A stretch of 33,418 bases of DNA from a virus. Positions 1 through 33,418 of the stretch are shown in pieces (positions within the stretch are counted from its first letter, which is position 1; each line of letters starts with the position of its first letter). The position numbers were made by a program, and so were the translations under genes. The notes beneath the pieces are model-generated. The model saw nothing but the letters and a program-made list of their open reading frames with translations. It was not told where the DNA came from and ran no database searches. The stretch spans positions 1 through 33,418 of IMG/VR virus record IMGVR_UViG_3300048029_000486. One strand, given 5' to 3'.

Positions 1-402
1 ACACCTGTACTGACTACAGTCCACATTTCTTCAGGTTCATCATATTCTTCTAAAAGATCTTGGCAAACTCTTACAGCACCAGCTATTACATATTTATGAT
101 TTAGTCCAAAAGGTAAAAATTCATATCCATGTAAATCAGCATATTTTTTAGCAATTCTATTTAAGTTTGGCATAGCAGCAATTCTCTTGAATTTAACTAA
201 CTCTGGTTTTTGATCAATAACGTATGCTTGGTGATCACTAACCTCTTTGCAAGCGGGCATAAAAAATATAGCATTTTTATTATATAACTTACAAAGTTCT
301 AATATTGCGACTGCTGCTAAACCAAACCGAGGTACAACATAAACAACTGTTTTATTTGTAATAGTATGAAATAAATATTCTGCAATTCTTGTTTTTGTTC
401 CT
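1..402. repeat. Near-identical terminal overlap, left copy (pairs with 33017-33418)
   Basis: Bases 1-402 align without gaps to 33017-33418. I count about 27 mismatches, all in the first 275 bases; 276-402 are identical to the last 127 bases of the window. The mismatches keep the reading frame and are mostly silent (five amino-acid changes in the encoded PLP enzyme), so they look like natural strain variation. It is best read as the closure overlap of a circular or circularly permuted genome, not as a true terminal repeat with a function. Confidence 0.85.
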
Positions 403-569
403 CCTATAAGAGTCTTATCTTCTCTAACTACTTTAACACCCTCGTGTTCTTTTACTATAATTTTAGGTAGTCTAGATTTAAAGTTCTTAGTTAAACTTAA
501 ATAAGATTCTCTATTAAAAATTAGATCTAAATCTTTATTAACTCCATCAATTACGTGATTATTATGCAT
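1..569 (-). CDS. Fold-type II PLP-dependent enzyme, N-terminal part (cut by window start)
   Basis: This holds the first 189 codons of a gene whose C-terminal part lies at the right end of the window; joined across the circle it would encode about 290 residues. It resembles the ACC deaminase / D-cysteine desulfhydrase branch of the tryptophan-synthase-beta fold. VVRED is followed by GGTKTRIAEYL, equivalent to the GGNKxRKLEYL signature whose lysine (K59 here) holds pyridoxal phosphate. A later PFG.NHKYVIAGAV stretch and WTVVSTGVLTRGLQ match the sugar-phosphate-binding and substrate loops in order. It is shorter than typical family members (about 330). Its ATG overlaps the stop of the upstream gene as TAATG, suggesting coupled translation. 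The context (hydroxymethylase, candidate amino acid:DNA transferase) suggests it edits an amino acid attached to DNA or supplies one; this is inference. Confidence 0.65.
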   Translation of the reverse strand, partial: MHNNHVIDGVNKDLDLIFNRESYLSLTKNFKSRLPKIIVKEHEGVKVVREDKTLIGGTKTRIAEYLFHTITNKTVVYVVPRFGLAAVAILELCKLYNKNAIFFMPACKEVSDHQAYVIDQKPELVKFKRIAAMPNLNRIAKKYADLHGYEFLPFGLNHKYVIAGAVRVCQDLLEEYDEPEEMWTVVSTG

Positions 570-1600
570 TATAATGTTTCCACGAATTTATAATATTTTT
601 CTTGTCCCCAAATATCTTTTAACACTGAATTATTTAACATTACTTTACCGCCATTTTTTGCAATATGATCTTTTGATTGATACTCTTGTAAATATCTTAT
701 AATATCACAATTACGAGAATCTTCACAGTCCATTGGATTTAATCCATATCTTTCAGATTGATATTGAAGTACGTCATTAATATAATCAAATTCTTTAACT
801 TTTCCTACTTTAGGATAAATACTTTTAATGCATTTAGTTGCATTGGTTCCTGCATATAGTCTACTTTTAGGATCTACAAAGTCATTAAAATACTGCGCTA
901 AATCACAAGCAAAAGCAGTTAGTACAAAGTTTTGTCTCTTATATCCATTTTCTTGCAACCATTTATTTCCAAAATCAGTTACTTGGTAGATCTCAGCTCT
1001 TTCTGGCTTCTGCATTAAATAATCTAATATTGCAGCAACTAATTTCCAACTATCTTTTAATATAAAGTGCTTTAAATGGCCCGATTTCATATCTGGATAA
1101 CTAAATTGTGGTAATAGGTAACCTTTATTATCTGTAAATGGTATTTGTCTTTCTCTTAGGTCATCAAGCCACTCTGTGCATCTATATCTTCCCATTAATA
1201 TAGAATCAATAATCCAAAAGTTACCAAAACCATGTGTGCCGTAAAAATCATTAAATAAACCAGTTTTTGGAACATAATTAATTCCACTTCCACAAAGTCT
1301 AAATAAATAAAATAACATAAACCAATCTAAAGGTTCTTTAATATTATTCTTTAAAAATTCTCCATTTCCTTTGTAATCTTTTTCTTCATACCAAACCGCT
1401 TCTGTAAAACTACAAAATGCTGCATATCTTCTACTTCCCATATCATATATAGGTACATTAAAAATTAGATCATCATTTACGGCTTTCTTTAAACTACCTT
1501 CGAATGGTATTTTTTTAATAGTATGATTTTCCATGTACATGCTTTTTACGTGGTAATCATCTAACATTGATTGTAATTCACCTATAATTTCAAAACTCAA
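569..1600 (-). CDS. Candidate amino acid:DNA transferase (aGPT-pyrophosphorylase-like)
   Basis: 343 residues, mostly alpha-helical by composition. Seen: FRLCGSGINY near residue 100, then THGFGNF, later a block with FACDLAQYF and DPKSRLYAGTNA, and near the C-terminus EDSRNCDIIRYLQEY. This order recalls the alpha-glutamyl/putrescinyl thymine pyrophosphorylase (aGPT-PPlase) families, helical proteins related to HhH DNA glycosylases. They join an amino acid or amine to a phosphorylated hydroxymethyl base in phage DNA. The assignment is from memory of family features and needs a profile search. It overlaps the upstream SGNH-like gene by 4 bases and the downstream PLP gene by 1 base, so the three are clearly co-translated. 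Known partners act on hydroxymethyluracil. Here the only hydroxymethylase looks cytosine-specific, and no hydroxymethyl-base kinase was recognised. Confidence 0.45.
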   Translation of the reverse strand: MSFEIIGELQSMLDDYHVKSMYMENHTIKKIPFEGSLKKAVNDDLIFNVPIYDMGSRRYAAFCSFTEAVWYEEKDYKGNGEFLKNNIKEPLDWFMLFYLFRLCGSGINYVPKTGLFNDFYGTHGFGNFWIIDSILMGRYRCTEWLDDLRERQIPFTDNKGYLLPQFSYPDMKSGHLKHFILKDSWKLVAAILDYLMQKPERAEIYQVTDFGNKWLQENGYKRQNFVLTAFACDLAQYFNDFVDPKSRLYAGTNATKCIKSIYPKVGKVKEFDYINDVLQYQSERYGLNPMDCEDSRNCDIIRYLQEYQSKDHIAKNGGKVMLNNSVLKDIWGQEKYYKFVETL

Positions 1601-2496
1601 AATAAACTCACTTGTTCTGTTTTAATATTTTTTTTATAATATTTTGGCCTTAAATGTACAGATTGTTTTGGCTCCATTACTTTTTTTTGAAAATAATCAA
1701 TATCATCATACCATTTTTCAGGCCAATTAATAACATTTAACCCAGATTTATCCATTAAGTCATTTACTATATGAACTAATGTTTGCCTTTGTTCTCTTGT
1801 ACCAAAATAGTTTTGTCCTTTATATTGACCGCTTTTAGGTATTTTTCTGTTTTCATTTTCTATTGGTAATAAATGTGTAATTGTTGCATTATATTTTTTT
1901 GCATAATTAATGTATCTTTCAAATAGTTCTACAGCAGATCTTAGCGGATTAGGTTGTCTACATAAATGAAACCTTATATCAATATTACCAAAATATAATA
2001 TTACATCTTTATAGTTATTAAAGTTTTTTTGATTTTTTAAAAAACCATGTAAAGTTTTACCATCATTTCTATTTATTTCATATTCTCTATTTGGCCAAAC
2101 AGAAATACTATGACTATCTCCATAAACTATTTTGTCTTTTTTTGGTAATGTTATTTTTTCTATTTGCTTTGTAAATTTTAAATTTAAATTACGTTTTTTA
2201 TAAAAATCATTAGGATCAAAGTTATCTATTGACATTATTTTACCATTAAAATTATTTAACTTATTACATCTATCAATAGTAGAATCTTGTATACCTCCAA
2301 TAATATTATAACTACCTTCTTTATAATTTGGACCATGGCAAATAATTAATCTTTCATAATATCCCCATGCTTCTTTTTCTGTTAAAAAATCTGCATTAGG
2401 ATCTATTAGATCTTTTACGATCATATTCCAACCAGCACTATGTGAATTTAAAGAGCAAGCAGGATTATTTAATATTCCAATAATTCCAGTTTTCAT
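1597..2496 (-). CDS. SGNH-hydrolase-like protein with an extra N-terminal domain
   Basis: 299 residues. The C-terminal two thirds carry the SGNH/GDSL blocks in order: VYGDSHS (residues 124-130, nucleophile block I), YFGNIDIRFH (168-177, corresponding to the GxND block III and resembling the FGxIDxRxH form found in polysaccharide gene clusters), and SVHLRP (279-284, block V with the His). The usual DxxH aspartate is not obvious before H281. The first 110 residues (HSAGWN, CHGP) form a separate part that I do not recognise. It overlaps both neighbours by 4 bases (ATGA type) in the dUTPase-to-PLP stretch of the early operon. SGNH proteins are usually ester hydrolases or acyltransferases. A role in acylating or deacylating a modified base is possible but inferred only from position. 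Confidence 0.55.
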   Translation of the reverse strand: MKTGIIGILNNPACSLNSHSAGWNMIVKDLIDPNADFLTEKEAWGYYERLIICHGPNYKEGSYNIIGGIQDSTIDRCNKLNNFNGKIMSIDNFDPNDFYKKRNLNLKFTKQIEKITLPKKDKIVYGDSHSISVWPNREYEINRNDGKTLHGFLKNQKNFNNYKDVILYFGNIDIRFHLCRQPNPLRSAVELFERYINYAKKYNATITHLLPIENENRKIPKSGQYKGQNYFGTREQRQTLVHIVNDLMDKSGLNVINWPEKWYDDIDYFQKKVMEPKQSVHLRPKYYKKNIKTEQVSLF

Positions 2497-2822
2497 TTCT
2501 TTTTTAAATACTTATTTAATGCTCCAATGTAAGCAACAGCATCTAATAAGTTATCTTCCTTGTGGTTGTAACTTTCTCTTGATAGTTTTAAAGATGTTAA
2601 TATTAAATATATATCTACAGCTGTAATATCTTTATTAGTAAGAAGGCTTGCAATTTTTGCAGTCTTTTCCATTCCTTCTTCAAACGGCCCATATTGACGT
2701 TCTTTCTCTTGTCTTCTCTCGTGTACTATTTCATGAGCTATTTGTAAAATTGATTTATTCTCCTGTGCTGCCAAAACCTTTATCTCCTCTCTCATCATCT
2801 TCTTTAGTTTCCCAAGGTGCAT
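2493..2822 (-). CDS. Small phage protein, DUF6378-like
   Basis: Up to 109 residues; the core (from about residue 35) reads RQYGPFEEGMEKTA, then DITAVDIYLILTSLKLSR and NLLDAVAYIGALNKYL. The YG.FEE...KIA / D...LKLSR / D..AYIGAL pattern matches small phage proteins grouped as DUF6378, whose role is unknown. The listed start overlaps the dUTPase 3' end by 68 bases. The paired ATGs at 2798 and 2795 give a shorter overlap and are equally possible starts. It sits between dUTPase and the SGNH-like gene, overlapping the latter by 4 bases. The family often occurs near phage nucleotide-metabolism genes, but no activity is claimed. Confidence 0.6.
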   Translation of the reverse strand: MHLGKLKKMMREEIKVLAAQENKSILQIAHEIVHERRQEKERQYGPFEEGMEKTAKIASLLTNKDITAVDIYLILTSLKLSRESYNHKEDNLLDAVAYIGALNKYLKKK

Positions 2823-3198
2823 GTGATTTTAGTTCTTGTAACTCGTGGTACTCTTGATTAATTAACACAAATTGTAAGATCTTTTGCCCTTTTTCTAATT
2901 TAATGCTTCTATTTCCAATATTAATTAAATGTAAATGTATTTCGCCTTTATAATTTTCATCGACTACACAGGCGCCAACTTGTAAATTATATTTAGTTGC
3001 AATTCCACTCTTGTTAAATGCCACAAAACAGGTATTACTTGGCAAGCTTACTTTAATACCAGAAGGAATTAATACGCTTTCATTTGGTGATAATTTATAA
3101 TAATCGTACCAATCATTAGGAATAAAAAAATCATATCCCGCATTTTTACCAGATCTTTCTGGTGACTTTACATCTCTTGTTTTATAAAATGATATCAT
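2755..3198 (-). CDS. dut: Trimeric-type dUTPase
   Basis: Hydrolyses dUTP to dUMP and pyrophosphate, keeping uracil out of DNA and feeding thymidylate synthesis. All five motifs of the homotrimeric family are present in 147 residues: AGYDFF (20-25), NKSGIA (62-67), GACVVDENYKGEI (75-87, with the catalytic-site Asp), GQKILQFVL (104-112) and the C-terminal arm GFGSTG (141-146). Length is normal. It overlaps the upstream nuclease-like gene by 4 bases. With the dCMP deaminase downstream in the same operon (31631-32050) it forms two routes to dUMP, although no plain thymidylate synthase is present. Confidence 0.93.
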   Translation of the reverse strand: MISFYKTRDVKSPERSGKNAGYDFFIPNDWYDYYKLSPNESVLIPSGIKVSLPSNTCFVAFNKSGIATKYNLQVGACVVDENYKGEIHLHLINIGNRSIKLEKGQKILQFVLINQEYHELQELKSHAPWETKEDDERGDKGFGSTGE

Positions 3199-3605
3199 TG
3201 CTCTCTCCTTATAAAGCTCATAAATCTAACATATCTTTTTTCTGTAATTACTTCTTCTGGTTTGATCTCAACGTGTTTTATTGAGAATTCTCTTATTTCT
3301 AATTCTGCCCATTCATTCATTGGATAAATTCTAAATAATACTTCAGGATAATTTGTCCATATTACAATAAAAAATGGCATTTGCGCTCTTTCGCTCAATA
3401 TTTCTAATGTTTTAATCGGTCCTTTTGTAAAGTTTTTATCCCAATTATCATGCTTATATTCAATAATTGCTCGGGGCTCATTTGGATACCTGTATTCAAC
3501 AAATAGAGCGTCAATGTCTGTTGCTGGCAAATCCCAACCCCAAGCAAAATGTATATTATTTATCGTCGCGTCTTTCTTGTAGACTTCTTTAATTTTTTTG
3601 GACAT
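3195..3605 (-). CDS. PD-(D/E)XK-like nuclease-fold protein
   Basis: 136 residues. WGWDLPATDIDALFVEY is followed by AIIEYKHDN, giving an acidic pair (D30, D32) and E49-x-K51 on consecutive predicted strands, the layout of a minimal restriction-endonuclease-like core. The segment PFFIVIWTNYPEVLFRIYPM then supplies the next strands. No DNA-recognition domain is visible. An AAGGA ribosome site lies about nine bases before the ATG. It overlaps the Cys-rich miniprotein upstream and dUTPase downstream. It could be a structure-specific nuclease in recombination or a VRR-NUC-like enzyme; it might also be an inactive relative. Fold call moderate, function unknown. Confidence 0.55.
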   Translation of the reverse strand: MSKKIKEVYKKDATINNIHFAWGWDLPATDIDALFVEYRYPNEPRAIIEYKHDNWDKNFTKGPIKTLEILSERAQMPFFIVIWTNYPEVLFRIYPMNEWAELEIREFSIKHVEIKPEEVITEKRYVRFMSFIRREQ

Positions 3606-3727
3606 GTTAGTATATTCCTTACTTTTGTTTCGTCTAAATTACCTGTTTTTAAACCGCAATGCAATTCTTTTTTATAATAACCTGCGTGTGAACAATTTCT
3701 TTTAATAAGAGGACAATAATCAAACAC
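3560..3727 (-). CDS. Cys-rich miniprotein, possible zinc binder (GTG start)
   Basis: A 55-codon ORF fills the gap between 3605 and 3720. It starts with GTG inside the stop of the upstream gene (AGTGTTTGA) and overlaps the next gene by 46 bases. Residues CPLIKRNCSH, then HCGL and TCPKK give four cysteines and two histidines in 42 residues, followed by a basic tail. This looks like a small zinc-binding fold. The spacing pattern and the way it fills the gap support it; the ribosome site is weak. Function unknown. Confidence 0.5.
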   Translation of the reverse strand: MFDYCPLIKRNCSHAGYYKKELHCGLKTGNLDETKVRNILTCPKKLKKSTRKTRR

Positions 3728-4031
3728 TCTTAGATCTTAAACCTTTTCCTCTTGGTCTACGTGGATCTTCTATATGATATTGTTCAATCCATGTTTTTGG
3801 TCTATTATATCTCATTTCTTTACCTTGAAATATATACCATGCTCTACCAAATTTTTTTGCAAATTCTTCTCTTTCTGCAATACCTTCTTCGCTCCATGCA
3901 TCTGGTATATTTATATTTTCCATTCTTTCTTTTAATGTCTTAGCATATTTGTTATATCTAGCATAAGTTGGATTAGATTCCTTATATACTTTTCTATTCT
4001 TCCATGCTTTTTCTCTTGATGTTAATTCCAT
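3720..4031 (-). CDS. Uncharacterised charged early protein, 103 aa
   Basis: 103 residues, rich in Lys, Arg, Glu and Tyr (N-terminal SREKAWKNRKVYKES; later GRAWYIFQGKEMRYNRPKTW and PRRPRGKG). No signal peptide or membrane segment. AAGGAG lies six bases before the ATG, so the start is firm. It lies in the recombination part of the early operon between two miniprotein genes. The basic, aromatic composition would suit nucleic-acid binding, but no family is recognised. Confidence 0.7.
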   Translation of the reverse strand: MELTSREKAWKNRKVYKESNPTYARYNKYAKTLKERMENINIPDAWSEEGIAEREEFAKKFGRAWYIFQGKEMRYNRPKTWIEQYHIEDPRRPRGKGLRSKSV

Positions 4032-4158
4032 CTCTTTTTCTCCTTATTGAAGATTGATTATTACCTAATAACATTAGATCATAACCCATCTCATTTAACT
4101 TACTTATTAATTTTTTTATTAATCGATGTATTTTTAAAGCTTTTGTAGATTCATTCAT
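3994..4158 (-). CDS. Basic miniprotein, 54 aa
   Basis: 54 codons starting at an ATG that shares its A with the stop of the upstream gene (TAATG), a strong sign of translational coupling. The N-terminal half is a probable amphipathic helix (TKALKIHRLIKKLISKLNEMG), the tail is basic. It runs 38 bases into the next gene in another frame. Only its position and overlap support it. Confidence 0.45.
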   Translation of the reverse strand: MNESTKALKIHRLIKKLISKLNEMGYDLMLLGNNQSSIRRKRDGINIKRKSMEE

Positions 4159-4526
4159 TATTCTATCCTTGGTAGTCTAAATAACTCTGGAAATTCTTTA
4201 TCTAATCCTTTTCTTTCTAATCTCTCAATAATTCTATTATGAGGTCTAACTGAAGGTCTTAATATACCATATTGAAATATAATCCATTTACTCAAAAACC
4301 ATTGATCCTCGTCAACTTGATACATTCCTAATTTATTAATAATAATATCAGGTATTTTACCCTCGAAATCATTACAATATAACTTAACTTGTAACTCATC
4401 AAACTCCCAAAAACCGTCGTAAGTGCAACTAGTAGTTATGTAAAACCAAAGTACTTTTTCTTGCGCTGTTAAAGATCTAAAAAACTTTTTTGTAAATAAA
4501 TCACCATCTATAAATCGTTTTATCAT
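4158..4526 (-). CDS. Replisome-organiser-like winged-helix protein
   Basis: 122 residues. LFTKKFFRSLTAQEKVLWFYI, then CTYDGFWEFDELQVKLYCNDF resembles the N-terminal winged-helix part of phage replisome organisers and replication initiators, which read KxLWxYL...CDxxGxWExD. The C-terminal DnaD-like or helicase-loader part of longer relatives is missing, so this may be a one-domain version. It overlaps the RecB-like gene by 4 bases. If it acts at an origin it would load host helicase, since none is encoded here. Confidence 0.5.
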   Translation of the reverse strand: MIKRFIDGDLFTKKFFRSLTAQEKVLWFYITTSCTYDGFWEFDELQVKLYCNDFEGKIPDIIINKLGMYQVDEDQWFLSKWIIFQYGILRPSVRPHNRIIERLERKGLDKEFPELFRLPRIE

Positions 4527-5167
4527 TTTTGTTTTAACTCCTCGAGTTTAAGACAATGTTGAAATACTTTCCATCCCCAGTTTAATTTTTTTAATGGTAT
4601 TTGATGTTGCTCAAAACCTTTACCTTCTTTATCTAATCTTAATAATAAACCACCAGAAATCTTATTTCCTGTTTGTAATTCATATAATTTTCTATAAGCA
4701 CCTAATTGTACAATAAATTCATCATATAAACCTTTAGAAGTTTTTAAATCAGCAATTACAATTTTATTTTTAATTTTTAATATTAAATCACAAGTTCCAC
4801 CTGTTTTATACTTATCACTAACAAGTTTGATCTCACTTTCTAAATATTCAGGCTTTACTTGACTATCCCACTCTCTAAAAGCATCATAAGCTATAATTGC
4901 TTTTTTAATTTGATTTTCAGAATAATCAGTTGTATCTACTTTTTCTTTTTTAATATAAGCTTCACAATACTTATGTGCTAACGTTCCAATTTCTCCAGCT
5001 TCATCTCTTACTTTATTAGCGTCTTTTCCTTTTAATCCTTGGATCCTAGACCACGCAATCAACATTTGTTTATTCCAGCCTAAATGTTGACCTATAAGCG
5101 TGGTCACAGATTTTACTTGTATATTATCACTTGTAAAATATTTTGTATGAGTATTAGTTTTTGCCAT
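4523..5167 (-). CDS. RecB/Cas4-type PD-(D/E)XK exonuclease
   Basis: 214 residues with the full RecB-nuclease-family active-site layout: GTLAHKYCE (H65), E112, GGTCDLIL (D127), IADLKTSK (D140 and K142) and the QLGAY helix (Q154, Y158). It has no iron-sulphur cysteines, unlike Cas4. Phage proteins of this kind process DNA ends for recombination, often paired with an annealing or SSB protein; an SSB lies two genes upstream. The C-terminal third has no added domain. Confidence 0.85.
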   Translation of the reverse strand: MAKTNTHTKYFTSDNIQVKSVTTLIGQHLGWNKQMLIAWSRIQGLKGKDANKVRDEAGEIGTLAHKYCEAYIKKEKVDTTDYSENQIKKAIIAYDAFREWDSQVKPEYLESEIKLVSDKYKTGGTCDLILKIKNKIVIADLKTSKGLYDEFIVQLGAYRKLYELQTGNKISGGLLLRLDKEGKGFEQHQIPLKKLNWGWKVFQHCLKLEELKQK

Positions 5168-5285
5168 TTTTACCTACTTTTTTTTCTTTTTTATTCCAAC
5201 ATTTTATACAAAATCCACCATCTTCATTACTAATTAAAGTTTTACAATTTTTTGTAGTACAATAAATTATTCTGTAACAAGTCAT
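5154..5285 (-). CDS. Zinc-ribbon miniprotein, 43 aa
   Basis: 43 codons between the resolvase-like gene (5-base gap) and the RecB-like gene (14-base overlap). CTTKNC followed by FCIKCW gives a two-knuckle layout, C9-x4-C14 and C26-x2-C29, with a further C3. The tail is lysine-rich. It looks like a tiny zinc ribbon. No clear ribosome site; translation may be coupled to the upstream gene. Confidence 0.5.
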   Translation of the reverse strand: MTCYRIIYCTTKNCKTLISNEDGGFCIKCWNKKEKKVGKNGKN

Positions 5286-5290
5286 AATAG

Positions 5291-5710
5291 TTATTTGCTT
5301 ATTTTGTTTTTTAATGTTTCTAATTCTTCTTTTAATATCTCTTGAGATTCTAATTCTAATCTTATTTGATGTCTTAATTCTTGCAATTCAGCTAAACTAC
5401 TTAACCAATCTTTTAATTCTAAAGTTGCATAAAATTTAGCATTCATTTTAAAAACATTTACTGGTGTTTTTCCTGGTGGACAATCACCATAAATCTGTTC
5501 CCACCATTTTTTTATAGATAAATTTTTTTGATTTTTAACTTCGAAGTGATAATCAAAGGCCGCCGAATTAGGATTTATATCAATTATATCACCTTTAATT
5601 GACATTCCACCTGATTGTGGAGTTCGTCGTACATTTGTTCCTAAATATTTATTTATTTCTTTAGCAACATCTCTTTCTGCTTTTTTTCCTTTATTCTGCG
5701 AATTTATCAT
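5291..5710 (-). CDS. Holliday-junction-resolvase-like PD-(D/E)XK endonuclease
   Basis: 139 residues. KGKKAERDVAKEIN (E12), RRTPQSGGMSIKGDI (D41) and FEVKNQKNLSIKKWWEQI (E57-x-K59) follow the archaeal-Hjc-like / phage resolvase pattern. The last 45 residues form a predicted coiled coil (LAELQELRHQIRLELE). It probably cuts branched DNA made during recombination or before packaging. The gene has a ribosome site (AGGAG) and follows a 54-base hairpin that separates it from the SSB gene. Confidence 0.75.
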   Translation of the reverse strand: MINSQNKGKKAERDVAKEINKYLGTNVRRTPQSGGMSIKGDIIDINPNSAAFDYHFEVKNQKNLSIKKWWEQIYGDCPPGKTPVNVFKMNAKFYATLELKDWLSSLAELQELRHQIRLELESQEILKEELETLKNKISK

Positions 5711-5730
5711 ATCACTCCTTTGTTAAAGAT

Positions 5731-5784
5731 GCCGCAAGACAGACCATAGTAAGTTAAGCTGTGGAGATTAAAATGTCCTGCGGC
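5731..5784 (-). ncRNA. Intergenic hairpin whose loop is complementary to plus-strand leaders
   Basis: An 11-bp stem (GCCGCAGGACA with TGTCTTGCGGC on the minus strand) encloses a 32-base loop. On the minus-strand RNA the only non-Watson-Crick pair is G-U, while the plus strand would have an A-C mismatch, so the structure belongs to the early transcript. It is not followed by a U-run, so it is not an ordinary terminator. Read on the plus strand, the loop contains ATAGTAAGTTAAG and GGAGATTA, the same words as the leader of the gene at 29863. The loop RNA could therefore pair with that ribosome site. Confidence 0.5.
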
Positions 5785-5791
5785 CGAATTA

Positions 5792-6466
5792 TTAAAATGG
5801 AAGATCATCTTCCTCTATTTGTACTTTTTCAACTTCTTTAGCGGGATAATTATCTTCTACCCTTTGCTCTTGTTCTTTTAGGTAATTATGTTTTTGTGGT
5901 GTACCTGGTTTTGTGATCTCAATATTTTCACAAGCTTCTACCATTTTCATTACTCTTACAAACTCATTTGAAAATTGCTCTGTAGTCCAAGCACAATTAC
6001 CAACGTTTGGATCTTTATATAATTGAAAAGTATTATTAAAAATCATACCAAATCTGGCACCATTATTTGCAAGTGTAGACTTTTCTAATACTTTTTCTTT
6101 TACTTCTGGCTTTACTTGTTTTTCAGCACTTACTTCTGCTATGTAATTTGTAAAAGCATTTTCGGTTCTTTCTATTGGATCTATTTTCCAATAATGTCTT
6201 AACTCGCCTTGTTTACTTGTAAACTCTTCATAAGAAAGTAAAAATGCATCTTCTTTATCTAATTCATCTAACTTTCTTTTTAGTGCAGCTGAAGCACCAA
6301 GTTCGTAAATTTTACCATCTTGCTCTACTTCAAAATTACATATATTAAAACTCTTTTGTCCTTGTGGTGTATTATACGATTTTTCAACCCAATCACCCAT
6401 GGATTTTTTTACAAGTTTTAATTTACTTCCTGGATTATTCTTTAACTCTTTTAAATTAATAAACAT
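5792..6466 (-). CDS. Single-stranded-DNA-binding protein
   Basis: 224 residues. The N-terminal ~110 residues are rich in beta-type sequence with aromatic and basic residues, compatible with an OB fold. The middle is charged and probably flexible, and the end is EEDDLPF, the acidic tip with terminal Pro-Phe that bacterial SSBs use to bind partner proteins. This tail is the main evidence. There is no strong match to host-type SSB in the core. It protects single-stranded DNA during replication and recombination and would recruit host repair and replication proteins. Confidence 0.7.
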   Translation of the reverse strand: MFINLKELKNNPGSKLKLVKKSMGDWVEKSYNTPQGQKSFNICNFEVEQDGKIYELGASAALKRKLDELDKEDAFLLSYEEFTSKQGELRHYWKIDPIERTENAFTNYIAEVSAEKQVKPEVKEKVLEKSTLANNGARFGMIFNNTFQLYKDPNVGNCAWTTEQFSNEFVRVMKMVEACENIEITKPGTPQKHNYLKEQEQRVEDNYPAKEVEKVQIEEDDLPF

Positions 6467-6474
6467 ATATACTC

Positions 6475-6702
6475 CTATTCAACATGTTCTGCAGAAGTTG
6501 GATTAGGTTTAAGTCTCATCTCTTCTGACGGTTTCTTTTTTAGTTCTTCTTTTTGTAAGATCTTTTTATCTTCGCTATCTTTGCGAATTTTTTTTAGATC
6601 ATTTCTTAATTTATTTTCATTATCTTTATCTAGTCGATGTCGCTCCATAATCTCAATTAACAACTCTAATTCCTCATGTGCAAACTTAATAATTATGTCC
6701 AT
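6475..6702 (-). CDS. Small charged early protein, 75 aa
   Basis: Starting at the ATG at 6702 it encodes 75 residues: an N-terminal helix (FAHEELELLIEIMERHR) then a long Lys/Glu-rich segment. An in-frame GTG at 6735 would add 11 residues but lacks a ribosome site, while GAGGGG precedes the ATG. Probably coiled-coil or disordered. It lies just before the SSB gene, with 8 bases between them. Function unknown. Confidence 0.6.
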   Translation of the reverse strand: MDIIIKFAHEELELLIEIMERHRLDKDNENKLRNDLKKIRKDSEDKKILQKEELKKKPSEEMRLKPNPTSAEHVE

Positions 6703-6763
6703 ATTCCCCTCACTACTTTCTTTAAAAATTCCCACATTATAATAATGTAAATGCTATATACTA

Positions 6764-7138
6764 TTATTTCAAAGAGCATACTAAACCTCCTTGACCAATA
6801 CATTTCGCAGAGATCCTCGCAGTTGTTTTTCTAATATTATCTACTATAAGATCTTCAGCTTCTACTTGAAATCGTACAACACTATTAACTATTACAAAAT
6901 GTGTTTCGCCAGATCTATCTAGTTGTAAGTAATAGTCAGATGCATCTAAATTACTACCCGCTAAATGATCATTCAAGCACATATTTAAAGCGTTTTCTCT
7001 AACTGCATACCAATTATCTATACATTTTTTAGACCAACCTCTATGACCTTTTTGAAGATCTATTATTTTGTCTAAATTTTTATAGCTTTCTTCTATTAAT
7101 CGTTGACTAAGATTATAGTCGTTTTGTGTATTTTCCAT
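6764..7138 (-). CDS. First gene of the early operon, uncharacterised, 124 aa
   Basis: 124 residues, no signal or membrane segment. The N-terminal half is helical (SQRLIEESYKNLDKIIDL, SKKCIDNWYAVRENALNMCLNDHL). The second half has beta-type segments (THFVIVNSVVRFQVEAEDL) and two cysteines near the end (AKCIGQGGLVC). AAGGAG precedes the ATG within the shared leader motif. As the first gene after the presumed early promoter it may act on the host or on regulation, but no family is recognised. Confidence 0.7.
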   Translation of the reverse strand: MENTQNDYNLSQRLIEESYKNLDKIIDLQKGHRGWSKKCIDNWYAVRENALNMCLNDHLAGSNLDASDYYLQLDRSGETHFVIVNSVVRFQVEAEDLIVDNIRKTTARISAKCIGQGGLVCSLK

Positions 7139-7215
7139 GTTTTAACTCCTTAACTTTTTGTAACTTACTAATTAATTTCATGCCTTATCTTAAGCATAAA
7201 AATTAATAATGTACA
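7139..7215 (-). promoter_or_regulatory. Leftward early promoter/leader with TGTACA and GTAAGTTA motifs
   Basis: Reading leftward from 7215: TGTACATT, about 40 bases of AT-rich sequence, then TAGTAAGTTAC, then AAAGTTAAGGAG and the ATG at 7138. The same words in the same order lead the three plus-strand units at 7332, 29804 and 30710. This marks it as a phage-specific promoter or operator with a shared 5' leader. The start of transcription cannot be fixed by eye. Confidence 0.5.
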
Positions 7216-7286
7216 TATTTTTTTTGCCGGCTACTTATTCTTAAACTTTTATTTATAATTTCTTTTTTTCTTTTTCTTTTACTTTA

Positions 7287-7312
7287 ACTGTAATTATACA
7301 GTATTAATACTG
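7287..7312. promoter_or_regulatory. Overlapping palindromes, candidate operator
   Basis: ACTGTA-ATTA-TACAGT (7287-7302) overlaps the perfect 14-base palindrome CAGTATTAATACTG (7299-7312). They lie in the 256-base gap between the divergent early operon (minus) and the HExxH gene (plus). Two overlapping dyads sharing a CAGTA/TACTG half-site are typical of binding sites for a dimeric repressor or activator. The rest of the gap holds T-rich runs and the two flanking promoters; no gene is seen in it. Confidence 0.5.
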
Positions 7313-7331
7313 CTTTATACAAAAATAACTG

Positions 7332-7384
7332 TGTACATTGATCCCAATATTGTGTACTTTAGTATTGTAAGTTAATTAATACGG
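7332..7384 (+). promoter_or_regulatory. Rightward promoter/leader of the HExxH gene
   Basis: TGTACATTGATCCCA begins 63 bases before the ATG and shares its word pattern with TGTACATTGGTTCCA at 30710. A possible -35 (TTGATC) and -10 (TAGTAT), 16 bases apart, fall between it and GTAAGTTAA. The ribosome site is CGGAGA. Confidence 0.5.
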
Positions 7385-7394
7385 AGAATAAATA

Positions 7395-8054
7395 ATGAAA
7401 ATAAATAAAGAAGTGGCACTTCAAAAAGCCAAGGCATATTTAGAAAATAAATATCCTGAATTAACAACTAATGATCAATGGATCAACTTTGACAATATCT
7501 ATTGGGCAAAAACTGGTACTAAGTCTAAAGCTTCTAAGTACGGATTTGCTGATAAATATGGTCTTAAAAGTGGACTATCTATGAGAATAGGTATGTTACC
7601 ACGAGCTATAAAAAAGTGGTATAGCTATGATCGAAAAACACCTTCAGGTTGGATTTGTCCAATTGGTGGTGTAGATGTAGAACCTCAAGTTGGTCTTGAA
7701 ATTACATTAGTTCATGAGCTAACACATATAATACAATTTATTCTTGGTTTAACTGTAGGCGAAGTACTTACTACAATCAATGAGCAAGAATATGTATTTG
7801 ATAACTATCCAAGGTACGCAAATTATTTAGTACCATTTAAAACTAGACAATTACAAGAGAAGTTTTTTAAACGTAATGCTAGGGATAGAGCTATGTTTCA
7901 AAAGATCAATGGAGAATGGACTTTTATAGATCCAGATAATCCACCACAGTTAGAAGGTAGAATTACTTCTATTCCACCTATTGGCTGGGAAGATACGCAC
8001 AAGCGTATACGAATTGGTAGTGATACATATTACCAAGAGATAAATAAAGCATAG
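7395..8054 (+). CDS. HExxH putative zinc metalloprotease-like protein
   Basis: 219 residues. LVHELTHIIQ gives the HExxH zinc motif (H107, E108, H111), followed by VGE with E123 as a possible third ligand. The N-terminal part (residues 1-90) is basic and aromatic. There is no signal peptide, so it would act inside the cell. It is the only gene in its plus-strand unit, divergent from the early operon and convergent with the late operon, with its own promoter motif and terminator. Such moron-like isolation suggests an independently timed function, for example host takeover or defence against host factors; this is inference. A structural or non-proteolytic zinc role is also possible. Confidence 0.6.
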   Translation: MKINKEVALQKAKAYLENKYPELTTNDQWINFDNIYWAKTGTKSKASKYGFADKYGLKSGLSMRIGMLPRAIKKWYSYDRKTPSGWICPIGGVDVEPQVGLEITLVHELTHIIQFILGLTVGEVLTTINEQEYVFDNYPRYANYLVPFKTRQLQEKFFKRNARDRAMFQKINGEWTFIDPDNPPQLEGRITSIPPIGWEDTHKRIRIGSDTYYQEINKA

Positions 8055-8071
8055 TTAGTTATAAAACAAAG

Positions 8072-8096
8072 AAGGCCTCTTGCGAGGCCTTTTTTG
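8072..8096. terminator. Rho-independent terminator between convergent units
   Basis: AAGGCCTC-TTGC-GAGGCCTT, an 8-bp GC-rich perfect stem with a 4-base loop, is followed by TTTTT on the plus strand. It ends the 7395 gene. The minus strand has a weaker interrupted T-run (CTTCTTTGTTTT), so it may also stop the late operon, which finishes at 8109. Confidence 0.9.
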
Positions 8097-8108
8097 TATA
8101 TGAGGTAA

Positions 8109-8873
8109 TTACTGAATTTGCTGTCGCATAACGATCTGCGTACTAAATCGTCCATCCGCTACTTCTGTAAATACCATAGGTCGATCTAATCGAACCCAAT
8201 TATAATTTGTTCCATCATAATATACAAACTTTTTCCCTTGTGCTTTATTAGCATCTTCAAAAGTAAGTAGATCACTTTTAAATGTAGATGAAATGTTTTG
8301 AAAACTAATTGTAAAGATCTCTTGACCATTATGAGTATTGATTGCATACTCAACTCCACCTAAACTTTTTTGTACTTGTGTACCATAATCTTTTGCAGTT
8401 TGTACGTTTATATCTGGCTCAACTTCAAAAGTTAATTTTGAACCTACTAAAATCTCAGATATATTGGTAATAGCTTCGTTGAACTCTATACAAAATTTGG
8501 TTTTTTCTGTTACCTCTGTAAAATCGTTTACTACCCAACCGCTGTGAGTTGATGTAAAATTATCGGCACCACTTAATCCATCTAATGTAGTTCCAGTTCT
8601 AATTGTTAATTCGTCTCCACCAGCTGCAACTCCATCGTCTCCTGTAAAATATGCTGCAACACAATTTGCAGTAACTGCGCTTCCTACTTGATAGCATATT
8701 GCATCATTAGCACTTATACCACTAATTATTGTACCTATATTTTGATCTGCTCCTCTTTCATGGTTTGTAAGACTATCTGATACTGTAAATGTTATACCAC
8801 TAAATGTACCCTCACTTACTGTATTGTCGCTTCTATATTGATTTATCGAATCGTACACAAAAAAACTTGCCAT
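8109..8873 (-). CDS. Tail-tip/baseplate protein, last gene of the late operon
   Basis: 254 residues, Thr/Asn/Asp-rich and beta-type throughout, with no signal or membrane segment. The C-terminal stretch KFVYYDGTNYNWVRLDRPMV followed by FTEVADGRFSTQIVMRQQ resembles small tail-tip proteins that follow the large hub protein. It lies 2 bases after the 801-residue tail protein. The call is from position and composition; the exact role (distal tail or host contact) is unresolved. Confidence 0.5.
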   Translation of the reverse strand: MASFFVYDSINQYRSDNTVSEGTFSGITFTVSDSLTNHERGADQNIGTIISGISANDAICYQVGSAVTANCVAAYFTGDDGVAAGGDELTIRTGTTLDGLSGADNFTSTHSGWVVNDFTEVTEKTKFCIEFNEAITNISEILVGSKLTFEVEPDINVQTAKDYGTQVQKSLGGVEYAINTHNGQEIFTISFQNISSTFKSDLLTFEDANKAQGKKFVYYDGTNYNWVRLDRPMVFTEVADGRFSTQIVMRQQIQ

Positions 8874-8875
8874 AA

Positions 8876-11281
8876 TTATACCTCTCTACATTGGACATCT
8901 ACTTGCCCTACTTTTCTTTTTAAACTTGTTATTATAAATTTTTTACCACTCCATGCTTCATTAAATAATCTCGTTGGCATTGCAACAAAACTGTCGAAGG
9001 TATCTGAGATCTCATCAAACGGACTTCCTAACTCACCAAACAATATCTCGCCGAAGTCAATATAATCGCCAACTTGTAACATTGCATACTTTTCTGGATT
9101 TATAATAGAAGCACTTACTATTGTTTTATAATCTCCAAATAGTGACTTCCTAAAATTAATCCAACTACTATTTCTAGATCCAACAACATCATCTACTGCA
9201 TCATAAAGCATTTGTAAATTAATTTCTTGTTTTTGTACATCATTACTTCCAAATATTGTAGTATGATTAGAAGCGACAAAAGTATCTTGTTTTAAATACT
9301 TACTTTCCGCAGGATGTGGTTTATAATTAACTACTAGATTAGTTTCTAGATCTTGTGCAGGTGTAATTGAAATTTGATAATTAGATATATCGTTTTGAGA
9401 AAGATCTACATTCGCATTTACGCTATCTTCAATAGTAAAGTATCTTAATATTGAAGCACCTGATATTGTAGTTGCTTGTTGTGCTTGTGGACTATATTGA
9501 AAAAAGAAACAACCTTCGTATTGTAATTGATTCATGATAGATTCTAAAGATTTTTGATCATAAATTTCTAATCTTGTTTTCCAATGTGGACTAGCATCTG
9601 AATCTCTTATATCTGCGATTGATTTATATCCATTATTTACATTGTCCGCATCTGTACTTAAAGAATTAATACCTACAAAATCCTTTATAATTTGTCTGTG
9701 AATAGCTACTGGATTATTTAAATTATCGTTTGTAGCTGAATGTCCGTTAAAGTTACTAGTAGTTATAGGTTCACTTAAATACAATTCTCCTATATTTGCA
9801 TTAGATTCTTGTTTAGCAATAGGTTCATCACTAGTAGTTAATGCAGTTGTATAAGTTGCTGATATACTGTATATTTTTAATGTCGCGGTAAAGCTATCGA
9901 ACTCATTGTCTTGATCTTCTTCTGCAAATAATCTAAAAGTTAATCTTAATCTATCTTGTATTTGATTATTTTTAAATATATCATCAAATTTTGTTTGATC
10001 TAAACTTACTGTAGCTGTAGTTAAAGAAATATTTGTTTTTTGTCTTGTTGTTGTTGAACCACCAGCGCTACCAAAAACAAAACCTGCATTAGTTTCATCT
10101 GCTAAGTCTGTACTACCGGAAAGATCATCTGAATGCATATACAGTTTTGCACCAGAGTCACTAAATTGACCTTGGTTCGCATTTCCTAAATCTAGTGAAT
10201 ATCTTATACGCAATGTAAAGTTAGTTAATTTATGCATTGGTTTTGGAAACTTTAAAAATATTGAAGCTCCAGCACTTGCATTAGAATCCCCCTGATCAGG
10301 ATTAATTACACCAGATACTGTTGCAAAAGTAGTATCATCTAATGTACCATCAGTTGTACTAATATCAAAAGCATCTTTAGGATTGCTAAATAATGGTGAT
10401 TCAAACTCTGTTTCACTATACATAGTTAATTCATCAAAATTTGCATTAGTTAAATCATTAGGCAATACTTGAAAATCTTTTACTATTTGACTATTTACTT
10501 CTACTGTAGTTCCACCATCTGTAAAACTAGTATCTAATAATTTAGATGTTGTAGTAGAAGCAAATCCAGTTTTATTTAATGGAATAAATTTTTGTATGTT
10601 TTTGTCATAAAATTCCAAAGCATTAATGCTAGATGTGTTATTAGCAATTTTATTAGGAAGTAGAAAAACAAGATTATCATTGTCATTTCTAATATAAGGT
10701 ACTTTGTATAAATCGCTAAGTTGTTTTGATAAGTTGTTAAATGACGATTGCGCATAATCCCCCAATATATATGGTATAGTTGTTCCTTCAAAATTACCTT
10801 TTGTTTTTGCTTGTGGTAAACTTACACTTTGAAATGGTCTATTCGAGATTACATCAAGTATTATAGTATTATTTCTATAACCAAAGCTACTTATTTTACC
10901 ACTAAATATTTGTAATGCATTATTAACTGTTCCATCATTATCTATTTGTGATAAAACATTTACATGTGCATTAATATATAAATTAGATAAAGTTTCTAAT
11001 AATGTTGTACCATCAATATCTATATTTGCAACATTTAAAGTAATATTACCAGTTCTTGTAGTAAACCCTTTAAGATCTAAAGAGTAAGATACGGTTGGTT
11101 TATTTAATATTGCAGGATAATAACTTACACTATTATAGGTTGTTTCCGCAAAACTAAACGCCAAGTCTGGAGTATCATCAGTTTCATAGTCTGTATTATT
11201 ATTTTTAAATATTTGTACAAGCCAGTTTTCCTGCATTGTAGGAGATAACTTCGCTTCATAATTAGTATTAACAAAACTCAT
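8876..11281 (-). CDS. Large tail/baseplate hub-type protein
   Basis: 801 residues, rich in Ser, Thr, Asn and Asp. Residues ~70-150 (GFTTRTGNITLNVANIDIDG; LQIFSGKISSFGYRNNTIIL) look like the tandem beta domains of siphophage tail-hub proteins. The C-terminal part (IINPEKYAMLQVGDYIDFG; KFIITSLKRKVGQVDVQCREV) resembles the end of the same class. It lies downstream of the tape measure, as hub genes usually do. A lysin domain is not visible. It overlaps the next upstream gene by 4 bases. Confidence 0.6.
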   Translation of the reverse strand: MSFVNTNYEAKLSPTMQENWLVQIFKNNNTDYETDDTPDLAFSFAETTYNSVSYYPAILNKPTVSYSLDLKGFTTRTGNITLNVANIDIDGTTLLETLSNLYINAHVNVLSQIDNDGTVNNALQIFSGKISSFGYRNNTIILDVISNRPFQSVSLPQAKTKGNFEGTTIPYILGDYAQSSFNNLSKQLSDLYKVPYIRNDNDNLVFLLPNKIANNTSSINALEFYDKNIQKFIPLNKTGFASTTTSKLLDTSFTDGGTTVEVNSQIVKDFQVLPNDLTNANFDELTMYSETEFESPLFSNPKDAFDISTTDGTLDDTTFATVSGVINPDQGDSNASAGASIFLKFPKPMHKLTNFTLRIRYSLDLGNANQGQFSDSGAKLYMHSDDLSGSTDLADETNAGFVFGSAGGSTTTRQKTNISLTTATVSLDQTKFDDIFKNNQIQDRLRLTFRLFAEEDQDNEFDSFTATLKIYSISATYTTALTTSDEPIAKQESNANIGELYLSEPITTSNFNGHSATNDNLNNPVAIHRQIIKDFVGINSLSTDADNVNNGYKSIADIRDSDASPHWKTRLEIYDQKSLESIMNQLQYEGCFFFQYSPQAQQATTISGASILRYFTIEDSVNANVDLSQNDISNYQISITPAQDLETNLVVNYKPHPAESKYLKQDTFVASNHTTIFGSNDVQKQEINLQMLYDAVDDVVGSRNSSWINFRKSLFGDYKTIVSASIINPEKYAMLQVGDYIDFGEILFGELGSPFDEISDTFDSFVAMPTRLFNEAWSGKKFIITSLKRKVGQVDVQCREV

Positions 11282-11529
11282 CTAGCTTTCCTTCTTAATA
11301 GATCTTTATCTGCTTTTCTTGCACCACCACGACCAGTTGCAAAAGATCTTACTCTTCCAGCTGCCCATTGATGTGCTGTGACACCAGGTCTTGAACCTGA
11401 ACTATAATATGCTCCTAAACCTCTTTTATAAACTTTTCTTAATATTGATGGAGAAAACCCAGAACTTCTGGCATATTTTCTTATTACACTAGCCATCCCA
11501 CTAGCGCTTTTTCTTTTTCTTTTTGGCAT
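11278..11529 (-). CDS. Basic DUF5824-like phage protein
   Basis: 83 residues, strongly basic. LRKVYKRGLGAYYSSGSRPG, then HQWAAGRVRSFATGRGGARK and KDLLRRKAR match the pattern of the DUF5824 family found alone or fused to larger virion proteins in phages. Its role is unknown. It overlaps both neighbours and sits in a group of lysine/arginine-rich small genes in the tail module. Confidence 0.65.
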   Translation of the reverse strand: MPKRKRKSASGMASVIRKYARSSGFSPSILRKVYKRGLGAYYSSGSRPGVTAHQWAAGRVRSFATGRGGARKADKDLLRRKAR

Positions 11530-11707
11530 TAGCTGCTCTCCTTTTACTAATTTTATCCATCATTGCACCTGTTAATTTTCCTGATTTATATAGTTTTGCT
11601 GTACGTTTTATTTCTTTTGTTTGCTTGGATTTATTTTTGGCACCACGCACATATTTAACAGGTAAACCACTTTTTGTTTTTTTTACTTTTCTAAACTTTC
11701 TTTCCAT
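11501..11707 (-). CDS. Lys-rich small protein (DUF6321-like)
   Basis: 68 residues with about 40 percent Lys+Arg. TKSGLPVKYVRGAKN, then KEIKRTAKLYKSGKLTGAMM and SKRRAAN recall a short phage-associated motif (xKSGLPxKYxxGAKNxxxxxxEIKRTAxLYxxGK) that I associate with DUF6321. It ends in a run of lysines. It overlaps the next gene by 29 bases and touches the thioredoxin-like gene by one base. Possibly a virion DNA-binding protein; unproven. Confidence 0.6.
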   Translation of the reverse strand: MERKFRKVKKTKSGLPVKYVRGAKNKSKQTKEIKRTAKLYKSGKLTGAMMDKISKRRAANAKKKKKKR

Positions 11708-12087
11708 TATTTAATAATCTCTTGTCTTATTTTATTTAAGATTTCTTCTTCTCTAAATTTCATAGATAGGTCTGCTTCAAATCGTTTGACCTCTACTCCA
11801 TACTCAAAGATAATAATGGTAGGTACTACTCTTATGTCCCATTCTTTTTGTATGACTGCACCAATGTGTTTATTGGCAATATCTACATATCCAGTATAGC
11901 AATTCTGTAATTTCTCTAATGGTATTTTGTTAGCCCAGTTCCAAGAAGCATTTACCTCTATGACTGCACAAAACTCATTCTTCATTAATTGAATATCTTG
12001 AAAACTATCCAAAGATGCTGATTGTGAGTATAGCGATGAAGTAAATAATCCAAGCACCAATAGCCACATATTTATCAATTTTTTCAT
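11707..12087 (-). CDS. Exported thioredoxin-like protein lacking both active-site cysteines
   Basis: 126 residues. Residues 1-22 are a signal peptide (KK, then hydrophobic WLLVLGLFTSS, cleavage near YSQS). The rest follows a thioredoxin fold: CAVIEVNASWNWANK aligns with the beta strand plus WCGPCK active site. WDIRVVPTIIIFEYGVEVKRF matches the cis-proline strand (P89) and the following hairpin. The two catalytic cysteines are replaced by asparagines (N50 and N53 in WNWANK), so it cannot act as an oxidoreductase. C40 and C63 remain and may form a structural disulphide. It sits between basic small genes and a membrane protein near the tape measure. Binding to a periplasmic host partner is one possibility. 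Confidence 0.65.
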   Translation of the reverse strand: MKKLINMWLLVLGLFTSSLYSQSASLDSFQDIQLMKNEFCAVIEVNASWNWANKIPLEKLQNCYTGYVDIANKHIGAVIQKEWDIRVVPTIIIFEYGVEVKRFEADLSMKFREEEILNKIRQEIIK

Positions 12088-12097
12088 AATTCATATC

Positions 12098-12394
12098 CTA
12101 ATTGTTATTCATATTAAGTAGAGTTTCATTGATACTTCTTGTATCCTCTTTAATGTCATCTACTTTATCTTCTAATTTCTCTACTTTTTCTTCAGTATTT
12201 AAAATTGAATTACGAATCATTTGATCCTTTAAATCATATTCTGTTCTACTGATTGGTGGTTCAGGTAATTGCTTAGCTTCCTCTATGTCGGCTTGAAGAT
12301 TAAACCACAGTCCTACCACCATAAATATTGTTACAGCAATACTGATAAGTGTTTCAATACTGAATGTAAATTTAGTTCCTTTACTTACTTCCAC
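12098..12394 (-). CDS. Membrane protein with coiled coil, holin or tail-associated candidate (GTG start)
   Basis: 98 residues: one membrane span at about 13-33 (IETLISIAVTIFMVVGLWFN), then a charged segment and a heptad-rich coiled coil (EEKVEKLEDKVDDIKEDTRS). AAGGAG precedes the GTG. A single span plus a charged C-terminal coil fits some holins and spanin-like proteins. It is far from the endolysin (18297), so a holin role is only a candidate. Confidence 0.6.
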   Translation of the reverse strand: MEVSKGTKFTFSIETLISIAVTIFMVVGLWFNLQADIEEAKQLPEPPISRTEYDLKDQMIRNSILNTEEKVEKLEDKVDDIKEDTRSINETLLNMNNN

Positions 12395-12395
12395 T

Positions 12396-12512
12396 TTAAT
12401 ATCTCCTTAATTTTAGTTTTGGTTTTTTTAGTTTTTGTTTAATACTTTTCTTTTTCATACCAAACAGTTTCTTAGGTATAAAATTCTTTGCTGTTGATTT
12501 TGTTACGTTCAT
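12396..12512 (-). CDS. Ultra-basic 38-aa miniprotein
   Basis: 38 codons in the gap after the tape measure gene. Its ATG overlaps the tape measure stop as ATGA, a translation-coupling signature, and it ends one base before the next GTG start. Fifteen residues are Lys or Arg (MKKKSIKQKLKKPKLKLRRY). No fold predicted. It joins the other basic small proteins of the late operon. Confidence 0.5.
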   Translation of the reverse strand: MNVTKSTAKNFIPKKLFGMKKKSIKQKLKKPKLKLRRY

Positions 12513-14386
12513 AAATTTAATTTCTCTGCTCTTCTTATTGCTGGAATAATATGATCAACCACAGTTTCATCTACTAATGGTGCCATAATATTAATAGTAA
12601 TATTTTTGTCAGTAGATCTAGTAGGACTTGGAAGTGGCGTTACATCAATTCTTTCCATACCACTTGCATTATCACCTACTATTGCAGGAGGATTTGTTGG
12701 TAATACTGTTCTTTTATTTACATTAAAAGATCCTCCAGTTGGAAATTTATTTACATAACTTCCACCAGTTTGAAATAATCCACCTAGAAAACTTATAACA
12801 GATGAGGCTGTACCAGCACTTGTTGCAAGTTGTATTTTAGCTTGTTTTTCTTTTTCATCAGTAATTTTCTTTTCAAAAGCTAGTTTAATTTTTAGAGAAG
12901 CTATTTCTAAAGCAAGATTCGCTATAATTTTAAGTATAGCTTCACCAATATTTTCATTATTTTTAATAGATTGTCCAAGTTTTCCAGCAGCTCTTTCATG
13001 TAAAGATACCATTTGCTTTATTTCGTTATTTTGATTTTTTAGTTCTTGTCCATCTGCTTTTCTATCTTCTAAAATTCCATTTATAATAGCTGCTATACGC
13101 TCTGTTTCAGCTTCAATTTCCTCTGGTGTCATTTGTGATTCATCACCAAATAAAAGATCTTGTAATACTCCTCTTGTAGTAACTCCACCTTTTGATGCAC
13201 TTTCTCTTAAAGCAACTATTTCTGCTCTTAAATTTTCCATTTCTTGTTTTGACATACCAATTTGTACACCATCAAGACCAAGCTTTGCTAAAAGATTAGA
13301 AGTTCCTTCTCTAAATCCAGCTGTAATTTCAGCAAGTTCTAATCTCATTTCTTTCAAAGCTGCTGTAAATACTTCAATATTTCTTCTTACCAATGATATT
13401 GATTCTATTGCAACAGCTATAGCAGCAAACCTTAATGCAAAAACCAACGCAGCTTGACTAAATATAATCATAGCAGTTCTCATCGCCAATATAGCACCAG
13501 TTAAAATACCCATATTTTCTGCCAGTTCTTTAATATTTTTTAACGTATTACTTTCTAAAGTAAGTATAAATGTTGCCATTTCATTTACTACATCTGAAAT
13601 ACTTTCTGAAGCTGCAGCAAAACCTGGTGCTAAGTGTGTACCAATAGCAACTTGTAAATTTGTAAATGATACTGGTAACTTAGCCATTTGCTGATTAAAG
13701 TCAATAACCTCTTCTCCTGCTCTTTCTAGTTTCTCATTGATAGAATCCATAGTAGCAGAAATAAATGCTTGTTTTCTTTCAAAATCTGTTAGTGCTTTAA
13801 CTGTAGTATCATTTGCCTCGGCATATTTTTCATAAGCTTTATTTGTATCAACAATAATACCAAGGTTATCTAACATAAGTCTGGATTGACGACCAATACC
13901 GGTTGTTAATGATTCAATACCAAATACGGCATCTTGACCTACAGCTTGCGCTAATCGCTGTGCTGAATCAAATAGGTTTGCAAGTTGATCGTCATTTTGC
14001 ACAATACCAAGTAACAATGCATTATTAGCTTGTATTAACAATTCTGTATCTGTTACAGTACCATTCGTTGCTTCTCTTAATTTAATTAAAGATTTTTCTG
14101 TAATACCTACTTGTGCACCAAGATTAACAAAACTTCTAGTAAGTGTTTGTACTTGCGTCGCCTCAGCAACGCTTCTTTTAATCCCAGCTACCATACCACC
14201 AAAAGCAAATGTTACAAGCAAGATCTTATTACGTAATTGTCCTAAAGATCTTTCCATATTCTCACTTGAAATACGCATTTTATCAGACTCTTTACGAGTC
14301 TTGTTAATACCTTGCTCAAGCCTTTGAATATCTTTTCTAGCTTTATCTGTTATAGCTTTAATTTCTAATATTAATTCTTTGCTCAT
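12509..14386 (-). CDS. Tail tape measure protein
   Basis: 625 residues. The N-terminal 50 residues are coiled coil (KEL.LEIKAITDKARKDIQRLEQGINKTRKES), then GQLRNKILLVTFAFGGMVAGI and long helical and hydrophobic segments (about 290-330: LTGAILAMRTAMIIFSQAAL). The Gly-rich region FQTGGSYVNKFPTGGSFNVN and the end INIMAPLVDETVVDHIIPAI are typical of tape measure C-termini. At about 1.5 angstrom per residue this predicts a tail near 90-95 nm. It lies directly after the tail chaperone pair, overlapping by 4 bases. Confidence 0.85.
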   Translation of the reverse strand: MSKELILEIKAITDKARKDIQRLEQGINKTRKESDKMRISSENMERSLGQLRNKILLVTFAFGGMVAGIKRSVAEATQVQTLTRSFVNLGAQVGITEKSLIKLREATNGTVTDTELLIQANNALLLGIVQNDDQLANLFDSAQRLAQAVGQDAVFGIESLTTGIGRQSRLMLDNLGIIVDTNKAYEKYAEANDTTVKALTDFERKQAFISATMDSINEKLERAGEEVIDFNQQMAKLPVSFTNLQVAIGTHLAPGFAAASESISDVVNEMATFILTLESNTLKNIKELAENMGILTGAILAMRTAMIIFSQAALVFALRFAAIAVAIESISLVRRNIEVFTAALKEMRLELAEITAGFREGTSNLLAKLGLDGVQIGMSKQEMENLRAEIVALRESASKGGVTTRGVLQDLLFGDESQMTPEEIEAETERIAAIINGILEDRKADGQELKNQNNEIKQMVSLHERAAGKLGQSIKNNENIGEAILKIIANLALEIASLKIKLAFEKKITDEKEKQAKIQLATSAGTASSVISFLGGLFQTGGSYVNKFPTGGSFNVNKRTVLPTNPPAIVGDNASGMERIDVTPLPSPTRSTDKNITINIMAPLVDETVVDHIIPAIRRAEKLNL

Positions 14387-15035
14387 TTTTCACTCATATA
14401 TTTTTCAATCGAAGTTATTTCGCTTTTTATTATCCCAAATTCCTCTATTGTTGCCGCATCAGCTTCATCTAATGATGGAGCTAGAGGAATATTAAAATCA
14501 GTGCAATAAGAATATTCTTTAAGTTTAATTATATAATCATTATCCAAAATCCATTTTGGATTCATAAATAATGGTAAATGAAAATATAAATTTCTTCCTA
14601 ATGTATATTTACTATCAGACCACTGATCTACAAGAGCATGAATGTCATACCACACATCATCAATACTCCTGTAGATCTTAATCTGCTTAGTTACAGGACT
14701 TTGTCTTTTATAAGGAAAGTTTAAGTTAACACTTGGAAAGCCTAATTGACTAAACCAAATATAACTACAAAGTCCTATTAACCTTTTTTTTCTATTCCAA
14801 CATATTGTTGAAAAATTTCTTGTAATAGTTGATCAACTTCACCCATTGTCAACATTGCAATGTCTTTCTCAACTAGGCCAGATAATTCTTCTACTTTATC
14901 CATAAGTACAAAGTAGTTATCTTGATTTATCTCACCTTCTGGAAAAGATTTTACACTTAATTTCCATAACTCACGTTTTTCTTTGTAAGTTATATCATTA
15001 ATATTCCATTCTTTATCAAACATTTTAACCTTCAT
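14383..15035 (-). CDS. Tail assembly chaperone G-T fusion made by -1 frameshift (217 aa)
   Basis: The 85-codon upstream ORF ends GAA AAA AAA GGT TAA. If the ribosome slips back one base after the two AAA codons it reads AGG TTA ATA GGA and stays open for 133 codons to the stop at 14383. The fusion is 84 + 133 = 217 residues. I read all 43 codons between 14784 and 14656 and found no stop. The T part runs from RLIGLCSYIWFSQLGFP through WYDIHALVDQW to EKYMSEK. Without the shift, this part has only a GTG at 14655 as start. The order (major tail protein, G/GT, tape measure) and the slippery site copy lambda G-GT, where the fusion helps load tail tube subunits on the tape measure. Confidence 0.85.
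14778..15035 (-). CDS. Tail assembly chaperone G (unshifted product, 85 aa)
   Basis: 85 residues, acidic and helical: MFDKEWNINDITYKEKRELW, then LMDKVEELSGLVEKDI and QLLQEIFQQYVGIEKKG. It has the size and position of gpG-like chaperones, between the major tail protein gene (14 bases upstream) and the tape measure. The stop follows an A8 run at which part of the ribosomes should shift to make the 217-residue fusion. Confidence 0.8.
   Translation of the reverse strand: MKVKMFDKEWNINDITYKEKRELWKLSVKSFPEGEINQDNYFVLMDKVEELSGLVEKDIAMLTMGEVDQLLQEIFQQYVGIEKKG
14784..14790 (-). promoter_or_regulatory. Slippery heptamer A-AAA-AAA for -1 ribosomal frameshifting
   Basis: On the minus strand the bases are A AAA AAA followed by GGT TAA, inside a run of eight A (14784-14791). 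Both tRNAs keep full pairing after slipping. The zero-frame stop lies directly downstream, and the -1 frame is open into the T ORF. A downstream stimulatory structure was not evident by eye. Confidence 0.8.
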
Positions 15036-15049
15036 TTTTACTCCTTATT

Positions 15050-16150
15050 TTACCAAGCTGAGTTGCTAATACCATCAACATGAATAAATTCAAACGCTGT
15101 ACCATCTGCTTCACCATTTGTAGTAGGTTGTACTACTTTAAATGGAATAGTAATAATTGCACCAGTGTCTGCATTTAAATCATAATTTACAGCTGTTGAA
15201 TAGATCTCAGCAGTAATTGATAATTCACCTGCTGCGTCTGTAGCACCTGAACCTTGTTTTAATATTAATGTAGCTGTATCACCATCTAAGAAATCTTGTA
15301 ATACATTATTTGCTCCATCTTTGAAGTTATCATCATACATAAATGATATTTCACCTGTAATATTTACCGATGGAATACCGAATGCATAATTTTCACAATC
15401 ACCATCTGCTGCTCTACCAACTCTTGCAACATTATTTTCAATTGTAAATGATACTGCAGTTAATACAACATCTGTTGCAGAACCATTTATATCTAATGTT
15501 TTAGTATCAAAATATGATTCTATTTGTGTTGGTGATGTACTAATTAAAGTAGGTTCTCCGCTGCTTGCACTTAGAGTTTGACCAACTTTAAATCCATTAG
15601 CTGCGAATCCTGAGTAAAAAGTACCATTTAATAATAGTCTTCCATCAGTCATATCAAAATTCATAGTTAATGATTGTAGTACTGCATTAGTAATTAATTT
15701 ATCTTCACCTGCTGCAGGACCATAAAGTGCGACATCAAATAAACTTGGAACACCACCTGTAGAAGATGCGTCAAAATCTGGTCTAACTAACAATGCACCA
15801 CTTTTAGCTTGTGATGTATGAGTTAAATTAGCTCCACTTCCGCCTTCTGTGTGATCTTGTAATACATTCGCAACTAACCTAGAAAGAAATCCTCTTTCTG
15901 CTGGTACTTCAAAATCCATAGTAACGAATCCACCTTTGCGTGTTCTAAATTGATCTAAGTCGGTTTCAATCATGCCAGCATTATTACTACGTATCTCCCC
16001 ACTTTCAATAAGATTGAGAACAGGGGAAGATACATTTATAACAGGCAGTAATTTATAAGCCGAATCTGTAGCAGCATCTGTTCCAAAAGCACTTCCGTTC
16101 TTTTGAAAAATACCTACCGCATATTGACTTTTACCATATACTTTAGCCAT
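15050..16150 (-). CDS. Major tail (tube) protein
   Basis: 366 residues, beta-rich and Gly/Ala/Thr-rich. MAKVYGKSQYAVGIFQKNGS, then LNLIESGEIRSNN and RKGGFVTMDFEVPAERGFLSRLV fit the start of siphophage tube proteins. The centre (VSFTIENNVARVGRAADGD followed by SVNITGEISFMYDDN) has the paired-strand pattern of a tube fold. At 366 residues it is larger than lambda-type tubes, so an added surface domain is possible. It lies directly upstream of the frameshifted chaperones, as expected. Confidence 0.75.
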   Translation of the reverse strand: MAKVYGKSQYAVGIFQKNGSAFGTDAATDSAYKLLPVINVSSPVLNLIESGEIRSNNAGMIETDLDQFRTRKGGFVTMDFEVPAERGFLSRLVANVLQDHTEGGSGANLTHTSQAKSGALLVRPDFDASSTGGVPSLFDVALYGPAAGEDKLITNAVLQSLTMNFDMTDGRLLLNGTFYSGFAANGFKVGQTLSASSGEPTLISTSPTQIESYFDTKTLDINGSATDVVLTAVSFTIENNVARVGRAADGDCENYAFGIPSVNITGEISFMYDDNFKDGANNVLQDFLDGDTATLILKQGSGATDAAGELSITAEIYSTAVNYDLNADTGAIITIPFKVVQPTTNGEADGTAFEFIHVDGISNSAW

Positions 16151-16346
16151 TTTCTATTTTCTCCTCTTTTTTCTTTGCTTTAGTTTCTAAAGCTTTAATT
16201 ACGACGCCAAGATCTTTTAATACCTTAACATCTTTTTCATTTAATACAACTTCTTTACCTTCTAATAATTGTAAATATTTTAATTTATCTATATCTACAA
16301 AACGCGGTCTATGAAGTTGTAAACCTTTTACATGTTTAAATTTCAT
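16143..16346 (-). CDS. Small tail-module protein, 67 aa
   Basis: 67 residues: KHVKGLQLHRPRFVDIDKLK, then VVLNEKDVKVLKDLGVVIKA and a Lys/Glu-rich tail. It overlaps both neighbours (8 and 1 bases). No family recognised; the position between tail terminator and major tail protein suggests a connector or assembly role. Confidence 0.6.
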   Translation of the reverse strand: MKFKHVKGLQLHRPRFVDIDKLKYLQLLEGKEVVLNEKDVKVLKDLGVVIKALETKAKKKEEKIENG

Positions 16347-16783
16347 TATACTACCTCATTTACATTACATTCTAACGTTAAAATAAATCTTTCTTTTTCA
16401 GTATCTTCTTCATCTCTTTCGTAAATAATATCTGTAACTTTAGCATTATACCATTCCGTTAAGTTTAATGCTTCTAGATCTCTATTATCGAAAAAAATTC
16501 TTTTTACAAGCTCAGCAATATCAGTTAAACGTAAAATATCTTTGTCTCTAGTATAATCAGAGCCAGATAATATTTCAAAACTTATTTCAGTTATATATGT
16601 TCTGATATGTGCATTTGCTGCATAATCAATAAAAGTATCAGATATAGGTCTTACTAAAAAACTTTCTTGCCCTCTATGTTCATCATAATATAGAGGAATA
16701 CTTGGAATTGTTTGTTTAATAAGTTTTTGTATGTTATCTAAAACTTTTTCTTTATAAATATTTGTAAATTCTACTCTTGCCAT
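16346..16783 (-). CDS. Tail terminator/completion-like protein
   Basis: 145 residues. An N-terminal helix (EFTNIYKEKVLDNIQKLIKQ) precedes alternating strands (SFLVRPISDTF, RTYITEISFEILSG, RFILTLECNVNEVV), the arrangement of siphophage tail terminators (gpU-like). The gene order, connector then this gene then tube protein, supports the call. Sequence identity to a named family was not recognised. Confidence 0.5.
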   Translation of the reverse strand: MARVEFTNIYKEKVLDNIQKLIKQTIPSIPLYYDEHRGQESFLVRPISDTFIDYAANAHIRTYITEISFEILSGSDYTRDKDILRLTDIAELVKRIFFDNRDLEALNLTEWYNAKVTDIIYERDEEDTEKERFILTLECNVNEVV

Positions 16784-16784
16784 T

Positions 16785-17057
16785 TTACCACTTCACTTTG
16801 TTTGCCCAATATGCTGCACTCATTTTACCTCTAGCAATATTTTTTCTATGTCTAGCTTTAAATGATCTTCTCCTTGCTCTTTCTGCAGCAGTTCTTGGTT
16901 TTTTACCTGCACCTCTTACACCTTGTTGACCAAATCTAATTAGTTTTATTCTTCCGCCTTGTTTGGCTAAAACTGCATGTGATTTAGTTTTATGTTTCGG
17001 TGTTCTTTTTGGTTTGTTATAACCTGCAAAACGTATTCCTCTATATGTTATTGCCAT
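16785..17057 (-). CDS. Conserved basic phage protein (SFKARHRKNI...SAAYWA type)
   Basis: 90 residues, about one third Lys/Arg. HAVLAKQGGRIKLIRFGQQG, then RRRSFKARHRKNIARGKMSA and AYWANKVKW form a pattern I know from many marine tailed phages as an unassigned small protein. Compact and basic, with no signal peptide. It may bind nucleic acid in the virion or during assembly. Confidence 0.65.
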   Translation of the reverse strand: MAITYRGIRFAGYNKPKRTPKHKTKSHAVLAKQGGRIKLIRFGQQGVRGAGKKPRTAAERARRRSFKARHRKNIARGKMSAAYWANKVKW

Positions 17058-17058
17058 A

Positions 17059-17142
17059 CTACTTTTTCTTGCCTTTTTTCATTTTCTTTTTTTTCTTAGG
17101 TCTTCCTACTTTTTTACCGTATGTTCCGATTCCTTTTGGCAT
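17059..17142 (-). CDS. 27-aa lysine-rich miniprotein (MPKGxGTYGKKVGRP type)
   Basis: 28 codons including stop, with a strong AGGAG ribosome site six bases before the ATG. It begins MPKGIGTYGKKVGRPKKKKK and has 14 lysines in 27 residues. The GRPKKKK core resembles an AT-hook (RGRP). Tiny proteins with this start recur in tailed phages, which supports it as real. It exactly fills the gap between its neighbours. Possible minor-groove DNA binder; unproven. Confidence 0.7.
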   Translation of the reverse strand: MPKGIGTYGKKVGRPKKKKKMKKGKKK

Positions 17143-17144
17143 CG

Positions 17145-18131
17145 TTATCTCCTCTTTAGTTGTATTGTTTCTATACCACCACCAGCTGTATGATCTAAAC
17201 CAGATACTTCAACTTCCCATTCATCATTTAATGTATAAACCCCTGTTGAAAATCTTACATAAACACCATGGCCAATTGCTTGAAAAGATCCATCAATAAT
17301 TTCATCGTTTTGAACTAAATTTATTTTTAAACCTGAATCATCTCCAACAAAAGACTTAAATGTTACGGTAGATGTTGTACCTGCTTCTAATGTACCAGCT
17401 GTTGTAATTATTACTTTAATTCTATCGTATGAGATTTGAGGATAACCATAAGTATCAACAATTGCGCCTGTAGTATTTGCATTTATAGATACTTCTTTTA
17501 CGATTTTATCCCTACCATCTTCATCTTGATCTAAAGCAATAACGCCTTTTCTAATCAAATCAAGTAAACCTGTTCCATTTGTTTGGTCGTATACTTGATC
17601 TTGAAGTCTTAATCCGTGTTGTTCATCATAAGGTAAAATTGCCATTGACGCAGATAATAATGCAGTGGCTCTTACAATTACCTCAGGATAATCTCTTCCA
17701 AGACTATCAGATGTACCAACACCTTTATTTTTATAAATTGGTTTGTTTATATATGATCGTACAAAATCAGAACTACGAGAAATAAACTCATTAAATAACG
17801 TTTTATTATCTCTTCCTGCAGTTACTGTAATATCATAGTTAGGATTTGCATTTGTTGATGGCATAAAATAAACCACATCTGCATCTTCATCAAAATAATA
17901 TTCACCATCAGTATCTAGATCTACAAGTGATCCAACTAATGTTTGCTCAATATCATTTTCATAAAGCATGGTAAATTTTCCAACACTTCCTGCTTTAAAT
18001 ATTTCATCGTTTCCGCTACCACTATGACTTACCCAATTTGTAATTGTTCTCTTTCGATCATAATCAAACACAAACGGAGCAACTAGTTGTATGTCTTCTA
18101 TTGTACAATATGTATCAAGATATGTACTCAT
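17145..18131 (-). CDS. Head-tail connector/neck protein candidate
   Basis: 328 residues. Residues 1-50 (YLDTYCTIEDIQLVAPFVFD) and 110-200 (EFISRSSDFVRSYINKPIYK; RATALLSASMAILPYDEQHG) are helical and resemble the adaptor fold that follows the capsid gene in siphophages. A beta-rich Thr/Asp-rich C-terminal half follows, probably a surface or collar domain. At twice the normal adaptor size it may be a fusion. Position between lysis genes and tail terminator supports a neck role. Confidence 0.5.
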   Translation of the reverse strand: MSTYLDTYCTIEDIQLVAPFVFDYDRKRTITNWVSHSGSGNDEIFKAGSVGKFTMLYENDIEQTLVGSLVDLDTDGEYYFDEDADVVYFMPSTNANPNYDITVTAGRDNKTLFNEFISRSSDFVRSYINKPIYKNKGVGTSDSLGRDYPEVIVRATALLSASMAILPYDEQHGLRLQDQVYDQTNGTGLLDLIRKGVIALDQDEDGRDKIVKEVSINANTTGAIVDTYGYPQISYDRIKVIITTAGTLEAGTTSTVTFKSFVGDDSGLKINLVQNDEIIDGSFQAIGHGVYVRFSTGVYTLNDEWEVEVSGLDHTAGGGIETIQLKRR

Positions 18132-18285
18132 TACTAAATTCTCCTATTAATTCTGGAATTTCTAAACTATCTATTTTTCTATGCAACTCAGACATATAGT
18201 GTATTATTTCTCTATCTGCCACATTTTTAGATCTTAACATTGCACTTATTTTTTTTATTTCTTTTATAGTTTCTACTAATCCCAT
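18115..18285 (-). CDS. Small helical protein, 56 aa
   Basis: 56 codons between the endolysin and connector genes, with AAGGAG eight bases before the ATG. Almost wholly alpha-helical: LVETIKEIKKISAMLRSKN, then DREIIHYMSELHRKIDSLEI. It overlaps the connector gene by 17 bases. No family recognised. Confidence 0.7.
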   Translation of the reverse strand: MGLVETIKEIKKISAMLRSKNVADREIIHYMSELHRKIDSLEIPELIGEFSNEYIS

Positions 18286-18296
18286 TTTATTTCTCC

Positions 18297-18782
18297 TTAA
18301 ACTTCTATTGCTCTTTTAAACCAACCATAATAAAAACGTTCTTGGTCTGGTTTCTTTGTTACTAATTTGCCATAAAATAAGCATCTATATGCTTGCAGGC
18401 GACGCTTTGATACTCTATTTGAATGTTTTATTGTATTTGGTCCAATGCGGCCGTCCATGGCTATTTTCGTCAACTTATTGCTATTTATAGCTTGTTGTAA
18501 TATCTTTACTGCTTGTGATTGCCCCATATTTACACACATATCAAAATATGTAGATCTAATATCATTTGGCAATTGATCTACTTTTCCTGGTATCCAGTAA
18601 TTATTATAGTAAATATTAATTGCATCTTCTTTTGTAAGATTTTTAATATCTAGATCTGGAAACCATCTTTTAGATATACCAAAATTAGTTTCGCCACCAG
18701 AATCATGAGGATCGTTAACATAACCACCCTCATGTTCTATTACTTTACCTATAACGTGTTCAAAAGTAGTATTTTCAACCAT
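18297..18782 (-). CDS. Endolysin, GH108 N-acetylmuramidase
   Basis: About 161 residues. IEHEGGYVNDPHDSGGETNF, then GISKRWFPDLDI is the GH108 signature; the Glu in HEGGY is the catalytic acid. YYNNYWIPGKVDQLP and FDMCVNMGQSQAVKILQQAI belong to the same domain, and MDGRIGPNT to the family's C-terminal peptidoglycan-binding part. It cuts glycan strands at host lysis. There is no signal peptide, so it would need a holin. The start is the ATG at 18782 or the adjacent GTG at 18785, directly on the stop of the upstream small gene. Confidence 0.92.
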   Translation of the reverse strand: MVENTTFEHVIGKVIEHEGGYVNDPHDSGGETNFGISKRWFPDLDIKNLTKEDAINIYYNNYWIPGKVDQLPNDIRSTYFDMCVNMGQSQAVKILQQAINSNKLTKIAMDGRIGPNTIKHSNRVSKRRLQAYRCLFYGKLVTKKPDQERFYYGWFKRAIEV

Positions 18783-18784
18783 CA

Positions 18785-18940
18785 CTACTTCTTTAGAGCC
18801 TTTTTTACTTCAGCCCAAACTTCGTTATCTAAGTCATTAGATGATTTTTCTACTAAAAAATCTCCAACTCTAAGTAGCACAGCAATTAATACTTTTTCAC
18901 TCAATATACCTGTTAAGATCTTACTCACTATCAGATTCAT
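18785..18940 (-). CDS. Small amphipathic protein before the endolysin, 51 aa
   Basis: 51 codons with AAGGAG seven bases before the ATG. It overlaps the previous gene by 20 bases and its stop meets the endolysin start (TAGTGATG). The N-terminal 30 residues are fairly hydrophobic (LIVSKILTGILSEKVLIAVL followed by LRVGDFLV), the tail is charged. It could be a small holin-like or lysis accessory protein, but the hydrophobic stretch has polar breaks and may not span a membrane. Confidence 0.65.
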   Translation of the reverse strand: MNLIVSKILTGILSEKVLIAVLLRVGDFLVEKSSNDLDNEVWAEVKKALKK

Positions 18941-19148
18941 CTTTATCTCCTTCTTTTTTGTCAAAAGATTCAGTTAGCATTTTAGCAAAAGCACCTTCAG
19001 CTACATTTTCTCTATCTATCTGAAATGCTAAGTTTGCTTTTTGCCTTCTACAATTTTCAATGTGTTCTACAAGCATTTGCTGTTCTTGTGATAACTCATC
19101 GTAATTGTAGTCTTTATCGTTTATTGTTACTTTTCTTTCTTCACTCAT
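18921..19148 (-). CDS. Small acidic coiled-coil protein (DUF6447-like)
   Basis: 75 residues: KVTINDKDYNYDELSQEQQM, then LVEHIENCRRQKANLAFQID and an acidic tail. The pattern I.DK.Y..DEL....Q..V..I..C..... resembles the DUF6447 group of phage and bacterial small proteins. Usually found beside fibre and lysis genes. Role unknown. Confidence 0.6.
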   Translation of the reverse strand: MSEERKVTINDKDYNYDELSQEQQMLVEHIENCRRQKANLAFQIDRENVAEGAFAKMLTESFDKKEGDKDESDSE

Positions 19149-19180
19149 TTCATAACCCTCATGTTATATTAATAAAATCT

Positions 19181-19474
19181 TTATGTATATCTTCCACCAA
19201 TGGTATTAGCAAGATTAAATGGTGCAGTTCCTATAATGTCATCATAAAGATTAACAGAATTAGGTGTAGTTGTTATTGGATTATTAGTCCCACCTATGAC
19301 ATCAAAAAACATTGCTCTGCCACCTTGCCCACCAAAAGTATTTTGTATTCCATTGTAAGTTCCACCATTACATAAACTTGCCAAACTTAAATTAGTAGTT
19401 TGATTGCAATCAGTTGCTTCTCTCAAATGATTATATATTCCTACATTAGTTGTTGGTACTGCAGGTGTAGCCAT
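19181..19474 (-). CDS. Small fibre-module protein, 97 aa
   Basis: 97 residues, Gly/Asn/Thr-rich with almost no charge (TTNVGIYNHLREATDCNQTT; NTFGGQGGRAMFFDVIGGTN; PFNLANTIGGRYT). The composition resembles fibre-tip or adhesion domains. It starts one base after the coiled-coil gene stop. Possibly a receptor-contact or fibre accessory protein; no family recognised. Confidence 0.55.
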   Translation of the reverse strand: MATPAVPTTNVGIYNHLREATDCNQTTNLSLASLCNGGTYNGIQNTFGGQGGRAMFFDVIGGTNNPITTTPNSVNLYDDIIGTAPFNLANTIGGRYT

Positions 19475-19725
19475 TATTCAGCATCTCTTATTGCTATATA
19501 GTCTGCTAATTCTGCTTCACACTCTGTAAGTTGTGCTTGTAAATTAGCTTTATGTGCTTCACATTGTGATATAGCTTCATCTACTGATTTTTCTTCAGTC
19601 CAATCTACTACCTCTACACTATTACCAGATGCATCTTGCATAGTTCTTGTATGCTTGATTTCTACCATTTTAGGTGCATCAGCTACTATAGCTTCTTGTA
19701 CTTTTTCTGCGATTACTTTAGCCAT
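19474..19725 (-). CDS. Coiled-coil protein after the fibre gene, 83 aa
   Basis: 83 residues: an N-terminal helix, a short strand region (SVEVVDWTEEKSVDEAISQC), then a coiled coil (EAHKANLQAQLTECEAELAD). It overlaps the fibre gene by 8 bases. Similar small coiled-coil proteins with two cysteines occur after S74 fibres and may be fibre assembly factors. Confidence 0.6.
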   Translation of the reverse strand: MAKVIAEKVQEAIVADAPKMVEIKHTRTMQDASGNSVEVVDWTEEKSVDEAISQCEAHKANLQAQLTECEAELADYIAIRDAE

Positions 19726-22700
19726 TTAACTTCTCCTCTAATTTGTTTATTTGTTCTTGTTGTTCTTTAATTGCCTCTACTAAATAAGGTATCATTTCCT
19801 CATATCGTAAAATCTTGTATTCTTTATCATCATCTGCTTTTAATGGAAGTTTCTTCTCATCAACCAAATGTGGTAAAACTTTTTCTACTTCTTGTGCTTT
19901 AAATCCTGCACTTAATCTTTCTCCACCTTTTTTCCAATTAAAAGTATGTCCTTCTAATTTGCTTACTACATCTAATCCATTTTCTATTTTTTCAAAGTTT
20001 TCTTTTAGTCTTATATCAGAAGGTGTAGTTGAAAATGCAATAACATCTTGGTCAAAGTGTGCATCTTGGCTACTATCTATTCTTACTGCTTCTACACCAT
20101 CGTTTGTATGAAAAGACATAGAGTTATTACTATGTGTATATCTTAAAACTCCTGTATATCTACCTGCACCACTATTACTATCTGCAAAGTTTATTTGTGA
20201 GAAATTTGAACTTCCTGCATAGATAGTCATACCATTATTACCACTACCATTACCTATTACAAGATTATCAGCATCTCCATCCCATCCTGTGTTTGTAGTT
20301 CCTATTAAGACACTACCTGTGCTATCTTTAATAGTTAATCTTGTTGCTACTCCAGCTTCATCTATTCCTAAATCTCCACCAACATTATATATTTGATATT
20401 TATTAGTTGTGCTTTCTAATTCAAGATAAGCACCGTGAGAAGCACTATCAGTTTCAATTCTTAATTGTGAGTGTCCACCTGTATCTAATATGTGTAAATC
20501 TACTGCAGGTGATGAAGTTCCTATACCGACATTTTTTGTAGAACCTTGTATTCTCATTACTTCTTGATAATCGCCACCACCATCACTATCATCAACTCTA
20601 AAAATCCAATCTTTATCTGCTGCTACTTGGTCAAAATAAAAATCATTTGTCTGATTAAACAAAAATCCACCATAAAGATTACTATGAAATAATTGGACAT
20701 CTTCTCCTCCACCAGCCATATATGCTTGTCCATCTGCAAGTCTTAAATGTCCTGAAAATCTACCTGCTCCTGCTACATCTAACTTATATCCAGGTGATGA
20801 AGTTCCTATACCGACATTAACATTGCTAAAATAAGCATTTTGAGTTCCACTACCTGCTACAAATCTAAGTCTTTCAGTTTCTCCACCTGCACTACCATTA
20901 TTAGACATTAAGATTAAATCTCCTCCAGTATGCCTATTGGTTATATAGTGGTCATCATTTGTTGAGTATAATGCTTTTCTATAATTAGCATCAGAAACTC
21001 CCATAAATGCAATAGAATCTCCACCAGCATCTAAATATATTTCTCCATTTGTTCTAATATTTCCTGTAACATGTAGCTTATCTGCTGGTGTTGAAGTTCC
21101 TATTCCGACTCTTTGAGAAGCATCTACTGCTACTGCAAAAGTCCCTGCTGTAGATATACCTAATTTATCATCTGCAATTCTATAGAATCCAGTATCACTA
21201 TCATTTACTCTTAATGCAGGACTTGCTGCTGTACCTGATAAACTTGATTGTAATCCAGTAGCATTAATTCTTGCAATTTCAGTAGTAGCAACAGTCACTC
21301 CACTTGTAACATTTCCTGCTAATTCAAATGCCATATATGGAGAACCAACACCATCAGTATTCACTTCTATTCTACCAGAATTACCATTTTGTTCAGGAAT
21401 TCTTTCAGTATGATTAAATGTTACATTAGAATTACCACCACCATCATTAATAGTTAAACCAATAGCACCACTACCTACACCTGCTTCAATGTGTGATGTT
21501 GCTTGTATTCTTGCATTCCCATCTACTGGTGTAATACCTACACCTAAAGAACTATTTTGTATAAATGTACCTGTTTCTAAAATTTTTAATCTATTTGCAC
21601 CACCTATTTGGAATTGTTGCGATGTATCCTGATTAAATGTAGCAGTCACTTTATCCATATCTAAAATCATACTTGCAGTATCTAAATCATTGGCAGTAGT
21701 TGGGCTTGACCTTACTTGAAAATCACCAGTACCATTATTGGTGCCATCTATTAAAATATTTACATTGTTTACACCTGCTAAAGTAACTTGGTTTGCAACA
21801 CTTGAATCTGAATCATCATCAAGAGTTAATCTATTATCGCCATTGCTACTATGTTTTAATACTCCACTAAGAGTTTGGTCACCAGTTACTGCTAAAGTGC
21901 TTGTATCATAAGTTAATCCTGATTCTCCAGTTAATGTACCATTTGCATTTAAAGTAACAACACCATCAGTAGTACCACTTGCACTTGGAATACTTAAAGC
22001 TGATTGTATTTCTGATACTGGTGCTAAAGCTGTTCCTTCATCTGCATTATAGACTAATAGATTATCTCCACTTTCTAATGTGTCAGCTAATGCACTCATA
22101 TTTGATAGATCTATTTTAAATTGCAAGTCGTATGGATCGCCTATACTTCCTGCACCTAAAGAACTTGCCCAATCAATATCTAATCCACCATTAGTCAATG
22201 CTTGAAATTTTACATACTTGCCTTGGTCTATTGTTACATTATTTGTATCGCCATCTTGTATTACAAATGTTGTTAATTGGTTAGTGTTAGTGTCTGTATA
22301 GTTTCCTGCATGAATATTGGTAGCACCTTGGTCTATAGTCCAGTCTATGTGTTCATTCGCTACATAATTGCCTAAGCTGTCGTGGTCTATAGCACTTAAA
22401 TTTAAATTTATTTGTCTTGCTGTTGCCCCTGTATAGTTAGAACCTGAAGCAAAAGCCATTCCTGTTCCAACTGTTAAAGCATTTAGATTACTACCTAATG
22501 CTACTCCACTTATTGTATTTGAAGCTAATTTACTTGTTGCGATATTAGCATCAGAAGCTATACTTCCATCTACGATAACACCTGAACCTATTGTAGTATT
22601 TGGTATAACAACACCTGCTGTTCCATCAAAATTTACAGCCCCTGAAGAAACTTCTCCTGACATTGTAATACTTCTCGCAGTTGCTAAGGAAGTTGCAGTA

Positions 22701-23731
22701 TCTGCATTACCAGTAACATCTCCAGTTACATTTCCTGTGAGGTTTCCAGTTACATCTCCAGTTAAATCTCCAGTTACATTACCTGTAACATCTCCATATA
22801 ATCTACCTGCATGAATATTTGCATTAGTCAAACTTAAATTTCCAGTAGAAGAAGCATCTGCTGTTGTAGTAGCAAATCGTATCCTATCTAAACTTTCGTC
22901 CCAACCAATAAATACATTATTTCCTGTACTACCTCTTTCTATGATCAATCCTGAATCGTTAGCATTAGAAGATACACCACGATTTAATCCTATAATATTA
23001 TCTGATACATCTAAATTTGTTTGATTTACAGTAGTGGTAGTACCATTGACTTGTAAATCTCCACTAATAGTTAAGTCTTGTGAAATAGTTATATTACCTG
23101 AACTATTTATAAATAATCTATTTTGACCATTAGTAATTAATGAAATTTCATCATTACCATAAGTAGAATTATTACCGAATACAATAGCAGCAGGTGCACT
23201 ACCAGTTTCAGTCTCATTGATAATTCCTTGAATCATCATATAACCAGTAGCAGATATTTTAGGATCGCCAGTTAAAAATGACGAAGTATCTGTACTACCT
23301 AAATTAACTCTACTAAAAGTTACTGAGTCTGAAGTACCTACTGATTGTCCTATTGCTATGGTTTTATTTGCAGTTCCTGTAATAGTAACACCTGTGCCTT
23401 CAGTAAGTCCTGAAATTGCACCAGTAGCTACTAAATCAATAGCCCCATCACCTGCATCGTCATAGGTAGCAGTAATGTTTGTATGACTACCATTGGTATC
23501 AAACATATCACCGACCACATCTTGTACATATTCAGCAATAGTTTTACTACCAATGTATAATTCAGTAGATATTTTAACTTTGTTACTTGCAATCTGTAGA
23601 TCTGATGCAGTTCCATCGCCATCATACAATGTACGAAGTGTACCATCGATTCCCCCAGTTTCTCCAGTATGGATTAATTGTACATATCCCTGATTTACAG
23701 GAGTATTTCCTATATTAGTATTACTACTCAT
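19718..23731 (-). CDS. Tail fibre/receptor-binding protein with C-terminal S74 chaperone
   Basis: 1337 residues, the largest gene. The N-terminal part (GNTPVNQGYVQLIHTGETGG) is likely the attachment end. Residues about 220-320 contain NIIGLNRGVSSNANDSGLII, then a tandem VTGN/LTGD tract. The central and late parts hold several VGIGTSSP...L.V.G repeats typical of trimeric fibres. The last 100 residues are an intramolecular chaperone: SDIRLKENF (Ser 1238, Lys 1243), AGFKAQEVEKVLPHLV, and a C-terminal coiled coil. The chaperone trimerises the fibre and cuts itself off before Ser 1238. No AGATCT site occurs across most of this gene, unlike the rest of the genome, which hints at separate ancestry. 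Confidence 0.88.
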   Translation of the reverse strand: MSSNTNIGNTPVNQGYVQLIHTGETGGIDGTLRTLYDGDGTASDLQIASNKVKISTELYIGSKTIAEYVQDVVGDMFDTNGSHTNITATYDDAGDGAIDLVATGAISGLTEGTGVTITGTANKTIAIGQSVGTSDSVTFSRVNLGSTDTSSFLTGDPKISATGYMMIQGIINETETGSAPAAIVFGNNSTYGNDEISLITNGQNRLFINSSGNITISQDLTISGDLQVNGTTTTVNQTNLDVSDNIIGLNRGVSSNANDSGLIIERGSTGNNVFIGWDESLDRIRFATTTADASSTGNLSLTNANIHAGRLYGDVTGNVTGDLTGDVTGNLTGNVTGDVTGNADTATSLATARSITMSGEVSSGAVNFDGTAGVVIPNTTIGSGVIVDGSIASDANIATSKLASNTISGVALGSNLNALTVGTGMAFASGSNYTGATARQINLNLSAIDHDSLGNYVANEHIDWTIDQGATNIHAGNYTDTNTNQLTTFVIQDGDTNNVTIDQGKYVKFQALTNGGLDIDWASSLGAGSIGDPYDLQFKIDLSNMSALADTLESGDNLLVYNADEGTALAPVSEIQSALSIPSASGTTDGVVTLNANGTLTGESGLTYDTSTLAVTGDQTLSGVLKHSSNGDNRLTLDDDSDSSVANQVTLAGVNNVNILIDGTNNGTGDFQVRSSPTTANDLDTASMILDMDKVTATFNQDTSQQFQIGGANRLKILETGTFIQNSSLGVGITPVDGNARIQATSHIEAGVGSGAIGLTINDGGGNSNVTFNHTERIPEQNGNSGRIEVNTDGVGSPYMAFELAGNVTSGVTVATTEIARINATGLQSSLSGTAASPALRVNDSDTGFYRIADDKLGISTAGTFAVAVDASQRVGIGTSTPADKLHVTGNIRTNGEIYLDAGGDSIAFMGVSDANYRKALYSTNDDHYITNRHTGGDLILMSNNGSAGGETERLRFVAGSGTQNAYFSNVNVGIGTSSPGYKLDVAGAGRFSGHLRLADGQAYMAGGGEDVQLFHSNLYGGFLFNQTNDFYFDQVAADKDWIFRVDDSDGGGDYQEVMRIQGSTKNVGIGTSSPAVDLHILDTGGHSQLRIETDSASHGAYLELESTTNKYQIYNVGGDLGIDEAGVATRLTIKDSTGSVLIGTTNTGWDGDADNLVIGNGSGNNGMTIYAGSSNFSQINFADSNSGAGRYTGVLRYTHSNNSMSFHTNDGVEAVRIDSSQDAHFDQDVIAFSTTPSDIRLKENFEKIENGLDVVSKLEGHTFNWKKGGERLSAGFKAQEVEKVLPHLVDEKKLPLKADDDKEYKILRYEEMIPYLVEAIKEQQEQINKLEEKLNG
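22710..22793 (-). repeat. Seven 12-base tandem units in the fibre gene
   Basis: Seven imperfect copies of a 12-base unit (plus-strand form CCAGTTACATCT) encode alternating VTGN, VTGD and LTGD tetrapeptides. The unit is in frame, so copy-number changes alter fibre length without a frameshift. Such tracts are usual in S74 fibres and are hot spots for recombination. Confidence 0.85.
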
Positions 23732-23945
23732 CTAATTCTTTATATAGATCTTTATCAGTCATTCTTTTAGATCCTCTACCAATATCATCTGAAAGGATTA
23801 ACGGTTTACTAATCAATCTTGTTAATTTACCTCCACCTTCACAATCTAATACATTTTTTTTACATACTTTGAATTTATCATCACTCATTCGTTGTATGGT
23901 TTGAAATTCTTTTCCACAGTCGCATTTATATTCATATATTGGCAT
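23724..23945 (-). CDS. FmdB-type zinc-ribbon protein
   Basis: 73 residues. MPIYEYKCDCGKEFQTIQRM has the start of FmdB/Zn-ribbon_8 proteins, with the first knuckle CDC (C8, C10) and the second in VCKKNVLDCEGGGKLTRLIS. The second knuckle is altered: the usual CPxCG is stretched to C-x6-C. The C-terminal tail ends KDLYKELDE. It lies between capsid and fibre genes with a ribosome site AAGGAG. A regulatory or assembly role is possible; unknown. Confidence 0.75.
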   Translation of the reverse strand: MPIYEYKCDCGKEFQTIQRMSDDKFKVCKKNVLDCEGGGKLTRLISKPLILSDDIGRGSKRMTDKDLYKELDE

Positions 23946-23975
23946 ATAGATCTCCTTAAAAATTAATAATAGTGG

Positions 23976-24011
23976 TAAATATAGGCCTATATAAAAATAG
24001 GCCCATATTTA
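23976..24011 (-). other. Hairpin after the capsid gene
   Basis: TAAATATGGGCCTAT and ATAGGCCTATATTTA on the minus strand form a 15-bp stem with a 6-base loop, 20 bases after the capsid stop. The single imperfect pair is G-U on the minus strand and A-C on the plus strand, so the structure belongs to the late transcript. A longer outer stem (TGG/CCA) with a bulge is possible. No U-run follows directly. It may protect or delimit the capsid message or act as a leaky terminator. Confidence 0.65.
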
Positions 24012-24031
24012 ACCATTTTTCGCTAACCCAA

Positions 24032-24898
24032 TTATGGATTTACGAAATTAACAACTGGCAATGCAGTTGAACTTGCAGCATGTGATAATACTGCACCGAA
24101 TAAAACATCAGCAACAACTGAGGTCGCTAAATGGTCTATATCGTAAGACGATTGTACCCTTGGAGCTACTTGCTGAGCAAAGTAGATACCGTTTCTATTA
24201 AAAACAGTACCAGTTTCGTCGCCAGTACCACCATCGTCGTCCCAGTCTGTTGAAGCCAGTACAGGCATACCATAAATATTCATGATATTACCAGTAACAT
24301 TTGGTCCAACACCGTCACCTCTTTTTTGTGCTTCAGTAAAGTCACCTAAGCCCATAAGATTCATATACATAGCTGGTGAAGCATAAAAGAATGTTTCTCC
24401 ATCTGTATAATCATAGTTAGCATCAAGTAGTTTTTGTAAACCAGCTCTAATCTCTGCAGTAGTAGGTGTATTATCTGTTGCCAGAGTTACATCGTTACCT
24501 GTTGCAGCTTGTAGAATATCTACAGCAAGATAGTTTTCTACTTTTTTAGCTAAAGCATAACCCATTGAACGCGCGTATGCGTTGAACAAGTCTGCAGATT
24601 CTTGGACTCTTACGATGTCTTCGATTCTTTTAGCTTCATATTGATGTTGATCTATTGGTAGTTGAATTACTCCATCAGTATTTGCAGAGTAAGTTACTGC
24701 TGTATCGGCTGCTTTAGCTGCTGCAGTTTCTTCTGCTACTTTAGGAATGTTTAATATGTCACCGCCACCTGCTAACATACTTGAGAAGTCAAGTACTTGA
24801 TTTCTTAACTGAAATTTTCTTTCAGCATAATCCAAAATCGCGTCCCTCCACATCTCAGGAATGAAATTTGCGGCAGTTGTTGTAGTCACGTTAGCCAT
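24032..24898 (-). CDS. Major capsid protein, HK97-fold
   Basis: 288 residues. NFIPEMWRDAILDYAERKFQ, then LNIPKVAEETAAAKAADT, VTYSANTDGVIQLPIDQHQY and KRIEDIVRVQESADLFNAYA follow the capsid pattern seen in many marine phages: N-terminal arm, E-loop, spine helix. FYASPAMYMNLMGLGDFTEA and MNIYGMPVLASTDWDDDGG are the P- and A-domain parts. No N-terminal protease-cleaved scaffold domain is present; a separate scaffold gene precedes it. AAGGAG precedes the ATG. Confidence 0.9.
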   Translation of the reverse strand: MANVTTTTAANFIPEMWRDAILDYAERKFQLRNQVLDFSSMLAGGGDILNIPKVAEETAAAKAADTAVTYSANTDGVIQLPIDQHQYEAKRIEDIVRVQESADLFNAYARSMGYALAKKVENYLAVDILQAATGNDVTLATDNTPTTAEIRAGLQKLLDANYDYTDGETFFYASPAMYMNLMGLGDFTEAQKRGDGVGPNVTGNIMNIYGMPVLASTDWDDDGGTGDETGTVFNRNGIYFAQQVAPRVQSSYDIDHLATSVVADVLFGAVLSHAASSTALPVVNFVNP

Positions 24899-24919
24899 TT
24901 TTATCTCTCCTTAAAAATT

Positions 24920-25456
24920 TTAGCTGTTTTTATAACCTTCTACGATCTGTTGCCAAAGTTTAGGATTTTTTCTAGCTTGTTCTCTATCTTCTGTAGATAA
25001 ATCTGCCCACTTAGTATTTCCAGCGAACTTACCACTAGTTGTTACCTCTTTTGCATCAGATACTTGCACTTTTTTTGTACTCAATCTTTCAATGTGCTTC
25101 TCCAACTTAACTGTTGGCAGGTCTTCATAAATTTGTTGATCTTCTTCTGAAAGTTGAGACAGCAGATGTTCGCGTCTTTGTTGTTCTTGAATCTGAAATT
25201 GTTCTACGACAGGTTTTAATTGTTCATTTTCTGCTTTCATATTCTCATACAAAGATTTAAATTCCTCTTTTTCTTCAAGTTGTTTTTGCTCTTGAAGTTT
25301 AAGATTTTCTTTGAGTTCATTTAACTCAGCCTCTGCTGTTTGAGCTCTTTGGCGATACTTTTTGCTTTCTGCAATGTACTCGCCTACTTCATTTACTTCT
25401 GCTGTAGGAGCTTCCGCTACTGCCTGTTCTTCTACTTTTACATTCTCTTCGGACAT
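24920..25456 (-). CDS. Capsid scaffolding protein
   Basis: 178 residues, highly charged, mostly coiled coil (residues 30-100: SKKYRQRAQTAEAELNELKE, LEEKEEFKSLYENMKAENEQ). It ends with a basic/aromatic part (WADLSTEDREQARKNPKLWQ), the usual coat-binding end. It stands directly before the capsid gene, the standard place. No protease is encoded nearby, so it may leave the shell intact. Confidence 0.8.
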   Translation of the reverse strand: MSEENVKVEEQAVAEAPTAEVNEVGEYIAESKKYRQRAQTAEAELNELKENLKLQEQKQLEEKEEFKSLYENMKAENEQLKPVVEQFQIQEQQRREHLLSQLSEEDQQIYEDLPTVKLEKHIERLSTKKVQVSDAKEVTTSGKFAGNTKWADLSTEDREQARKNPKLWQQIVEGYKNS

Positions 25457-25465
25457 ACTGCCCTC

Positions 25466-25990
25466 CTATATTGTTGTTTTAGTTTGTATATATTTTTTTA
25501 AAGCTGGATCTAAAATTACTTGATCAAACCTATCAATAATATATTCCAAATTCTTTGGTGATAAATTATAAATATCATATCCTCTGTCTTGATTACCAAG
25601 AATTAATTTAGTATGTTCTGGTCGATATGCTATTTGACCTACATCTGCTTTTCCTCTTGCAGTCATACCACGAAACGTATCACCTGTGAGTTTCATATTA
25701 ACAACTCTCGTTTCTGTATTTGTAGATCTACCACGATAAGCTTTAAGTTTCTTACCGTCTGAAAATCTTCTCATGCCATTACGTTTGTATTTTTCGTATT
25801 GTTTATTATATCTACCTGCAAAGCCTGTTGGTCCTTGCTCACTACCACTTTGAAAAATACCACCTGAGGCATCTAATTGTATTCTATCAATTGCATCTTG
25901 CGCTAGTATCTTCATCTTTTTTGCAGATGCTTTTAACAATGCTTGTATTTCACCCACTTTAAACTTTTTACTCACTTCTAATCCAATCAT
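25466..25990 (-). CDS. Virion-associated protein of unknown role, ~174 aa
   Basis: Helical N-terminal part (LLKASAKKMKILAQDAIDRI) then basic, beta-type segments (YNKQYEKYKRNGMRRFSDGK; NMKLTGDTFRGMTARG; IAYRPEHTKLILGNQDRGYD). The start is uncertain: ATG at 25990 is chosen; GTG at 26008 and GTG at 25975 are alternatives, all overlapping the MuF gene. The place between MuF and scaffold suggests head morphogenesis. Not assigned to a family. Confidence 0.6.
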   Translation of the reverse strand: MIGLEVSKKFKVGEIQALLKASAKKMKILAQDAIDRIQLDASGGIFQSGSEQGPTGFAGRYNKQYEKYKRNGMRRFSDGKKLKAYRGRSTNTETRVVNMKLTGDTFRGMTARGKADVGQIAYRPEHTKLILGNQDRGYDIYNLSPKNLEYIIDRFDQVILDPALKKYIQTKTTI

Positions 25991-26696
25991 GATTACAATT
26001 ATAACCACCTCTTGCTATAAATCCTTCAAAAGTAGAACCATCTTTTTGTGGTGGTACTTTTAAACTATCTATCTCTTTTCTAGTTAATGATCTTTTTACT
26101 TTAGTTAATATGTAAATACAAGAATCTCTTCTATTACCAGCTGTAGGTCCTGAGTAAGTAAATTTAGCTTGTGGTATATTTTCATAAACATTACCTCTTA
26201 CTGTATGTTGAAACCTTGCAAAAGACTCATTGATCAAAAAGTTAAATTGTCTACTAGATATTACATTTCCTGGTCCAAGCGTAGTTATTAGGTTATCTAT
26301 AATGTTTTCAACACTTTCTCTAGCCACCAGGTTGCGCACCATGGCACTTTTTAGTTGTCTTGCATATTGTTCTACCCCTTGAGATAAAAATTCCATATCG
26401 AATGTTTTTAACTGCTCAAGTGTCGTAATACTAATTGCCGGTACTTTAGCTAATTCTCTTCTTGATAGTTCTCCAAATACTATAGCAATTTGATCGTCAT
26501 ACGTATTGCCTACTCTTCCTAATAAAGTACTATATCCAAGACGATTCATTTCTTCAAAAAGATCTATTTGTCCTGTAATTCTTAATAGTTCTCTATCTGT
26601 AAGCCCTTTTAAGCCTATAATAGTTTTTTCTAATTTGTCAAATAACTCTTGTTGAATCTTTTCTAATTCAACTGTATAAAAATCTAGATTAGCCAA
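25968..26696 (-). CDS. MuF-type head morphogenesis protein
   Basis: 242 residues, long helices, then a C-terminal domain TYSGPTAGNRRDSCIYIL followed by GFIARGGYNCNHDWIRSE. This follows the MuF/SPP1 gp7 pattern (Gly-x-R-x-x-C ... GG-x-N-C-x-H-x-W). These proteins ride on the portal and enter the head. It is the gene right after the portal (8-base overlap), as usual. No toxin domain is fused. Confidence 0.8.
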   Translation of the reverse strand: MANLDFYTVELEKIQQELFDKLEKTIIGLKGLTDRELLRITGQIDLFEEMNRLGYSTLLGRVGNTYDDQIAIVFGELSRRELAKVPAISITTLEQLKTFDMEFLSQGVEQYARQLKSAMVRNLVARESVENIIDNLITTLGPGNVISSRQFNFLINESFARFQHTVRGNVYENIPQAKFTYSGPTAGNRRDSCIYILTKVKRSLTRKEIDSLKVPPQKDGSTFEGFIARGGYNCNHDWIRSE

Positions 26697-28014
26697 CTTG
26701 TTGACCTATTTTATCTAAAATAGACTGTGTTTCTTCTTGTTCTGTTCCTTCACCAAGATCTTCAAGCATCTTCTCTATTTCTCCTTCTGCTAAGTCCGGA
26801 TTCTTTTTACGTAAATAACTTTCTCTTGTTTCTAAGTTATTTTGAAAAGCCCATGAGTAATATTGTATCTCTTCATCTTGCGACATAGGTATTTCTCTTT
26901 CTGCAAAGTCAATACTAAATTGCTCTGGTATATTAATGCCACCAGATACTTCACATATTCTACGTATTACTCTAAATTGATCTTTTTCAAACGGTCTATA
27001 AATTTGTTCAACATCACTTCTTAGTGCATCCATGAGATCTAATTGTCCCATCTTTTTACTAAGGCCAGATTCTGGTTGATTACTTGCCCAATTAATTCTT
27101 ACATTGTTTGCTTGTGCAATACTATCTACCATATATTTCGTTGATTCAATCATACCATTAATGTTACTACTTGGAGTTGCATAACTAAAGTTTGCTCCTT
27201 CAGGTAATACTAATGCTTTATCTTGTCCCATTGTAATACGTTGTTCAGTGTCCAAACCTGTAAATACTGGCTGGCCTAAGCCGTAACGTCCATGGAGTGC
27301 TAACTCAGTTAACAAAATATTAATTGATCTCATACCATCTACTAAGTCTGATGCACCTTCTCTAAAATAATCTCTAGTATAAGGGTGACGATGTGCAACT
27401 GTAAATGGAATAATATCTCCATATGGATTTCTATCTCCTTCTACAATTGATGTGATCTTTCCTTTTTCAGATATTAAGAAGTGTTTCCCTTCCATATCTG
27501 GTGTATCCTTTGACCAAAACATATATTGAGCTTCTTCTGTTCTTGCTTGTAATTGTGATTCTACTTGCCACATTACTGCGAATGGCTCATCTTCATTTGG
27601 TAAAAAGAATGGTGTAAAGAAATGGATTGGTCGATATTTTAACCTCTTTTCATTATCGTCCCATCTTGTATATAAACCTTCGGACCCTAATAAATAGACT
27701 AGCTGTTCGAATTGTTTCATAAAGCCATCTAAATCTCCAAGTACTTCATTGTATTGTTCATTGTATCGTATTGGAGCTTGCTGATATACTAGACATCTTC
27801 TACTAATGATGTTTCGCACCAAGTTAATATACATTGGTGGTATCTGCGAAAGCGAGTCCGAATTAAAAAACTCTTTTAGATCTTCTTCTAAGTTTACTCC
27901 TTCATAGTAATCGAGCAAACGTTCCCTATCTGCCATTTCATTTTGATGGTTTTGTTCTATTGTATCCATCAATAATCCATGCAACATTCTTTCTGTTAAA
28001 TTATAAATTATCAT
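26689..28014 (-). CDS. Portal protein
   Basis: 441 residues. NEMADRERLLDYYEGVNLEE near the N-terminus, PPMYINLVRNIISRRCLVYQ, GEGTEQEETQSIL at the end, and the middle block YTRDYFREGASDLVDGMRSI followed by NILLTELALHGRYGLGQPV form a portal pattern (wing, stem and clip). It lies between terL and the MuF gene. The ATG overlaps the TGA of a membrane miniprotein (ATGA). Confidence 0.88.
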   Translation of the reverse strand: MIIYNLTERMLHGLLMDTIEQNHQNEMADRERLLDYYEGVNLEEDLKEFFNSDSLSQIPPMYINLVRNIISRRCLVYQQAPIRYNEQYNEVLGDLDGFMKQFEQLVYLLGSEGLYTRWDDNEKRLKYRPIHFFTPFFLPNEDEPFAVMWQVESQLQARTEEAQYMFWSKDTPDMEGKHFLISEKGKITSIVEGDRNPYGDIIPFTVAHRHPYTRDYFREGASDLVDGMRSINILLTELALHGRYGLGQPVFTGLDTEQRITMGQDKALVLPEGANFSYATPSSNINGMIESTKYMVDSIAQANNVRINWASNQPESGLSKKMGQLDLMDALRSDVEQIYRPFEKDQFRVIRRICEVSGGINIPEQFSIDFAEREIPMSQDEEIQYYSWAFQNNLETRESYLRKKNPDLAEGEIEKMLEDLGEGTEQEETQSILDKIGQQVG

Positions 28015-28181
28015 GATTCATACCTTTTATAAAGTTCATTTATATCCTCATCTTTTAAGAATGTACGCATTAAATTTTCTTCTTGTTGTTCTTGTTTTTG
28101 TTGTAGCTTATAGCCACCATATAAAGTAATTAAACCGCTCAACACGATTCCTACAAATAATCCTAATAGAAATGTTACCAT
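28011..28181 (-). CDS. Membrane miniprotein between terL and portal, 56 aa
   Basis: 56 codons overlapping both neighbours: its ATG lies inside the terL end and its TGA in the portal ATG. AAGGAG is ten bases before the ATG. Residues 3-24 (TFLLGLFVGIVLSGLITLYG) are a membrane span, then a Gln/Glu-rich coil and a charged tail (MRTFLKDEDINELYKRYES). Both couplings argue for expression with the packaging genes. It might tether packaging to the membrane or affect lysis; unknown. Confidence 0.7.
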   Translation of the reverse strand: MVTFLLGLFVGIVLSGLITLYGGYKLQQKQEQQEENLMRTFLKDEDINELYKRYES

Positions 28182-29377
28182 GCTATTGAAGCTCCTTGTC
28201 CTTTAAATCCATATCTATACTCGATTGGATACATAAGTCCGTCTAAAAAGTGCGATAATGTTTCTGTCTTGATCATTCTACCATTGTCTACTGTAGTAAG
28301 TTCTAAATCTCTGATTGTGTTCTTACATTTAGCATTGATAAATAAGTTATGTTCACCATTGGCATTCTCTAACTTTTTATTGATTGCATTCAATCTATCT
28401 TTTTGTGTAGGATTCGCCTTGCGACTAATTACTGTAAATCCTGCTTCACGTAAAATTGCGTGATCACTTTTTGTGCTATTACTTGTTCTAGCGTTTCCTG
28501 CTGGATCAGGATATACTGGAAGTCCTGGCCCTTTTAATTGCATAAGCTTTGCTAACTCGAATGTGTTACTATTTCTTATGCCGATTTCATCGAATACATA
28601 AACTGTTCCATCGATTAATTCACACATCTTAACTGCAGTCATAAAGCTTGATACACCAAAATCAACGCCCCAAAATTGTCTAGTAGAAATATCCATAGTC
28701 TTAACATGTATATCTCTATTGAAATTATAAGCTGCTCTGCTTTGTACGCTTTCAAAACTCGCTTCATATTCTTGTCTAAACGTTCTAGCATCTAAATTCT
28801 TTCTTGCTCTCTCTATTTCTTCTTCGTCAATCCATCCGCCATCAATAGTTGTAAATTGCCAGCTTTTAAGATCTTCATTTATCGTTTGCCCTTTTACGAA
28901 CATATCATAGAAGTGGTTTTGCAGGCCGTTTGGAGTCCCCACAAAGAGGGCTTCTGCTTTATTTTGCACAGTCATTGGTTGAATTACTTCACTCCATACT
29001 GATTCTTTCATAAATGCGTATTCGTCCATTACCACTCTATCTAAGCTAACACCTCTAATTTTATCTGCTGAAGCGTCTGCTCCTTTTAACTCTATCGTAC
29101 TTCCGTTATCTAATGTTATCGATAACTCAGTCTCATTAATCTTTACATTCTGATTTCTAAAGAATTGTTTTAATGTACTCCATGCGACCATCTTTGCTTG
29201 TCGATACGTAGGGTAAATTATCCATCGCCTTTCATTAGGTTTAAACTCTGGAAAGAGTAACCAAATAATACTGAAAATTGTTTTTCCCCAACGTCGTCCA
29301 GACACAATGCACTTGTAACGGTGCTCATCATGCAAAATACTTTTTCTAGTCTCATCAATCTTCCACTGCATTGTCAT
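28175..29377 (-). CDS. terL: Terminase large subunit
   Basis: 400 residues with an ATPase and a nuclease domain. Walker A is SGRRWGKT (26-33), Walker B is RVVMDEYAF (D118, E119), and the coupling motif is GTPN at about 148. The RNase-H-like nuclease has D239 (WGVDFG), D291 (DPAG) and D379 (SHFLDGLMYPIEY). It drives DNA into the head and cuts the concatemer. It overlaps terS by 23 bases. It is compact (400) compared with the usual 450-600. Confidence 0.95.
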   Translation of the reverse strand: MTMQWKIDETRKSILHDEHRYKCIVSGRRWGKTIFSIIWLLFPEFKPNERRWIIYPTYRQAKMVAWSTLKQFFRNQNVKINETELSITLDNGSTIELKGADASADKIRGVSLDRVVMDEYAFMKESVWSEVIQPMTVQNKAEALFVGTPNGLQNHFYDMFVKGQTINEDLKSWQFTTIDGGWIDEEEIERARKNLDARTFRQEYEASFESVQSRAAYNFNRDIHVKTMDISTRQFWGVDFGVSSFMTAVKMCELIDGTVYVFDEIGIRNSNTFELAKLMQLKGPGLPVYPDPAGNARTSNSTKSDHAILREAGFTVISRKANPTQKDRLNAINKKLENANGEHNLFINAKCKNTIRDLELTTVDNGRMIKTETLSHFLDGLMYPIEYRYGFKGQGASIAW

Positions 29378-29678
29378 TACCTATGTCGATAATTCTAATC
29401 GGCTCAGTAGACTCTTCTTTTAAAGATACAGATTGTTGAGGTTTACCAAGTATACGGTCTGCTAAAAAACTCACTGCAGTCATATTGCCTGCTAATGCTT
29501 CTCCATAAACAGTTTCAACAACTCTTTCTAGCATAGTCTTTTTATCTTCACCTTCTAAATTAGCAAAAGATCTAATGTGTTCATTAAGCGCAAATTCTTT
29601 CTTCGGTCTTCCATTAGGATTACCAGATTCACCCTTTTTCCATTGATGTTCTTTTAAATGTTTAGCTTTTTTTGCCAT
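29355..29678 (-). CDS. terS: Terminase small subunit, DUF5681-like
   Basis: 107 residues. QWKKGESGNPNGRPKK is the DUF5681-type motif (WKxGxSGNPxGRP), seen in small-terminase-like phage proteins. A helical centre (TMLERVVETVYGEALAGNMT; FLADRILGKPQ) suits the DNA-binding and ring-forming domain. First gene of the late operon and directly before terL. Confidence 0.8.
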   Translation of the reverse strand: MAKKAKHLKEHQWKKGESGNPNGRPKKEFALNEHIRSFANLEGEDKKTMLERVVETVYGEALAGNMTAVSFLADRILGKPQQSVSLKEESTEPIRIIDIGNDNAVED

Positions 29679-29762
29679 GCTGTTATCTTACTGTTTATCA
29701 GTTTAAGTAATTACCTCATATTAAGGTTATGTTCGTAAAGACGAAAATAGAGTTTCCTCTCT

Positions 29763-29787
29763 ATATATATACCAAAAAAGTTTACAA
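29763..29787 (-). promoter_or_regulatory. Candidate late promoter upstream of terS
   Basis: On the minus strand TTGTAA, 16 bases (ACTTTTTTGGTATATA), TATAGA gives a fair sigma-70-like pair. Two short hairpins (TTCGT-AAAG-ACGAA and ATAGAG-TTTCCT-CTCTAT) lie in the leader between it and the terS start. The 184-base gap holds nothing else except the divergent motif at 29804. Confidence 0.4.
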
Positions 29788-29803
29788 ATAATGAAAAAAA
29801 AGA

Positions 29804-29857
29804 TGTACAAGTAGCTAAATATTTAGTAAGTTATAGTAAGTTAAGTTAAAAAGGAGA
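29804..29857 (+). promoter_or_regulatory. Rightward promoter/leader with TGTACA and doubled TAAGTTA motif
   Basis: TGTACA lies 59 bases before the ATG, the same distance as at 30710. AGTAAGTTATAGTAAGTTAA and AAAAGGAG follow. The TAAGTTA word is repeated, so either the leader was duplicated or two binding sites exist. Confidence 0.5.
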
Positions 29858-29862
29858 TTACA

Positions 29863-30636
29863 ATGAGTAAAAAAAATAAATTCAGAAATGAATATAAAAT
29901 TGAAATAGAACAATGTTGGATGGATAGAAAAGCTTTTAATCAAAGTTACTATACTCCATATCAATTAATTACTACTAGAAAATATCGTCAAGGAGATTTT
30001 GGTAAAAAGATCACTAAGGCTTTTAGAGACTTGCGTAAGTTAGGTTTCTATGCTAAACAAAACTCTGCTTGTTGTTCAGGTTGTACTATGATTCCTGAGG
30101 CGCAAGAAAAATCAGGTAAATATGTCTATCTAACTGATCAAGATATGATGAATGTAAAAGACCAGTCTTATGCATACGTTAACTTTCATAGCGAGTTAGA
30201 AGCTTATCAAATAATGGCAATGATGATGAAAAATGATATTAATGTAATTTGGAATGGTGACGTTAAAAAATCTTTATTAATCTGTAACTATGACCTCAAT
30301 GAAGAATACTTAGACTATTATAAGGTTTATATGGCGCAAAGAGGTTTTGATAGTCCAAGATTGATGATGCAAGATGCTAAAAGAGATTTTGAGCGTGGTA
30401 CTCTGAATTATAACTTTAAGATCTTTGCGGATAAAGATGGTTTCTTTCCAAATGGACAATATGTTTTAGACTTAGATGTAGATAAACAAGGTTATAAGTT
30501 ATCTAACATTGATAAAACTCATTTAGTTCATATGCGCGATGAAGTACCAAAGTACTTTAAGTATTTTGATTTCGATGCAAGTAGTTTTTACAACTACGCT
30601 GGATTAAGAATTGATCTAGATGGAATGCGTGGATAA
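29863..30636 (+). CDS. Uncharacterised protein with CCSGC cluster, 257 aa
   Basis: 257 residues. KAFRDLRKLGFYAKQNSACC, SGC then GKYVYLTDQDM recalls the DUF6891-like pattern (helix, CCxxC, VYYxxQD), possibly metal binding, but only the N-terminal half fits. The middle (HSELEAYQIMAMMMKND; ADKDGFFPNGQYVLDLD) is unrecognised. It has a shared leader motif and AAGGAG, and ends with a good terminator. Opposite strand to almost all genes, adjacent to terS. Possibly a separately timed host-takeover gene. Confidence 0.6.
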   Translation: MSKKNKFRNEYKIEIEQCWMDRKAFNQSYYTPYQLITTRKYRQGDFGKKITKAFRDLRKLGFYAKQNSACCSGCTMIPEAQEKSGKYVYLTDQDMMNVKDQSYAYVNFHSELEAYQIMAMMMKNDINVIWNGDVKKSLLICNYDLNEEYLDYYKVYMAQRGFDSPRLMMQDAKRDFERGTLNYNFKIFADKDGFFPNGQYVLDLDVDKQGYKLSNIDKTHLVHMRDEVPKYFKYFDFDASSFYNYAGLRIDLDGMRG

Positions 30637-30660
30637 AGACTATTAAAGATCATAAAAAAG

Positions 30661-30689
30661 AGGCTAGTTTTTAATAGCCTTTTTTTTTA
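30661..30689 (+). terminator. Rho-independent terminator
   Basis: AGGCTA-GTTTTTAA-TAGCCT followed by nine T's. The 6-bp stem begins 25 bases after the stop of the CCSGC gene and ends that transcript before the next promoter motif. Confidence 0.85.
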
Positions 30690-30709
30690 TATATTTTTTA
30701 AAAAAAGTA

Positions 30710-30765
30710 TGTACATTGGTTCCAGTACTACGTATATTTATTTATAAGTTAAGTTAAGGAGATTA
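30710..30765 (+). promoter_or_regulatory. Rightward promoter/leader of the 30-aa ORF and 129-aa gene
   Basis: TGTACATTGGTTCCAGTA starts 59 bases before the ATG at 30769 and matches the 7332 element (TGTACATTGATCCCAATA) at 15 of 18 positions. A possible -35 is TTGGTT and -10 TATTTA, 17 bases apart. TAAGTTAAGTTAAGGAG forms the leader end with the ribosome site. Confidence 0.55.
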
Positions 30766-30768
30766 TAA

Positions 30769-30861
30769 ATGTTTAAAATTATTCAAATCAAAGAGAAAGT
30801 AGTTAGCAACACTTTTGTAATTGGTTACATGAATACAATTTTAAATGTCTATATCTTCTAG
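30769..30861 (+). CDS. 30-aa ORF, possible leader peptide
   Basis: 30 codons with an excellent ribosome site (AAGGAGATTATAA then ATG). Residues MFKIIQIKEKVVSNTFVIGY, then hydrophobic. It ends 23 bases before the ATG of the 129-aa gene, so it may couple or tune that gene's translation. Could also be a functional miniprotein; untested. Confidence 0.5.
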   Translation: MFKIIQIKEKVVSNTFVIGYMNTILNVYIF

Positions 30862-30883
30862 TTTAAATAACAAGGAGAAACAA

Positions 30884-31273
30884 ATGCAATTAAGATTAGA
30901 TAAACAATTTTTAGATGTAGATGGTAATTCTTACAGTCTAGAAATTAATGAAAAAACGGAATGGTTACAAGGTGTTTACAATGTTAAATTAATAAATAGT
31001 AAATTACCTCGTATGAGTGCGGATGAGTTAATGTCTTTCATCATTGATCTAGAAGCTATTACTAAATTACATAGCGATGATGAAAAGCAATGGAAATACA
31101 ATCTTACAAAAGATATGCAAGCACTATACAGAAATACTACAGGAGAGATACCATTTCCAGATATGTTTAAAATTAATCAATATAAAGACTTATTCAACTT
31201 CAAAAGATCTTTAAAGAGTCATAAGAAGTGGATTAATAATTATATTGATATGTGGAATTTACTAAGCAATTAG
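30884..31273 (+). CDS. Uncharacterised protein, 129 aa
   Basis: From the ATG at 30884, preceded by CAAGGAGAAACAA, it encodes 129 residues; an in-frame ATG at 30845 lacks a ribosome site and overlaps the 30-aa ORF. Mixed strands and helices (LEINEKTEWLQGVYNVKLIN; MSFIIDLEAITKLH), a basic C-terminus (FKRSLKSHKKWINNYIDMWN). No signal or membrane segment. No family recognised. It ends at a shared terminator. Confidence 0.65.
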   Translation: MQLRLDKQFLDVDGNSYSLEINEKTEWLQGVYNVKLINSKLPRMSADELMSFIIDLEAITKLHSDDEKQWKYNLTKDMQALYRNTTGEIPFPDMFKINQYKDLFNFKRSLKSHKKWINNYIDMWNLLSN

Positions 31274-31292
31274 TCTCCTGTAACACAAAAGG

Positions 31293-31325
31293 CCCGGTAG
31301 ATCTTTGGTTTACCGGGTTTTTTTA
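31293..31325. terminator. Bidirectional terminator between plus unit and early operon
   Basis: CCCGGTA, 11-base loop, TACCGGG, then TTTTTTT on the plus strand and CCTTTTG on the minus strand. It closes the plus-strand unit and the leftward early operon, whose last gene ends at 31323. Confidence 0.88.
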
Positions 31326-31634
31326 TTTATTTTTTCTATGGAATTTACACTCGGTTTCTATAGCTATTTTATTTAGCTTCTTTAATGCCCGACTATAATA
31401 TGTTTTGACACTAGATTGTGATAGAGATAATTCTATTGCTATTCTATCGAACTTAGACTTACTTAAAACTCTTTCTATAAATACTTTATATTCTTGTTCA
31501 CTTAATATCTTGGAACAAATTAAACCTGTAAGCATATAAATTACTGCTTTATCAATTCTTTTATTGTGATCTTCTAATTCTTGTACTAAGTCTGAAAAAC
31601 TTTTATCTGTATTTTCAATATCAATATATTTCAT
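31323..31634 (-). CDS. Sigma-70 region-4-like HTH regulator
   Basis: 103 residues. ILSEQEYKVFIERVLSKSKF then DRIAIELSLSQSSVKTYYSR and ALKKLNKI is a helix-turn-helix of the sigma region 4 / LuxR kind. The N-terminal 50 residues are charged and helical. No region 2 is seen, so it is not a full sigma factor. It is the last gene of the early operon and overlaps the deaminase gene by 4 bases. ArpU-like phage proteins of this design switch on late genes, a role that fits here. Confidence 0.65.
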   Translation of the reverse strand: MKYIDIENTDKSFSDLVQELEDHNKRIDKAVIYMLTGLICSKILSEQEYKVFIERVLSKSKFDRIAIELSLSQSSVKTYYSRALKKLNKIAIETECKFHRKNK

Positions 31635-32050
31635 ATTTTATAATATCCTATCTTATGCGGATGTGCTTCTAATAATTCATTAATCTTATATTCCCATTTT
31701 GTTTTATACTTTTCTTTATAATATATGTTTCTTATATCTAAATTTAATAAAACTTTGAGACAATTTATACAAGGGCTAGTTGTCGTGTATATATCGCACT
31801 TACTTATACTTACTCCATTATAAGCAGCACTAATTACTGCGTTGATCTCTGCGTGAATAGTTTGATCACAACCTTTTCTGCATGTTATCTTATTACAATG
31901 CTCATGCCCTCTAATTGAACCGTTATATCCTGTTGCAAGTATTTGCTTATTTTTTACTAATACACAACCCACTTTACGACTTAAACAAGTAGATCTATCT
32001 TTTACTCGTTCAGCAATATCAATAAAATATGTGTCAATATCTAAGCGCAA
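31631..32050 (-). CDS. dCMP deaminase
   Basis: 139 residues. HAEIN (H66, E68) and SPCINC (C94, C97) form the zinc site of the cytidine/deoxycytidylate deaminase fold; GYNGSIRGHEHC and TCRKGC before it are typical for dCMP deaminases. It turns dCMP into dUMP, and some relatives accept 5-hydroxymethyl-dCMP. It overlaps the hydroxymethylase gene by 17 bases, so the two compete for or share a substrate in one operon. Confidence 0.9.
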   Translation of the reverse strand: MRLDIDTYFIDIAERVKDRSTCLSRKVGCVLVKNKQILATGYNGSIRGHEHCNKITCRKGCDQTIHAEINAVISAAYNGVSISKCDIYTTTSPCINCLKVLLNLDIRNIYYKEKYKTKWEYKINELLEAHPHKIGYYKI

Positions 32051-32720
32051 TTTTTTCTACCATATCGAAATGTCTTCTATAAACATGCATACTAGTTGCA
32101 AAATGTCTATATTTACCAACCTTCAAATGTGTTTTTTCTGCTACAAATTTATGTAAATAATTAAACCACGGAACATCATAACTAAATCCATAAATAAGAT
32201 CATTACTTCGCATCATTACTAAACAATCTAATTTATTATCTGAATTTAATATAAATTGCTGTGCAATTGTACATACGAAGTCTTTATTATTCTTATATTT
32301 ATGTTGCGGCTGATTATAATTAATTATTGCTTGACGCGTGTGTTCATCTTCTTTTAATTGATCAATACACCAATCTAATTGACTCATTCCACTATACTTA
32401 TCTACCATAGCTAACTTTCCATAGTTACTATTTATAGTTTCATTCTCGTCTGTCAATCCTTCCCAAAATGTACTATATTTTTTAATATAATCTATTTTTG
32501 GATCTCCTGATTTATACCAAGCTAATTCAGCCTCCAAATATGTTTTACTTAATTTTCTTTCTGGCAACGTTATTATTGGTGATTCATTGGCGTCCATTTC
32601 AATAAAACAGTTTTGTAATTCTAATGTCGTAAATCCTCTTGGTGCAACTTTATTTCCAGTGTGATGTAATTTCTTACATACTTCAATAATTGCATTATCT
32701 ATATTTTTTACTTTAATCAT
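32034..32720 (-). CDS. dCMP hydroxymethylase (thymidylate-synthase family)
   Basis: 228 residues with the thymidylate-synthase layout: INSNYG (97-101), DFVCTI (C150, the nucleophile), MRSND (170-174) and SMHVYRRHF (H212). The order matches T4 gp42 word for word (INSNYG, DFMCT, MRSND, GF.ND.AW, SLHVYSRHF). At the place of thymidylate synthase Asn177, which reads uracil, it has Asp182 (GFSYDVPW). T4 gp42 also has Asp (D179), and this selects cytosine. It should make 5-hydroxymethyl-dCMP from dCMP and methylene-tetrahydrofolate. It overlaps the PLP gene by 8 bases. Confidence 0.88.
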   Translation of the reverse strand: MIKVKNIDNAIIEVCKKLHHTGNKVAPRGFTTLELQNCFIEMDANESPIITLPERKLSKTYLEAELAWYKSGDPKIDYIKKYSTFWEGLTDENETINSNYGKLAMVDKYSGMSQLDWCIDQLKEDEHTRQAIINYNQPQHKYKNNKDFVCTIAQQFILNSDNKLDCLVMMRSNDLIYGFSYDVPWFNYLHKFVAEKTHLKVGKYRHFATSMHVYRRHFDMVEKIALRY

Positions 32721-33418
32721 TCCAACCTCTATATGAATTTACTAAATCTTTTCTAAAATGTTTAGGACATTTTACGTCTTTTGCAACATTCCAAAACCAA
32801 ATATCCTTTTTCGTATTTTTTGGTATATATTTCCAAGCTTTTGCATCATAATTTTCTACAGTTGGAAAAGGTGGTAAACTAGTTTCTTTCGTATGAAAAT
32901 TTAATGGCTCACTTATAATTTTAGTTCTACCTAATTCTCCTGCTTTCATATTTCTAGCAACAGCAACACCTCTCATATTAGTATTTTCAAAACCAATTTG
33001 TAATCCTCTAGTTAAAACACCTGTACTAACTACAGTCCACATTTCTTCAGGTTCATCATACTCCTCTAAAAGATCATGGCAGACTCTTACGGCACCAGCT
33101 ATTACATATTTATGATTTAATCCAAATGGTAAGAATTCATATCCATGTAAATCAGCATATTTTTTAGCAATTCTATTTAAGTTTGGCATAGCAGCAATGC
33201 GTTTGAATTTAACATCAAGAGGTTTTTGATTGATAACATAAGCTTGATGGTCACTAACCTCTTTGCAAGCTGGCATAAAAAATATAGCATCTTTATTATA
33301 TAACTTACAAAGTTCTAATATTGCGACTGCTGCTAAACCAAACCGAGGTACAACATAAACAACTGTTTTATTTGTAATAGTATGAAATAAATATTCTGCA
33401 ATTCTTGTTTTTGTTCCT
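32713..33418 (-). CDS. Fold-type II PLP-dependent enzyme, C-terminal part (runs off window end)
   Basis: The in-frame codons continue to the last base, so the internal ATG at 33276 is not the start; the gene begins in the left copy (569). The part seen holds the small-domain strand VVYVVPRFGLAAVAILELCK, then FFMPACKEVSDHQ, LPFGLNHKYVIAGAVRVC, WTVVSTGVLTRGLQIGF, and an unusual C-terminal end (PKHFRKDLVNSYRGWND). It joins the left part (K59 region) to make about 290 residues. The two copies differ at five residues within the overlap, near the middle of the protein. Confidence 0.65.
   Translation of the reverse strand, partial: GTKTRIAEYLFHTITNKTVVYVVPRFGLAAVAILELCKLYNKDAIFFMPACKEVSDHQAYVINQKPLDVKFKRIAAMPNLNRIAKKYADLHGYEFLPFGLNHKYVIAGAVRVCHDLLEEYDEPEEMWTVVSTGVLTRGLQIGFENTNMRGVAVARNMKAGELGRTKIISEPLNFHTKETSLPPFPTVENYDAKAWKYIPKNTKKDIWFWNVAKDVKCPKHFRKDLVNSYRGWND
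33017..33418. repeat. Near-identical terminal overlap, right copy (pairs with 1-402)
   Basis: Gap-free match to 1-402; 33292-33418 is identical to 276-402, the first 275 bases differ at about 27 positions. Together with the continuous reading frame across the joint this indicates a circular map of about 33,016 bp carrying two strain variants at the closure point. Confidence 0.85.

Follow-up and report, generated by a model that had tools for sequence, protein, structure and literature searches.

The pathway of phage M6 leads to 5-(2-aminoethyl)deoxyuridine, and its PLP enzyme is thought to act on the alpha-amino group as a decarboxylase. Its parts include a hydroxymethylase (gp58), the hydroxymethyluracil (hmU) kinase parts gp54 and gp55, and an ADDT (gp51) that adjoins the PLP enzyme (gp52). 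In T4, the dCMP hydroxymethylase gp42 acts first, and glucosylation follows. The M6 and ViI thymidine pathways involve a kinase step and 5hmdU intermediates (PMC6449724). A 5hmC carbamoyltransferase system was described in the MetaGPA study (PMC8670742). In Synechococcus phage S-B43, CmoA, CmoX and CmoY make 5-carboxymethylcytosine ligated to glycine, by a chemistry that combines Cx-SAM methylation of cytosine in DNA with ATP-dependent amide ligation (PMC12783734).

The gene cluster discussed here originates from an uncultured phage (virus record IMGVR_UViG_3300048029_000486, positions 1 to 33,418; this whole stretch of 33,418 nt is called the window). It resembles the M6 locus in combining a hydroxymethylase of the thymidylate synthase (TS) family with a predicted aGPT/ADDT-fold transferase beside a related PLP enzyme. 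In contrast to M6, its hydroxymethylase is of the Asp (dCMP) and not the Asn (dUMP) type, an SGNH protein is present, and an hmU kinase, a helical helper and a radical SAM gene are missing. With T4, the cluster shares a dCMP hydroxymethylase, a dCMP deaminase and a pool-cleaning pyrophosphatase. However, its decoration genes encode the SGNH protein, the aGPT-fold transferase and the PLP enzyme, and no glycosyltransferase was detected among the cluster proteins. The Aeromonas T4-like phages 44RR2.8t and phiAS4 have a homologous SGNH protein and an Asp-type hydroxymethylase, but no PLP enzyme or homologue of the transferase candidate was detected in them, and the phiAS4 neighbours are sugar genes. 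In the MetaGPA system, an Asp-type synthase homologue, a dCMP deaminase and a MazG-like gene likewise lie next to a 5hmC-decorating enzyme, which is, however, a carbamoyltransferase.

The likeness to S-B43 would lie in the product, phage DNA with an amino acid on C5-modified cytosine. The S-B43 route differs in that it uses no hydroxymethylase, aGPT-fold or PLP enzyme. A scan of the cluster proteins detected no Cx-SAM synthase, carboxymethyltransferase or amide ligase. An earlier note on this DNA had suggested that an amino acid or derivative put on hydroxymethylcytosine and edited by a PLP enzyme would be a new combination. This holds for hydroxymethylcytosine together with an aGPT-type route, whereas another route to cytosine bearing an amino acid has been published (PMC12783734).

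Taken whole, the cluster is best explained as a phage pathway for hypermodified cytosine, to which we assign a probability of about 0.7. We conclude that it represents a real and widespread hydroxymethylcytosine hypermodification set, which runs alongside the thymidine pathways and is separate from them. The group put on 5-hydroxymethylcytosine is probably an amino acid, attached by a type of route that in known phages serves thymine-type bases only. The comparison draws on 82 distinct uncultured viral loci, and the counts below refer to those that were testable or scorable in each case.

The transferase candidate and its companions

The gene at 569..1600 (minus strand) encodes a protein of 343 aa, for which the earlier note had proposed an amino acid:DNA transferase of the aGPT-pyrophosphorylase type. 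Sequence searches of Pfam, PHROGs and NCBIfam identified no relative, and neither did phmmer and hmmsearch against the PDB. The Pfam profiles ADDT (PF18724) and HMUDK_hel (PF18723) did not match in the window or its relatives, while ViI, M6 and phiW-14 were positive. No homologue was present among 50,697 phage records, tblastn included, and the 85 pattern matches in 85,000 bacterial and archaeal genomes contained zero true relatives. At least 198 relatives were found in IMG/VR. Neither hhalign nor a purpose-written shuffle test of profile against profile detected a relation, a silence that is uninformative because both fail equally on the known pair of ADDT and HMUDK_hel. For the transferase profile against the PLP profile, the shuffle test did return an isolated z of 4, which was taken as chance.

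An AlphaFold2 model of 569-1600, computed with 31 relatives as input, had a pLDDT of 90. In a Foldseek search of BFVD, it matched A0A6J5L8T5, an entry named amino acid:DNA transferase (E 4e-12, TM 0.76), and a second entry with this name (E 7e-5). A further match was the SP10 5-hmdU kinase (E 7e-3, probability 1.0), a protein with a helical domain of the ADDT/aGPT superfamily. The aGPT-Pplase1, SP10 and phiW-14 entries had probabilities of 0.94-1.0, and endonuclease III was matched weakly. Foldseek found no matches in the PDB and thus did not reach the solved ADDT (8z2m) that is present there, so that the relation should be read as one at the superfamily level. Judging by the model, 569-1600 shares the all-helical, glycosylase-like ADDT/aGPT fold. 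The proposed assignment thus stands with respect to the fold and finds no echo in any of the sequence profile searches. By profiles alone, the protein would appear unrelated to the aGPT-PPlases, a verdict that the comparison of predicted structures reverses.

The product of the adjacent gene (1597..2496, minus strand, 299 aa) has no sequence family match. Its AF2 model (pLDDT 92) resembles GDSL/SGNH esterases in the PDB (Foldseek E 2e-4, probability 1.0). Ser128 and His281 are invariant in 32 SGNH sequences, with the invariant motifs GDSH, GNID and SVH. The predicted fold and the catalytic Ser/His place the protein in the SGNH hydrolase superfamily, as had been suspected. Homologues occur in the T4-like Aeromonas phages (44RR2.8t ORF233c, phiAS4 ORF27) and in Tenacibaculum phage PTm1, and the family is absent from the thymidine phages ViI, M6 and phiW-14. 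Both 44RR2.8t and phiAS4 encode Asp-type hydroxymethylases; the second synthase homologue of PTm1 is less clear as to type. The 44RR protein is a fusion of the SGNH part with a second region, which bears a weak resemblance to the helical domain of the hmU kinase (E 0.0036, below the family cut-off). In phiAS4, the protein is stand-alone and encoded beside UDP-galactopyranose mutase and a GT-like gene, and hence the SGNH family is not tied to amino acids. The common factor of the SGNH phages is therefore hydroxymethylcytosine, not the final decoration. This suggests that the SGNH protein acts on the hydroxymethyl group itself, and its role would be acyl or ester chemistry on this group or its product.

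The PLP enzyme is split by the ends of the window. Its N-terminal 189 residues are encoded by 3..569 (minus strand), which reaches the contig end, and its C-terminal part by 32713..33417 (minus strand). Joining the former with 32713-33016 gives a protein of 290 aa. It matches PHROG 7093 (E 1e-34) and, short of the Pfam threshold, the PALP family (E 3.4e-5); the homologue in locus L008 exceeds the PALP threshold (E 2e-10). Lys59 in the GGTK (Schiff-base) motif and the STGVL phosphate loop are invariant among the relatives. By these sequence features, the protein is a fold-type II enzyme, with a PALP domain that has the Schiff-base lysine and the phosphate loop, in agreement with the earlier assignment. 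It is related to M6 gp52 (BLASTP E 8e-6; also PHROG 7093), and phage ViI has no detectable copy.

The earlier note had suggested looking for the same genes in related phages, and across the 82 loci the SGNH-transferase-PLP trio turned out to be essentially invariant. The SGNH gene is present in 69/69 loci and lies directly upstream of the transferase gene in 66 of them. The two are fused into one 713-aa frame in L083, separated by inserted genes in L039, and apart in L037, where the SGNH gene is found elsewhere in the genome. The PLP gene follows the transferase gene in all 77 loci, and a synthase homologue is located at most 8 kb away in 43 of 45. Conservation on this scale excludes chance. 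We also rejected the idea that the PLP enzyme is a metabolic passenger, in view of the constant adjacency (77/77) and the kinship with its M6 counterpart. Among close relatives, the transferase has 89-98% amino acid identity, versus values down to 59-80% for the SGNH protein and the PLP enzyme. In more divergent pairs, fourfold-site identities are low for all three genes. Conservation of the transferase next to diverging flanking enzymes suggests tight constraint on the core attachment step, and the quick divergence of the SGNH protein and the PLP enzyme is as expected if these tailor the product.

The alternative that survives best retains hydroxymethylcytosine and limits its decoration to acyl groups or sugars. 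The SGNH protein would then be an acyltransferase, the helical protein a DNA-glycosylase-like enzyme that flips bases or attacks host DNA, and the PLP enzyme a supplier of a metabolite. The glycosylase-like fold with its weak EndoIII match and the sugar genes beside the phiAS4 SGNH gene would fit, and both carbamoylation and glycosylation of 5hmC are known (PMC8670742). However, the top annotated structural match of the helical protein is an amino acid:DNA transferase, and the PLP enzyme, kin of the M6 enzyme, never occurs apart from the helical protein (77/77). We consider this alternative unlikely.

Base choice and the hmU kinase

The best PDB match of the 228-aa protein encoded by 32034..32720 (minus strand; TS family, E 4e-29) is the T4 dCMP hydroxymethylase gp42 (1b49, E 5e-21), and CMP hydroxymethylases also rank ahead of true thymidylate synthases. 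Cys150 is the nucleophile, Thr151 corresponds to TS position 147 (E. coli numbering) and Asp182 to TS position 177. The protein thus has the features of a T4-type dCMP hydroxymethylase: the TS fold, the nucleophilic Cys, Asp at TS 177 and a residue other than His at TS 147. Two residues, Asp177 and non-His147, tell the synthase homologues on contigs with modified cytosine apart from ordinary synthases (PMC8670742). Among the hydroxymethylases linked to the cluster, Asp is found in 68/68 scorable sequences, with Thr or Asn at position 147. The His/Asn type is confined to 7-8 ordinary thymidylate synthases, longer and separate from the cluster enzymes, which these contigs also encode. There is thus strong support, from sequence comparison, for a cytosine-type (dCMP) hydroxymethylase that is closest to the T4 enzyme. 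The cytosine specificity that the earlier note had read from the single sequence is borne out by the Asp at the selecting position in every scorable cluster gene.

For contrast, 39 loci around an M6-type amino acid:DNA transferase were analysed. Here, all 31 scorable synthase homologues have Asn, the hmU kinase is present in 32 of the 39 loci and the helical helper in 31, and the SGNH protein is found in none. In the cluster under study, the proteins of the window operon do not match the kinase profile PF18748. The profile was also negative on the contigs of the relatives (0/15, up to 183 kb), with ViI and M6 as positive controls, and neither the kinase nor the helical-helper profile (PF18723) found a match in the 82 loci. 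The lack of an hmU kinase, already remarked upon from the window alone, thus extends to the relatives.

These data bear on the possibility that the cluster is a thymidine hypermodification system, making 5-hydroxymethyl-dUMP, with the trio acting on hydroxymethyluracil as in M6 and ViI. The kinds of enzymes are indeed alike, and the aGPT-fold transferase adjoins a PLP enzyme as gp51 adjoins gp52. Nevertheless, we reject an hmU-based pathway as very unlikely, in view of the contrast between Asp (68/68) and Asn (31/31), the absence of the PF18748 kinase and the PF18723 helper from the relatives, and an SGNH protein that is common to hmC phages only. The window cluster has the M6 gp52-related PLP enzyme and lacks the Asn-type hydroxymethylase and the PF18748 kinase. 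Since base and kinase define the M6 and ViI thymidine pathways, the cluster is not filed with them.

It is hardly credible that the Asp-type enzyme methylates dCMP to yield 5-methylcytosine, with the remaining genes as unrelated passengers. The thymidylate synthase of E. coli does become a dCMP methylase upon the Asn177Asp exchange (PMC8670742). However, alignment shows that the C-terminal tail of the methyl-forming synthases is missing from the cluster enzymes (208-236 aa), which would favour a hydroxymethyl over a methyl product. Moreover, the top PDB matches are hydroxymethylases and the other genes are constantly linked, and a 5mC pathway was rejected on these three grounds.

Candidate pathway

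We propose that dCMP is converted to 5-hydroxymethyl-dCMP by the enzyme encoded by 32034-32720, while the dCMP deaminase and the dUTPase (MazG in relatives) would reshape the nucleotide pool. The hmdCMP would be phosphorylated by host or other kinases, and 5-hydroxymethylcytosine incorporated by the polymerase. These early steps are strongly supported. With moderate support, the 569-1600 protein, together with the SGNH protein (1597-2496), would put an amino acid or a similar nucleophile in place of the hydroxyl or onto it. The fold-type II PLP enzyme would then trim the appended alpha-amino group by decarboxylation or elimination, as in M6. It counts against the pathway that neither a T4 gp1-type dNMP kinase nor a DNA polymerase was found among the genes examined in this 33-kb genome. 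The sole Walker-A-like motif in the reading frames of the window is located in a small ORF (5294-5722). A further weak point is that the part played by the SGNH protein is ambiguous.

More speculatively, the SGNH protein may stand in for the missing hydroxymethyl kinase via an ester intermediate. It would esterify 5-hydroxymethylcytosine in DNA, the aGPT-fold enzyme (fused to it or encoded next to it) would displace the ester with an amino acid, and the PLP enzyme would decarboxylate the product. The idea is suggested by the SGNH-transferase fusions (L083, possibly also 44RR ORF233c), which parallel the SP10 protein with its kinase and helical domain, and by the occurrence of the SGNH protein where the kinase is absent, and vice versa. 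It is a tentative idea, and we regard it as doubtful in its complete form. If correct, thymidine hypermodification would have a counterpart on cytosine that is free of phosphate.

If the pathway is as proposed, it constitutes a second, cytosine-based branch of phage aminoacyl-type DNA hypermodification and a new way to disguise viral DNA. The branch would be widespread in uncultured viruses (at least 198 IMG/VR matches) and absent from the approximately 50,000 phage records and 85,000 prokaryote genomes searched. It would include a transferase family too divergent for current profiles and a candidate for a new mode of activation of hydroxymethyl bases. The SGNH protein of the Aeromonas phages in culture, so far uncharacterised, would acquire a function. 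New DNA bases of this kind would be relevant to the evasion of restriction, CRISPR and type IV nucleases, and to enzymatic 5hmC labelling.

Gene layout across the joint

Across the joint, the minus strand encodes, in this order, the dUTPase, the DUF6378 protein, the SGNH protein, the helical protein, the PLP enzyme, the TS homologue, the dCMP deaminase and a sigma-region-4-like protein. The genes from 2822 to 1 and from 33418 to 31323 form a single same-strand run, with overlaps of 1 to 68 nt between adjacent genes, as would be typical of translational coupling. The termini of the window share an overlap of about 402 nt (33017-33417 repeats 1-402) with 94-96% identity, which reflects strain-level variation and excludes an exact repeat. 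The joint is independently supported by the close relatives L001-L003, where an intact PLP gene lies between the identical two neighbours in matching order. With gene order unbroken inside many independent contigs, an assembly artefact that brought together non-contiguous parts was rejected and can be practically dismissed, even at an end identity of just 94-96%.

All genes were found where the earlier note had placed them, in one run across the window ends, including the accessory genes that it had named. The dUTPase gene (2755..3198, minus strand; Pfam E 8e-19) is either kept in relatives or swapped for a MazG-type pyrophosphohydrolase gene. The DUF6378 protein (2493..2822, minus strand; Pfam E 4e-12) is a near-constant companion of the cluster, and 77 members of its family were detected among the loci. 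The dCMP deaminase (31631..32050, minus strand) is assigned by Pfam (E 2e-23) and PHROG 174 (E 2e-39). In L004, an extra gene between those for the transferase and the PLP enzyme (hhalign probability 44-53%) may encode a second transferase. The last gene of the run (31323..31634, minus strand) encodes a small sigma-70 region 4-like protein (Pfam Sigma70_r4_2, E 2e-7) and is conserved in L002 and L003.

Further genes within and around the cluster

In one relative (L004), an additional gene of 321 aa (2500-3465) lies between the genes for the aGPT/ADDT-fold transferase and the fold-type II PLP enzyme. Pfam gives no match for its product, which is possibly a second, diverged transferase. The same two genes are separated by a lipoprotein-like gene in 18 loci. 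In five loci (L023:3890-4453 and four others), the cluster also encodes a small protein that contains Cys and His motifs, mostly located between the PLP enzyme and the hydroxymethylase. Judged by eye, it is transglutaminase/amidase-like, and it is a candidate for an additional tailoring enzyme. GroEL-, GroES- and Hsp20-like genes are found directly upstream of the SGNH gene in many larger relatives (the region L035:3000-9700 and some 30 loci like it).

PLP and SGNH homologues in other phages

Relatives of the window PLP enzyme in Erythrobacter phage ZS04 (L010:2326-4764) and Microcystis phage Mae-JY30 (L012:8387-10705) are embedded in or adjoin ParB-like and N6/N4 DNA methyltransferase proteins; ZS04_7 combines PALP and N6_N4_Mtase domains in a single protein. 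This association hints at a further PLP-edited base modification.

In Aeromonas phage phiAS4, which has an Asp-type hydroxymethylase, the SGNH homologue adjoins genes for a UDP-galactopyranose mutase and a glycosyltransferase-like protein (L141:3775-7047), a neighbourhood that makes galactofuranosyl-type decoration of 5hmC a candidate. In ORF233c of Aeromonas phage 44RR2.8t (L013:8001-10388), the SGNH domain is fused to a region that resembles HMUDK_hel, with a weak match (E 0.0036) and with the GxGP..Y and AGPGA motifs of that domain.

Window ends and repeats

Mismatches between the overlapping window ends (1-402 and 33017-33418) are clustered and fall inside the PLP gene, which is among the most variable of the cluster; they probably blocked exact circularisation of the contig by the assembler. 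Tandem 12-base repeats (22705-22820) are present inside a tail-fibre-like gene encoding 1337 aa.
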